Source of the DNA: Acidobacteriota bacterium
GTDB lineage: Bacteria; Acidobacteriota; Thermoanaerobaculia; Thermoanaerobaculales; Sulfomarinibacteraceae
DNA: 54,958 nucleotides
Direction of reading: 5' to 3'
Assembly: GCA_022340775.1 (NCBI GenBank)
Contig: JAJDNH010000086.1
Coordinates: 1 to 54,958, forward strand
The notes below the pieces were generated by a model. It saw only the letters and a list, made by a program, of their open reading frames with translations, was not told where the DNA came from and ran no database searches. How positions within the stretch are numbered: position 1 is the stretch's first letter; every line of letters starts with the position of its first letter. Positions 1 through 54,958 of the stretch are shown in pieces. A program made the position numbers and the translations under genes.

Positions 1-154
1 GCAACACCAGGCAGGCAACGATGGAGAAGGTCAGCGCCCACAGCAGAGCCGGCCCGAAGCCAGCGCCCGCCGAGGCGCAGGTGGTCACGGTCCCCGGGCC
101 GATGAACGCGGCCGCAATGACCGACCAGAACACGACCGCCAGCAGCCGCCTCAC
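1..154 (-). CDS. Nramp-like divalent metal transporter, N-terminal fragment
   Basis: The gene runs off the left edge; only the first 51 codons are present, starting at a GTG (154-152). The translation is one hydrophobic segment containing FIGPGTVTT, then AGAGFGPALLWAL. The GPG turn followed by a Gly/Ala-rich GAGFG stretch and a second helix is the pattern I know from the first transmembrane helix of Nramp (NRAMP/MntH-type) Mn/Fe transporters, which carry metal ions into the cytoplasm with protons. Its start overlaps the TGA of hyuB by 4 bp (GTGA), so it is probably translationally coupled to it and is the last known gene of a leftward hyuA-hyuB-transporter operon. The family call rests on about 50 residues only. 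Confidence 0.6.
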   Translation of the reverse strand, partial: MRRLLAVVFWSVIAAAFIGPGTVTTCASAGAGFGPALLWALTFSIVACLVL

Positions 155-1707
155 AACCCGTCCTCCGGGGCGCCCCAGCCGCCGCCGCCCGGCGTCTCGA
201 GCAGCAGACGGTCGCCCGGTTCGACCTCGCAGCCGTCGACCGGCCCCAGCTCGACAACCTCGCCGGAAGCGCGGATCACCCGCTGTCGCCCGGTTGCCCC
301 GGGGGCGCCGCCGGCCATCCCGTAGGGAGCTACCGTACGGTGCTGAGAGAGCATCGACAGGCTCATCGACGCCAGGAATGAAAGCTCCCGTACCGCTCCG
401 TCGCCGCCGCGCCTTCTCCCGCGCCCGCCCGAGCCGCGCCGGATAGCGAACCGCTCCACGCGCACGGGGTATCGGTGCTCCACCACCTCCGGGTCGGTGA
501 TCCGGGTGTTGGTCATGTGGCTGTGGACCGCGTCCGCACCGGCCGCGTCCGCGGTGGCGCCGACACCACCACAAACGGTCTCGTAGTAGCCGAAGCGCTG
601 GTTTCCGAACAGCACGTTGTTCATTGTGCCCTGCGAGCAGGCGGCAAGCCCGAGCGCTTTGAGCAGGACGTCCACCAGCCGCTGGCTGGTCTCGACGTTG
701 CCACCGACGACGGCCGGCGCTTCTCGCGGGTCGGGCGGAAAGGGTGGGTCGAGCAGCCCCACCGGAATGACGAGCTCGACCGGTGCCAGCAGGCCCTCGT
801 TGAGCGGCAGCGGCGCCGCGACCAGGAGCCGGAGCACGTAGAGCACAACGCTGGTGACGATGGCCGGCGTCGCGTTGAGGTTGCCCGGGTGGACGTCGCC
901 GCTGCCCGAGAAATCGACACGGGCGTGGTCTCCCTCGACGCACACCTCGACGGCCAGCGGCGTGCCGTCGTCGAGCCTCTCCTCCGCCCGGTGAACACCC
1001 TCCGACAAGCGGGCGATGGCGGCGCGGGCGTGGTGCTCAGCGAGCTCCTCGACCGCCGCCATGAAATGGAGCACGGCGGCTGAGCCGTGGCTCTCCGCCA
1101 GCGCCGCAAGCGCAGCCGCCCCGTGCCGGTTGGCGGCGACGGCGGCGGCGAGATCGGCGAGGTTGTCACCCACCGCCCGCGACGGGTACGGCCCGCCACC
1201 GAGCAGCTCCTCAATCTCATCCCAGTACGGCTCGCCGGCCCGCACCAGCAGCCGTGGCGGGATCACCACGCCCTCTTCGGCCAGGCGTCTGGCGTTCGGG
1301 GGCATCGAGCCGGGTCGTGCGCCGCCGATCTCGGCGTGGTGGGCACGGCTCGCGACGTAGCCGAGGAGGCTGCCGCTGGCGAACACCGGCGTGATCACCG
1401 TAACGTCGGGCAGATGTGAGCCGCCGAAAGCAGGGTGGTTGGTGACCGCGACGTCACCCGGCCCGAGTGAGAGAGTCTCCGCCACCTGCCGCACGCACAA
1501 CCCGAGCGATCCAAGGTGGACTGGGATGTGCGGCGCGTTCACCACCAGGCGGCCTCGGGGATCCAGCAGCGCACAGGAGAAGTCGAGCCGCTCTTTCACG
1601 TTGGTGGAGAGCGCGGTCCGCCGCAGCATCTCCCCCATCTCGCGCGCGATCGCCGTGAAGCGGTTGACGAACAGCTCCAGCCGAACGGCCTCCGGGCGTT
1701 CAGCCAT
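151..1707 (-). CDS. hyuB: Hydantoinase B / oxoprolinase B family protein (HyuB)
   Basis: Predicted 518-residue subunit of an ATP-dependent hydantoinase/oxoprolinase-type enzyme, partner of the adjacent HyuA. Family-typical stretches are visible: STNVKERLDFSCALLD and HIPVHLGSL near the N-terminus, GDVAVTNHPAFGGSHLPDV, then ASRAHHAEIGG, and a glycine-rich C-terminal PGGGGWGAP. The open frame extends 50 codons further upstream, but that part lies inside hyuA. The ATG at 1707 gives the normal N-terminus and an 8-bp overlap with the hyuA stop. Substrate cannot be read from sequence: N-methylhydantoin, 5-oxoproline and ketone carboxylases all use this fold. Cytoplasmic. Confidence 0.9.
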   Translation of the reverse strand: MAERPEAVRLELFVNRFTAIAREMGEMLRRTALSTNVKERLDFSCALLDPRGRLVVNAPHIPVHLGSLGLCVRQVAETLSLGPGDVAVTNHPAFGGSHLPDVTVITPVFASGSLLGYVASRAHHAEIGGARPGSMPPNARRLAEEGVVIPPRLLVRAGEPYWDEIEELLGGGPYPSRAVGDNLADLAAAVAANRHGAAALAALAESHGSAAVLHFMAAVEELAEHHARAAIARLSEGVHRAEERLDDGTPLAVEVCVEGDHARVDFSGSGDVHPGNLNATPAIVTSVVLYVLRLLVAAPLPLNEGLLAPVELVIPVGLLDPPFPPDPREAPAVVGGNVETSQRLVDVLLKALGLAACSQGTMNNVLFGNQRFGYYETVCGGVGATADAAGADAVHSHMTNTRITDPEVVEHRYPVRVERFAIRRGSGGRGRRRGGDGAVRELSFLASMSLSMLSQHRTVAPYGMAGGAPGATGRQRVIRASGEVVELGPVDGCEVEPGDRLLLETPGGGGWGAPEDGL

Positions 1708-3913
1708 CCTCACCTCCCGTGCGAAGGACCAGGGCGCCCGAGGCGTCGACCCGCGCCCGCCATCCCGGCTCGACGACCGCGGCGCTGTGGCGCTCGAGCA
1801 CCAATGCCGGTCCGACAAACTCAACTCCGGGCGCGAGCTCGGCACGCTCGTGGACACCGATTTCTTGCCAGCAACCGGCCACGAAGCACCTGCGCAGACG
1901 GGCCGTGGCCGTCGCCGTTACCGGGGTTGGCACCATCGTGGAGAGCGGGTCGGGCCGTGAGGAGGCCACCACCCGCACCGACTCGAGCTCCACCTCGCGT
2001 TCCTCCGGCCGGTAACCGTAGAGCGACTCGTAGGCGCGGTGGAACGAGGTCGCCGGGGGCACCCCGGGATCGTGGTCGACCGCCAGCGCACTGTCTTGGC
2101 CGAGGAAACGCATGTTGAGAATCCGCCGACGCACGACGACCTCTTCGGCTGCCACGCCTTCGCCCGCCACCGCGGCAGACGCCTCCCGGGCAAGCTCGGA
2201 GAGCAGTCCGTCGAGTCCGTCCTGAACCGCGTCCAGTGGGCGCAGCACCTGGCGCTCGGAGAATCGCTCGACCACCGCCCGCCCCAGGCCGAGGGCGGAC
2301 AGCAGGCCGGCGTCGACCGGGACCACCACGGTCCTCATGCCGAGCAGCCGGGCCACCGCACAGGCGTGCTGGGCGCCGGCGCCGCCGAAGGCCACCAGCG
2401 CGTGGTCGGCCGGGTCGTAGCCTTGGCGCAGCGAGATGCGTCGAATCGCGTCCGCCATGCGCTCGTTGGCGATGTCCAAGAGGCCTTCGAGTACCGCCTC
2501 GAGGCCCGTATCCCCGACCGCGGCAACGAGCTCGTCCGCGGCGCGGCGGGCGGCGGCCGGGTCGATGGGAATCTCGAACCGGTCCGGGTTGAGTCTCCCC
2601 AGGAGGAGGTTGACGTCGGTGACGGTCAGTGGGCCGCCGGCACCGTAGCAGGCCGGTCCCGGGTCTGCTCCCGCACTCTCCGGCCCCACCAGCAGACGCC
2701 GCCCGTCGAACCGGCAGACCGAGCCGCCACCGGCCGCCACCGTTTCCACGGCCAGGGCCGGGGCGACCAGGTGGGCGTCGCCGACGTGGTGCTCGAACAA
2801 GTACTCGAAGTCGCCTTCGAAGCGCGCGACGTCGGTCGAGGTGCCGCCCATGTCGAAGCTGATGACACGGGTGAACCCAGACCGTTCCCCGGACCACGCC
2901 GCTCCCACGACGCCGCCCGCGGGACCCGACAGCAGGCTGTCCTTGGCTCGGTAGTCCCGGGCGCGCACCAGGCCCCCGGCGCTGGTCATCACGTGCAGGG
3001 TACCGACGCCGCCGAGCGCCTCGGAGACCCGCGCCAGGTAGCCGGAGATGACCGGTGCCAGGGTGGCGTCGACAACCGCGGTCTCGGCACGCGGCACGAG
3101 CCGGATGAACGGCGCCAGCCGCGCGGACGAGGAGACGTGGGCGAAGCCGATCTCGTACAGGAGGTCGCTGACCGCCCGCTCATGCGCGGGGTTGCGGTAG
3201 GCGTGCATCAGCGCGACAGCGGCGCACGAGATGCCGCGCTCCAGCAGCTTCTCGGCGGCCGTCCGCAGCGCTTCAAGATCGGGCGCTCTGAGCACGCCAC
3301 CTTCCGCGGAGAGCCGTTCGTCGACCTCGACCACGGCGGCGAACAGCGGCGCCGGCTTGTCGACGGCCAAGGCGAACAGGTCCGGCCGCTGCTGGGTGCC
3401 GATGAGCAGGAGATCACCGAAGCCGGCGGTGATGAACAGAGCAACCGGCGCCCCTCGCCGCTGGAGCAGTGCGTTGGTGCCGCGGGTGGTGGCCAGACGC
3501 ATCGCCATCGGCGGCAGAGGCCGTCCGCACGGGGTGCGGGTCAGCAGCCGGGCGCCGAGCACCGGCGCCTCCTCGTTCGAGCGCAGCTCGAACCCGCGGC
3601 CCACGGCCGTGCCTCGCGGCGCGTCCGCCGTCAGCGCGATCGTGCCGCTGTCCGCGTCCCAGCCGGCCACCGGCACACCCACCGTACGATCACCGACCAG
3701 CGAAAAGACACAGCCGGCGAAGAAGTCGTGGGGGAGCTCCCAACGTGCATCGACCTCGACTGCCCGTGCATTTGCCGGGCCCGCAATCCGCCCGCGCAGG
3801 GCGCTCGAGGACAGCACCTTGGCGCGGTGGAGGTGGCCGTCCGGGTCAATCCCGAGGCAGTCGGTGAACGTCCCTCCCGTGTCCACCCACACCCGCCACC
3901 GTGGCGCCGTCAC
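1700..3913 (-). CDS. hyuA: Hydantoinase A / oxoprolinase A family protein (HyuA)
   Basis: Predicted 737-residue ATP-binding subunit that activates the cyclic amide or ketone substrate for HyuB. The N-terminus carries the family nucleotide-binding motif VDTGGTFTDC at residues 10-19. The centre has SLLSGPAGGVVGAAW and SFDMGGTSTDV, both hallmarks of HyuA proteins. The frame is open to 3982, but the GTG at 3913 puts the DTGGTFTD motif at the usual distance from the start and is preceded by AAGGA at a workable spacing. Overlapping junctions with hyuB suggest stoichiometric production. Upstream is the divergent CDF-like gene. Specific substrate unknown. Confidence 0.9.
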   Translation of the reverse strand: MTAPRWRVWVDTGGTFTDCLGIDPDGHLHRAKVLSSSALRGRIAGPANARAVEVDARWELPHDFFAGCVFSLVGDRTVGVPVAGWDADSGTIALTADAPRGTAVGRGFELRSNEEAPVLGARLLTRTPCGRPLPPMAMRLATTRGTNALLQRRGAPVALFITAGFGDLLLIGTQQRPDLFALAVDKPAPLFAAVVEVDERLSAEGGVLRAPDLEALRTAAEKLLERGISCAAVALMHAYRNPAHERAVSDLLYEIGFAHVSSSARLAPFIRLVPRAETAVVDATLAPVISGYLARVSEALGGVGTLHVMTSAGGLVRARDYRAKDSLLSGPAGGVVGAAWSGERSGFTRVISFDMGGTSTDVARFEGDFEYLFEHHVGDAHLVAPALAVETVAAGGGSVCRFDGRRLLVGPESAGADPGPACYGAGGPLTVTDVNLLLGRLNPDRFEIPIDPAAARRAADELVAAVGDTGLEAVLEGLLDIANERMADAIRRISLRQGYDPADHALVAFGGAGAQHACAVARLLGMRTVVVPVDAGLLSALGLGRAVVERFSERQVLRPLDAVQDGLDGLLSELAREASAAVAGEGVAAEEVVVRRRILNMRFLGQDSALAVDHDPGVPPATSFHRAYESLYGYRPEEREVELESVRVVASSRPDPLSTMVPTPVTATATARLRRCFVAGCWQEIGVHERAELAPGVEFVGPALVLERHSAAVVEPGWRARVDASGALVLRTGGEDG

Positions 3914-4066
3914 GCGTCCGTCCTTCGCGGTCGGCCTGCGGGCCGGGCCTGTTCGACCCTGTATGTGCCCATGTCGCCGCAACTATACACGCGGCGCGTG
4001 GCCCAATCCGCGTTGCGACGGACTATCATGTGCGTTCAAGGAGCCGACCGACGGAGGGCATCCACG

Positions 4067-4696
4067 ATGACAAAGACCTCGCTCCCGCTGGAGAGCCGCT
4101 GGATGCGCATCGCGCACCGGCTGGTGGTGGCAACAATGGCGTACAACGCCATCGAGGCTGGGGTGGCGCTGGCCTCCGGAATCGTCGCTCACAGCATCGC
4201 CCTGGTGGGTTTCGGCCTCGACAGCGTCATCGAGCTCGCTGCAGCGGCGGTTCTGCTGTGGCGGCTGCGTCTGGAGCGAGCCGGGGCCGACGAGGAGACG
4301 GTCGCCCAACGGGAGCGCTGGGTCCATCTCTTCGTCGGCGTCACCTTCCTGCTCCTGGCCGCCTACGTCGGCTTCGAGGCGATCTGGACCCTGAGGAACC
4401 ACGAGGCCGCCGCCGAGAGCATCGTCGGGATCATCCTCGCCGCCGCGTCGCTCGTCCTCATGCCGCTGATCGCATGGGGCAAGCTGCGCGCGGCAACCGA
4501 GATCGGAAGCGGCGCGCTGCGCGCAGAAGCCAAGGAGACCCTGGCCTGCTCTTACCTGTCGTTCACGCTCCTCCTGGGGCTGGTGTGCAACGCAGCCGCA
4601 GGGTGGTGGTGGGCCGACCCACTGGCCGCTCTACTGATGGTGCCGTGGCTGGTCCGCGAGGGCATCGAAGGGATTCGCGGCGAGGACGACGAGTGA
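4067..4696 (+). CDS. CDF-like cation transporter family membrane protein
   Basis: Predicted 209-residue protein with about six hydrophobic helices and little else. The second helix region HSIALVGFGLDSVIELAAA has the spacing of the CDF (cation diffusion facilitator) helix-2 metal site, and WWWADPLAALLMVPWLV near the end is typical of helix 6. The helix-5 site, HxxxD in zinc exporters, reads AEAKETLACSYLS here, so the canonical tetrahedral zinc site is incomplete and there is no cytoplasmic C-terminal domain. It may be a divergent transporter with another substrate. The ATG at 4067 follows GGAGGG at 4052-4057. The same frame is open antisense through hyuA, which is not coding. Confidence 0.7.
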   Translation: MTKTSLPLESRWMRIAHRLVVATMAYNAIEAGVALASGIVAHSIALVGFGLDSVIELAAAAVLLWRLRLERAGADEETVAQRERWVHLFVGVTFLLLAAYVGFEAIWTLRNHEAAAESIVGIILAAASLVLMPLIAWGKLRAATEIGSGALRAEAKETLACSYLSFTLLLGLVCNAAAGWWWADPLAALLMVPWLVREGIEGIRGEDDE

Positions 4697-4759
4697 CGTC
4701 TTCGCGCCCCGCCACCTTGGCGCCTTCGCGATCTCTCCCTCTCCGAGAGTGCACGAAGC

Positions 4760-5425
4760 TCAGGTGGTGAGGAGCTCCGAGGTTGTAATCTCGACCCCGT
4801 TCTCCAAGAGGTCCCGCCGCACGCGTTGGTCCGATTCGGGGTCCACCGCACGGGTCAGGTCCCACGGCACGATGGTTCGAAAGCCGGCGGCACGGGCATC
4901 TTCGGCGCTCCACCTGACGCAGAAGTCGCGGGCCAGGCCGGCAATCACAACCTGGTCCATCCCGAGCTCGAAGAGCAGACCGGCAAGCCCGGTCGGCGGC
5001 CGCCGGCCGTGCTTGTCCCAGTTGTTCCGGAACCCCGAGTAGGAGTCGACCTCCGGATCGGTTCCCTTGCGGACAACGGCCGACACCGTGCCCCACGGGA
5101 GGGCCTCGTGCAGAGCCGCGCCAGGCGTCTGCTGCACGCAGTGATCGGGCCACAGGATCTGCTCCCTGCCCCACAGGTCGATCACGTCGAATGGGCTCCG
5201 GCCCGGGTGGCTCGAGGCGAACGAGATGTGGCCCGGCGGATGCCAGTCCTGGGTCGCGATGACACGGCCGAAAAGCCCGCTGGTCATGAGGCGTCCGATA
5301 GGTTCGATGAGCAGATCCGCCTCGTCCACCGCCAGAGCGCCCCCCGGCATGAAGTCCGGCTGCATGTCCACGACCAACAACGCGGCACGTTCGCGGTCCA
5401 CGGTGACCTTCGATCGATCTCTCAT
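4760..5425 (-). CDS. pncA: Nicotinamidase (PncA-type cysteine hydrolase)
   Basis: Predicted 221-residue amidase that hydrolyses nicotinamide to nicotinate and ammonia in NAD recycling. The isochorismatase-fold triad is present: Asp20 (VVDMQPDF), Lys120 (VRKGTD) and Cys169 (ARDFCV). The metal site Asp60-His62-His66 is in QDWHPPGH, which separates true nicotinamidases from other family members. Length fits PncA. The ATG at 5425 is preceded by GGAGG at normal spacing on the minus strand. It converges on the CDF-like gene with about 60 bp between stops. Single-gene unit as far as can be seen. Confidence 0.9.
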   Translation of the reverse strand: MRDRSKVTVDRERAALLVVDMQPDFMPGGALAVDEADLLIEPIGRLMTSGLFGRVIATQDWHPPGHISFASSHPGRSPFDVIDLWGREQILWPDHCVQQTPGAALHEALPWGTVSAVVRKGTDPEVDSYSGFRNNWDKHGRRPPTGLAGLLFELGMDQVVIAGLARDFCVRWSAEDARAAGFRTIVPWDLTRAVDPESDQRVRRDLLENGVEITTSELLTT

Positions 5426-5608
5426 CCTGTCGCCTCCAGGCTCGGCGCGGACCCACCTTTCTTACAACACGTCCCTGGCGTAGAGCAATCCGGCCAGCTC
5501 GTCGCGCCCGGACATGGTTCCCTTCAGTCCGTGCAGTCCAGCCCCCTGTATTTCACCACGTCTGGAAACCTGCGGCGGCCCAGGCGGGCCCCTTCCCTCA
5601 GTTTCACT

Positions 5609-5637
5609 TTGCGCTCGGACGCCGCACCGTGTCTAAT
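5609..5637 (+). promoter_or_regulatory. Candidate sigma70-type promoter for the two-component genes
   Basis: TTGCGC (5609-5614) and TCTAAT (5632-5637) are separated by exactly 17 bp. The -10 matches TATAAT at 5 of 6 positions; the -35 is weak (3 of 6). A start near 5644 would give a leader of about 47 nt ending in AGGAGG before the regulator GTG. No CusR-like palindrome is seen in this gap. Confidence 0.4.
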
Positions 5638-5690
5638 AGAGCCACGGCCCGGTGGCAAGATGGCGCGGGGCCGTCGGTAGGAGGCCGGAC

Positions 5691-6365
5691 GTGCGCATCC
5701 TCGTGGTCGAGGACGACTCCCACATCGCCGACTTCCTCGAGCGCGGGTTGAGCGAGAACGGCTACGCGGTCGACGTGGCCAACTCGGCAGAGACTGCGCT
5801 GGAGCTCGTGAGTGAGGGTGTGCATGACGCGCTGATCGTGGACCTCATGCTGCCCCGCATGGACGGCCTGACCTTCATCGAGCGCTGCCGCGGGCAGGGC
5901 GTGGGAGCGCCGGTCCTGATCCTGTCGGCGCTGCGGTCGGTGGAGGATCGGGTCCGCGGGCTGCACCTCGGCGGCGACGACTACCTGACCAAGCCGTTTG
6001 CGCTCGCCGAGCTGCTCGCCCGGCTGCACGCCCTGCTGCGACGGGCGACACCACCACTGGCCGAGAGCTCGCGTCTGCAGGCGGCGGACCTCGAGCTCGA
6101 TCTCCTGCGGCGCGAGGTACGCCGAGGCGGACGGGCCATCGAGCTTTCGCCGCGCGAGTTCGCGATTCTCGAGTACCTGTGCCGCAACGCGGGCCGCGTC
6201 CTGACCCGGACCATGATCCTGGACCATGTCTGGCACACCCGCTTCGATCCCCAGACCAACGTCGTGGACGTCTACATCCACCGTCTCCGCGACAAGGTCG
6301 ACCAGGGGTTCTCGCGCCAGCTCATCCGCACCATCCGTGGAGTCGGCTATGTCCTCGAGACGTAG
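5691..6365 (+). CDS. OmpR-family response regulator, CusR/CopR-like
   Basis: Predicted 224-residue transcription factor. The receiver domain (about 1-115) has the acidic pair Asp8-Asp9, phospho-acceptor Asp51 (IVDLMLPRMDG) and Lys101 (TKPF). The C-terminal winged helix (about 130-224) ends LIRTIRGVGYVLET. The linker stretch DYLTKPFALAELLARLHALL and the domain ending resemble the heavy-metal regulators CusR/CopR more than general OmpR proteins (my recollection of the family). Start is GTG 5691 with AGGAGG at 5679-5684. It overlaps the downstream kinase by 17 bp. A CusR-type palindrome downstream of the kinase is its likely operator. Confidence 0.9.
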   Translation: MRILVVEDDSHIADFLERGLSENGYAVDVANSAETALELVSEGVHDALIVDLMLPRMDGLTFIERCRGQGVGAPVLILSALRSVEDRVRGLHLGGDDYLTKPFALAELLARLHALLRRATPPLAESSRLQAADLELDLLRREVRRGGRAIELSPREFAILEYLCRNAGRVLTRTMILDHVWHTRFDPQTNVVDVYIHRLRDKVDQGFSRQLIRTIRGVGYVLET

Positions 6366-7767
6366 CCGTACGGCCGCTTGGCGGCTGTCGGCTGTCAGCG
6401 CGGCGGCGTTCGCCGTCGGTACCGCGGTGGCGTTCGCGGGCGCGTACGTTGCCCTCTCGCGGTCGATCCTGCACCGCGGCGACGCCTGGCTCAGCGGCGA
6501 GGCGCACTCGGTCGCCCAGATGGTCGCCACGAGCCCGCCCGCAGAGGCCAGGAAGGAGTTGGAGGACGAGGTCCGAGAGCTCGCGCAGGTCGCGCTGCCG
6601 CCGGACCGTGGTGCCGCAAGGGCCGAGGAATCCCCGGTCCTGTTCTTCATCGTGCTGGATGCCGACGGCAGGGTGTGGGCCGAGGAGTCGATCGGCGGCG
6701 CGGCCGCGGGGGTCCAGGTCGCCCGCAACGTCGGTCGCTACGCCGCCACTCCAACCTGGGAGCGGCTGCCCGGGCGCGAGTATCCGGTGCGGGTGGTTGC
6801 CGACCGGCTGGGGGATGGGCGTGTAGTGGTCGTCGGCGTCACGCCGAGCGCCGACCTCGAGCTTCTCGAGAGCACCCGCGAGCTGTTCCTTCAAGTGTGG
6901 GCGGCCATGGTCCTGCTCGGCTTCGCGGTCTCCTGGGTCGGGATCCGGCGCGTCCTGTCTCGGGTCGACAGGCTGGCCCAGGCCGCGGCCGGGATCACCG
7001 CCGCCAGCCTCGACCGGCGTTTGGACGACCCCGGGCGCCGTGATGAGATCTCCAACCTCACCAACACCTTCAACGCCATGCTCGACCGCATCCAGGCCGC
7101 GGTCGGGCAAGTCCGCACGATGGCGGACTCTCTTGCCCACGACCTGCGAAGCCCCGTCACCTCGCTCCGGGGGTCACTGGAGGGCGCGCTGACGGCGCCG
7201 GACGAGGCAGCTCGGCTGGAGGGCCTGGCTGCCGCCATCGACGAGGTCGACCGCCTGGCCACCCTGATCGACTCGGCCCTCGAGACCGCCGAGGCCGAGG
7301 CCGGTGCACTCCACATGGCCCGCAGCCGGCTCGATCTTGCCGACCTCGCTGCCGCCCTCACCGACCTCTTCCTGCCGGCGGCGGCCGAGCGCGGCATCGC
7401 GCTCGAGCTACGGGCGCCGGCGCCGGTGCCTGTGGACGGCGATCCCAACCTCCTGCGGCGCCTCCTGATGAACCTGCTCGACAACGCTACCACCCACCTG
7501 GCACGCGGGTGCAAGGTGACGGTCTCCGTCACCGCTGAGAACGACCACGCCCTGATCGAGGTTTCCGACAACGGTCCCGGCTTCCCCCCAGAGGTCAGGG
7601 CGCGAGCCTTCGAGCGCCTGGTTCACGGCCCCGATTCGCCTGGCAAGGGACTCGGCCTATCGATCGTGCACGCGGTCGCCATCGCCCACGGCGGCACCGT
7701 GAGGCTCGAGCACCCCGGATCCGGCGGCAGCCGTATCAGAGTCATCCTCCCTGCCTCGACCGACTGA
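6349..7767 (+). CDS. Membrane sensor histidine kinase, partner of the CusR-like regulator
   Basis: Predicted 472-residue inner-membrane kinase. There are two hydrophobic segments (about 12-35 and 180-205) bracketing a periplasmic domain of roughly 140 residues. A HAMP-like linker follows, then a dimerisation helix with His264 in MADSLAHDLRSP. The ATPase domain has an N box (NLLDNATTH), G1 (SDNGPGF) and G2 (GKGLGLS). Start is ATG 6349 inside the regulator gene, out of frame, so translation is probably coupled. No recognisable ligand domain lies between the helices, so the stimulus is not readable. CusS-like metal sensing is suggested only by the regulator and its neighbours. Confidence 0.88.
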   Translation: MSSRRSRTAAWRLSAVSAAAFAVGTAVAFAGAYVALSRSILHRGDAWLSGEAHSVAQMVATSPPAEARKELEDEVRELAQVALPPDRGAARAEESPVLFFIVLDADGRVWAEESIGGAAAGVQVARNVGRYAATPTWERLPGREYPVRVVADRLGDGRVVVVGVTPSADLELLESTRELFLQVWAAMVLLGFAVSWVGIRRVLSRVDRLAQAAAGITAASLDRRLDDPGRRDEISNLTNTFNAMLDRIQAAVGQVRTMADSLAHDLRSPVTSLRGSLEGALTAPDEAARLEGLAAAIDEVDRLATLIDSALETAEAEAGALHMARSRLDLADLAAALTDLFLPAAAERGIALELRAPAPVPVDGDPNLLRRLLMNLLDNATTHLARGCKVTVSVTAENDHALIEVSDNGPGFPPEVRARAFERLVHGPDSPGKGLGLSIVHAVAIAHGGTVRLEHPGSGGSRIRVILPASTD

Positions 7768-7801
7768 CCCGCCCCCCGGAGGACCGGGAGCCCGGACTTT
7801 G

Positions 7802-7817
7802 ATGACAGAACTGTCAT
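7802..7817. promoter_or_regulatory. CusR/CopR-type operator palindrome
   Basis: ATGACAG-AA-CTGTCAT is a perfect 7+7 inverted repeat with a 2-bp centre. The E. coli CusR box is ATGACAA-NN-TTGTCAT, so this differs by one symmetric base pair. It lies 35 bp after the kinase stop and 45 bp before the glycosyltransferase ATG. CATTAA at 7833-7838 is a possible weak -10. This placement makes it the likely control point of the long efflux/envelope operon downstream. Confidence 0.6.
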
Positions 7818-7861
7818 AAAGCCGCCACGCGGCATTAACAAACCAACTCCAGACTGGATCC

Positions 7862-8974
7862 ATGAGTGGCCCGTTGTCGGCCGGTATCACGGTTGTCCAC
7901 ATCACCTCCGAGCGGGGATGGCGGGGCGGCGAGCGCCAGGTCTTCCTGCTCATGCGCGAGCTCGTACCACTCGGGATCTCACAGACGCTGGTGGCGCCAG
8001 CGGGGTCGCCGCTGGCCGGGCGCGCGGCCCGCGCCGGCTTCACCATGACCCCGCTGCATCCGAAGGCGACGCTCCATCCGGCAAACCTCCTGATCCTCCG
8101 TCGTTGCCTCAAGACAGGTCCCCCACCCATCCTCCACGCACACAGCTCGCCCGCACTCACTCTGGCGGCCGTGGCCCGGCGTTTGGGAAAGATCAGGGGC
8201 ATCGTCTACACGCGCCGCACCGCATTCCGGGTTCGGCGCGCGCGCAAGTACCGTACGGCGGCCGATGTTTACGTCGCGGTCTCGGCAACCGCCGAAAGGT
8301 GTCTGCTCGACGCCGGGACCCCAGTCCAGCGGTTGCGATGCATCCTCGACGCGGTCGACCCAGAGCACGTCCGTTTGACCTCGGCGTCGGGAGTCATCGA
8401 CTCCGTCACCTCCGCCGGACCGACGGTTCTCAGCGTCGGCCACCTGAGCCCCGAGAAGGGGCACCGGGTGCTTCTCGAAGCGTGGCCATCGATCCTCGAG
8501 CGGGTTCCCGAGGCCCGACTGCTGATCGCCGGCGAAGGCCCCGAGTGGTCGGACCTGCTGGGAATGATCCACGCCCTCGACCTCGCGTCCTCCGTCCGCC
8601 TCCTCGGCTTTCGGGAGCCGATCGGCGACCTGCTCGTGAACGCGGACGTGTTCGTGATGCCTTCATTGGAAGAAGGTCTCGGCTCCGCCGCCCTGGAGGC
8701 GATGCAGATGTCGCTGCCAGTTGTGGCCAGCCGAGCCGGCGGCCTCACCGAGGCCGTCGTCGACGGTAGGACAGGCTTGCTGGTGCCGCCCGGCGAGCCG
8801 GGTCCCCTGGCGGAAGCCGTGGTCCGCCTGCTCAAGAACCGCGACGAGCGCGCCAGGATGGGCGAGGCAGCCCGCCTGCGCGCCCGCGCAGTCTTCTCGG
8901 GAGAACGCATGGCGGCCGACTACCTCCGCATCTATCGGGAGCTCGCGGAGGTCGACCGAGGAGACCTGTCATGA
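7862..8974 (+). CDS. GT4-family glycosyltransferase
   Basis: Predicted 370-residue GT-B fold enzyme that transfers a sugar from a nucleotide-sugar donor. The N-terminal half opens with ITVVHITSERGWRGGERQ, typical of GT4 proteins acting on lipid or polysaccharide acceptors. The C-terminal domain has VLSVGHLSPEKGH, LLIAGEGPEW and the EX7E motif in PSLEEGLGSAALEAM. There is no signal peptide or helix, so it is cytoplasmic or peripheral. The start has no convincing Shine-Dalgarno. It overlaps the PAP2 gene by 4 bp (ATGA). Its acceptor is unknown; the neighbours suggest an envelope lipid or exported glycoconjugate. Confidence 0.88.
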   Translation: MSGPLSAGITVVHITSERGWRGGERQVFLLMRELVPLGISQTLVAPAGSPLAGRAARAGFTMTPLHPKATLHPANLLILRRCLKTGPPPILHAHSSPALTLAAVARRLGKIRGIVYTRRTAFRVRRARKYRTAADVYVAVSATAERCLLDAGTPVQRLRCILDAVDPEHVRLTSASGVIDSVTSAGPTVLSVGHLSPEKGHRVLLEAWPSILERVPEARLLIAGEGPEWSDLLGMIHALDLASSVRLLGFREPIGDLLVNADVFVMPSLEEGLGSAALEAMQMSLPVVASRAGGLTEAVVDGRTGLLVPPGEPGPLAEAVVRLLKNRDERARMGEAARLRARAVFSGERMAADYLRIYRELAEVDRGDLS

Positions 8975-9831
8975 AGCACCGTCCACAGGCTGTTGCCCTG
9001 TCTCTGCTGCTGGCCGCGGCACCCGCCGCCTTTGCGGCCAAGCCCACCACCCAACATCCGACACACAAACCGTTGGTGTTCAAATCGGCTCGCCCGACAC
9101 AGGACGAAGCACACGAGTCGTTCGCCCGTCGCGTTCGCTCCGACCTGGCGGCCCTGCTCTCGCGTCCGGCGCACATGAGACCGCGCGACTGGGAGCGGCT
9201 CGGCATGGGCGTGGCCGCGGTGGGGGCGGCGGCGACAGTCGACAACGAGCTGCAGACGCGCATCCAGCGCCACCGCAGCTCCAGCTCCGACAACCTGGCC
9301 AACGCCATCCGGCCGGCTGGGGGAGTGGGCGCGCTTGGGGCGATGGGCATCACCTGGCTGGTCGGCGAGGCCGGCCACAACGCGAACCTCAAGTCGACGG
9401 CGGAGGACGGGCTCGAGGCGAGCCTGATCGCCGGTGGGCTGATCACCCCGGCGCTCAAGATCATCGTCGGTCGCGCCCGCCCCGCGGAAGGGCTCGGCGC
9501 GAGCTCGTTCCATCCCTTCTCCCATGATTACTCCTTCCCGTCGGGCGAGGCAACCGAGGCGTTCGCCGTCGCCTCGGTGGTCTCGGCCCACACCCACAGC
9601 CTTCTTCTGAAAAGCACTGTCTGGGGGCTCGCCGGCGCCGTTGGTTGGGAGAGGATGGACCTCAACCGCCACTGGTCGTCGGACATCGTCGCCGGAGCCC
9701 TGATCGGAGCCGAGGTCGGCCACTGGGTGGTGGCCCGACACAAGCATGCAGCTCCGCGACGCGTGGATGTCATGCTCGTTCCCACGGTCGCGCCCGGTGC
9801 CTGGGGAGTTTCCGGAGACATCGCCTGGTGA
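8971..9831 (+). CDS. PAP2-family phosphatase with an altered C2 motif
   Basis: Predicted 286-residue exported or membrane phosphatase with an N-terminal signal peptide (LSLLLAAAPAAFAA). Motif C1 is present (Lys163 to Arg170-Pro171, KIIVGRARP). Motif C3 is present (ERMDLNRHWSSD, with His234 and Asp238). C2 reads FPSGEATEAF: the PSGH histidine is Glu193 here, and the codon is a clear GAG. PAP2 enzymes dephosphorylate lipid phosphates such as undecaprenyl-PP, phosphatidate or lipid A. With the C2 His gone the activity may be reduced, altered or lost. Four-bp overlap with the glycosyltransferase gene implies a linked job. Confidence 0.82.
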   Translation: MKHRPQAVALSLLLAAAPAAFAAKPTTQHPTHKPLVFKSARPTQDEAHESFARRVRSDLAALLSRPAHMRPRDWERLGMGVAAVGAAATVDNELQTRIQRHRSSSSDNLANAIRPAGGVGALGAMGITWLVGEAGHNANLKSTAEDGLEASLIAGGLITPALKIIVGRARPAEGLGASSFHPFSHDYSFPSGEATEAFAVASVVSAHTHSLLLKSTVWGLAGAVGWERMDLNRHWSSDIVAGALIGAEVGHWVVARHKHAAPRRVDVMLVPTVAPGAWGVSGDIAW

Positions 9832-9919
9832 GCTGCTGTCTGGGGGGGCCGGCTCGGACGGGAGCAGAGTAGAGTAGTGCCCGAGGGGCCGAGACGATTC
9901 GCTGCAGAGAGGTGTTGAT

Positions 9920-11365
9920 TTGAGACTGGATCCGACCTGGAAGCTGCTGACAGCCGCGCTCGGGCTGACGGTCCTGTCGGCCTGCGCGACCTACCGGCCG
10001 CACCCTCTGCCGCCGCCACAGGAGGTGGCGGCGCAGCGGATGCCCGACCTCGAGCGCCTGAAGGTCGAGGCGGCGCGGCTGCATCACCCCATCCTGAAGC
10101 CGGTCACGCTCGACCTCTCGGACGGTCTTACGCCGGACGAGGCTGCCGTTCTCGCGGTGCTTGCGAACCCCGACCTCAAGGCCGTCCGCGACGCCCACGG
10201 AGAGGCTGCAGCTCAGCTCATCGGTGCCGGCGTCTTGCCCAACCCGGTGTTCTCCGGTGAGGTCGATCACCCCTATGGCGCCGGTTCGGAGAGCACCGTC
10301 AACGCCACCAACTTCAGCCTTGAGATGGACGTCGGCTCGCTGATCGGCCGAGCCGCTCGCGTGGCTGAGGCGAGCGCCAACCTGCAGGCGGTAGATCTCG
10401 GCATCGCCTGGCAGGAGTGGCAGGTGGCCCAGGCTGCGCGTCTTGCCACGGTCCGGCTGGCGATGCTCGAGCGCCGGCTGCGACTGGTCAAGAAAGAGCT
10501 CGCCTTCGAGTCGGAGACCGTGTCGGTGCTCGAGGAGGCAGTCGACAAGGGTGACGCGACCGTCCAAGACCTGGGCGTCCACCGCTCCGCCGTGGCGAGC
10601 CTGACGCAGCTCGAAGGCGACCTCGAAAGCACGGCCGCAGAGACCCGCTCCAGCCTCGACCTGCTGACCGGCCTTCCTCCGGATGCCGACGTCGCCCCGG
10701 TCGTTCCGGAGCAGAGCGGGAGGAGCTTCCCGCCCCTGCCGACGGCCCAGGAGCTCGTCGACCGCGCCGTCACCAGCCGTCTCGACCTCAAGGCCTTCCA
10801 ACTCGGCTACCAGGCCCAGGAGGCGCGCGTGCACCAGGCCGTGCTGGCGCAGTTCCCGTCGCTGTCGATCGGCATCGACAAGCAACGGAACGAGACCGCT
10901 CTCCACTTTCTCGGTGGCCTGCTGACGCTGGGCATCCCGATCTTCGATCGCAACCAGGGAGGCATCGCCCTCGAGCGCGCCACCCGCACACGACTCGAGC
11001 ACGAGTACGAGGCGAGGATCGCGCGGACCAGAGCCGACGTGGCACGGCTAACGAACCAGGATGCCCTCCTCGACAGCCAGATCGCCGCCGGGCGGCGCAC
11101 CCTACACTCGCTCGTGCCCCTCGAGGCCGCCGAGCACCGAGGCGTCGAGAGCGGGGACGTCGACCGCCTGGCCTGGCAGGAGGTGCGATCAACCTTGCTC
11201 GACCTGCGCCTCAAGCTCGCCACCCTGCTCGAGGCCCGCCTCGAGACCAGGATCACGCTCACCACTGCCGTGGGAGTGCCGGACGCCGTCTCTCCGGCCG
11301 CAGCCGGCGGGGAACCAGCCCCTTCCGCCTCCACCAACCACGACCCGGCCGTGCCGGAGCACTGA
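9920..11365 (+). CDS. TolC-family outer-membrane efflux lipoprotein
   Basis: Predicted 481-residue outer-membrane channel for the RND pumps downstream. The N-terminus is a lipoprotein signal with lipobox LSAC (Cys22). Two similar long alpha-helical halves follow, with family-typical ALxxNPDL near residue 80 and a conserved Ala/Leu/Gln-rich heptad character. Start is a TTG at 9920 with AGAGAGG just upstream; no better in-frame start is nearby. It is the only outer-membrane factor in the block although two RND pumps follow, so it may serve both. CusC-like placement (channel, adaptor, pump) fits the CusR-type operator upstream. Confidence 0.88.
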   Translation: MRLDPTWKLLTAALGLTVLSACATYRPHPLPPPQEVAAQRMPDLERLKVEAARLHHPILKPVTLDLSDGLTPDEAAVLAVLANPDLKAVRDAHGEAAAQLIGAGVLPNPVFSGEVDHPYGAGSESTVNATNFSLEMDVGSLIGRAARVAEASANLQAVDLGIAWQEWQVAQAARLATVRLAMLERRLRLVKKELAFESETVSVLEEAVDKGDATVQDLGVHRSAVASLTQLEGDLESTAAETRSSLDLLTGLPPDADVAPVVPEQSGRSFPPLPTAQELVDRAVTSRLDLKAFQLGYQAQEARVHQAVLAQFPSLSIGIDKQRNETALHFLGGLLTLGIPIFDRNQGGIALERATRTRLEHEYEARIARTRADVARLTNQDALLDSQIAAGRRTLHSLVPLEAAEHRGVESGDVDRLAWQEVRSTLLDLRLKLATLLEARLETRITLTTAVGVPDAVSPAAAGGEPAPSASTNHDPAVPEH

Positions 11366-11381
11366 GGAGGTCCTGCCCCAC

Positions 11382-12470
11382 ATGTCCCTGCACCACCGGC
11401 TCAGGCTTGTCCTTTCGTTCCTGGTTCTTCTGTCCGCCTGCGGAGGGAGCGAGCACTCCGCAACACCACCAAGCGGGTCCCAGAACGCCACCGGGCCGGT
11501 CGCCACAGTGGTCACGGCGTGCGCTACCCGCGGCACTGTCGAGGACACGCTCGAGACCTTTGGAACCGTCGAGTTCGACCCGCACGAGACGCGAACCGTC
11601 GCCTTCGTCCGGTCGGGTCAGGTCCGGCAGCTCCTGGTGACCCCAGGACAGCCGATCAGCAAGGGTGATCCCCTCCTGGAGCTGGGGCCGCTTCCCTCTT
11701 CGAGCACCGAGGTCGAGCAGGCCCGCATCAACCTCAAGTTCGCCCAGCGCAACCTGCAGCGGGTCCGACGGCTCTTAAAGAGCCATCTCGCCACCAACGA
11801 GACGGTCCAGCAGGCCGAGAAACAGGTCGCCGACGCCCGTGCCACGCTCGTCGGCTTGGGGGTCGACGCCGGCTCTGACTCGCAGACCATGTTGGCGCCG
11901 TTCGCCGGCGTCGTGGTCGAGGTCTCGGTCACTTCGGGCGCCATTGTCAATCCCGGAGAGGCCGCCTTCCTGGTGGCGCCGGCCGGGGGTCTCGCGGTCC
12001 GTGCCGGCTTCGAGCCCGAGGATGCGACCCACCTCAAACCCGGTATGGCCGTGCATATCACACCGGTATTCGAAAGTGCGGGCCAACCGACGGTCGACGC
12101 CGTGCTGGCCCGGCTGCACCGCGTTGCCGACCCCCGGACACAGCTGCTCGAGGCCCTGATCCGGCCGCGCCGTATTCGGTCGTGGATGGTAGCCGGAACC
12201 CGGGTCAGGGTCGACGTGGTCGTGCGGGCGGTACGCCACGCGATCCGCATCCCCCGCGATGCGCTGGTCGAGCGGGGCGGACGCCCCGGTGTGTACGTCG
12301 TCGAGTCGGGATCCGCACATTGGCGCCAGCTCCGCACCGGCATCGAGACCGACCGCTGGATCGAGGTCCTTGACGGCATCGAGGAAGGGGCCACCGTCGT
12401 CACAACCGGCCGCACCAGCCTGTCCGACGGAATGGCGGTCGCCGAACCGGGCACCTCGGGCGGGCATTGA
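11382..12470 (+). CDS. RND efflux periplasmic adaptor (HlyD/CusB-type), lipoprotein
   Basis: Predicted 362-residue adaptor bridging the inner-membrane pump and the outer-membrane channel. It has a lipoprotein signal with lipobox LSAC (Cys20). A barrel-sandwich half-motif (GQVRQLLVTPGQPISKGD) comes next, then a helical hairpin (about 105-155), the second lipoyl half (MLAPFAGVVVEV) and beta-barrel and membrane-proximal domains. The ATG at 11382 follows GAGGAGG at 11364-11370 with a long 11-nt spacing. Its TGA overlaps the next ATG (TGATG). I see no obvious N-terminal Met/His metal-binding tail. Confidence 0.88.
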   Translation: MSLHHRLRLVLSFLVLLSACGGSEHSATPPSGSQNATGPVATVVTACATRGTVEDTLETFGTVEFDPHETRTVAFVRSGQVRQLLVTPGQPISKGDPLLELGPLPSSSTEVEQARINLKFAQRNLQRVRRLLKSHLATNETVQQAEKQVADARATLVGLGVDAGSDSQTMLAPFAGVVVEVSVTSGAIVNPGEAAFLVAPAGGLAVRAGFEPEDATHLKPGMAVHITPVFESAGQPTVDAVLARLHRVADPRTQLLEALIRPRRIRSWMVAGTRVRVDVVVRAVRHAIRIPRDALVERGGRPGVYVVESGSAHWRQLRTGIETDRWIEVLDGIEEGATVVTTGRTSLSDGMAVAEPGTSGGH

Positions 12471-15400
12471 TGTCAGCACGGACGTGGATCGAGGACCACA
12501 GGCGCAGCATCCTGTTCCTGATGGCCCTGCTGGTGGCCGGTGGCGTGGTTTCACTGCTCAAGCTGCCGGTCAGCCTCTTCCCGCGCACCACGTTCCCCCG
12601 CATCGTGGTCAACGCCGACGCCGGCGACCGGCCCGCCGACCGCATGGTCATCGAGGTCACACGGCCCTTGGAGGAGGCAATCCGCACCGTCCCCGGTGTT
12701 ACCAGCGTCCGCTCGACCACGACCCGAGGCAGCTGCGAGATCTCCGCCAACTTCCGATGGGGCCTCGACATGATCTCCGCCACCCTGCAGGTCGAGTCCG
12801 CCATCAGTCAGGTGTTGGGCTCCCTGCCTTCGGGAGTCAGCTACGAGGTGCGCCGTATGGACCCGACCGTGTTCCCGGTCATGGGCCTGAGCCTGACCTC
12901 GGCCTCCCGTTCGCAGGTCCAGCTCCGCGACCTGGCCCTGTACGATCTGCGGCCGCTGGTGTCGACGGTCGCCGGGGTCGCCAAGATCAAGGTGTTGGGC
13001 GGCCGCACGGAGGAGTACCAGGCCCTCGTCGACCCCGCCAGGCTCGAGGCGCTGGGACTGACGCTCGAGGACGTGGTGCGTGCCGTCTCCGCCGCCAACG
13101 TGGTGCAGGCGGTCGGCCGGCTCGAGGAGAACGAGAAGCTGTACCTGATCCTTTCCGACACCCAGTTCAGCAATCCCGCAGACCTCGGCAAGGTGATCGT
13201 CCGCCAGGGGCCGAGCGGCGTCGTCCTGCTGTCCGACGTGGCGACGATCAGGGACACAACCCGCCCCGAATGGACCCGCGTCACGGCGGACGGCCGCGAC
13301 GCCGTGCTGGCCAACATCTACCAGCAGCCCGACGGCAACACCGTCCTGATCTCGAAAGAGATCCGCAAGCGACTGCAACAGCTGCGCAGCACGTTTCCCT
13401 CCGACGTCCACATGAGTGTCTGGTACGACCAGTCACAGCTCATCAACGCGTCGGCGGGATCGGTCCGCGACGCCATCATCATCGGCGTCGTTCTCGCCAT
13501 CGTCGTCCTCCTGCTGTTCCTAAGAAACTGGAAGATTACGCTCGTGGTTTCGGTCGCGGTACCTGCGGTGCTGGCCGCCACCGCCCTGCTGCTGCTGGTC
13601 TTCCATATGGGGCTCAACATCATGACCCTGGGCGGCATGGCGGCGGCGGTCGGGCTGATCATCGACGATGGCATCGTCATGGTCGAGCACATCGTGCGGC
13701 GGCTGCGTCTGCAACCGGAGCACGACCACCGGATCATTCCCGCCGCCGCCGAGGAAATGCTGCCGGCCCTCACCGGCTCCTCGCTGGCCACGATCGTGAT
13801 CTTCGCCCCGCTGGCATACCTTTCCGGGGTCACCGGCGCCTTCTTCAAGGCGCTGTCTCTGACCGTCGCCTGCTCGCTGATCGTGTCCTACTTTTTCGCC
13901 GCAGCCGCGGTGCCCGTCCTGGCAGACGCCTTTCTCGGTGCGCGGGACGCGGCGAAAGAGGACGTTGGGCGGGCGTTCAAGGCCGTGCTTGCCACCCACG
14001 AGAGGATCCTGCGCGTCTTCCTGCGCCGGCCGGTGCTGCTGCTGGCCATCGTCGTTCCTCTGCTCGCACTGGGCTGGGTCTCGTACCGGCACGTGGGCTC
14101 GGGCTTCATGCCCCACATGGACGAGGGCGGCTTCATCCTCGACTACGTGGCGCCGGCCGGGACCTCGCTCGCCGAGACCGACCGCCGGCTACGTCTGCTC
14201 GAAAAGATCATCACCAGCACCCCCGAGGTCGAAACCTACTCGCGGCGCACCGGCCTGGCTCTCGGCGGCGGCATCACCGAGGCCAACGAGGGCGACTACT
14301 TCATCCGCCTCAAGGGGCAGCCGCGGCGACCGATCGAGGAGGTGATGAACGACATCCGGCGGCGGGCCCTGCACCAGGTTCCGGGGCTCGAGATCGAGCT
14401 CGCGCAGCTGATGGAGGACCTGATCGGCGACCTCACGGCGGTCCCGCAGCCGATCGAGATCAAGCTCTTCGGCTCGAGCGGGGAGGAGCTGCGGCAGGAG
14501 GGTGAGAGGGTCGCGGAGGCTATCGCCACGATCCCCAACGTGGTCGACGTCAAGAGCGGCGTGGTGCTGGCCGGCGACGCCTTGGATATCCACGTCGACC
14601 GGCTCAAGGCACAGATGTTGGGGCTCGACCCCGACAGCATCACCCGCCTGGCCACGATCGCCCTCGACGGAGAGGTTGCGACCCAGGTGCAGAAAGGTGA
14701 AAAGATGGTCGGCGTCCGGGTCTGGACGCCGAAGGACGTCCGCTCGCGGATGGACAGAATCCGTCGCCTCCGCCTGCGTACCGAGGACGGCCGCAACGTT
14801 CCCCTCGGAAGAGTGGCCACCTTTACTGTCGTGACTGGACAACCACAGATCGTGCGCGAGAACCTGAAGACGATGGTTGCGGTCACCGGGCGCATCAGTG
14901 GCCGCGACATGGGCTCGGTCATCCGCGACGTCAAGGCAAAGGTCGCCCAGATGGCGGTACCGAAGGGCCTCTACATCCGATATGGCGGTCTCTACGCCCA
15001 GCAGCAGAGCTCGTTCCGCGGGCTGCTCGCGGTTCTGGGCGCAGCCGCGGCCCTGGTGTTCGTACTACTGCTGTTCATGTACGAGAAGTTCGCCGCGCCG
15101 GTGGCGATCCTGATCACTGACCTGCTGGCCGCAACCGCCGTCTTCTCGGGCCTGTGGTGGACCGGAACCGAGCTCGACATCTCCTCGATGATGGGGCTGA
15201 CCATGATCATCGGCATCTCCTCCGAGGCCGCCATCTTCTACATGACGCAGTGGAAGGAGTCGGCCGCGAGCCTCGGTTTCACAGACGGCCTCATCGCGGC
15301 CGGACACCTGCGATTCCGACCCATCCTGATGACTGCGCTCGCCGCCGCCCTCGCGCTGCTGCCACTGGCTCTGGCCATCGGCGAAGGAGCGGCGATGCTA

Positions 15401-15511
15401 CAGCCACTCGCAATCGGTATCATCGCCGGGCTGGTACTGACGGTGCCGCTGGTCCTGCTCGTGCTGCCGGTCCTGTTCTCGGTCCTGTCGAGGCACCCAA
15501 GCCATGAGTGA
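12470..15511 (+). CDS. RND efflux pump permease, probably HME (metal)-like
   Basis: Predicted 1013-residue proton-driven inner-membrane pump with the duplicated RND architecture: a helix near residue 20, a large periplasmic domain, helices 2-6 (about 330-480), a second periplasmic domain and helices 8-12 (about 860-1005). Helix 4 carries the proton-relay acids in GLIIDDGIVMVEH. Helix 10 reads GISSEAAIFYM, with a glutamate where, as I recall, CusA has GVAAE (Glu939) and drug pumps have KNA. That favours heavy-metal-type transport. The ATG at 12470 overlaps the adaptor stop; a TTG three bases earlier is the only alternative. Metal-binding methionines were not verified. Confidence 0.88.
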   Translation: MSARTWIEDHRRSILFLMALLVAGGVVSLLKLPVSLFPRTTFPRIVVNADAGDRPADRMVIEVTRPLEEAIRTVPGVTSVRSTTTRGSCEISANFRWGLDMISATLQVESAISQVLGSLPSGVSYEVRRMDPTVFPVMGLSLTSASRSQVQLRDLALYDLRPLVSTVAGVAKIKVLGGRTEEYQALVDPARLEALGLTLEDVVRAVSAANVVQAVGRLEENEKLYLILSDTQFSNPADLGKVIVRQGPSGVVLLSDVATIRDTTRPEWTRVTADGRDAVLANIYQQPDGNTVLISKEIRKRLQQLRSTFPSDVHMSVWYDQSQLINASAGSVRDAIIIGVVLAIVVLLLFLRNWKITLVVSVAVPAVLAATALLLLVFHMGLNIMTLGGMAAAVGLIIDDGIVMVEHIVRRLRLQPEHDHRIIPAAAEEMLPALTGSSLATIVIFAPLAYLSGVTGAFFKALSLTVACSLIVSYFFAAAAVPVLADAFLGARDAAKEDVGRAFKAVLATHERILRVFLRRPVLLLAIVVPLLALGWVSYRHVGSGFMPHMDEGGFILDYVAPAGTSLAETDRRLRLLEKIITSTPEVETYSRRTGLALGGGITEANEGDYFIRLKGQPRRPIEEVMNDIRRRALHQVPGLEIELAQLMEDLIGDLTAVPQPIEIKLFGSSGEELRQEGERVAEAIATIPNVVDVKSGVVLAGDALDIHVDRLKAQMLGLDPDSITRLATIALDGEVATQVQKGEKMVGVRVWTPKDVRSRMDRIRRLRLRTEDGRNVPLGRVATFTVVTGQPQIVRENLKTMVAVTGRISGRDMGSVIRDVKAKVAQMAVPKGLYIRYGGLYAQQQSSFRGLLAVLGAAAALVFVLLLFMYEKFAAPVAILITDLLAATAVFSGLWWTGTELDISSMMGLTMIIGISSEAAIFYMTQWKESAASLGFTDGLIAAGHLRFRPILMTALAAALALLPLALAIGEGAAMLQPLAIGIIAGLVLTVPLVLLVLPVLFSVLSRHPSHE

Positions 15512-15546
15512 GGTGCAGCGGACCCGGGCGCTTTCGGAGGCGTGAC

Positions 15547-17460
15547 ATGTGCGGAATCGCGGGATGGGCGGAGGAGGAAGGCCGAGTCGACAGGGCCGTG
15601 ATCGCGCTCATGTGCGAGCAGATTCGCCACCGTGGACCGGACGGCCACGGGATCTGGATCAGCCCCGAGGCAAGCGTCGGCCTGGGTCACCGGCGGCTCT
15701 CGATCATCGATCTCAGCGATGCCGCAGCGCAGCCGATGGCGAACGAGCGCGGGAACATCCAGCTCGTCTTCAACGGCGAGATCTACAACTTCCGCGAGCT
15801 CCGGCACGAGCTCGAAGCCGCCGGCCATGAGTTCAAGAGCCAGACCGATTCCGAGGTCATCCTCCACGGCTACGAGGAGTGGGGCGCCGATGGGTGCCTG
15901 GAGCACCTGCGCGGCATGTTTGCGTTCGCGCTCTGGGACGGAGGGCAGAAACAGCTCCTCATCGCCAGGGACCGGATCGGGATCAAGCCCCTGTACTACG
16001 CCGAGCTACCCGGGGGCGGCCTCGCCTTCGCCTCCGAGGCCAAGGCGCTGCTCGCTCACCCCAGGCTGTCGCCAGCGCTCGACGATGACGGCCTCCGCGG
16101 CTACCTGGCCTACGGCTACGTTCCACATGAGCGATCGATCTTCCGAGGGATCCGGAAGCTGCGCCCCGGGCATGCGCTGCGCTGGCAGGCGGGCCGGGTC
16201 GTCGAGCGGCGGTGGTGGGAGCTGCACTACCAGCCGCAGGCGCTCGACGGGAGCCGCGAGGAGCTGGTGGCCGAGATCGGCCGGCTGGTCCGCGAGCAAG
16301 TGGCGGCACATATGGTCGCCGACGTCCCCGTGGGCTCCTTCCTGTCCGGCGGCGTCGACTCCTCGACCGTCACCGCGCTGGCACGGGAGAATGTCGGCAA
16401 CGCGCTGAGCACGTTCTGCGTCGGCTTCGACGCCGGCTCCCAGGACGACCTCCACTACTCGCGCCTGGTCGCCGAAGCGCTCGCCACCGAGCACCACACG
16501 ATGCAGCTCACCGGCGACGATGCGCGCCGCCTGCTGCCGACCCTGGCGGGCGTCATGGACGAGCCGCTGTACGACCCGTCCGTCCTGGCGACGCTGGTTC
16601 TGGCAGGGTTTGCCCGGCATCATGTAAAGGTGGCGCTGTCCGGCACAGGCGGCGACGAGGTGTTCGCCGGCTATGGTTGGTTCGCATCACAGGTTCGCTA
16701 TGCGCGCCAGCGTTCACGCCTGGGCCCGCTGTGGTACCCGCTGGCCATGGCCGCCAACCCCATGGTCGGGCTCCTGCGGCGTCTGCCGTTCGGGATGCGG
16801 GCGCCCGGCGCGCTCAAGCTGGTGGGCCGCTCCCAGCCCGAACGCTCGTTCCTGGTGCGGGGTTTTTTCGACTCGTGGGGCCAACGGAGGCTGCTCGGCG
16901 GCGGCGTCGATTCGGCGGTTCCGGACGGCGAGCACCTGTGGGTCCACCAACGGACCTGGCGCCCCGACTGGCCCCTGGTGCCGGCCGTCCTCAACCACGA
17001 CATGTGCAGCTTCCTACCAGACAACTGCCTCGTTCTGCTCGACCGCACGACCATGGCGCACGGGCTCGAAGCCCGCGTGCCACTGCTCGACCACGGGCTG
17101 GTCGAGGCCGTGTTCCGCATCCCGTGGCAGGAGCTGTCGTCAGGGGACGGTGAGAAGCGACTGCTGAAGGAGATCGCCGCCCAGCTGGTGCCGCACGAGG
17201 TTCTCACCCGCGCCAAGTCCGGGTTCTCGCCGCCCTTCAAGGTGTGGCTGCGAGAAGGCGGGATGGCTGCACTCGCCAGCGAGCTGATGGGTGGCGCCCT
17301 GGCCGAGGACGGCGTGATCGAGCCACGGTTCGTCGAGCTGCTGGTGCGGCGGCGCGCGCTCCGCCGGTGGAACAAGCTGTGGCTGCTGATCGTGCTCGAG
17401 TGGTGGTACCGCCGGTGGATCCGCGGTCAACCTGTTCCGGCGGCGGCCGGGGTGGGATGA
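15547..17460 (+). CDS. asnB: Asparagine synthase (glutamine-hydrolysing) family amidotransferase
   Basis: Predicted 637-residue two-domain enzyme. The N-terminal class II glutamine amidotransferase begins MCGIAG with catalytic Cys2, followed by RHRGPDG and FNGEIYNF. The synthetase domain has the ATP PP-loop SFLSGGVDSS near residue 265. It uses glutamine-derived ammonia to amidate a carboxylate; the textbook substrate is aspartate, but paralogs in surface-polysaccharide and natural-product loci act on other acids. GGAGG at 15535-15539 supports ATG 15547. Sitting between an RND pump and an ABC exporter is unusual for housekeeping AsnB and suggests modification of the exported compound. Confidence 0.88.
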   Translation: MCGIAGWAEEEGRVDRAVIALMCEQIRHRGPDGHGIWISPEASVGLGHRRLSIIDLSDAAAQPMANERGNIQLVFNGEIYNFRELRHELEAAGHEFKSQTDSEVILHGYEEWGADGCLEHLRGMFAFALWDGGQKQLLIARDRIGIKPLYYAELPGGGLAFASEAKALLAHPRLSPALDDDGLRGYLAYGYVPHERSIFRGIRKLRPGHALRWQAGRVVERRWWELHYQPQALDGSREELVAEIGRLVREQVAAHMVADVPVGSFLSGGVDSSTVTALARENVGNALSTFCVGFDAGSQDDLHYSRLVAEALATEHHTMQLTGDDARRLLPTLAGVMDEPLYDPSVLATLVLAGFARHHVKVALSGTGGDEVFAGYGWFASQVRYARQRSRLGPLWYPLAMAANPMVGLLRRLPFGMRAPGALKLVGRSQPERSFLVRGFFDSWGQRRLLGGGVDSAVPDGEHLWVHQRTWRPDWPLVPAVLNHDMCSFLPDNCLVLLDRTTMAHGLEARVPLLDHGLVEAVFRIPWQELSSGDGEKRLLKEIAAQLVPHEVLTRAKSGFSPPFKVWLREGGMAALASELMGGALAEDGVIEPRFVELLVRRRALRRWNKLWLLIVLEWWYRRWIRGQPVPAAAGVG

Positions 17461-17464
17461 AGCC

Positions 17465-19345
17465 GTGAGGCACTTCCTGCGCGTCCTGTGGGTGGCCCGG
17501 CGGCACGCGGCATGGGTGCTCCTGGTCATCGTCAGCATGGCGATGGTGGCGTGTGCGACCGTCTTCGCCCTCAACCTGATCCGCCCGATCTACGACAACC
17601 TGCTGAGCCCGGGCGGCGCCTCGCGGGCGGTCAGCGCGGCCGCGACACCCAAACCGTTCCTGGTCAGCCGGCTGGACGCAGTCTCAGCACAGGCGCAGGC
17701 CTGGATCCAGGCCCGTCTCGGCACGGGCCGGTCGACCCTGCTCCTGCTGGTGTTGGTCGCGATCGTCGCCAAGAACGTGTTCACCTTCCTGGCCCGCTAC
17801 TCCGTCGCTCAGCTGGGACTGGCCACGGTCAGGGACCTCCGCGACCTGGTGTTCGACGCCGTCCTCCGCCAGAGCCCGCGCTACTTTCACGACGTTTCGT
17901 CGGGTGTGCTGATGTCCCGGGTCGTCAACGACGTCCGACTGGTCCAGGAGGCGCTCGCGGAGCGTTTCGGCGATCTGCTGCAGAGCTCGGTGACCCTGAT
18001 CGGCATCCTCGCCTACCTGTTCTCGCTCAACCTCCACCTGTCCCTCGTGGTGCTGCTGCTGGCACCTCTGCTGCTGGCGCCCGTCGTCCACTTCGCGCGC
18101 CGGCTACGGCGCCGCTCCTGGCAATCCCAGGAGCGAATGGGCGATCTCACCACCGTCCTCGACGAGGCCGTGCACGGGATGAAGGTGATCCAGGCGTTCG
18201 GGATGGAGAGATTCGAGGCAGAACGGTTCAGGAACGCTACCCAACGCCACTTCTGGGCCAACCTGCGAGCGCGCGCGATCCAGATCGCCAACGCGCCGGT
18301 GATGGAGATCGTGGGCGCCGTTGGAGCGCTGGCCCTGATCGGGTACGCTTCATCGAGGATCGCCAGCGGTGCCATGACTATCGGCGACTTCTCGGCGTTC
18401 CTGCTCGGCCTGTGGGCCGCCTACGCACCGGTCAAGAACCTCAACCAGTTCAATCTGGCGTTGCAGCAGGCGGTGGTGGCGTCCGAGCGGATCTTCCAGG
18501 TGATCGACGAGCCCGTCGACATCCTCGACCTGCCGGGCGCGGTTGTCCTGCAGGGGGTCGGAGACGGCGTCGAGCTGGAAGGCGTGTGGTTCGCTTACGA
18601 GGACGACGCCTGGGTCCTGTCCGACCTCCGCATGGCGATCCCGACCGGACGAACGGTAGCCCTCGTCGGGCCGTCCGGAGCCGGCAAGAGCACGGTGGCC
18701 CAGCTCATCCCCCGGTTCTGGGACGTGCAGAGGGGGGCGGTCCGGGTCGGGGGCCGCGACGTGCGCGAGTCAACGCTAGCCAGCCTGCGCGGGCTGATCG
18801 GTCTCGTCACCCAGGAGACGATCCTGTTCAACGACACGGTCCGCGCCAACATCGCATTCGGCCGCGACAACCCATCCCAGGACCGCATCGAGGCGGCGGC
18901 ACGAGCGGCGTTCGCGCACGACTTCATCCTCCAGCTGCCGAAGGGCTACGACACGGTGATCGGTGAGAGCGGTCTCAGCCTGTCGGGCGGGCAACGCCAG
19001 CGGTTGGCGATCGCCCGAGCCCTGTTCAAGGATCCCCCGATACTGATCCTCGACGAGGCAACGTCCTCGCTGGACGCCGAGTCCGAGCGACTTGTGCAGG
19101 AGGCACTCGAGAACCTCATGAAGGGCCGCACGACGCTGGTCATCGCGCACCGTCTGTCGACGGTCAGAAACGCCAACGAGATCCTGGTGCTGCACGAGGG
19201 CAGGATCGTCGAGCGGGGGACCTTCCGTAACCTGCTGGAGGCCGATGGCGTGTTCGCCCATCTGGTTTCTATGCACGAGCTGGCGGGCGGGGATGACGCG
19301 CCGCCGCCGGTTCCGGAAGAGAGCGAGGAGAGATCCGGTTCATGA
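17465..19345 (+). CDS. MsbA-like ABC exporter (fused permease-ATPase)
   Basis: Predicted 626-residue half-transporter. The N-terminal membrane domain has about six helices (15-320); the ATPase domain has Walker A GPSGAGKST (about 402), signature LSGGQRQRLAIARAL (about 505), Walker B ILILDEATSSLD and H-loop IAHRLSTV. The family flips lipids, glycolipids or peptides, with MsbA (lipid A core) the closest archetype. GTG 17465 lies 5 bp after the asnB stop, and the stop overlaps the next gene (ATGA). Next to GT4, PAP2 and AsnB, an envelope lipid or lipid-linked glycan is the likeliest cargo, but that is inference. Confidence 0.88.
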   Translation: MRHFLRVLWVARRHAAWVLLVIVSMAMVACATVFALNLIRPIYDNLLSPGGASRAVSAAATPKPFLVSRLDAVSAQAQAWIQARLGTGRSTLLLLVLVAIVAKNVFTFLARYSVAQLGLATVRDLRDLVFDAVLRQSPRYFHDVSSGVLMSRVVNDVRLVQEALAERFGDLLQSSVTLIGILAYLFSLNLHLSLVVLLLAPLLLAPVVHFARRLRRRSWQSQERMGDLTTVLDEAVHGMKVIQAFGMERFEAERFRNATQRHFWANLRARAIQIANAPVMEIVGAVGALALIGYASSRIASGAMTIGDFSAFLLGLWAAYAPVKNLNQFNLALQQAVVASERIFQVIDEPVDILDLPGAVVLQGVGDGVELEGVWFAYEDDAWVLSDLRMAIPTGRTVALVGPSGAGKSTVAQLIPRFWDVQRGAVRVGGRDVRESTLASLRGLIGLVTQETILFNDTVRANIAFGRDNPSQDRIEAAARAAFAHDFILQLPKGYDTVIGESGLSLSGGQRQRLAIARALFKDPPILILDEATSSLDAESERLVQEALENLMKGRTTLVIAHRLSTVRNANEILVLHEGRIVERGTFRNLLEADGVFAHLVSMHELAGGDDAPPPVPEESEERSGS

Positions 19346-20484
19346 TGAAGATGCGCGCGGTCGGCTCATCCAGACGCCGAACGACCGGCGGCACCGGCTC
19401 GGAAGGACCGGCCCCGGCAGGCAGGGCGAGGTCGCTCGGGCTTGCCGCCGTCGTCGGCCTCGCCGCAGTTGCCGCTGCCTGCGGGGGCGCCACCGAGAAC
19501 CCGCCCAAGCCGGCGCCGGCCGTAACCACCGTTGCCGCCGCCGAACGGCGGGTCGAGGTCGCGCTCCCCTTCACGGGCCGGGTCGAGCCCGCGCAAGCTG
19601 TTCGGCTGGTGGCCCTGATCGCGGGTCGCGTGACCCGGGTGAAGGTAGCGGATGGCGCACGGGTCGCCGCCGGGCAGGTCCTGCTGGAGTTGGGCGGACC
19701 ACAGGCGGAGGCTCAGCGCCGCGATCTCGCGGCCGCCGCCGACGGCGCACGGCAGGAGGTGGCGGCGGCCACGGCACGCCTCGCACAAGCCCAACGACGA
19801 GCCCGATCCCACCTCGCCGGGCCCGGCGAGGTGACCAGGGCGGAGCAGGATGCCGCAACGAGCAGGGCAGCCCTGGCCGCGGCTACGGCAGCGCTCGATC
19901 GCTTCGACGCAGCACGGTCGGTGATCGCGCCGGTATCCGGACGCTTCACGAGCCGCAGGGTCAGCCCGGGACAGGACGTCTCTTCAGGCGACTCGTTGGC
20001 CGAGATTCTCGAACCGGGCTCGCTACGGGTCAACGCCAGCGTCATGCCCAGGGCCGGCTTCGAGCCCGGTACCGGGCAGCAGGCCGAGATCGACCGCGAC
20101 CCCGGTTCGCCGCCTCTCCGAGCCGTTGTCACAGCCATCCAGCCAATGGGCCGCCCGGCGGGGACGGTGCAGGTCTGGCTGACGGGAAAAGCTCTCGGCT
20201 CACTGGTGCCGGGAACGGCCGTACGCGGACGCATCGTGGTGGCGGTCCACGATCACGCGGTAACCGTCCCGACCGCAGCGATCGTACGGGACGAGCACGA
20301 CCGGCCGCTCGTCTTCGTCGGCCGTACCGCACCGTACCGAAGGCGCCTGGTAGCCACCGGCGAGACCGGGCCCGGGTGGATTGAGATCACCAGCGGCCTC
20401 GAGGCCGGCGACGAGGTCGTGACCGCTGGCGCATACGAGCTCTACTGGTCCAGCTTCGCCAAGACCTACAAGGCCGCCGACTGA
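19342..20484 (+). CDS. Second RND efflux periplasmic adaptor, lipoprotein
   Basis: Predicted 380-residue HlyD/AcrA-type adaptor. A long, basic pre-segment of about 30 residues precedes the hydrophobic stretch, which ends in lipobox VAAAC. The lipoyl half-motif RVTRVKVADGARVAAGQVLL, a helical hairpin (about 118-185), the second half SVIAPVSGRFTSRRVSPGQD and beta-barrel domains follow. Start is ATG 19342 overlapping the ABC stop. The next gene is the cognate RND permease, 241 bp away across an unusual repeat-rich gap, so co-transcription is possible but not assured. Confidence 0.87.
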   Translation: MMKMRAVGSSRRRTTGGTGSEGPAPAGRARSLGLAAVVGLAAVAAACGGATENPPKPAPAVTTVAAAERRVEVALPFTGRVEPAQAVRLVALIAGRVTRVKVADGARVAAGQVLLELGGPQAEAQRRDLAAAADGARQEVAAATARLAQAQRRARSHLAGPGEVTRAEQDAATSRAALAAATAALDRFDAARSVIAPVSGRFTSRRVSPGQDVSSGDSLAEILEPGSLRVNASVMPRAGFEPGTGQQAEIDRDPGSPPLRAVVTAIQPMGRPAGTVQVWLTGKALGSLVPGTAVRGRIVVAVHDHAVTVPTAAIVRDEHDRPLVFVGRTAPYRRRLVATGETGPGWIEITSGLEAGDEVVTAGAYELYWSSFAKTYKAAD

Positions 20485-20572
20485 TGATCTCAGGCCAGAA
20501 ACCAGGAACCATTGAGGGCATGCCCGTATCAGGTCACGGCCATACCGCAACCCTTCCGGTCCGGTCTCGTGC

Positions 20573-20592
20573 CGTATCACCCTTCGGATACG
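20573..20592. repeat. Short hairpin in the gap before the second RND pump
   Basis: CGTATC (20573-20578) and GATACG (20587-20592) form a 6-bp stem with an 8-nt loop about 90 nt after the adaptor stop. No T-run follows, so it is not a classic terminator. It may be a worn relative of the palindromic elements at 30641 and 34967, whose centres also hold GTAT/GTAC arms. Confidence 0.35.
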
Positions 20593-20597
20593 CCTGC

Positions 20598-20640
20598 TCT
20601 TCTGAACCTAATTACCTAATCACTCAATTACTTAGTCACT
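20598..20640. repeat. TAATCAC tract, copy 1
   Basis: Degenerate 7-9-bp units of the type (C)CTAATCAC/CTTAGTCAC. The first 22 bp match the tract at 30862 with two differences (TTCTGRACC then TAATYACC). Read on the minus strand it is dense in TGA, TAA and TAG in several frames. Confidence 0.6.
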
Positions 20641-20660
20641 CGACTCTATCGCTCGTGTAC

Positions 20661-20725
20661 TTCCTGACTTTCTCACTTTCTCACCTTCTCACCTCTTCAC
20701 TTCCTCACCTCCTCACCTTCTCCCC
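20661..20725. repeat. Pyrimidine-rich CTCACC repeats abutting the RND start codon
   Basis: Sixty-five bases immediately before ATG 20726 consist of about seven imperfect 7-9-bp units such as TTCTCACC and TCCTCACC, with almost no purines on the coding strand except isolated A and one early G. There is therefore no Shine-Dalgarno for the RND gene. A shorter tract of the same kind lies at 41731-41757. Confidence 0.7.
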
Positions 20726-23700
20726 ATGCGTCGTCTGATCTCCCACCTGATCAAGCGGCCCCTCGAGGCCGGCCTGGCGGCCCTGGTGGTGACGTTGCTC
20801 GGCCTGTACGGAGCGGGCCACATGAGCGTCGACCTGTTTCCCAACCTCGACGTGCCGGTGGTGCAGGTGATCGCTCACGCGCCCGGAGCTGCGCCGCAGG
20901 ACCTGGAGCTCACGGTGACCCGTCCCGTGGAAAATGCTCTCAAGGGCGCTCCCGGAATCCGCCGAGTCGCCTCGACCACCCTGCAAGGGGTGGTTGTGAT
21001 CACGGTCCAGTTTGCGTGGGGCACAAGGGTCAGCGACGCCCGGCAGATCGTGCTCGGCCGTCTCGGGGAGGTCCGCTCGCGGCTGCCGGCCGGCGTAGTG
21101 CCCAGGCTCGAGCACATCGGAACCACGCTCCAAGAGGTTGGCGGCTGGGCAATCTGGGGGGCCGGCGATCCGCTCGAGGTGGGTCCGATCGTGCGCCGCG
21201 ACCTGGTCGCGCGGCTGATGACGGTGGACGGGGTGTCACTGGTCGACGTGATTGGCGGCGAACGGCTGGCGTTCTGGATCGATGTCCAGCCAGAGCGCCT
21301 GGCCGCACTGGGCCTCACCCTGAGTGATCTCGAGGCTGCCGTGCGGCGCACTCATGGCGCCGACGTCGCGGGCTTCATCGAGCGTGCCAACGAGGACGTG
21401 GTGGTTCGGGCCGACTCGCGACTGCTGACGATCTCCGCCCTGGCCGCGGTGCCGGTTCCGCTCCCCGACGGCCGCAGCTTGACACTCGGGGAGGTCGCGA
21501 CCGTACATGAGGGGCGGGCGCCGCGCCACAGTGAGGTTCGTGCGGACGGCGTGCCGGCAATGGCGATCTTCGTCCGCAAGCAGCCCGGAGCCAGCACCAT
21601 CACCGTCGAGCGCGCGGTCGAGGAGGAGCTCGCGCAGGCACAGTCTCTGCTGCCCCCGGGGACCCACATCGAAAAGTTCTACGACCAGTCTGAGGTCCTG
21701 GTCGAGGCGCGAACGGCCATCGTCCACGATCTGCTCGCCGGAGCCCTTCTGGCTGTTCTCGTGCTGTGGCTGTTCCTCGGCTCACCGCGGCCGACCATCG
21801 CGGTCGCCCTCACGATCCCCCTTTCCCTCCTCGCCACGCTGATCGTCCTATGGCTCGCCGGGCAGAGCCTCAACGTCATCACGATGGCTGCGCTCACGCT
21901 CGCGGTCGGCATGATCGTTGACGATGCGATCGTGGTGACGGAGAACGTCTTCAGACACCGCGAGGCGGGTGAGGACCCAGCCGAAGCGGCCGCCACAGGA
22001 ACCTCCGAGATCGCCGCCGCCGACGCCTCCGGCACCTTCACCACGGTCGCCGCCTTCGTGCCTCTGCTGATGGTCGGTGGGCTGGCGGCGGTGTTCCTGC
22101 GCCCGTTCGGGCTCACCGTGTCGGCAGCGCTGCTGGCATCGCTCGTTCTCTCGCTGACAACGGTCCCGGTCATCCTGGCGCGCGGGACCGGCGCCGGCGC
22201 CGGCCGGGCGCCGGGCCGCCGCGTGCTGCTGTACCTGGAACGGCGGATGGACGCCACGCTTGGGTGGGTGCTCCGTCACCGCGTGCTGACCTTGCTGACG
22301 ACCGCCGTGCTGGGGCTTCTTCTGTTCGTGTCGCCGGCGTTGCGTCATGGAACGGTCTCCCTGCTGCCACCGGTCGACGAGGGGGCACTGCTCGTGGAGT
22401 ACGTTCTGCCTCCCGGCGTGTCGTTGCGGGAGAGCCTGCGCGTCGGTCAGGAGATCGGCCTGCGCGCCTCGAAGCTGCCCGGCGTTCTCCTGGTGGAGGA
22501 GAGGGTCGGCGCGCCACAGGGCGGCGCCAGCGTGGAGGGAATCAACCGCGGCGAGCTTCGGATCAAGCTCGCCCCACTCGACTCCGGGCGGCCCTCTGCC
22601 GATCAGCTGCTGCAGCGGCTGAGCCGGAGGTGTACCGATATCCCGGGCGTGATCCTGCAGCTGCATCAACCAACCCAGGAGCGGATGGACGAGGCGTTTT
22701 CGGGCCTGCCCACGGTGTTCGGAGTCACCATTTTCGGGCCCGAGCTGGCTCGGCTCGAGGCCATCTCGGTTCGTGTCGAGAAGATTCTCGACGACGACCC
22801 TGCGGTCCACAACGTCGTCAACAACTCGCGCTTCCACAGGCCGCAGCTCGACGTCCGCATCGACGGCGCCCGTTGCGCGGCCCTCGGCGTGGACCCGGCC
22901 GACGCACGCCGTGCCGTTGCCGCCGCGCTGTGGGGAGACGAAGTGCTGCGGGTGCTTCGCAACCGCCAGCAGGTCGGAATCCTACTCAGGGTCGAGGGCT
23001 TCGGACAGGGGCTCGAGGCGATCGGCACCCTGCCGGTACCGACCCACACCGGCAGCGTGGTGCCGCTGGCGAAGGTGGCAACGCTCACACTGCACCGGGT
23101 CGCCGCCCAGATCAACCGCCTCAACGGCCAGCGCGAGCTCACCCTTCCCGCAGAGGTGACCGGCAACTTGGTCGGCGTGGCGCGCCGCCTCGACCGCCGC
23201 TTCGCCTCCATGAAGCTGCCGCCGGGCTACAGCGTCGAGTGTACGGGACAGTACCGGGTTCTGCTCAAGACCGCACGTGAGCTCGCCTTTGTGCTGCTGT
23301 CGGCGGCGGCGGTGATTCTCGCCATCATGACCCTGGAGTTCGGGTCGCTGAGGCAAGCGGCTTGGATCCTCGCCGTCGTTCCCGTCAGCCTGGGCGGCGG
23401 TGCCGCCGGGCTCGCTCTCACCGGCGCGGGCCTCAACGTGGCGGCCGCCATGGGTGCTCTCACGCTCCTCGGTATCGGCGTCAACAACGGCATCGTGCTG
23501 CTCGACTTCGCCAACCGCCTGCACCGGGACGGGGCCGAGCCGGCAGCCGCGCTGCGCACTGCGGCCCGCATCCGTTTGCGGCCGATCCTCGCCACCAGCC
23601 TAACCACGATCGCCGGCCTACTGCCCTCAGCCATCGGGCTCGGCACCGGGCAGCACGTCTTCCAGCCGTTCGCGATCATGGTCATCTGCGGCCTTGCGGT

Positions 23701-23755
23701 CGGCACGCTCGCGACCCTGCTCGTGCTCCCGGCCGCGGTGCTCCGCCTCCGCTGA
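20726..23755 (+). CDS. Second RND efflux pump permease
   Basis: Predicted 1009-residue RND pump. Helix 1 near residue 20 is followed by SVDLFPNLDVPVV. Helix 4 has the acid pair in LAVGMIVDDAIVVTEN and helix 10 reads GIGVNNGIVLLDFANRL. Helix 10 lacks the HME-type glutamate seen in the first pump, so the two probably have different substrates; this one is nearer the HAE-1 type. The adaptor lies upstream. ATG 20726 starts the normal RND N-terminus but is preceded only by pyrimidines, so initiation must be SD-independent. It ends 16 bp from the convergent phzF-type gene. Confidence 0.88.
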   Translation: MRRLISHLIKRPLEAGLAALVVTLLGLYGAGHMSVDLFPNLDVPVVQVIAHAPGAAPQDLELTVTRPVENALKGAPGIRRVASTTLQGVVVITVQFAWGTRVSDARQIVLGRLGEVRSRLPAGVVPRLEHIGTTLQEVGGWAIWGAGDPLEVGPIVRRDLVARLMTVDGVSLVDVIGGERLAFWIDVQPERLAALGLTLSDLEAAVRRTHGADVAGFIERANEDVVVRADSRLLTISALAAVPVPLPDGRSLTLGEVATVHEGRAPRHSEVRADGVPAMAIFVRKQPGASTITVERAVEEELAQAQSLLPPGTHIEKFYDQSEVLVEARTAIVHDLLAGALLAVLVLWLFLGSPRPTIAVALTIPLSLLATLIVLWLAGQSLNVITMAALTLAVGMIVDDAIVVTENVFRHREAGEDPAEAAATGTSEIAAADASGTFTTVAAFVPLLMVGGLAAVFLRPFGLTVSAALLASLVLSLTTVPVILARGTGAGAGRAPGRRVLLYLERRMDATLGWVLRHRVLTLLTTAVLGLLLFVSPALRHGTVSLLPPVDEGALLVEYVLPPGVSLRESLRVGQEIGLRASKLPGVLLVEERVGAPQGGASVEGINRGELRIKLAPLDSGRPSADQLLQRLSRRCTDIPGVILQLHQPTQERMDEAFSGLPTVFGVTIFGPELARLEAISVRVEKILDDDPAVHNVVNNSRFHRPQLDVRIDGARCAALGVDPADARRAVAAALWGDEVLRVLRNRQQVGILLRVEGFGQGLEAIGTLPVPTHTGSVVPLAKVATLTLHRVAAQINRLNGQRELTLPAEVTGNLVGVARRLDRRFASMKLPPGYSVECTGQYRVLLKTARELAFVLLSAAAVILAIMTLEFGSLRQAAWILAVVPVSLGGGAAGLALTGAGLNVAAAMGALTLLGIGVNNGIVLLDFANRLHRDGAEPAAALRTAARIRLRPILATSLTTIAGLLPSAIGLGTGQHVFQPFAIMVICGLAVGTLATLLVLPAAVLRLR

Positions 23756-23771
23756 TCCGAGGCATGCCAGG

Positions 23772-24554
23772 CTAGGCGAGGAGATCACCTCGCATCACGG
23801 TGACCGCGCGGCCGGAGATCGCGACGCGCTCACCCCGGACCCGAACACGCACGACTCCACTACGCGTCGAGGCCTGGTAGCCGACCACATTGTGGCGGCC
23901 GAGACGTCCGCTCCAGAACGGCCCAAGAACGCAGTGCGCGGAGCCGGTAACGGGATCTTCGGGAACGCCGACTGCCGGGGCGAAGAACCGCGAGACGAAG
24001 TCGAAACGTTCGTCCGCCGATGCCGCCGTCACGATGATGCCACGCGCGGTCACGCGCAGGAGCGCTCCCGTGTCCGGTTTCAGGGACCGCACGACCTCAT
24101 CGGACTCGAGCTCCACGAGCAGATCCTCGGTGCTGGTACCGACCCATCGCAAACCGGCGCCGAGCGCCTCGGCGAGGCCAGCGGGCGCATCGATCGCGGT
24201 GGGCGGCCGGGACGGAAAATCGAGCTCGATGAGCTCGCCTTCGGCCCGCGCCAACAGCTCTCCGCTGCGCGTGGCGTAGTGGATCACTTCCGCCTCACAC
24301 AGACCCTCGCTCCACAACACGTGCGAAGTTGCGAGCGTGGCGTGGCCACACAGCTCGACCTCGACCACCGGAGTAAACCAGCGCAGGCGGAAGCGATCAC
24401 CCTCCGGATGGACGAACGCCGTCTCGGAGAGGTTCATCTCTGCCGCCACGGCCTGCATCCAGGACTCGGCGGCCGGCTGTTCCAGCGGCACGACCGCGGC
24501 CGGGTTGCCGGCGAACGGCTCGGCTGTGAAAGCATCGACCTGGTAGACCTTCAT
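23772..24554 (-). CDS. PhzF-family isomerase
   Basis: Predicted 260-residue two-lobed isomerase of the PhzF/diaminopimelate-epimerase fold. It begins MKVYQVDAFTAEPFAGNPAA, the diagnostic PhzF start, and has the catalytic glutamate Glu44 in NLSETAF. The second lobe has PVTGSAHCVLG. PhzF acts on trans-2,3-dihydro-3-hydroxyanthranilate; most relatives outside phenazine clusters have unknown substrates, and no other phenazine gene is present here. ATG 24554 with GGGAG upstream is preferred over the longer open frame. It lies 4 bp after the aminotransferase stop in the same operon. Confidence 0.88.
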   Translation of the reverse strand: MKVYQVDAFTAEPFAGNPAAVVPLEQPAAESWMQAVAAEMNLSETAFVHPEGDRFRLRWFTPVVEVELCGHATLATSHVLWSEGLCEAEVIHYATRSGELLARAEGELIELDFPSRPPTAIDAPAGLAEALGAGLRWVGTSTEDLLVELESDEVVRSLKPDTGALLRVTARGIIVTAASADERFDFVSRFFAPAVGVPEDPVTGSAHCVLGPFWSGRLGRHNVVGYQASTRSGVVRVRVRGERVAISGRAVTVMRGDLLA

Positions 24555-24558
24555 GGGA

Positions 24559-25809
24559 TCATCTCCCGAGGGTCCTGCCGGCGGCCGCCGGCACCTCTGC
24601 TCCGACAGCGCCTTCCCCAGCCTCCTCCAACACCTCCCCAAGGACCTGGGCCAGCCGGCGCACGCCGTCCCGAATCCGCTCCTCCGGCATCGCCGAGAAG
24701 TTGAGGCGCATGGTGTTCTCGTGGCCTCCGTTGGGGTAGAACGACGAGCCGGGCACGAAAGCCACGTTCTGCTCCAGCGACCGCTCGAGCACCTTCCGGG
24801 CGTCGGTCCCGTCGGGCAGCTCGACCCACAAGAACATACCGCCCTGCGGACGGTTGTAGACGATGCCCGGAGGGAACGCCTCTTCCATGGTCCTCAGCAT
24901 GATGTCTCGCCGTCGCCGGTAGGTGTCGCGAATACGCTCGATGTCGGCCTCGAGATCGAACAGCTCGAGGTACACCGCGACCTGTCGCTGGCACAGGGTG
25001 GAGGTGTGGAGATCGGCACCCTGCTTGACCATCACGTACCGCTCGCGAAGCGCGCGCTCAGCCGCCAACCAGCCCACGCGCAGGCCGGGGCAGAAGGTCT
25101 TCGAGAAGGTGCCGAGAAACACGACCAGTCCATTCGTATCCAGAGTCTTCAGCGACGGCACCGCCGCCCCCTCGAAGCGCAGCTCGGCGTACGGGCTATC
25201 CTCTAGGACCGGAAGATCATGGCGCGCAATGACCTCGAGGAACGCTTGCCGGCGCTCGAGCGACCAGGTGTGTCCGGTCGGGTTCTGGAACTCGGGTACA
25301 ACGTACACCAGCTTGACCCGGTCGTTCTCGGCCAAGCGCCTCTCGAGCTCGGTGATGACCATCCCCTCGTCGTCGGTCGGCACCTCGACGAAGCGCGGCC
25401 GGTACGCCCGCAAGGCGTTGATCGCGCCGAGGTAGGTCGGGCTCTCGCACAGAACCACGTCGCCCTCGTCGAGGAACAGCTTGCCCGACAGGTCGAGCCC
25501 CTGCTGCGAGCCCGAGGTGATCAGGATCTCGTCACTCCGGACATCGGTTCCCAGGACCTGGTTCATGCGCTCGACGATGGCCTCGCGCAGAGCCGGATCG
25601 CCTTCGGTGGTTGAGTACTGCAGGGCCCGGTAGCCGTCACGCGCCAGGACCTCCTCCGTCACCCGCGCCACCCTCTCCACCGGAAACAGCTCGGCCGCCG
25701 GCATCCCACCGGCAAACGAAATCATCCCCGGTCTCTGGGTCAGCTTGAGGATCTCGCGGATCTCCGAGGTGCGCATCTCCGCCATCCGGCTTGCCAGCTC
25801 AACGCTCAT
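24559..25809 (-). CDS. PLP-dependent aminotransferase (class I/II, LysN/2-aminoadipate-like)
   Basis: Predicted 416-residue fold-type I aminotransferase. Visible features are YSTTEGDPALREAI, SGSQQGLDLSGKL, Asn176 in QNPTG, Asp204 and Tyr207 in LEDSPYAEL, and the PLP lysine Lys237 in GTFSKTFCPGLRVGW. The family transfers amino groups from aromatic, branched or 2-aminoadipate donors. It is closely similar in layout to the aminotransferase domain of the MocR regulator next door, so one may derive from the other. ATG 25809 lies 30 bp after the regulator stop. Confidence 0.9.
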   Translation of the reverse strand: MSVELASRMAEMRTSEIREILKLTQRPGMISFAGGMPAAELFPVERVARVTEEVLARDGYRALQYSTTEGDPALREAIVERMNQVLGTDVRSDEILITSGSQQGLDLSGKLFLDEGDVVLCESPTYLGAINALRAYRPRFVEVPTDDEGMVITELERRLAENDRVKLVYVVPEFQNPTGHTWSLERRQAFLEVIARHDLPVLEDSPYAELRFEGAAVPSLKTLDTNGLVVFLGTFSKTFCPGLRVGWLAAERALRERYVMVKQGADLHTSTLCQRQVAVYLELFDLEADIERIRDTYRRRRDIMLRTMEEAFPPGIVYNRPQGGMFLWVELPDGTDARKVLERSLEQNVAFVPGSSFYPNGGHENTMRLNFSAMPEERIRDGVRRLAQVLGEVLEEAGEGAVGAEVPAAAGRTLGR

Positions 25810-25839
25810 GCTCGTTCCTCCAGTCTCATGATCAGTCCC

Positions 25840-27348
25840 TCACACCACCGGCGGCATGCCCACGGCCTCCGCCGGCGGACGGTGCTCCACCCGTATCGAT
25901 CGCCGGACCGCCTCCAGAAGACGACCCACCCCGTCCCGGATCTGCGTCGGCGACGGGTAGGAGAAGTTCAGGCGCAGGTACGCCTGCTCCGGCGGCTCGA
26001 AGAAGCAGGCCTCGCCAGGCAGGAACGCCACCCCGACATCGGACGCGGCGGCCAGCAACCGCGACCTTTCCACGCCGTCCGGAAGGCGGCACCAGTAGTA
26101 GAAGCCGCCGCGGGGCCGTTTCCACCGCACCCCCATCGCCTTGCCCGCTTCGAGTGCAGCGTCCATCGCGTCACGACGCTGGGAGTAGGCAACCCTCAGG
26201 CGCCGCAGGTACGGCTCGTAGTGACCGTCGCTGAGGAAGCGGTCCAGCAGCAACTGGCCGACGCTCGAGGCGTGCAGGTCGCTCCCCTGCTTGAGGAGCG
26301 CCAGCTGGCGGACCACCGGCCGCGGCGCCACCAGCAGGCCGAGCCGCAGCCCGGGGAACAGTAGTTTGGAGACGGTGCTGAGGTAGATCACCTGCCCGTT
26401 CCTGTCCAGTGCCTTGAGTGACGGCACCGGGCTGCCGTCGTAGCGCAGCTCCGAGTAAGGGTCGTCCTCGAGCACTGGCACGCGATGGCGGGCCGCCAGC
26501 TCCAAGAGCTCGCGTCGGCGCCGCAGTGCCATCTCGGCACCGGATGGGTTCTGGAAGGTGGGCAGGGTGTAGATCAGCTTCGGCCGTTGGTGCTCGAGAA
26601 CGGTCGCAAGGAGATCCGTCCGCATTCCGTCCTCGTCCACCGGCACCCCCACGACCCTGGCCTGGGCGCCCCGCAACACTGGCAGCATGCCAACGTAAGT
26701 CGGTTCCTCGACCACGACCACATCACCGGGGTCGACCAACGCCCGCACGACCAGATCGAGCCCCTGCTGCGACCCGGACAGCACCAGAACCTCGGCCGGT
26801 GAGCACCTCATCCCTCGGGTCGCCAGCCAGCGCGACAACGTCTCCCGTAGCGGCGTATGACCTTCGGTCGGGCAGTGCAGCAGCATCGGCGGCCCGACGT
26901 CCTCCACCAGACGAACAAAGATCTCGCGCAGGAGCTCGAGCGGAAGCAGCTCGGGTGCCGGCAGGCCGACAGCCAGCGAGATGACGTCCCTACGTTCAGT
27001 GAGCTCCAACAGGTCGCGAACGACGGGCTCCTGAACTCTGAGCGCCCGCTCGCAGAAAAGTTGTCGCCACGGCAGGCCTGTCGTGCCGCCATCGGACGCA
27101 GCCGGCGCAGCCGGCGCGCGCACCGAGGTCCCACGACCGACATGGGAGTCGACCAAGCCCTGGCCCTTCAGCTCGCGGTATGCCGTCAGCACCGTGCTGC
27201 GGTTGATCCCGAGCGCCTCGGCAAGGCGTCTCTCAGGGGGGAGGCGGAATCCCTCGGGAAGAGCCCCCGAGAGGATGAGCTCGCGGACCCGGTCTACGAT
27301 CTGGCGGTAGAGGGGAACCTTGCTCTGGCGGTCGATCACGATCTGCAT
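25840..27348 (-). CDS. MocR-family (GntR helix-turn-helix plus aminotransferase) regulator
   Basis: Predicted 502-residue regulator. A GntR winged helix (about 10-75: VPLYRQIVDRVRELILSG, then LPPERRLAEALGINRSTV) is joined by a linker to a fold-type I aminotransferase domain that keeps QNPSG, LEDDPYSEL and the PLP lysine Lys328 in STVSKLLFPGLRLG. MocR proteins sense PLP or an amino-acid aldimine and usually act on an adjacent gene. Here the aminotransferase and PhzF genes follow in the same direction. The upstream gap holds repeated CCAAT boxes that are likely operator candidates. Confidence 0.9.
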   Translation of the reverse strand: MQIVIDRQSKVPLYRQIVDRVRELILSGALPEGFRLPPERRLAEALGINRSTVLTAYRELKGQGLVDSHVGRGTSVRAPAAPAASDGGTTGLPWRQLFCERALRVQEPVVRDLLELTERRDVISLAVGLPAPELLPLELLREIFVRLVEDVGPPMLLHCPTEGHTPLRETLSRWLATRGMRCSPAEVLVLSGSQQGLDLVVRALVDPGDVVVVEEPTYVGMLPVLRGAQARVVGVPVDEDGMRTDLLATVLEHQRPKLIYTLPTFQNPSGAEMALRRRRELLELAARHRVPVLEDDPYSELRYDGSPVPSLKALDRNGQVIYLSTVSKLLFPGLRLGLLVAPRPVVRQLALLKQGSDLHASSVGQLLLDRFLSDGHYEPYLRRLRVAYSQRRDAMDAALEAGKAMGVRWKRPRGGFYYWCRLPDGVERSRLLAAASDVGVAFLPGEACFFEPPEQAYLRLNFSYPSPTQIRDGVGRLLEAVRRSIRVEHRPPAEAVGMPPVV

Positions 27349-27367
27349 CGGCTCTCCCCGTCACCAG

Positions 27368-27469
27368 CCAATACTCCACGTCAGCCATATTGGATGGTGA
27401 CAATCATCAATCTATGGAGCTCATAGCCAGCCGACAACCTCCAATCATAGGCCAATCGACCCATCCAAT
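27368..27469. promoter_or_regulatory. Repeated CCAAT boxes upstream of the MocR gene
   Basis: CCAAT occurs at 27368, 27441, 27452 and 27465, and inverted (ATTGG) at 27389 within CCATATTGGATGG. The last three direct copies are 11 and 13 bp apart, roughly one helical turn. The region is much less GC-rich than its surroundings. MocR proteins characteristically bind direct repeats near their own promoter, so these are plausible operator half-sites. Confidence 0.45.
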
Positions 27470-27539
27470 TCTAGGAATCTCTCCCGGCTCTCGGCCCGGT
27501 CACCGGTACCGACGCATGGCGGCCGGCGTCCTTTGCCGC

Positions 27540-27545
27540 TATGAT
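27540..27545 (+). promoter_or_regulatory. -10-like hexamer implying a leaderless diguanylate cyclase mRNA
   Basis: TATGAT (5 of 6 to TATAAT) ends 8 bp before ATG 27554, so transcription would begin at or within a few bases of the start codon. No Shine-Dalgarno is present. A clear -35 is not seen. Confidence 0.4.
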
Positions 27546-27553
27546 GAGTGCGA

Positions 27554-30500
27554 ATGACCACTCAGCGCCGAGACCCACTCCAGGCCGCGATAGTCGCGTT
27601 CGCCTGCGTCATGTGCGTCCTGACGGCCGCCGCCGGGCCGCTGGGTAGTGGTACGGACGGTCCGCGCCAGAGCGCCCAACCCGACCCATTCAGCGAGACG
27701 GCCTATGCCTTCAGGGTCTTCCGCGACTCCGAGGGGCTGCCTCAAAACACGGTCCACACCATCACCGTCGACCACCAGGGCCGCCTGTGGGTAGGCACCC
27801 AGGACGGGGCGGCGTACTACGACGGGCGACGGTGGACGGTCGTGGACATGCCCAGCAGGCTACGCTCGAACTTCGTGCGTGCGATCCTCGGTGCGAGCGA
27901 CGGCAGCATGTGGTTCGGCACTCGTGCCGCAGGCCTCTTCCGGCAGCAAGACGGCCGCTGGACCGCAATCCACGAGCTCGCCGAGCGATCGGGGTGTCTT
28001 CGAGTCAACGCTCTGATCGAGACCGGTGGACAGGCGGGCAAGCCCATCATCTGGGCCGCGACCTACGGCGGCGGGGTCGGCCGCCTGGAGAATGGCTCCT
28101 GGCGGATCTTCACGACCGCCGACGGGCTACCGAGCAACCTCGTGTGGGCGCTCTACGCCCAGCACCATGCGGGCAGGGGCACCACGATCTGGGCCGGCAC
28201 CGAGAACGGGCTGGCGCGGCTGCTCCCCGGCGCGAGCCGCTTCACAAGCGAGCCGGAGTTTCCCGAGGGCTCGGTGAACTCGCTCGCCGGCGCCGTCGTC
28301 CCTACCGGCCGCAGCATCCTTTGGGCCGGAGTCTACGGGGGCGGACTCGCACGATTCGAGGACGGCAGGTGGAGCAGGCTGACGAGGCGCGACGGGCTCC
28401 CCAGCAACTACCTCACAAGCCTGGTAACCGCCGGCGGCGAACGTACCCCTATCACGTTGTGGGCAGGTACCGACGGCGGCGGCCTGGTGCGCATCACGGG
28501 CGCATCGATTGAAGTCATCAACACCCGCGGCGGTCTCCCGTCCGAGGCGGTCTACAGCCTGCTGGAAACCCATCCGGCCGACGGACCGAGCACGCTCTGG
28601 GTCGGAACGAGAAACGGTGGCCTGGCACAGCTCACTGAGGGAACCTGGAGAAAACCCCTTCCAGTGGCCCCGGCGCCGTCCGCGCCGGTCAACAGCATCC
28701 TCGAGATAGAGGGGGCGGACGGTCAGGCGGCGATCTGGCTCGGCACCGACGGCAGCGGTCTCGAGCGGCTCCTCGACGGACGCTGGACGCGGATAGAACG
28801 TACGGCGGGGAAGCTCCCCAGCAACACCGTGCAGTGTCTGCTCGAGACCACGGACGGCGGGGGCTCAACCCTCTGGGTCGGCACCCGCAACGGCGGGCTC
28901 GCCGCCCTCCGCCACGGACGCTGGTCCAACTTCAACATGGCCTCCGGCGCACTCCCCAACGACATGGTTCAGGCGCTAGCGGAAGCGAGGGATGCCGACG
29001 GCGGGAGGTCGCTTTGGGTTGGCACGCGCCACGGACTGGCCAGGCTTCGGGCGGGACGCTGGAAGACACTGGGAACGCGCGACGGCCTCCCCGACGATTC
29101 GGTGACCTGCTTGGCAGCCAGCAGAAACGATGGAGGTGCTGACACGGTCTGGGCCGGCACGGCGGCCGGCCTTGCCGTCCTCGACGGAAACCGGTGGCGC
29201 ACGCACGAGGCCAGCTCCAAGCTCCTCAACATGACCGTTCAGTGCCTGGCGGAGCGGCGCACCTTGGACAAGCGACGGACCCTATGGGTCGGTACGGACG
29301 GCGGCGGGCTGTCGGTGCTGGACCTGTCGGAAGGCGGCAGACTGCTTTTCACCCTCACCGACAGCAGCAAGCCGGCACTGCCCAACAACGTGATTTACCA
29401 GATCCTGGAGGACCGCTCCCACAGGATCTACCTCCTCACCAATAAGGGCGTGGCCCGCCTGACCCGGGTCCGCGGCAACGGTGTCTCGGCCACCGACTAC
29501 GAGATCTTCCCGTTCACCGCCGAGGACGGCCTGCCGCTCAACGAGGGCAACCGCGGGGCCGGCGTCATCGACAGCCGCGGCCGAGTCTGGGTCGGCACGA
29601 TCGGCGGGGCGGCCGTGTTCGACCCCGACGCCGAGCGCCCCGACCGTTCGCCCGACCTGCTCACCTTGGACGCCAGCTACGGTGATGATGAGTCACCACT
29701 GCCCGCCAACGCCGTGCTCAAGTATGACCGTCGCCACATCGTTTTCCGCTATGCCCTGCTGTCCTTCTTCCACGAGGACGAGACCCGCTACAGGACCCAG
29801 CTCGCCGGCTTCGATGAACGGCCCTCAGCGTGGACCACAGACGTCAAGAGGGAGTACCGGACCCTGGGTCGCGGGCACTACACCTTTCGCGTCTGGGGCC
29901 GCGACTACTCTGGCAACGTGACCGGGCCCGTCGAGCACAGCTTCACGGTCCGCCCGGCGCCGTGGCAGACCTGGTGGGCCCTGGCACTGTTCGCCGGCCT
30001 CGTGTCGCTGGCGGCCTACGGCTCGCTCCAGCTGCGGCTGAGAGCGCACCGAGGCCGCGAACGACGGCTCGAAGCCCTGGTCGGGGCGCGCACCCGCCGC
30101 TTGGCCGAGGCAAACAAGCTCCTGGTCGAGCTCTCCTACGCCGACGCCCTCACCGGCGTCGGCAACCGCCGCCGCTTCGACGAGCTGCTCGAGGTCGAGT
30201 GGCGCCGTGCGACGCGGGCGGGCCGGCCGCTGGCGCTGGTCCTGATCGACATCGACTTTTTCAAGCCGTTCAACGACACCCTCGGTCACCCCCGTGGCGA
30301 CGAGTGCCTGCGGTCGGTCGCCGCCTCCCTGGCCGATGCCCTGCCGAGGGCCGGCGACTCGGTGGCCCGCTACGGCGGCGACGAGTTCGCCGTGGTCCTG
30401 CCGGACACCGACCTCAGCGGAGCCCTGAAGGTTTCCAACCTGCTCCAGACGGCGGTCTCCGCCCTTCGGATCGAGCACTCTCACTCTCCGGTTGGACGCT

Positions 30501-30640
30501 TTCTCACCGTCAGTTGCGGAGTGGCGAGCCTGGTGCCGCCGACGGACGGCGGCCCGCAGCAGCTCATCAGCCTCGCGGACCGTGGTTTGTACAAGGCCAA
30601 GCACGCCGGACGCAACTGCGTCGCCACCGTCCAGGAGTGA
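27554..30640 (+). CDS. Propeller / Y_Y_Y sensor diguanylate cyclase
   Basis: Predicted 1028-residue membrane protein. A signal or anchor segment (about 12-32) is followed by two seven-bladed-type propellers built from about 14 repeats of the form LPSNxVxxL...LWVGTxxGGLARL (about 50-700). Then come a Y_Y_Y domain ending FTVRPAPWQ, one transmembrane helix (about 810-832) and a GGDEF domain. The active site is intact (RYGGDEFAVVL, about 938), with substrate loop FKPFNDTLGHPRGD and the product-inhibition RxxD (RAGD) five residues before GGDEF. It should make c-di-GMP in response to a periplasmic, often carbohydrate-type, signal. GTG 27548 is an alternative start. Confidence 0.9.
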   Translation: MTTQRRDPLQAAIVAFACVMCVLTAAAGPLGSGTDGPRQSAQPDPFSETAYAFRVFRDSEGLPQNTVHTITVDHQGRLWVGTQDGAAYYDGRRWTVVDMPSRLRSNFVRAILGASDGSMWFGTRAAGLFRQQDGRWTAIHELAERSGCLRVNALIETGGQAGKPIIWAATYGGGVGRLENGSWRIFTTADGLPSNLVWALYAQHHAGRGTTIWAGTENGLARLLPGASRFTSEPEFPEGSVNSLAGAVVPTGRSILWAGVYGGGLARFEDGRWSRLTRRDGLPSNYLTSLVTAGGERTPITLWAGTDGGGLVRITGASIEVINTRGGLPSEAVYSLLETHPADGPSTLWVGTRNGGLAQLTEGTWRKPLPVAPAPSAPVNSILEIEGADGQAAIWLGTDGSGLERLLDGRWTRIERTAGKLPSNTVQCLLETTDGGGSTLWVGTRNGGLAALRHGRWSNFNMASGALPNDMVQALAEARDADGGRSLWVGTRHGLARLRAGRWKTLGTRDGLPDDSVTCLAASRNDGGADTVWAGTAAGLAVLDGNRWRTHEASSKLLNMTVQCLAERRTLDKRRTLWVGTDGGGLSVLDLSEGGRLLFTLTDSSKPALPNNVIYQILEDRSHRIYLLTNKGVARLTRVRGNGVSATDYEIFPFTAEDGLPLNEGNRGAGVIDSRGRVWVGTIGGAAVFDPDAERPDRSPDLLTLDASYGDDESPLPANAVLKYDRRHIVFRYALLSFFHEDETRYRTQLAGFDERPSAWTTDVKREYRTLGRGHYTFRVWGRDYSGNVTGPVEHSFTVRPAPWQTWWALALFAGLVSLAAYGSLQLRLRAHRGRERRLEALVGARTRRLAEANKLLVELSYADALTGVGNRRRFDELLEVEWRRATRAGRPLALVLIDIDFFKPFNDTLGHPRGDECLRSVAASLADALPRAGDSVARYGGDEFAVVLPDTDLSGALKVSNLLQTAVSALRIEHSHSPVGRFLTVSCGVASLVPPTDGGPQQLISLADRGLYKAKHAGRNCVATVQE

Positions 30641-30818
30641 GCCCGGGCTATCCGGTCACGATCTACTGCGAGCGACGATACGCGCGCCATCGCTGTCCTC
30701 TTCACGTCTCGCTGTCCTCAACATACCCGAAGTATGCCTCCGGCATCTCGACGCTCAGAACCCAGCGCTGACAGACGTCTCGCCGCTCTCGCTACGATCG
30801 CGTCCGGAGAACCCGGGC
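30641..30818. repeat. Long imperfect palindrome after the cyclase stop codon (family member 1)
   Basis: It begins at the base after the TGA stop. The ends are inverted: GCCCGGGCTATCCGG (30641-30655) against CCGGAGAACCCGGGC (30804-30818), 13 of 15 pairing. The centre is CATAC-CCGAA-GTATG (30722-30736), coinciding with the geometric middle. Arms pair imperfectly between. The right arm shares AACCCAGCGNTGACAGAC with the element near 53120. No good ORF. Confidence 0.6.
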
Positions 30819-30861
30819 TTGAGAATTCTCTTGTCCTGCGTTTTGCGGTCCCAATTGTGGG

Positions 30862-30905
30862 TTCTGGACCTAATCACCTAATCCCTAAGTCACTTAATCA
30901 CCTGG
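30862..30905. repeat. TAATCAC tract, copy 2, carrying a stop codon
   Basis: Degenerate units CTAATCAC / CTAATCCC / CTTAATCACC, related to the tract at 20598. It supplies the TAA stop of the leftward oxidoreductase (30894-30896). On the minus strand it holds TGA, TAA and TAG several times in a short span. Confidence 0.6.
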
Positions 30906-32522
30906 TTGATCTCCGGCAATCGAGTGTGCAGCAGCCTGGCCGGTCAGGATGCAGGCGCCGAGGAAGGTGCCTTCAAGGGCTCCCTGACCGTGGATACCGC
31001 CGCCCCCGAAGCCGGCCGCCTCGCCAACGGCCCAGAGTCCTGGAACGGGAGTGCCACCAGCGTCGAGCACTCGCGATCCGAGATCCGTCTGGATGCCGCC
31101 GAGGCTCTTACGAGCCAGGATGTGCTCCCGGATGGCGAGCAGCGGACGCGCCTTGGGATCGAGGATCCTCTGGAAAGCACAGGTTCTGACCCGGTCTCCC
31201 CGGTAGCGCCGGCAGTGCGCGATACGCCGCAGCTGGTCGTCGTTGAAGTACTTCGGACCGCGTTCGATCTGGTCGTCATAGGCCCGAATCTCGGCGCTCA
31301 GGAGGCCGGGCTTGATCAGCGACTCGCCGGTGAGGTTGTTCATCTTGCTGGCCAGGCCGTCAACCGTTTCCGCGACCACGAAGTCCTCGCAACGATCGAC
31401 GAGCTCCCGCACCAGGGCGGGGTTTCCGAGCAGCACGTTCTTGAGGAACCTCAGCTTCTTCTTGTCACGGATAGCCTCGTTGAACTCGGAGCCAGACACC
31501 GCCAGCTCCTTGCAGGCAATCTTCCAGTTCATCACCTGCCACGAGTACTGCCGCGGCTGCCGCAGCACCTGCTCGACCAAGAAACGGGTGTCGTAGCCGG
31601 TGACCAGCGGGATCGGGCCGATGCGACGGCCCTCGGCATTCATCCACAGGGCCGACTTGGGCGGCACCAGTGACAGTCCGTGCCGAGGGCGATCGGGATC
31701 GGGATGGTGGACTCCGGCGGCGTAGTGCCACTGCAGATCGAGATGGGTCAGCACGCCGCCAACCCCTGCCACCACTTCATGCAGCTCTCCGTCACCGTAG
31801 CGGTGGGCGCCGTTGAGGATGGTCGGCGGCGGCTCTCCCCATGGCCGGTACCAGTGCTTCCGTATCTTCTCGAGCGAACCGCAGATCCCGCCGGCGGCCG
31901 CCACTACCGCGCCTGCCGACGCCGCGAACTCCTCGCCAGAGCTCTCGATGACGCCGGAGCAGCCGCTGACGACGCCGCCGGAGGTCTCCACCGCTCGCAC
32001 CCAGTGACCGAACCGGAGATCGAGGTTGTCGCGGCGCGGGTGGCGCTCCAGACAGCCCAGCAGCGCCTCGATCAGTCCGTGACCCGTCCCCCAAACCATG
32101 TGGAAGCGCGGCACAGAGTTCCCGGGCCGGTAGAGGCCCCGCTCGACCCAGTGGACGACCGGAAAGAAGCGGACGCCGCGCGCTTTCAGCCAGTCGTGGA
32201 TGCCCTCCCGCGACTGGTTCACGTAGGCCTCGGCCCACCGGCGGGGCCACGCGTCCTCCTCCGCGTACCGGGCCACTGAGTGCCAGTCCGACAGGGCGAG
32301 CTCGGGAGAGTCCCGGATGCCGAGACGGCGCTGAGCAGGCGTCCCGACCATGAAGATGCCGCCAAACGACTCCCTCGCCAGGCCGCCGAACCGGGCCTCG
32401 GTGTCGCGATCGAGCAAGACCACCCGCCGGCCCCGGTCGAGGAGCTCGAGCGCGGTGACGACACCTGCGATGCCGCCGCCGATGATCACGACATCGCCGT
32501 CGTAACGACGCCGCTGTACCAT
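30894..32522 (-). CDS. FAD-dependent oxidoreductase (FAD-binding dehydrogenase)
   Basis: Predicted 542-residue cytoplasmic flavoprotein of the succinate dehydrogenase/3-ketosteroid dehydrogenase superfamily. The N-terminal dinucleotide motif is VVIIGGGIAGVVTALELL followed by LLDRD. The C-terminus has GLWAVGEAAGFGGGGIHGQG, which closes the FAD site in these enzymes. It is annotated in many genomes only as FAD-binding dehydrogenase; substrate and acceptor are unknown. It starts at ATG 32522, divergent from the hybrid kinase with 90 bp between, and ends inside a TAATCAC repeat tract. Confidence 0.87.
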   Translation of the reverse strand: MVQRRRYDGDVVIIGGGIAGVVTALELLDRGRRVVLLDRDTEARFGGLARESFGGIFMVGTPAQRRLGIRDSPELALSDWHSVARYAEEDAWPRRWAEAYVNQSREGIHDWLKARGVRFFPVVHWVERGLYRPGNSVPRFHMVWGTGHGLIEALLGCLERHPRRDNLDLRFGHWVRAVETSGGVVSGCSGVIESSGEEFAASAGAVVAAAGGICGSLEKIRKHWYRPWGEPPPTILNGAHRYGDGELHEVVAGVGGVLTHLDLQWHYAAGVHHPDPDRPRHGLSLVPPKSALWMNAEGRRIGPIPLVTGYDTRFLVEQVLRQPRQYSWQVMNWKIACKELAVSGSEFNEAIRDKKKLRFLKNVLLGNPALVRELVDRCEDFVVAETVDGLASKMNNLTGESLIKPGLLSAEIRAYDDQIERGPKYFNDDQLRRIAHCRRYRGDRVRTCAFQRILDPKARPLLAIREHILARKSLGGIQTDLGSRVLDAGGTPVPGLWAVGEAAGFGGGGIHGQGALEGTFLGACILTGQAAAHSIAGDQPGD

Positions 32523-32612
32523 AGGTCACCTCCCCGGGGATCTCGCTTCCTCGGAGTGTAGCGCGCTCTCTCCCAGGGCAGGTCGGATTTCCTGTACGAT
32601 GGAGGATGCGAC

Positions 32613-34967
32613 ATGTCTCGCTCCGTCTTCATCCGCACTGTCATCATCCCCATCGGTATCGTCGTGATCCTGGGAGCGGGCCTGGCGGGGCTGTGGCTCC
32701 AATCCCGGCAGCACCACCTCCACCTCCTCAAGAGTGAGACAGCGGTGATGGCGGAGCAGACGGCGGCGAGGCTTGAGGATGCCGTGAAGATCCGCCTCGA
32801 GCTCGTCAACCAGATCCGCCGTGAGTGGCTGATCGCTCCTTACCCCGATCGCGCCGCTTTCGAACGCCGGTCGCTATCGCTCCAACGACAGTTCCCGGGC
32901 TATCAAGCAGTCAGCTGGGTGGACCCGAAAGGGGTCATCCGGTGGGTGGTGCCAAGAGAGCCGAACATCGCGGCGGAAGATTTCGACCTTCACAACCACC
33001 GCTTTGCCGCCGCCACATTCCGGCGTGCCGAGACCACCGGAGCCATCCAGGTGACACCCCCTCTTCCGCTCGTGCAGGGTGGGCTGGGAATCGCGAGCTA
33101 CTTCCCTATCCGCACGAACGGAAAGAACCTCGGCTACCTCAACGGCGTCTTCCGCATCCGTCCGATGGTGATGGCCTGTCTTCACGGCTCAATGCTCAAA
33201 GCCTACTCTGTTCGCCTCGCGATCGAAGGCCGACAGGGGTTCGCCAACGGAGTCCTCACGAGCCCAGGCTCCGACAAGCTCGCGGCCAGCGCGGCTTTCG
33301 GAATCTACGGCACGAATTGGGTGCTACAGGTGGCACCGAGCGCCGCGCAGGTGGCTCTTGCCCGTCCCGAGCTGGCATCAGCGCTGATTCTCCTCGGTCT
33401 GCCGCTGGCCGTCGGCGTTGCGTGGCTGTTTCGGACCGATCAGCTACGCCGGGTCGACCTCGAGCGTTCCGAGGAGCGTTACCGCCGCCTGGTCGAGGAC
33501 TCCGTCGATGTCATCTACGTCAGCACCCCGGGGGGGCGGCTCCTGGACATCAACCCGGCGGGCGTCGAGCTGTTTGCCGCAGCCTCTCGCGAGGAGCTGC
33601 TCTCGGTAGACGTCGGCCGCGACCTGTTCGTCAATCCGCGACAGCGCCGGGCGTTTGTCGAGCGTCTCCACCGCGATGGCTCTGTTCGCGACTACCGCCT
33701 GCTGCTGAAGACCCTGGAGGCGCGGGAGATCGTTTGCCGGGTCTCGGCGACCGTCGTGCGTGACACGAGCGGCGAAGTCGTCGCCCACCGCGGCATCCTG
33801 CACGACGAAACCGAGGCCACCCGCATGCAGGACCAGATCATCCGCATGCAGCGGATGGAGAGCATGAGCAACCTGGCCGGTGGAATCGCCCACGACTTCA
33901 ACAACATTCTCGCCGGCATCCTCGGGTACACGTCACTCCTGAAGATGAAACTGGATGACCCCGATCAGCGGCGACAGCTGGAGGTCATCGAGCGGAGCGT
34001 CGACAGTGCAACGGCCCTCACCTCACAGCTGCTCGCCTTCTCACGCGGCGATCTTCGCGAGCGGCGGCGCGTCGACCTCAACGAGGTCGTGCGGACGACC
34101 CTCTCCTTCCTGCGCAGGACCATCGATCCGTCGATTCTCATCGAACCTGACCTGGCTTCCGACCTGCCCCCGGTGATCGGGAACGGCGGACAGCTCCAGC
34201 AAGTAGTTTTGAACCTCTGTCTGAATGCCAGGGACGCCATGCCCGAGGGCGGGATCCTCGGCATTTCCACGAGCGCCGAGGTTGGGGCTTCAAACACCGG
34301 TTCATCTCCCGCCGACGAGGTGCCCTCAGGGTTCGTCCGTATCGCAGTATCCGATACCGGACATGGGATGGACGCGACCACACGCGAGCGGATCTTCGAG
34401 CCGTTCTTCTCGACCAAGGCCCGCAACAAGGGAACCGGCCTCGGCCTGGCCGTTGTTTACGGCATCGTCACCGGCCACGGAGGGACGATCGAGGTCGACA
34501 GCTCTCCGAATCTCGGCGCGACGTTCACGGTGGAGCTCCCGGCCACTACCGGAGCGCCCGAAACTGACGAGTCGGTGGAAGCGGCCGAGGGTGGCGGCTC
34601 GGGCACGATTCTGGTCGTGGATGACGATGCCACAGTCCGGTCGGCCCTGGTCGAGATCCTCGAGAGTCACGGCTACGCCTCGCTCCAGGCCGAGGACGGG
34701 CTGCAGGCGGTAGCTGTCTTCGAGCAGCACCGGCACGAGATCGATCTCGTCATCCTGGACATGACAATGCCCCACATGGGCGGACGCCAGACGTTCGACC
34801 GCCTGCGGGACATCTCGCCCGACGTCCGCGTGGTGCTCTCCACCGGCTACAGCCGCATGAAGGAAGGTCAGAAGCTACTCAAGGAAGGCGCGAGGGCGTT
34901 CCTGCAGAAGCCGTACCGCGTCAGCGAGCTCCTCAGCGTCATCCACGGCATCCTCGGAGACCAATAG
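32613..34967 (+). CDS. CHASE-PAS hybrid histidine kinase with receiver domain
   Basis: Predicted 784-residue membrane kinase. Helix 1 is about 8-30. The periplasmic CHASE domain (about 35-250) has [20 protein letters not shown], typical of that sensor. Helix 2 is about 250-270. A PAS domain follows (about 285-400, [19 protein letters not shown]), then the His-kinase core with His427 in [17 protein letters not shown] and ATPase motifs [17 protein letters not shown] and [12 protein letters not shown]. The C-terminal receiver has acceptor Asp716 ([12 protein letters not shown]). GGAGG at 32601-32605 supports ATG 32613. No partner regulator is adjacent. CHASE domains bind small ligands; this one's is unknown. 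Confidence 0.9.
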
Positions 34968-35153
34968 GAGGTCCGGGCGGAGAGGCCCGTTCGGCTGCAA
35001 CCCGCGATACGGGGCCATTTGCGCGTTTTTCGCTTGTCGTCCGCCTCCGACGTACCTGCAGGTACGACTGCGGCGTACTCCGGCGCGAGAAAACGCACAT
35101 CTGACGCCCGTCTCGCAGGTTTCGCTACGAACCGTCTCTCCGCCCGGACCTCC
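34967..35153. repeat. Long imperfect palindrome after the hybrid-kinase stop codon (family member 2)
   Basis: It starts on the last base of the TAG stop. The ends are inverted: 34967-34993 pairs with 35128-35153 over about 26 bp with only a few mismatches (CTCTCCGCCCGGACCTCC is fully shared). The exact middle is a perfect 14-bp palindrome GTACCTGCAGGTAC (35052-35065). The arms between also pair, for example GCGAAAAACGCGCA against GCGAGAAAACGCACA. It could fold into a single hairpin of about 90 bp. Confidence 0.75.
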
Positions 35154-35253
35154 GGAGCCTTTGAACGACGGTTGTTGTCCCGGGGTTGCAGCCTGATCGC
35201 CGGCCTGGCCACAACTGTTCCTGAACGGTGCAGCCTAGCAGCGACTGTCCCCG

Positions 35254-35789
35254 GGGATGGTCCCGCGGTGGGGCGGGGACGGAGCGGAAGGAGGCAACCG
35301 GCCATCCCGCCGCGGGCTGCAGGGGAGCCGAGCGCAGGAGGCTTGGCCCGAGGTCAGCCGAGGGTAAGCCTGCGAGCACGGTTCTCCCGCAACCGCAGCG
35401 GGTGCAGCCGCGAGCCGACGCGTCGCTCTGTTCCCTGCCCACCGGCCCGCGCAGCGGGCTGCGGGCAATGCCCGCACGGGACATGCGATCACGTGACGCC
35501 CATTGAAGCGGGATCGCGCAGGGCGTTCGCCTCGCGCCTCGCCGCCAGCGAGCGAGGAGTGCACTGACCTCGTGGTCGTGCCGACGAAGCGAGCACAGCG
35601 GCGTGGTGCGAGAGGGCGCTCCTGCGCGATCCCTCTTCTATCAAAAGGGGGGGCTCACTCACCTCATCAGCTGACTCAGGAGGCAGATCCGAGCGCAGCG
35701 AGCCGTCGGGGCCGGAAGGCCGGACCGAGGCTTGCCTCGAGGACGGACTGACGGACCCAGACGAGGCGGCCGCAGGCCGCGGATCTGCC
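35254..35789 (+). repeat. Two-copy structured element, copy A (candidate large non-coding RNA)
   Basis: This 536-bp GC-rich non-coding block has a second copy at 48712-49250. Shared parts in order: GGGATGGTC paired with GGCCATCCC (35254-35262/35300-35308), interlocked with CCCGCGGTGG paired to CCGCCGCGGG (35262-35271/35307-35316), a pseudoknot-like order; the GGAGGCTT arm (35337-35373); hairpin TGCGGGC-AAT-GCCCGCA (35460-35476); GCGATC/GATCGC; a CTCGC/GCGAG hairpin; GACC-TCGT-GGTC; CCCTC/GGGGG; and a 108-nt 3' domain closed by GGCAGATCCG/CGGATCTGCC (35682-35691/35780-35789) containing GCGGCC-GCA-GGCCGC. Non-triplet indels between copies argue against coding. The right end is 66 bp from the uvrB stop. 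Bases 35154-35253 and 35790-35854 show nothing clear. Confidence 0.75.
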
Positions 35790-35854
35790 TCAGCCCGGGT
35801 CAGCCGTTGGCTCTTTGCGCGAATCGCAGCCGAACCGGGAGTGGGGCCGGGCCG

Positions 35855-37864
35855 TTACTTGTAGATCTGGCGGCTGCGCAGGTCCCTGACGCGGTCTCGG
35901 AGGGTGGCCGCCTCCTCGAACTCGAGGCGTTTGGCTGCGTCCCGCATGCGGCGCTCGAGCTCGGCGACCAGCTTGTACAGCGAGGCCTCGTCCTCCGGAA
36001 CCTCTCCCTCGGGCGGCTCGGCGGCCAGGCGCGGCCGCCCGCCCGGCTCAAGGTAGTCGAGGTTCGACATGACAACCAGCGGGTTGGCGACGTCCTTCAC
36101 GATGGTCCGGGGCTCGATCCCGTGCTCGGCGTTGAAGGCCGCCTGCGTTTCCCGGCGGCGCCCGGTCTCCTCGAGCGCGCGCTCCATGGAGCCGGTGATA
36201 CGGTCCGCATACAGAACCGCGCGCCCGTCGACGTTGCGAGCGGCGCGACCGACGGTCTGGATCAGCGACGTATCGGAGCGCAGGAACCCTTCCTGGTCAG
36301 CGTCGAGGATGGCGACCAGTGCGACCTCGGGCAGGTCAAGGCCCTCGCGCAGGAGGTTGATCCCGACCAACACGTCGAACTCGCCACGCCTGAGGTCGGC
36401 GAGAATCGCGGTCCGTTCCAGCGCGTCGATCTCGGAGTGGAGGTAACGGACACGGATCCCGAGCTCAGCCATGTAGGCAGTCAGGTCCTCGGCCATCCTC
36501 TTGGTCAGCGTGGTCACCAGCACCCGCTCGCCGAGCTCCACCACGCCCCGCACCTCGCCGATCAGGTCGTCCACCTGCCCCTCGGCAGGCCTCACCTCGA
36601 CCGCCGGATCCAGAAGGCCGGTCGGCCTGATCAGCTGCTCCACCACCTCACCCTCGCTGTGCTCCAGCTCGTAGGGTCCCGGGGTGGCCGAGACGAAGAC
36701 GACCTGGTTCAGGCGGCCCTCGAACTCCTCGAAGGTCAGAGGGCGGTTGTCGAGCGCGGAAGGCAGACGAAACCCGTGGTCGACCAAGGTCTGCTTGCGT
36801 GAGCGGTCGCCGTGGAACATGCCTCGCACCTGCGGCACCGTCACGTGTGACTCGTCGATGATGCACAGAAAGTCACGCGGAAAGTAATCGAGCAGCGTCG
36901 GCGGCGGCTCCCCCGCGGCGCGCCCGGTCAGGTGCCGGGAGTAATTCTCAATGCCCTGACAGTAGCCCAGCTCGGTGAGCATCTCGAGGTCGAACTGGGT
37001 GCGTTGCCCGAGACGCTGGGCCTCAAGCAGCTTGCCGACTGTGTTGAGCTCTCCAAGCCGCAGGTCGAGCTCTTCCCTGATGCCGCCGATCGCCGCCATC
37101 AGCTGCTCGCGCGGCGTCACGTAATGGGTACGCGGGTAGACCGGCAGACGCTGGGCGGACTCGAGGACACTACCGCGCACCGGGTCAATGCGCTGGATCG
37201 ACTCGACCTCGTCGCCCCAGAACGAGACCCGCAGTGCGGTGTCGTCGTACGGCGGGTAGATCTCGAGCGTGTCCCCACGGAGACGGAAGCTGCCCGGCGC
37301 GAGATCGAGGCTGGTCCGCTGGTACTGCATCTTGGCGAGCTGCCTCAAGATCTCGTCCAGGGCCTGCTCCTCACCGACCTCGAACAGCTGCATCATGCCG
37401 TAGTACGCCTCCGGCGAGCCCAGACCGTAGATGCAGCTCACCGAGGCGACGATGATGACATCGCGCCGTTCGAACAGCGATCGGGTCGCCGACAGCCGCA
37501 GGCGGTCGATCTCCTCGTTGATGCTGGTCTCCTTCTCGATGTAGGTGTCGGTCGTCGGCACGTAGGCCTCGGGCTGGTAGTAGTCGTAATAGGACACAAA
37601 GTACTCGACAGCGTTGGACGGGAAGAACGCCTTGAACTCCTGGTACAGCTGGGCGGCCAGCGTCTTGTTATGCGACAGGATGAGCGTCGGCCGCCCGGTG
37701 GACTCGATGACCTTGGCCATTGTGAAAGTCTTGCCGGAGCCGGTCACCCCGAGCAGAGTCTGGCAGGCCAAGCCTTCCTCGAGGCCGCCCACCAGGCGAG
37801 CGATGGCACGCTCCTGATCCCCAGCCGGGCTGAACGGCGCCTCCAGCGCAAAGCTGGGACTCAC
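35855..37864 (-). CDS. uvrB: Excinuclease ABC subunit B (UvrB)
   Basis: Predicted 669-residue damage-verifying helicase of nucleotide excision repair; it is loaded by UvrA and then recruits UvrC. Walker [10 protein letters not shown] is near residue 40, the DNA-threading beta-hairpin [12 protein letters not shown] is near 92-103, the helicase box is CIIDESHVT, motif VI follows QTVGRAARN, and the C-terminal UVR motif is [22 protein letters not shown] in part (about 630-660). Length is standard. The GTG start at 37864 overlaps the stop of the upstream small membrane protein gene by 4 bp, so they are one operon. Confidence 0.97.
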
Positions 37865-38319
37865 CCTCCACTCCGTGTGGGGCCCGGGGAGGAGTGCTGG
37901 CGCAGGAAACCCTCGAGGGCCATGAGCTCGACCCGCGTCACCTTTCCGTCGTCGAGCACCGTGCCGACCCGCTCGAGGAAGGCACCGGCAAGAGGCGCAG
38001 ACCCGCTCCTGGCCCGCAGCCTTGCGAAGAAAGCGTCGAGATCGGCGTCGAACTGCTGCCTCTCGGGCATCGTGAGGTCGGCGGGCAGCCGCTCCTCGAG
38101 CCGCACCCGCGCCCTCTTGACGGCCCAGTCAACGCCGGTGTCGAGAAAGAAGAAGCTGGCCACGACAACCGCCGCGAGAACGATGACCCCGGCCAGGCAG
38201 CCGGTCGTCCCCCATCGCGCGCAGCCCCCCTGCCCCTGCCGGCGGCCGCACACCAGCGGGTTCGGGCCTGGTCCGCCTCTCGGCGCCACCCCGCTCGGCT
38301 CCGTGCGTCCATTCGTCAT
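37861..38319 (-). CDS. Small single-span membrane protein, unknown function
   Basis: Predicted 152 residues; I do not recognise a family. The N-terminal 45 residues are Gly/Pro/Arg-rich and include three cysteines. One transmembrane helix (about 50-70, [16 protein letters not shown]) follows, then a charged alpha-helical region of about 80 residues ([20 protein letters not shown]). Start ATG 38319 has no Shine-Dalgarno, but TACAAT ends 6 bp upstream, consistent with a leaderless mRNA. It overlaps uvrB (GTGA) and is 35 bp after the HD-GYP gene stop. Confidence 0.7.
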
Positions 38320-38325
38320 GAGCGT

Positions 38326-38331
38326 ATTGTA
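38326..38331 (-). promoter_or_regulatory. -10-like hexamer for a leaderless small-membrane-protein/uvrB mRNA
   Basis: TACAAT on the minus strand (5 of 6 to consensus) is separated from ATG 38319 by six bases, so the predicted first transcribed base is the A of the ATG. No -35 or Shine-Dalgarno is evident. It could give uvrB expression separate from the upstream HD-GYP gene. Confidence 0.45.
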
Positions 38332-38354
38332 CGGAATTCCCGCTTCGGGGCCGG

Positions 38355-39311
38355 TCACCCCTCCTCGACCATGGTGATGAACTCGGTCACCACCTCCGGA
38401 TCCCACCACCCCTTCTCGAACGTCTCGTCACGGATCATGTCGAGAGCATCGGGAACGCTCATCGCTCGGCGGTAGCAGCGGTCGTTGGTCAGCGCATCGA
38501 AAACGTCGACCACCTGGAATACCCTTGCGAGGTACGGGATCTTCTTGTCCCTCAGCCGGTCCGGGTACCCCGAGCCGTCGCGCCGCTCGTGGTGGTGGCG
38601 AATGATGGGCAAGACCGGCTTCAGGGTGCGCATCGGAGCGCAGATCTCCACGCCGATCTCGACATGCCGGCGCATGATCACCCACTCCTCCTCGCTCAGC
38701 TTGCCGGGCTTAAGGAGGATCGCGTCGGGAATCCCGATCTTGCCGAGGTCGTGCAGGTACCCCCCTCGCCGGAGCGTCTTCAGGTCCTCGACGCCGAGGG
38801 CGAGTCGTTCCCCGAGGCGGGTGGCGAGCCCGGCCAGCCGGTCGCAGTGCTCGCCCGTGTCCTCGTCGCGGGCCTCGATCGTCCGAGCTACCGAGAAGAG
38901 GATCCGTTCGGCCGAATCCAGGTCCTCGGTAAGACGGCGAAAACCAACCAGGTTGCGGACCCTGACCTCGAGGTCGGTCACGTCGCACGGCTTGTTGAGA
39001 AAGTCGGTGGCCCCCGCCTCCAGACCCTTGAGCCGCGCCTCCCGCGTTCCACGTCCGGTCAGGAAAACGACGGGAATCAGCTGGGTCTCGTCCTCCTCCT
39101 TGAGACGACGACAGACCTCGTAGCCGTTCATCCCCGGCATCACGACGTCGAGCAGGATAACGTCGGGCTGCTGCTCGCGGGCCAGGATCAGCGCCGACTC
39201 TCCATCGACCGCCTGCCACACGTCGTAGCCGAGGCTACCTAGGGCAGCAGCAAGCCCCTCCAGGGCCGCCGGGTCATCGTCGACCGCGAGAACTGATCCT
39301 CTGTAGGTCAC
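38355..39311 (-). CDS. Response regulator with HD-GYP c-di-GMP phosphodiesterase domain
   Basis: Predicted 318 residues. The receiver domain (1-125) has an acidic cluster at 11-13 (DDD), acceptor Asp55 (ILLDVVMPGMNG) and Lys108 (NKP). The HD-GYP domain (about 140-318) has His187-Asp188 in YLHDLGKIGIP, the HHH at 239-241 and GYP at 248-250 (RRDGSGYPDRL). These are the metal and substrate residues for hydrolysing c-di-GMP to pGpG or GMP. GTG 39311 is the start. The window also encodes two GGDEF cyclases and an orphan hybrid kinase that could phosphorylate it. Cytoplasmic. Confidence 0.92.
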   Translation of the reverse strand: MTYRGSVLAVDDDPAALEGLAAALGSLGYDVWQAVDGESALILAREQQPDVILLDVVMPGMNGYEVCRRLKEEDETQLIPVVFLTGRGTREARLKGLEAGATDFLNKPCDVTDLEVRVRNLVGFRRLTEDLDSAERILFSVARTIEARDEDTGEHCDRLAGLATRLGERLALGVEDLKTLRRGGYLHDLGKIGIPDAILLKPGKLSEEEWVIMRRHVEIGVEICAPMRTLKPVLPIIRHHHERRDGSGYPDRLRDKKIPYLARVFQVVDVFDALTNDRCYRRAMSVPDALDMIRDETFEKGWWDPEVVTEFITMVEEG

Positions 39312-39327
39312 TCAGTCACCGCGTCTC

Positions 39328-39336
39328 AGTATAGCA
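39328..39336 (-). promoter_or_regulatory. Extended -10 element upstream of the HD-GYP gene
   Basis: The minus strand reads TGC-TATACT, an extended -10 (TGn plus 5 of 6 of TATAAT), placing the start near 39321, about 10 nt before GTG 39311. No matching -35 is seen, which extended -10 promoters do not need. Confidence 0.4.
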
Positions 39337-39404
39337 CCAAGGTTACCGTCGCCGCCGCCAACGCGGACTCTCCGTCTCGATCCGCTACAAGGTCCCGTTT
39401 CGGG

Positions 39405-41057
39405 TCAAGACGGATCGCCCGCTGCCCGGGCGAGGATCCAGCCGTCGGGATCGACGCTGAGCTTGGCGCCGTGGGGGATGAAGACCTCGCCTCGTCCGCC
39501 GCTCATCTGCAGACGCACGGCGCGCCCCCCGACCCGGACCGGCAACGGCAGCTGAAAGGCCGGGTCGTTCCAACTCAGTACGGCTCTCTCCCCGCCTGCG
39601 GCTGGATGCCTCTCGAGGTCCCACTCGGGCAAGGCCGCCCTGTGGAGGTAGCGTTCCCAGAACCAGGAGAGGTCTCCCTTGAAGCGGGTGTCGACGAAGC
39701 TCGTGAAGTCCCCGGTGGTCACCGACCGGTAGGCAAAGCGTGGGTCGTTGGGAAAGTCGTGCAAGATCTCGAAGAACGCCTCGTCACCCAGCAGCCAGCG
39801 GAGCGTGTGCAGCACGCACGCTCCCTTGGTGTAGATATCTCTCGTGTAAGCCTCTCTGGAGCTCGCGGCCCCGCCCGGTACGATCGGCTGGCGGTTCGTA
39901 ACCTGCACCGCCAGCCTCTGCATGTACTCGAGATAGCGGTCGACCCCCTGCGTGTCGTTCACGTACAACGCCTCAGCGTAGGTCGCGAAGCCCTCGTGCA
40001 GCCAGAGATCGGCGAAGTTCGCGGCCGTAACCTTGTTGCCCCACCACTCGTGGGCGGTTTCGTGCAACAGGATCCAGTCGAACCCGTACCTGTTGTCGGC
40101 GAACCGACTGCCGTAGGCAATCAACGTCTGATGCTCCATGCCGAGGTAGGGAGCTTCCACCGCCCAGTACTTGTCGCGGAGGAACGGGTACTCCCCAAAC
40201 CGCCGCCCGAGGACTTCGAGAATGCCGGGCGCCTCCGTCCACAGACGTCGGGCCTTCTCCAAGTGTTCGGGAAGGGCCCAGAACAGGATCGGGACATCGA
40301 GAGTGCCGTCCACGCCGTGGTACCGCTCCTCGATCGGACGGTACGGACCGACGTTCACCGTGACGTCGTAGTTGTTGATGGGGTACGAAACCCGCCAACG
40401 GCTGGTGGTGGTGCCGTCTCCGTTGTCGGTCGATCCCAGCGGCCGTCCGTTGGAGAGGCCGACCAGCCCGCTCGGCACCGTCAGCGCGATATCCATCCCC
40501 GTATCCGGCTCGTCACCAGGGTCGTCCTTACACGGCCACCAGACATCGCCGCCGTCCTCCTCGCAGGTGACCCCGATCCACGGCTGGTGTCCTTTCGGCG
40601 TCCTGGCCCAGACAAAACCTGAATCCCACGGTGGCCGGGCCGCGACGCGGGGCCGGCCGCGGTAGCGAAGATGGATGCTGTGTGACTCGGCCGGGTGCCA
40701 CCGCTTCGCCAGGGGAACCAGGACCAGCCCACCGTGCTGCCGGAATGTGGCGCCGCGGCCGTCAATCCGGGCGTCGGTCACGTGCAGCCGATCGTCGAGA
40801 CCGCAGACGTAGGTCTTTAGGGGTTCTGAAACACGCACCCTGGTGTCGCACGCCCCCTCGATCGACCTCTTGGCCGGCAGAATCCTCACGTCGAGGGCCA
40901 CATGCTGCACGTCGTACGCCTTCATCGACGACGCCTGCAGGCCACCCGAGGAAGGGGGCTCTGTGCCCCGGGTCAGCCACACGACTACCGCCACCGTCAT
41001 GGCCACCAGCAAGAGGCCACCGGTGATCACAAGTCGCAGATCGAGACCGCGCCTCAC
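39405..41057 (-). CDS. Membrane-anchored M1-family metallopeptidase
   Basis: Predicted 550-residue zinc peptidase. One N-terminal helix (about 9-28, VITGGLLLVAMTVAVVVWL) anchors it with the catalytic part outside. The beta-sandwich N-domain is followed by the substrate motif YLGMEHQT (a GxMEN variant) and zinc site HETAH at 332-336 with the third ligand Glu355 in LWLHEGFATYAEA, the standard 18-residue gap. It probably removes N-terminal residues from periplasmic peptides. The open frame extends further upstream, but GTG 41057 gives the anchor a proper start. Divergent from the isochorismatase gene. Confidence 0.9.
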   Translation of the reverse strand: MRRGLDLRLVITGGLLLVAMTVAVVVWLTRGTEPPSSGGLQASSMKAYDVQHVALDVRILPAKRSIEGACDTRVRVSEPLKTYVCGLDDRLHVTDARIDGRGATFRQHGGLVLVPLAKRWHPAESHSIHLRYRGRPRVAARPPWDSGFVWARTPKGHQPWIGVTCEEDGGDVWWPCKDDPGDEPDTGMDIALTVPSGLVGLSNGRPLGSTDNGDGTTTSRWRVSYPINNYDVTVNVGPYRPIEERYHGVDGTLDVPILFWALPEHLEKARRLWTEAPGILEVLGRRFGEYPFLRDKYWAVEAPYLGMEHQTLIAYGSRFADNRYGFDWILLHETAHEWWGNKVTAANFADLWLHEGFATYAEALYVNDTQGVDRYLEYMQRLAVQVTNRQPIVPGGAASSREAYTRDIYTKGACVLHTLRWLLGDEAFFEILHDFPNDPRFAYRSVTTGDFTSFVDTRFKGDLSWFWERYLHRAALPEWDLERHPAAGGERAVLSWNDPAFQLPLPVRVGGRAVRLQMSGGRGEVFIPHGAKLSVDPDGWILARAAGDPS

Positions 41058-41116
41058 CCCCCCAGTGTACCGTTGCCGGACCGCTACAATGCTGGGCGAC
41101 ACGGAGAGGAGGCATG

Positions 41117-41680
41117 ATGCAGCATCAGCCCGACATCCTGAACGCCGATGGCGCAGCACTGGTCGTCATCGACGTGCAAGAGAGAATCAACGCGGTCATG
41201 GCGGACCAGCTTCACGTCCCGCGCCTGACCGTTCTCGTGCGCGCCTTCCAGGCTCTCGGCCTGCCGGTGCTCCTCACGGAGCAGTACCCGCAAGGCCTCG
41301 GAAGCACGATCCCCGACCTCGCCACCATCGTCGGCAGCGTGCCACTGGTCAAGGACACCTTCTCGTGCGGCCGGGACCCTGCCTTCCTCTCGAAGCTCGA
41401 GAAGGTCGGACCGCGCCAGGTCGTGCTCACCGGCATCGAGGCCCATGTGTGCGTGGCCCAGACCGCCCTCGACCTACTCCATGCCGGCTATCGCGTACAG
41501 ATCCCCCACGATGCGGTCTGCTCACGACGTAACATCGACCGCGAATGGGCCCTGCGCCGCCTGCAGCAGGCCGGTGTCACGGTCACCTCGACGGAGTCGG
41601 CGCTGTTTGAGCTTCTCGACCGCTGCGGGACCGACGACTTCCGTACCGTCTCGAAGCTGCTCAAGGTGATCCCGGCATAG
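41117..41680 (+). CDS. Isochorismatase-family cysteine hydrolase
   Basis: Predicted 187-residue hydrolase. The triad is Asp (VVIDVQERI), Lys (LVKDTFSC) and Cys (GIEAHVCVAQT), with the cis-peptide-type IEAHVCV typical of YcaC/isochorismatase-like proteins. It lacks the DWHxxxH metal site of the PncA at 4760, so a different substrate is expected; many relatives are of unknown function. Tandem ATGs occur at 41114 and 41117. The second is chosen because GAGAGGAGG (41104-41112) would touch the first. TACAAT at 41085-41090 is a possible -10. Confidence 0.85.
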   Translation: MQHQPDILNADGAALVVIDVQERINAVMADQLHVPRLTVLVRAFQALGLPVLLTEQYPQGLGSTIPDLATIVGSVPLVKDTFSCGRDPAFLSKLEKVGPRQVVLTGIEAHVCVAQTALDLLHAGYRVQIPHDAVCSRRNIDREWALRRLQQAGVTVTSTESALFELLDRCGTDDFRTVSKLLKVIPA

Positions 41681-41730
41681 GGTATCGACGAGCTCTGCGC
41701 CCGGGCTTGTCGTCTTCCGAGAACTGCCGG

Positions 41731-41757
41731 GGCTCACCTTCTCACTTCCCACTCAAT
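41731..41757. repeat. Short CTCACC/CTCACT pyrimidine tract at a gene end
   Basis: Three to four units (GCTCACC, TTCTCAC, CCACTCA) resembling the tract at 20661-20725. It provides the TGA stop (41755-41753) of the leftward eRF1-like gene, just as the TAATCAC tract at 30862 provides the stop of the oxidoreductase. Confidence 0.4.
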
Positions 41758-42877
41758 ACCGCAGCAGGGCGGCGATCGAGTCGAGCTCGCGCAGGCTGTC
41801 CGCAGCCGGCCCGTCCACCATCTCGACCTGCCCGCCCATATCCAGAACCGCCTGACTCAGGCGATCGACAAACCGCCCGACCCGCTCCAGAGGCTCGCCG
41901 CACATGGGGCAATCTTCTCTGTGGGCCACCGAGAACGCGCCGCAGCCGCGGCACTCCCACCCCGACGCCTCAGCCCCCTTGACGTAGAACAGCTTCCAGA
42001 CGCGGCCCTGGGCCAACGCTCCAACCACGGCGTCGAGGCCGGAGACCGCCTTGCCGCCACCGTGCAGCTCGGACAGCAGACCGGCAACCAGCTCCTGCTC
42101 CTGCTCGCGTTCCATCTCCTCCTGGACCTCGAGCACGCGCTCGAGCACCTCTTGGGGCGTTGCGGTCACCGCCACGTTGATCGTCTTCACCAGCTTGCCG
42201 TGAACCCGGCGCGGCAGCAGGCGTGCCACCTGCCCGGCCGCCTCGGTCGGTCCAGCCACGATAAGCCGGTCGAACGGCATTCTGAGCGAGAGATCGAAAA
42301 GGGCGTCGACGACCCTCTTCGCATGCAGCGCCACCTCCCGGTCGTGGTGTCGCTGGAACCTCGCTTGCGACCACCACTGGTCGGTACCCGTGGTTCGTGT
42401 CTTGGTCCCAGTCGCCGACAACAGGTCTGTCTGCTCCACAATCTCGCCGAGGTAGACAGTGAAGATGCGGGCGCGCTTCTTCCCCGTGAGGACGACTGCA
42501 AACCGCTCGTACTCATCGAGCGCCTCGACGACCGGCCGCAGGAACGCACCCCGCCGCCAGTGCACGGATGGAGCGATGTCGACCTGGATGGCGTGGACCT
42601 CTGCCACCTCCGCCTCCGGGTGAACCACGACCAACGCGGTTCTCCCCCGGGGCTCGAGCTGGTCAATCAGGCCGAGGGCTGTCTCGCACGCGGTTGCCAG
42701 ATTCCCGTTGTCGTGGTGTAAGGCACGGAGCTCCTTCAGCATCGCCTCGGCCTGGACCACATACCCGCGCTTGCGGTGCGACGGCCGGTTCTGGTCAGTC
42801 GCCACGTACATCGTGAGCGTCAGGGTCTCGTGCTCGGTCAGGCGATGCAACCGCCGAAGGACAGCTCGATCCAACAT
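41753..42877 (-). CDS. eRF1/Vms1-like protein (baeRF type) with C-terminal zinc ribbon
   Basis: Predicted 374 residues. The middle resembles the eRF1 domain 2-3 fold of bacterial baeRF proteins: a beta-rich segment ARIFTVYLGEIV, then the loop DQWWSQARFQRHHDREV, which occupies the place of the release-factor GGQ loop, then LIVAGPTEAAGQVARLLP. The C-terminus has a four-cysteine ribbon, CRGCGAF...CPMCGEP. Archaeal and eukaryotic relatives cut peptidyl-tRNA during ribosome rescue; bacterial roles are little known. The ATG at 42877 with GGGAGGTGACC upstream is preferred over the longer frame. The stop lies in a pyrimidine tract. Confidence 0.75.
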   Translation of the reverse strand: MLDRAVLRRLHRLTEHETLTLTMYVATDQNRPSHRKRGYVVQAEAMLKELRALHHDNGNLATACETALGLIDQLEPRGRTALVVVHPEAEVAEVHAIQVDIAPSVHWRRGAFLRPVVEALDEYERFAVVLTGKKRARIFTVYLGEIVEQTDLLSATGTKTRTTGTDQWWSQARFQRHHDREVALHAKRVVDALFDLSLRMPFDRLIVAGPTEAAGQVARLLPRRVHGKLVKTINVAVTATPQEVLERVLEVQEEMEREQEQELVAGLLSELHGGGKAVSGLDAVVGALAQGRVWKLFYVKGAEASGWECRGCGAFSVAHREDCPMCGEPLERVGRFVDRLSQAVLDMGGQVEMVDGPAADSLRELDSIAALLRY

Positions 42878-42992
42878 GGTCACCTCCCATGGCCCAAGTT
42901 TTGGGGCTCTCCTTCCAATATACGTCGTCAATGCGAGGGGGTCTCATGCGCAGCCTTCGAGGGACACGGGGCCGATCACGTGGAGCCCGCCG

Positions 42993-43784
42993 TCAAGCGG
43001 TAGTGCGCAGGTGCTGGAAGATAATGCCGGCGGCCACAGCAACGTTCAGGGACTCCACCTCGCGCTCAACCGGCACGCTGATCATGCCGTCTGCCGCACC
43101 CACGATGGCAGGTGAAAGGCCCGTGCCCTCGCTCCCGAGGAGCACCATCAGCGGCCTTCGGGGCTGCCACCGATCCAGCGAAAGGCCTCCCGCGCCGGTA
43201 CCCCACACTTCCCCGTCGTATCGTCGAACCCGCTCGATCGCCAGCGAAGGCTCGATATCCATCTCGACCGGAACCCTGAAAACCGCGGCCGCCGAGCCGC
43301 GGACCGCGACCGGCGTGAAGGGATCGGCGCAACCCGGTGACAGGAGCACGGAGGCGATACCGAGCCCAGCGGCGGCGCGAATCACGGCACCCACGTTCCC
43401 GGGATCCTGGACTCGGTCCAGATAGACGGCGCAGCCCTCTCGCCCACTCCACTGTGGCATGGCGGGCTCAGAAACCACAGCCAGAACCCCCTGCGGATGC
43501 CGGGTCGGCGCAAGCCGCTCCAGCACGCTCCGCTCGACGATGAAGGATCGCTCTGCGGCGTCGAGCCAGGTCGCGGCCCGGCCTGCGTCAACGTTCTCCT
43601 GGTCGAGGTAGAGCTCGTGAACTCGCACTCCCCATCGGACGAGGTCGTCGAGCAGCTTGCCGCCGTCCACGATGACCTCGCCCCGGTCGCGCTCGTTGAG
43701 CCGTCGCCGCAACCGCTTGAGCCGCTCACTGTGCCGCCCGAGAGGCTCCATCCGCCCAGAACCGCTCCCCTTCCCGTCCATCAT
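42993..43784 (-). CDS. SpoU/TrmH-family RNA 2'-O-methyltransferase
   Basis: Predicted 263-residue SPOUT enzyme that methylates ribose in rRNA or tRNA using SAM. A substrate-binding N-domain (about 1-95) precedes the knotted catalytic domain with motif 1 DPGNVGAVIRAAAGLG, motif 2 LMVLLGSEGTGLSP and motif 3 VPVEREVESLNVAVAAG. It resembles RlmB/TsnR-type proteins, but the target base is not predictable. Tandem ATGs at 43784 and 43781; TACAAT at 43794-43799 would start transcription only about 3 nt before the first. Leftward; the MITE-like repeat lies directly upstream. Confidence 0.9.
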   Translation of the reverse strand: MMDGKGSGSGRMEPLGRHSERLKRLRRRLNERDRGEVIVDGGKLLDDLVRWGVRVHELYLDQENVDAGRAATWLDAAERSFIVERSVLERLAPTRHPQGVLAVVSEPAMPQWSGREGCAVYLDRVQDPGNVGAVIRAAAGLGIASVLLSPGCADPFTPVAVRGSAAAVFRVPVEMDIEPSLAIERVRRYDGEVWGTGAGGLSLDRWQPRRPLMVLLGSEGTGLSPAIVGAADGMISVPVEREVESLNVAVAAGIIFQHLRTTA

Positions 43785-43793
43785 CTGTCCTGC

Positions 43794-43799
43794 ATTGTA
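43794..43799 (-). promoter_or_regulatory. -10-like hexamer for the SpoU methyltransferase gene
   Basis: Minus-strand TACAAT ends 9 bp before ATG 43784, implying an almost leaderless transcript. It sits beside the MITE-like element. Confidence 0.4.
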
Positions 43800-43849
43800 G
43801 CGAGTGTCGGCCACCACAGGTGATGGCGGGAAGAGCTGGGACCAGAGAA

Positions 43850-44055
43850 CCACGGAGACTCAGAGAACACAGAGCGGCCACAGAGGAAAAGCAGAGGAGC
43901 TTAACCACGGATTTCACTGATTTCACGGATCTTCAATGAGGGCGCCACGGGCTCTTGTAGGGCGGGGAGGCTGCCGTCATTCTCGGAGCATTCGTCGCGC
44001 GGAGCGGCCACAGGCGCGCCAATCTCCTTTCTTTTCATCCGTGTGATCCGTGGTT
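43850..44055. repeat. MITE-like inverted repeat of the ACCACGGAT family
   Basis: The left arm 43903-43930 reads AACCACGGATTTCACTGATT and ends CACGGAT. The right arm 44037-44055 is its inverse with 9 bp missing (ATCCGTG then ATCCGTGGTT). A second motif, ACCACGGAGACTCAGAGAAC, precedes the left arm near 43850. The interior of about 105 bp has no ORF. I recall ACCACGGATTTCAC and CACAGAGAACACAGAG motifs as dispersed repeats in many bacterial phyla. Remaining bases of the 472-bp gap are noted with the promoter and leader entries. Confidence 0.6.
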
Positions 44056-44122
44056 CTCGTCCTCCGAAGTCTTTCAGTTTCCTTGGTTCTTGCTTCTCAG
44101 AGGTTACAGGAAGACGGGGGTA

Positions 44123-44149
44123 TTGAACGCCGGGTGTTTCTGCGATAAT
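44123..44149 (+). promoter_or_regulatory. Candidate promoter of the aminotransferase-pckA operon
   Basis: TTGAAC (44123-44128) and GATAAT (44144-44149) with a 15-bp spacer; the -10 is extended (TGC-GATAAT). The start near 44156 leaves a leader of about 100 nt. Confidence 0.45.
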
Positions 44150-44163
44150 CCCCCGGACAGCGG

Positions 44164-44191
44164 CCTCGGATGCCTGCTGCAGGCCTCGAGG
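44164..44191 (+). promoter_or_regulatory. Stem-loop in the leader of the aminotransferase-pckA operon
   Basis: CCTCG-GAT-GCCTG-CTG-CAGGC-CT-CGAGG forms a 5+5-bp stem with a 3-nt loop. A second small stem, CCAC/GTGG, lies near 44212-44226. No known riboswitch is recognised. The structure could modulate expression or simply be GC-rich sequence. Confidence 0.3.
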
Positions 44192-44256
44192 TACGACCTG
44201 GAGGGCGATCCACTCGAGCGGTGGACGTGTCTCCGAGAAAGGACCGAGCCGATCCC

Positions 44257-45470
44257 ATGACGATTTCCCTGATCGGACGCACCATCGGTGAGTCGGTCAC
44301 CCTGAAGCTCAACGAAACAGCCGCGATTCTGAGGGCGAAGGGGGACCCAGTCATCCACCTCGGCGGTGGCGAGCCCAAAGGGCGCGCCCCGATTGACGCC
44401 ATCCTGGGTGCAGCCGCCCTGCTCAGCTCGGGCGAGGTCCGCTACACGCCGGCGGACGGCATACCGGCCCTCAAGAAGGCAATCATACGGTACACGGAGG
44501 AGTTTTACGGCCGTTCCCCCGCCCCCGAGAACGTGATGGCCTCGGGCGGTGCCAAGCAGGCGATCATGGTCTGCCTGCAGGCCATCCTCAACCCCCAGGA
44601 GGAGGTCGTCTTCCCGGCGCCATACTGGGTGAGCTACCCGGAGATGGTGAAGCTGATCGGCGGCGTCCCGGTGCCGGTGGTCCCTGAGGACGGGAGCTTC
44701 ATTCCGCGCATCGAGGACATCGAGCAGGTCCTGGGGCCGTACACGCGCGCCGTGATCATCAACAGCCCCAACAACCCCAGCGGCGCGGTCTACCCGGATT
44801 CGTTCATCGCCGAGATCGTGGAGCTCTGCGAACGCCGCGGGCTGTACCTGATCATGGACGACATCTACCACCGGCTGATCTTCAACGGCCGTCAGCCGGT
44901 GAACTGCTACAAGTACGCCAAGGACCACACGGAAAGCTCGAAGCTGGTCGTCATCAACGGCGTTTCCAAGCAGTACGCCATGACCGGATTCAGGATCGGC
45001 TGGGCGGTGGCCAACCGCCAGCTCATCGAGGTGATGACCAACATTCAGAGTCACCAGACCTCGGGCCCGTCGGCCCTCCTGCAGCACGCCGCAGTGGGCG
45101 CAATCAACGGCATCCAGTCGAGCGTTGCCAACCTCCGCATGACGCTGGAAAACAACCGCAACGTTCTGGTTGAGAGGTTGCGCTCCTTTGCCGGCGTCAA
45201 GATCGAGGAACCTGGAGGGACTTTCTACAGCTTCCCGGACTTCAGCGCCTACTCAAAGGACTCGGTCAAGCTGTCCGATCTCCTGCTCGAGAAGGTCCAG
45301 GTGGTCACCGTGCCCGGCGCCGAGTTTGGCCGCGAGGGTCACCTCCGGATTTCTTTCTGCGGCTCGATCAAGGACATCACCGAGGGGATCGAGCGCATGA
45401 AGTGGGTTCTCGATCCCGACGCACCCAACGAGCTCTATATCGGAGACCGCAAGCTGGTGAGGGACTGGTC

Positions 45471-45474
<4 letters not shown>
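44257..45474 (+). CDS. Pyridoxal-phosphate aminotransferase (class I, aspartate/aromatic-like)
   Basis: Predicted 405-residue fold-type I enzyme. Visible motifs: LGGGEPKGRAP near the start, ASGGAKQAIMVCLQA, APYWVSYPEM, NSPNNPSGAVYP, DDIYHRL and the PLP lysine near 238 in NGVSKQYAMTGFRIGW. The pattern is that of AspC/prokaryotic class I enzymes, so 2-oxoglutarate/aspartate transamination is likely. The adjacent PEP carboxykinase, which uses oxaloacetate, fits. Start ATG 44257 has only a distant AAGGA; an in-frame GTG at 44227 is an alternative. It overlaps pckA by 4 bp (ATGA). Confidence 0.9.
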
Positions 45475-47123
<1,649 letters not shown>

Positions 47124-47132
47124 CCAAGTCAT

Positions 47133-47849
47133 TCACCGCCGCAGCACGAACACGGCTGTGATCGGTGCGCAGGCGTAGAGCCCGTCGCGGTCGGTCGGAC
47201 TGAACGTGAACTCCGCGGGAGTCGCCCGACTCGGGTACGGCGATGCGAAGTCGAGCCGCGAGGATCCGGAGTAGTCGTGCCGGAAGATCTCCGCTCGCCA
47301 GCCTGCATCGCCAAACAGAGCGAGCCAGCCGTCCACCGAGAGGTTCGTGCGGTGGTAGTGAATACCCCGATGCACGGCCACATCCTCATCGCTCAGAATC
47401 GGTGGCACCGCGATGATGAGAAGGCCATTTGGCTCCAGCAGCTCTCCCGCTGAGTCCAGGAAGGCTCGGGGATCCTCGAGATGCTCGAGGACGTTGGACG
47501 AAACGATCACGTCGAGGGTCACATCGAGCTTGCCGATCTCCTCGCAGTCCAGCGCCTCGAAGTGCAGGTTGGGGGCGCGGAAGTGCTTGCACGCATAGCG
47601 GATGCTCAGCCTGTCGATGTCGACGCCGATGACCGAGTGTGCGCCGCCGCGCGCCAGCTCGAAGCTCCCGTAGCCGTTTCCGCACCCGGCGTCCAGCACT
47701 CGCCGGTCTGCCACGTAGCGGGCGAAGAACAGGTAGATCGACCGGTGGGCCACGAACAGGTCGTTACGAGCACCCGGCCAGACCGACTCCCCGAACGGGC
47801 GCAGGCCCGCGAGCAGCTTCCTGATCCCGTTCGCGAACCTCCTCAGCAC
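47133..47849 (-). CDS. SAM-dependent methyltransferase (class I)
   Basis: Predicted 238 residues. Motif I VLDAGCGNGYGSFELA, an acidic end of strand 2 in VIGVDID, and VIVSSNVLEHLEDP mark a Methyltransf_11/UbiE-like class I fold; the C-terminal part is less conserved. Substrate unknown; relatives near sugar or lipid genes methylate glycans or quinones. The frame is open to ATG 47918, but GTG 47849 has GGAGG nine bases upstream and removes an unconvincing Arg/Cys-rich extension, so it is preferred. It converges on pckA with 9 bp between stops. Confidence 0.85.
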   Translation of the reverse strand: MLRRFANGIRKLLAGLRPFGESVWPGARNDLFVAHRSIYLFFARYVADRRVLDAGCGNGYGSFELARGGAHSVIGVDIDRLSIRYACKHFRAPNLHFEALDCEEIGKLDVTLDVIVSSNVLEHLEDPRAFLDSAGELLEPNGLLIIAVPPILSDEDVAVHRGIHYHRTNLSVDGWLALFGDAGWRAEIFRHDYSGSSRLDFASPYPSRATPAEFTFSPTDRDGLYACAPITAVFVLRR

Positions 47850-47935
47850 CTCCGGACACCTCCACTGCTCTGGCTGGCCGATTCTATCCCGACAACCGGC
47901 TGCGCGCATGGCGGCCATCCGCTTCGCTGGGGTAG

Positions 47936-48163
47936 CGACGCAAGGCTGCCGGATTCGAACATTATCGCCTTATCGGTAGGTGGCAGGAGCCCGGCGGTTG
48001 GTACGCGTGGGGCTGGTTCCCGTGGCTGGCGGCCGCGGTCGGGGACACACTCGAGCTGCGGCCCGGTCTTGCGGCGACGACTGTCGCCCTACTGACCTCG
48101 TTTGTTGTGCTGACCAACTGTCTATGGTTTGCGGCAGCGCTGCACCTTTACGGCTGGCCGTAG
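47936..48163 (+). pseudogene. Probable 3' remnant of a membrane-protein gene
   Basis: A 75-codon frame between TAG (47933-47935) and TAG (48161-48163) contains no ATG or TTG, and its only GTG is close to the end. Yet it encodes a protein-like sequence: AGFEHYRLIGRWQEPGGWYA, a Trp-rich WGWFPWLAAAVGD and a good transmembrane helix (TVALLTSFVVLTNCLWFAAA) ending LHLYGWP. It looks like the C-terminus of a lost gene, cut at its 5' side in a repeat-rich region. I do not recognise the family. A non-standard start or sequencing error upstream is the alternative. Confidence 0.4.
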
Positions 48164-48224
48164 AGCGCGCGGGTCGTCCAAGAGCCGTTGAATGCGACCC
48201 AGGCGGCCGACGCGGCCGGCGGCG

Positions 48225-48290
48225 TTCATGAGCTGGAACGGCCACTCATGAGTTCCGACCGGCCCTCATGAGCTGGAACGGCCGTTCATG
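48225..48290. repeat. 20-bp tandem repeat, about 3.3 units
   Basis: CATG recurs at 48227, 48247, 48267 and 48287, exactly 20 bp apart. Units 1 and 3 share TCATGAGCTGGAACGGCC; unit 2 is diverged (TCATGAGTTCCGACCGGCC); the fourth is partial. Non-coding. It lies in the 548-bp gap 48164-48711, which otherwise shows only the inverted repeat at 48416. Confidence 0.7.
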
Positions 48291-48415
48291 CGCGCCGCCA
48301 CCTCCATCTCTGCACCTCTTGGGGCCGGATACCCTGGTCGCCCAGGGCCGAGGGAGCCCGGCATTCTCTGAAGCTCCGGCGGCCGTGCGGTCCAGAGCGA
48401 CCGCCCGCCTCACGT

Positions 48416-48472
48416 TTCCGGCGGTCGCAAGGCGGCGAGTGGGGATGATCGACTCCATGGCGACCGCCGGAA
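48416..48472. repeat. 13-bp perfect inverted repeat
   Basis: TTCCGGCGGTCGC (48416-48428) and GCGACCGCCGGAA (48460-48472) flank 31 bp. No T-run follows. Possible hairpin or remnant of a mobile-element end. Confidence 0.5.
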
Positions 48473-48711
48473 GCCGCTCGGGCCGCCTCCTCCAAGGTTG
48501 AGGCCGATACTCTCACCGCCAAGGGCCGAGATTGCCCCCCTTGACGTTTCTCGCCAGCGCCAAGCCCTCGTGAACGCTCTTCAGAGAAACATCAAGGACC
48601 GCACGTCCGTTTGAACGGACCGTTCTCCGGAGCGCGCTCCGGCCTCGTTCTACGGGTGGGCGGGGGACTCCGTCACTCCGTCACCGGGTGGGCGGACGGG
48701 CGATTCCCCGA

Positions 48712-49250
48712 GGGATGGTCCCGCGGCGGGGCGGGAACGGGGCGGAAGGAGGCGAGCGACCATCCCGCCGCGGGCGGCGGGGGGACCGGGCACAGGAGGC
48801 TTGGCCCGAGCTCCGGTGAGGGTAAGCCTCCGAGCACGGTCTCCCCGGCGTCCTCGGCGGGTGCAGCCGCGAGCCGACACACCGGTCCGTCCCCGTCCCG
48901 CCGGCCCGCGCAGCCGGCTGCGGGCTACGCCCGCACGGGACATGCGATCGCGCTGGGCCTACCCAAGCAGGATCGCGCAGGGCGTTCTCCTCGCGCCTCG
49001 CCGCCAGCGAGCGAGGAGTCGCTGACCTCGTGGTCGCGACGACGAAGCGAACGCAGCGGCGTGGTGCGAGAGGGCGCTCCTGCTCGATCCCTCTTCTATC
49101 AAAAAGGGAGGGGGCTCACTCACCTCTCAGAGCACCCAGGAGGCAGATCCGAGCGAAGCGAGCCCTCGGGGCGGGAAGACCGGATCGAGGTCCTCCTCGA
49201 GACCGGGTTTCCCGATCCCGAGGGGCGCGGCCGCAGGCCGCGGATCTGCC
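48712..49250 (+). repeat. Two-copy structured element, copy B (candidate large non-coding RNA)
   Basis: This 539-bp counterpart of the block at 35254 has long runs of near identity, for example about 50 bp around GTGGTGCGAGAGGGCGCTCC with one mismatch. Paired parts: GGGATGGTC/GACCATCCC (48712-48720/48758-48766), CCCGCGGCGG/CCGCCGCGGG (48720-48729/48765-48774), GGAGGCTT/AAGCCTCC (48795-48802/48824-48831, perfect), TGCGGGC-TAC-GCCCGCA (48919-48935), CCCTC/GAGGG (49089/49108), and the 3' domain GGCAGATCCG/CGGATCTGCC (49142-49151/49241-49250) enclosing a long hairpin CCTCGGG/CCCGAGG and GCGGCC-GCA-GGCCGC. The right end is 11 bp from the stop of the leftward membrane-protein gene. Confidence 0.75.
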
Positions 49251-49260
49251 GGAGCCCCGA

Positions 49261-50295
49261 TCAGGTTAGATCGGAGCCGGTACCCGGGAGCGGATTGCTC
49301 GGGATGATGAACGGATCCGAGTCGTCCGGCTCCGGGACCACCGGCTCGGGGCGTTCCGGCTCGGGGCGCTCAATGACCTCCGGCTTCTCGTCGACCTCCG
49401 GTTCTTCGGCCACCACCAACTCTTCATCGGACTCGGGCTGGGTGAGCAGGCCGCTGGTCGGCGCGAACGACAGGAACAGCGCCACGATGCAGTAGGCCCG
49501 CAAGAGCCCCAGTACGAGGCCAGTCACGAGGCCGAGGAAGGTGCCGGCTAAAACTCGGAGATCGAAGCCCAGCATCAGCGGCGCGAGCACCAGCAGCTTC
49601 ACAGGAACGCCCCACGCGAGCACACACCCGAGCGAGCGCAGCGGGTCCCGCAGGGTGCCTGCCAACCCCTGCAGCCACGCCAACGCGGAAGAGCGCCGCT
49701 GCGGATCCGCGAGCACCCAGGCACCGCGCAACGTCGCCGCCCAGACGATCCACACCACGAGCCCGCCAAGCGCCAGAGCGGCCAGCTGGAGATTGACCAT
49801 CCGCGTCTCGGCCAGGTGCGTGCGCGCCGCCCTCGCCATCAGCTGGAACGGCGAGCACACCACCGCCACCAGAGCCACCGTGCCTGCGATCGCGGTCAGC
49901 GCCAGCCGCGCGTAGCGCCACCACGCGAGGACACCGAGGCCGACCACCTCGCCGAGGCGTACCGGCCGCCCGGAGGACCATGCGATCCAGCCGGTGGTGC
50001 CGGCATGCCACATCACACCCCAGGCCCACAGGACCGCCAGAAAGGAGACGACTCCGACTCCCAGCCACGGGCCGATCCGGGATAGCCCCCACATCAGAAT
50101 CAGGCCGACGTCTCCCGGCGCAGCTCCGGTCATGGGCACAGGACCCAGCATCGACCCCAGGCTGCGCCTGACGGCGAGAACCAATGGAGCACCGAGCACC
50201 AACGGAACCAGCCAGACCGCCGCCACCAGCCGCCACATCTCGATCGCCTTCTTCGCGCCGAAGCGCACCGACACCGTGTGATTCTCTTTGCTCAT
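49261..50295 (-). CDS. Polytopic membrane protein with acidic C-terminal tail, unknown function
   Basis: Predicted 344 residues. About six to seven hydrophobic helices occupy residues 20-290 (for example VGVVSFLAVLWAWGVMW and LALGGLVVWIVWAATL). A highly charged Glu/Pro-rich tail follows (EEPEVDEKPEVIERPEPERP region, about 295-330). I recognise no catalytic motif. Start ATG 50295 lies 1 bp from the stop of the secreted M1 peptidase, so the two are co-transcribed and this protein may assist it or share its compartment. Its stop lies next to structured element copy B. Confidence 0.75.
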   Translation of the reverse strand: MSKENHTVSVRFGAKKAIEMWRLVAAVWLVPLVLGAPLVLAVRRSLGSMLGPVPMTGAAPGDVGLILMWGLSRIGPWLGVGVVSFLAVLWAWGVMWHAGTTGWIAWSSGRPVRLGEVVGLGVLAWWRYARLALTAIAGTVALVAVVCSPFQLMARAARTHLAETRMVNLQLAALALGGLVVWIVWAATLRGAWVLADPQRRSSALAWLQGLAGTLRDPLRSLGCVLAWGVPVKLLVLAPLMLGFDLRVLAGTFLGLVTGLVLGLLRAYCIVALFLSFAPTSGLLTQPESDEELVVAEEPEVDEKPEVIERPEPERPEPVVPEPDDSDPFIIPSNPLPGTGSDLT

Positions 50296-50296
50296 G

Positions 50297-52435
50297 TCAG
50301 CTCCAGGGCAGGGCCGTCAGGCCCACCAGCGCGAGCGCGTCATCGACCCACCAGAGGCGGCGCAGCCCCTCGGAGGCCGCCGCCTTCGCGGCCCAGTAGT
50401 TGTTCTCCCGGTGGGCCTCCATCGCCCACACACCCTTCGGGTCGACAATCACCCGCTCGAGCCGGTGCTGCGCGTTCCAGGCCCACTCCACCCAACGCTC
50501 CCGGCCATCCCAGGTGCGCTGCTCCCGGGTTCCGTCGTCCCACACCAGCTCGACGTCAACCGGGCCCTCGAGCCCGCCGCGGCGGCCAATGTCCACGGTG
50601 ACCTTCCAGGAGGTCTTCTCACCCTGATGCCCACCCTCACCCGCGGCAGCCTTGTCGCCAGGCCCGCTCTTGGCAGGCGGTCCGCTGCTGGCCGCCGGGG
50701 TTGGTTCCGCCTCCTCGGCCTTGGCGATCTTCTCCCAAGCGCCATCGTGCCACTCGTACCCCTTTTGCTCCCCTACCTTCTGTTGGCGCACACGGAGTAC
50801 GGCGAAGTCCGCGAACTGCTGACCGCGTAGGGCCTGGTCGAAGAACCAGCTGTAGTCAGCCCCCACCGACTCGTTGAACGTGGAGATGAAGTCATCGCCA
50901 TCCGGGTGGCGGTAGCGGTAGCGTTCGGCGTATGTCCGCATGGCGCGGGCAAACGCCTGTGGCCCGACCAGCCCTTGTAGCGTCTTGAGCACCACCGCCG
51001 TCTTGGAGTAGCTGGCGGTGGAGTAGTCGCCCCTGGTACGAAAGGCCCAGGCGAACCGATCCACCTTCACAGGGATGGTGCGGAAGAGGAACGGGATTCG
51101 ATCGCCGGTCCAGGGATCGTACCAGGGCACGTCCGGGAACAGGTGGTCGCGCATCGCGGCCGCCGAGCAGGAGGCCTCGGCGAAGCTGTTGAAGCCCTCG
51201 TCGAGCCACGCCTCTTCGAACTCGTTGGACGCGATCAGGCCGTAGAAGTACTGGTGCCCGAACTCGTGGATCGTGACCATCTCGACGAGGGGGACCCACT
51301 TCGCAGGCGGGTATCGAAGCCAGCGGCTGCCTCCCGTGGTGATGAAGGTCGGGTACTCCATACCCCCCGCCTCGCCCGCCGTGATCGGAGGGTCGACGAT
51401 CGTCAGCTGGGGGTACGGGTAGGGACCGTAGTGGAGGCCGTACCAGGCAATGCCCAAGCGCGCCGACAGCAGCGTGCGATCGGCCAGGAACCTCTGCGAG
51501 TGCGGTATCAGAAGACGGAGCTTCACCGGCGGCAGCTCGAGCTCGGCCGGGCTGAGCCCCAAGAGGCCAGATGCCTCGGCGAGCCACGGGGCCGGAACAT
51601 CGCGGCCGGGATCGAACTCGGCCTCCACCACATCCATCAGGGCGGCCGGCGCCGCGGTCCAGGCGAAGTCATGGACCCGGTCGGCCCGATACGTGATCTG
51701 GGTCTCCCGCGAGGTTCCGGACTCGATCTGCCGACGTGACTGCTCGACCCCGCTGGCGCCGACCACCCAGTGATCGGGCACCGTCACGGTGACCGTGAAG
51801 CTCCCGAAGTCCGCATAGAACTCCGAGTTGGCGTGGTACTGGTGGCAGTTCCACCCAGGCGTTGAGCGTCCCCGTACGCCCGCATCCTCGTACACGCCGA
51901 GCTTCGGAAACCACTGGCCGACGAGGTGAAACTCGCCGGACCAGCCACTGCGGGCGATGACCTTCGGCAGCTGTGCCTCGAAGGCAAGGTGCAGAACGAC
52001 CGACCCGCCCGGCGGGACGGCCTCGGGAAGCTTGACGCGGGCAACCGTGTAGTCGTCCGGGTTGCCGTCGTCAGGCCGCTCGAACGCCATCTCCGGCAAC
52101 AGATCGGTGCCGTCATCCAGGCTCATCGAGGTGATGCGGGTCCACCCCCAGTGCATCTCCGGCAAGGGCCCGCCACGGAGATAGCGGGGGCCGAGCTCGC
52201 GCATGAACGTGGTTCTGTTGCTCGCGAAGGCGTTGAGATACAGGTGCCACCACAGCTCGTCCGTCGGCGCCGACGTGGTGTTCGTCCAGCGCACGGACTC
52301 CGTACCCTGCAGAGTGTGGTGCACCGGATCCAGCCGAACCTGGATGTCGTAGTTGACGACCTCCACCGGCTCCGTGTCAGCCCATGCCGGAGTTGCGAGC
52401 AATACCAAGGCAGCGACGATCAGCAGTCGTTTCAT
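50297..52435 (-). CDS. Secreted M1-family (gluzincin) metallopeptidase
   Basis: Predicted 712 residues with a clear signal peptide (MKRLLIVAALVLLATPAWA). The beta-sandwich N-domain is followed by the exopeptidase-type motif AGGMEYPTF and the zinc site HEFGH at 390-394 with Glu413 in WLDEGFNSFAEA. A helical C-domain and a Lys/Ala/Gly-rich linker (about 590-630) lead to a final beta-type domain of about 80 residues. It probably degrades peptides in the periplasm or outside. ATG 52435 is chosen over the longer frame because it begins the signal peptide and follows a G-rich ribosome site. Confidence 0.9.
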   Translation of the reverse strand: MKRLLIVAALVLLATPAWADTEPVEVVNYDIQVRLDPVHHTLQGTESVRWTNTTSAPTDELWWHLYLNAFASNRTTFMRELGPRYLRGGPLPEMHWGWTRITSMSLDDGTDLLPEMAFERPDDGNPDDYTVARVKLPEAVPPGGSVVLHLAFEAQLPKVIARSGWSGEFHLVGQWFPKLGVYEDAGVRGRSTPGWNCHQYHANSEFYADFGSFTVTVTVPDHWVVGASGVEQSRRQIESGTSRETQITYRADRVHDFAWTAAPAALMDVVEAEFDPGRDVPAPWLAEASGLLGLSPAELELPPVKLRLLIPHSQRFLADRTLLSARLGIAWYGLHYGPYPYPQLTIVDPPITAGEAGGMEYPTFITTGGSRWLRYPPAKWVPLVEMVTIHEFGHQYFYGLIASNEFEEAWLDEGFNSFAEASCSAAAMRDHLFPDVPWYDPWTGDRIPFLFRTIPVKVDRFAWAFRTRGDYSTASYSKTAVVLKTLQGLVGPQAFARAMRTYAERYRYRHPDGDDFISTFNESVGADYSWFFDQALRGQQFADFAVLRVRQQKVGEQKGYEWHDGAWEKIAKAEEAEPTPAASSGPPAKSGPGDKAAAGEGGHQGEKTSWKVTVDIGRRGGLEGPVDVELVWDDGTREQRTWDGRERWVEWAWNAQHRLERVIVDPKGVWAMEAHRENNYWAAKAAASEGLRRLWWVDDALALVGLTALPWS

Positions 52436-52543
52436 GAACGTTCCCCCGCTCAGGTTTGCCACCATAGGGCCGGCGACGGCTCCGCCCCATCTCGGGATGG
52501 CCAACCGCCGGTCGAGGGTTTATCGTAATGAAGGGAGGCTCGA

Positions 52544-52963
52544 ATGCGCCGAGCGATGATCCTCGCGATCGTGCTGGCAACGGCCACAACGGCGATGGGG
52601 CAGCAGGGCTTCTCGCTCCGTTTGGGAGACCTCACGGCAGCTCCGAGCAACCCCCGCACGCGCGCCCGTCTCGCAGAGTGGAACTCGCCCATCGGTCGTC
52701 TGATGTATGACCTCGCCCAGCAGCAGGCGAGCCTGGGCAGGGAGGGTCTTCCGGGGTACCCGATGGCGATCGCCATCCGCCTCCGGGCCCAGCGAGGACT
52801 CCCGGTCCAGGTCATCACGGCCGCCATCGAGAATGGGGTCCAGATCGACGAGCGAGCGGTGCCCGTGGTCCACTGGCCTTGGGAGGAAAAGGGAGAGCAG
52901 CCCGCCCTGTCCCTTGACCAGCAGATCTCTCTTCTCCTCGGGAGGCGTCTCGAGGTCCGTTGA
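52544..52963 (+). CDS. Small secreted protein, unknown function
   Basis: Predicted 139 residues beginning with a signal peptide (MRRAMILAIVLATATTAMG, cleavage before QQG likely). The mature part is about 120 residues, mostly helical, with LMYDLAQQQASLGREGLP and a Trp-containing VVHWPWEEKGE; it has no cysteines. I do not recognise a family. GGGAGG at 52533-52538 supports ATG 52544. It is divergent from the M1 peptidase and followed by a palindromic element and the HU gene on the other strand. Confidence 0.7.
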   Translation: MRRAMILAIVLATATTAMGQQGFSLRLGDLTAAPSNPRTRARLAEWNSPIGRLMYDLAQQQASLGREGLPGYPMAIAIRLRAQRGLPVQVITAAIENGVQIDERAVPVVHWPWEEKGEQPALSLDQQISLLLGRRLEVR

Positions 52964-53029
52964 CCGTTGCCGGCCCTGGAGAGTCGGCCGTGAACGCCCA
53001 TCGCAGAAGCCCCATCATCCGTTGCCGAT

Positions 53030-53175
53030 CAGCTGCGGTCGACGGCGCCCTGATTTCGCATGCGGCCTTTGCGCCCCGCTGCCGTTGGCGCGACATTCGC
53101 GCGCCGCGGGCAGTCGGACCCTCAAAACCCAGCGATGACAGACATTCCGCCCGTCCCGCCTTGATCGCGCACGGA
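53030..53175. repeat. Degenerate long palindrome (family member 3)
   Basis: It lies between the small secreted protein and HU genes (convergent). The central hairpin is GGCGCG-ACATT-CGCGCC (53087-53105 region). The right arm has AACCCAGCGATGACAGAC then ATCGCGCACGGA, matching member 1 (AACCCAGCGCTGACAGAC, ATCGCGTCCGGA). Arms pair weakly (GATCAGCTGCGG against CCGCCTTGATC), so boundaries are approximate. Confidence 0.4.
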
Positions 53176-53177
53176 AC

Positions 53178-53450
53178 CTAGAGCTGGTCCTTGAGGTTCT
53201 TGGAGGGCTTAAACCGAACGCTCTTCGAAGCCGCGATGGTCATCGGCTGGCCCGTCGCAGGATTTCTCCCCTGCCGCTGGGGCCGGTGGGAGACCTGGAA
53301 CGTGCCGAAGCTGGGCACCGTGACCTTGTCGCCGCCGCGCAGCGACTCCCCGATCAGCTCGAAGATGCTGTCGTAGCACAGCGCCACACGTGTCTTCGGT
53401 ATCCCTGTGAGCTCCGCAATCTTATCAACGAGATCGGCTTTACCTGCCAT
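53178..53450 (-). CDS. hup: HU-family nucleoid DNA-binding protein
   Basis: Predicted 90-residue histone-like protein. It has the helical dimerisation part MAGKADLVDKIAELTGIPKT, then GDKVTVPSFGTFQVSHRPQR, the arm consensus GRNPATGQPM, and a terminal ASKSVRFKPSKNLKD. This is a full-length HU/IHF-type protein that bends DNA and compacts the nucleoid as a dimer. Start ATG 53450 follows GGAGG. A longer frame upstream is a shadow. Monocistronic, with its own promoter candidate. Confidence 0.95.
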   Translation of the reverse strand: MAGKADLVDKIAELTGIPKTRVALCYDSIFELIGESLRGGDKVTVPSFGTFQVSHRPQRQGRNPATGQPMTIAASKSVRFKPSKNLKDQL

Positions 53451-53480
53451 GGTACCTCCACATAGTGTTGAACTCAGGCC

Positions 53481-53509
53481 ACCGTACACCGGGCCGCCGA
53501 ACCGGTCAA
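53481..53509 (-). promoter_or_regulatory. Candidate promoter of the HU gene
   Basis: The minus strand reads TTGACC (53509-53504, 5 of 6) then, 17 bp later, TACGGT (53486-53481, 3 of 6). The start would lie near 53474, about 24 nt before ATG 53450, leaving room for the GGAGG site. Confidence 0.45.
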
Positions 53510-53605
53510 GGTGCCGCTGCTGGTTGCGTTTTGCGACAAGCCGAGGTCCCGGCGACTCGCTCGCGGCCCCAACCGGAGAGCAACCATCTGCTGTGGCGAC
53601 ACTTG

Positions 53606-54958
53606 CTACAGTGACGCAGCAGTAACGACCTGGTTCCGGCCCGCCCGCTTGGCAGCAAGAAGGGCGGCATCGGCCTGCCAAACCACCTCCATCGGATCGC
53701 CGAGGCCGGGCTCGGCCGCCGACTCTGCGACGCCAAAGGAAGCCGTGTACCGTATCTCGTGCCCCTCGAAGACAAGCCTCCGCTGCTCCAGGGTCCGCCG
53801 GATCCGCTCGGCCACGGCTGCCGCCTCCGGCGAGCTCACGCTCGGGAGCAGGACCACGAACTCCTCGCCACCGTAGCGCACCGCGCTGTCCAGGGGACGG
53901 AGAGAGCCCTGCAGAACCTCCGCCAGGTCGAGCAGCACCTCGTCGCCGGCTCTGTGGCCCAACTCGTCGTTGACACGCTTGAACCAGTCGAGATCGAGCA
54001 TGATCACGGCGAAGTGCTCGCCGCGCGCGGCCAGCCGATGCAAGACACGTTCGAAGGAGCGCCGGATCGCCAGACCGGTCAGCGGATCCGTATTTGCCAG
54101 CCGGTACAGCTGGGCGTTGCCGAGGGCGGCCGCCGCCTGGCGGCACACCGTGTCCAGCAGGGCCAGCCGATGGTCGGCCGGCAGGCAGCCTCGCTCGAAG
54201 TCCAAGCGCAGCCGGGCTGCAGCGCCGTCTCCGACCGGCAAATCCTTGATCAACACGCCGCCCCCCTCGGGGTTGGCCTGCAGGCCCTCTGAGCGTCCCA
54301 GCATCTCCACGACGGTTTCGCCCCCGGAGTTGCCCCGTCTGCCTTCGGCATCGAACGCGTACACTCGGCGCGCCCGCCTCCCAGCATCTTCGAGTACCAG
54401 GAACATCTTCGTAAACGGGACAACGTCGCGGATCGTGAGATGCAAGCGACGGAGGAGGTCGCGGAACTCCAAGGTTCCGGACAGCGTCTCGCCGGCACGA
54501 TGCAGCCGCTCCAGGTCGGCGAGCCGCCGGCGAAGGCGTTCGCGGTCGACGCCGCCCTGCCAGGCCAGAACCATCGTGCCCATGTAAAGCAGCGCCATCA
54601 AGGCGAAGGTGCTCCAGCCGAGGCGCTGCAGAGCAACGACCAGAAGGAGGCTCGCCGGAGCGGCCAGCAGCTCGGCCAGGGTCGAACGCGGGACCGTCGT
54701 GCGCAGCGCCGCCGCAACGCCCAAACCCGCCGAGGCGGCGGTCGCCAGGTTGACGACGTGGTGGATGAGATACACGACCGCGGTCAGGACCAGCGCCGCC
54801 AGCAGATTCTCCACCGTCACCGTCGACAGCGGCGGCGTGACGGCGAGCAGGGAAAAGGTCACCCAGGCGGAAAGCAGGTAGATTGCGGCGCTGGCACCAG
54901 AACGAAAGAAAATCCCGGCCAGGCTCTTGGTCAGTGACCGCGCCTCCTCCGTCCTCAG
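53606..54958 (-). CDS. Membrane GGDEF diguanylate cyclase, 5' end outside the window
   Basis: Four hundred and fifty codons are visible; the frame stays open and protein-like to the right edge, so the true start is beyond it (a GTG at 54862 is internal). The N-terminal half has about four or five hydrophobic helices (SAAIYLLSAWVTFSLLAV, ENLLAALVLTAVVYLI). A GAF-like region follows, then a GGDEF domain with signature RYGGEEFVVLLP and metal/substrate loop FKRVNDELGHRAGD. The inhibitory RxxD (RPLD) lies five residues before GGEEF. It should synthesise c-di-GMP and be product-inhibited. Confidence 0.9.
   Translation of the reverse strand: MRTEEARSLTKSLAGIFFRSGASAAIYLLSAWVTFSLLAVTPPLSTVTVENLLAALVLTAVVYLIHHVVNLATAASAGLGVAAALRTTVPRSTLAELLAAPASLLLVVALQRLGWSTFALMALLYMGTMVLAWQGGVDRERLRRRLADLERLHRAGETLSGTLEFRDLLRRLHLTIRDVVPFTKMFLVLEDAGRRARRVYAFDAEGRRGNSGGETVVEMLGRSEGLQANPEGGGVLIKDLPVGDGAAARLRLDFERGCLPADHRLALLDTVCRQAAAALGNAQLYRLANTDPLTGLAIRRSFERVLHRLAARGEHFAVIMLDLDWFKRVNDELGHRAGDEVLLDLAEVLQGSLRPLDSAVRYGGEEFVVLLPSVSSPEAAAVAERIRRTLEQRRLVFEGHEIRYTASFGVAESAAEPGLGDPMEVVWQADAALLAAKRAGRNQVVTAASL

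Follow-up and report, generated by a model that had tools for sequence, protein, structure and literature searches.

A dispersed, non-coding repeat of ~550 nt in one family of Acidobacteriota, with a preferred folding strand in two of its three modules

The window, a stretch of 54,958 nucleotides that forms contig 231 of a Thermoanaerobaculia MAG (251 contigs, 3.8 Mb), holds two copies of a ~550-nt element on its forward strand. Copy A (35246..35789, +), whose ends were placed from alignments and which stops at a sharp 3' end (...GCGGATCTGCC), consists of the modules M1, M2 and M3 in that order. Copy B (48705..49264, +) carries the same modules at 48716-48943, 48962-49098 and 49140-49252. The two copies share their orientation and are 84% identical across ~560 bases. 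Copy A is flanked by uvrB (35855-37864, −) and by a hybrid sensor histidine kinase gene (32613-34967, +), both converging on it, and copy B adjoins a 344-aa ORF (49261-50295, −) that has no NCBIfam or Pfam match. The window also contains a member of a second dispersed inverted-repeat family (34968-35153, +), whose terminal arms, GGAGGTCCGGGCGGAGAG, are complementary at 18/18 positions. This second family numbers ~20 near-full copies plus many fragments genome-wide, often next to the ~550-nt element, and the member in the window is more stable when folded from the opposite strand (−122 vs −108 kcal/mol).

Across the MAG we found at least 19 near-full copies of the ~550-nt element and ~30 partial ones, with a mean pairwise identity of 83%. 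Many contigs break off inside copies, so the real copy number is probably above 19. The ends of copies are sharp and their flanking sequences are unrelated to one another, while neighbouring elements can stand head-to-tail with a spacer of ~10 nt. We looked for three-base periodicity in the changes among copies and found none, and no frame is open across all copies; a coding sequence was rejected on these grounds. The element is non-coding, dispersed and multi-copy, as a MITE would be.

To describe its fold, we oriented and aligned 21 copies and then derived consensus stems from Watson-Crick pairs only, retaining a stem only when it was predicted on both strands, so that the procedure cannot favour a strand. 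On the rightward strand, the predicted fold begins with a four-way junction (M1) and continues with two long hairpins (M2 and M3); the modules measure 108-223 nt. In copy A, the M1 junction (35260..35482, +) appears in the minimum-free-energy (MFE) fold, with a z of −7.6, and in the Watson-Crick-only fold common to both strands. Both folds contain its closing stem (35260-65/35477-82, +), next to which a long arm (35266-35444, +) rises through the arm stem 35266-35287/35423-35444 to a tip hairpin (35330..35379, +). The tip has conserved CTTGGCCCGA...AGGGTAAG and a compensating stem, as seen in the family-wide alignment, pair counts and a motif scan. Two side hairpins (35445..35459 and 35460..35476, both +), predicted by the consensus and MFE folds alike, complete the junction. 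M2 is a long hairpin, GGATCGCGCAGG...CCTGCGCGATCC (35511..35632, +), with a conserved tip, GACCTCGTGGTC, and covariation over 44 sequences. M3 is the terminal hairpin, GGCAGATCC...GGATCTGCC (35682..35789, +), which occurs outside full copies too. The tip stem of copy A (GAGCCG/CGGTTC) presumably resembles group II intron domain V; that candidate was dropped, since these letters are not conserved in other copies.

An earlier note on this DNA had derived a preferred rightward strand from three pairs that differ between copies A and B in a way tolerated only by a rightward RNA. The letters are as it claimed: T35261/G35301, T35269/G35309 and CCCTC (35631-35635) ahead of a G run in copy A, and T/A, C/G and GAGGG in copy B. 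Its pairings were mis-assigned in two cases, as the MFE fold joins T35261 to A35481 and T35269 to A35441; the latter pair is C-G in copy B, an ordinary two-sided compensatory change. Over 18 copies, the first of the local stems that it had drawn (35256-61 with 35301-06) comprises 65 Watson-Crick, 22 A-C, 19 G-U and 2 other cells. Its position 35258/35304 is C.A in 14/18 copies, and 35261/35301 is T.G in 17/18, so the latter is not a recent wobble of copy A. The second local stem (35262-69 with 35309-16; 18 copies) comprises 120 Watson-Crick, 19 G-U, 2 A-C and 3 other cells. Both stems compete for one left strand with the long-range M1 stem (35260-65/35477-82 plus 35266-87/35423-44), which has 414 Watson-Crick, 31 G-U, 3 A-C and 20 other cells and is part of the MFE fold of copy A. 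We rejected the local stems in favour of this better-supported one, in which 88% of cells are Watson-Crick against 60% and 83% in stems 1 and 2. The third pairing forms a short hairpin (35631..35653, +) that overlaps the foot of M2 and is not conserved: opposite T35634, 11 of the 19 aligned copies have A and 7 have T, and copy A alone has G.

We then searched 16 genera of the order with covariance models of the M1 core and M2 and detected the element in 6, this genus and five others, all of one family. Wherever one contig holds both modules, M1 lies ahead of M2 in a shared orientation. The genus G009 gave more than 40 M2 matches; just upstream of many G009 copies lies an 84-nt direct repeat, 85% alike (L121, reverse strand, 8-91 and 146-229). 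A single relative from another genus, G004, shares the four-way-junction plan of M1 described here. GNRA loops were seen in G004 alone and were dropped as evidence for an RNA. Across genera, 20/41 pairs of the M1 core and 23/43 pairs of M2 (44 sequences) have changed on both sides, and the covariation score of each module was matched by 0/500 relatedness-blind shuffles; M1 and M2 thus show the excess of compensatory changes expected of a structured RNA. The alignments were fitted to the model and so lean towards structure; in slid controls the score dropped to less than a quarter (M1) or less than a third (M2). Loop motifs are also conserved across genera, strand-specifically. The M1 tip pattern, scanned against 84,980 genomes, matched only Acidobacteriota (Thermoanaerobaculia) MAGs and no viral contigs, and the element DNA matched no plasmid. 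Against Rfam, the window had no match that reached the gathering score, the element had none with an E value under 0.7 and its relatives had none under 1, and a known family (HEARO, OLE, GOLLD, ROOL or group I/II introns) was rejected for want of a covariance-model match.

Does the element have a preferred strand? The earlier note had looked to a larger alignment for more G-U than A-C exceptions. Phylogeny-aware events at paired sites in this genome gave 72 G-U vs 56 A-C in total (p 0.19), and an independent set of 28 copies from G009 gave 34:25 (p 0.30). By module, the G-U:A-C events in this genome were 53:28 in M1 (p 0.007, one of six module tests), 7:14 in M2 and 12:14 in M3. The expected asymmetry therefore fails overall, except perhaps within M1, and we rejected copy-to-copy changes as a strand signal because the bias is confined to M1 of this genome. 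Unpaired M1 columns showed no asymmetry between C>T (1.5 per site) and G>A (1.65 per site), which makes a mutational cause of the M1 bias unlikely, and mutational strand asymmetry was rejected on this basis.

Fixed oppositions, that is, consensus non-Watson-Crick positions inside the strand-neutral stems, were more informative. We classed them as G-U or purine-purine, including tandem G-A/A-G, versus A-C or pyrimidine-pyrimidine. In this genome 17 favoured the rightward strand vs 4 (p 0.007), in G009 the counts were 29 vs 2 (p 5e-7), and G004, G006, G013 and G011 pointed in the same direction; many of these sites are homologous between genera, so the counts are not all independent. One M2 wobble stays U-G in 43/44 sequences, and two further M2 sites flip between U-G and G-U from genus to genus; the leftward strand would read such sites as A-C. 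Folding energies agreed, with the rightward strand lower for M1 in 18/18, M2 in 19/19 and M3 in 17/18 copies here, and for M1 in 17/20, M2 in 24/24 and M3 in 11/24 copies of G009. For M1 of copy A, the leftward z was only −4.5. M1 and M2 thus have a real strand preference, whereas that of M3 is doubtful. The conclusion of the earlier note thus stands on fixed oppositions and folding energies, while its three-pair argument does not. DNA folding parameters preferred the rightward strand as RNA parameters did, so that an RNA and a single DNA strand are indistinguishable here.

Individual copies behave differently from the lineage as a whole. Variants confined to one copy divide evenly at paired sites (33 G-U, 32 A-C), indicating that pairing is not maintained within single copies, whereas the compensatory and wobble-biased differences between genera indicate that it is maintained in the propagating lineage. 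Shared variants, those present in at least two copies, preserve pairing more often than singletons do in this genome (30/67 vs 39/130, p 0.04), and the corresponding counts in G009 were 28/71 vs 33/125 (p 0.08). We also observed internal-deletion derivatives that retain both ends, as MITEs can, with the 5' end fused straight to the 3' end (L200, L203 and L204).

Single copies in which pairing is not maintained, together with a propagating lineage in which it is, point to a mobile, non-autonomous element more readily than to RNAs that are each useful at their own locus. On balance we favour the view that this is a non-autonomous mobile repeat of ~550 nt, non-coding and lineage-specific, in whose propagation the folded rightward strand plays a part and whose inserted copies decay. 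The folded strand, as RNA or single-stranded DNA, would be recognised by a putative trans-acting machinery during copying. Structure would then be maintained in the propagating lineage, giving rise to the compensatory changes and to the G-U and G-A oppositions fixed between genera, and each inserted copy would decay free of selection. Several observations weigh against this reading: near-neutral decay of copies could also follow ordinary duplication, M3 of G009 is strand-neutral, no direct target-site duplication was seen in the flanks of copies, and no transposase or reverse transcriptase is linked to the element. Nor does the element as a whole have the terminal inverted repeats of a MITE, its 5' end (CTGTCCCCAGG) and 3' end (GGATCTGCC) not being mutually inverted; M3 alone carries inverted ends. 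At seven different loci (L004, L006, L008, L011, L013, L017 and L198) the 3' flank past the terminal GGATCTGCC resembles GTGGCGGGGAYCATCC, which could be either a short extension or a preferred target.

The copies might instead be dispersed, host-useful structured RNAs of the 3' UTR or sRNA type, each transcribed rightward and with a local role, for instance at mRNA ends where two genes converge. Such a role would suit the strong fold, the loop motifs shared across genera and the position of copies in this genome: with genes called by a simple GC3 heuristic, the gene past the 3' end is convergent in 15/19 cases, usually ending within ~150 nt, and the upstream gene is co-directional in 11/12 copies where it was resolved. 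However, G009 and other relatives do not retain the convergent placement, which would also be expected from selection against insertion near promoters. The even split of singletons and the many fragments and deletion derivatives also speak against local usefulness, and we regard this explanation as rather unlikely.

A single-stranded-DNA element like those of REP/RAYT or IS200/IS605, with a Y1 (HUH) transposase working in trans on the hairpins of one DNA strand, would account for the rightward preference under DNA parameters. The genome does encode REP-associated tyrosine transposases, at L054:597-1607 (−) and L055:1468-2469 (+), both above the NF047646 cut-off, and each of the family's ten genera has Y1 matches. 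Y1 genes are equally common in genomes that lack the element, however, and we found no element module near the REP-associated transposase loci checked. The size and four-way junction of the element are also unlike REPs of 20-40 bp (PMC3733652), and we consider this alternative improbable. Judged from ORF translations, inverted copies of a sequence that does not resemble the element appear to flank the L055 transposase gene. Of the six carrier genomes, four lack reverse transcriptases, and no module lies near the reverse transcriptase of this genome; linkage to a Y1 transposase or a reverse transcriptase was rejected accordingly. Finally, strand-neutral palindromic DNA repeats, that is, ordinary MITEs in which the wobble pairs of the earlier note arose by chance, would agree with the lack of an overall G-U bias among copies and with the neutral M3 of G009, but are very unlikely given that fixed oppositions and folding energies single out one strand for M1 and M2 in each of two genera and that loop motifs are conserved strand-specifically.

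A more specific version of the mobile repeat that we favour would place it in an undescribed class, a gene-less bacterial analogue of SINEs that propagates via a large folded rightward RNA (~550 nt, including a four-way junction), its master copies keeping the fold and its inserted copies decaying; we put this forward as a long shot. If the mobile reading is correct, a large and strand-specific folded element has spread repeatedly within several genera of uncultured Acidobacteriota, with its fold kept by compensatory change. It would then become testable whether selection on the folded single strand of propagating copies alone can maintain bacterial repeats. The analysis also illustrates that fixed G-U and G-A oppositions can reveal the strand where copy-to-copy changes are uninformative.

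Among known systems, bacterial MITE-like repeats have transcripts predicted as long stem-loops, and the effect of ERIC on transcripts depends on orientation (PMC2229807). Like ERIC/IRU, Correia/NEMIS, RUP and YPAL, the element is non-coding, dispersed and intergenic with predicted long stem-loops; unlike them, it measures ~550 nt rather than under 200-300, has three modules with a four-way junction, lacks whole-element terminal inverted repeats and visible target-site duplications, and is confined to one Acidobacteriota family. With REP/BIME/REPIN systems it shares palindromic modules, mosaics between genes and the presence of RAYTs in the genome. It differs from REPIN-RAYT arrangements in its modules of 108-223 nt, none of them at RAYT loci, where REPs are palindromes of 20-40 bp (PMC3733652) flanking the RAYT gene. 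The size class of hundreds of nucleotides and the intricate fold recall OLE, GOLLD, ROOL and HEARO, from which the lack of an Rfam match sets the element apart. HEARO is also repeated. A further parallel is offered by the bacterial stem-loop sequence families, repeated intergenic sequences that share one predicted secondary structure and possibly act at the RNA level (PMC2267715). The element is likewise an intergenic repeat with one predicted fold, to which the present analysis adds tests of strand and of covariation across genera.
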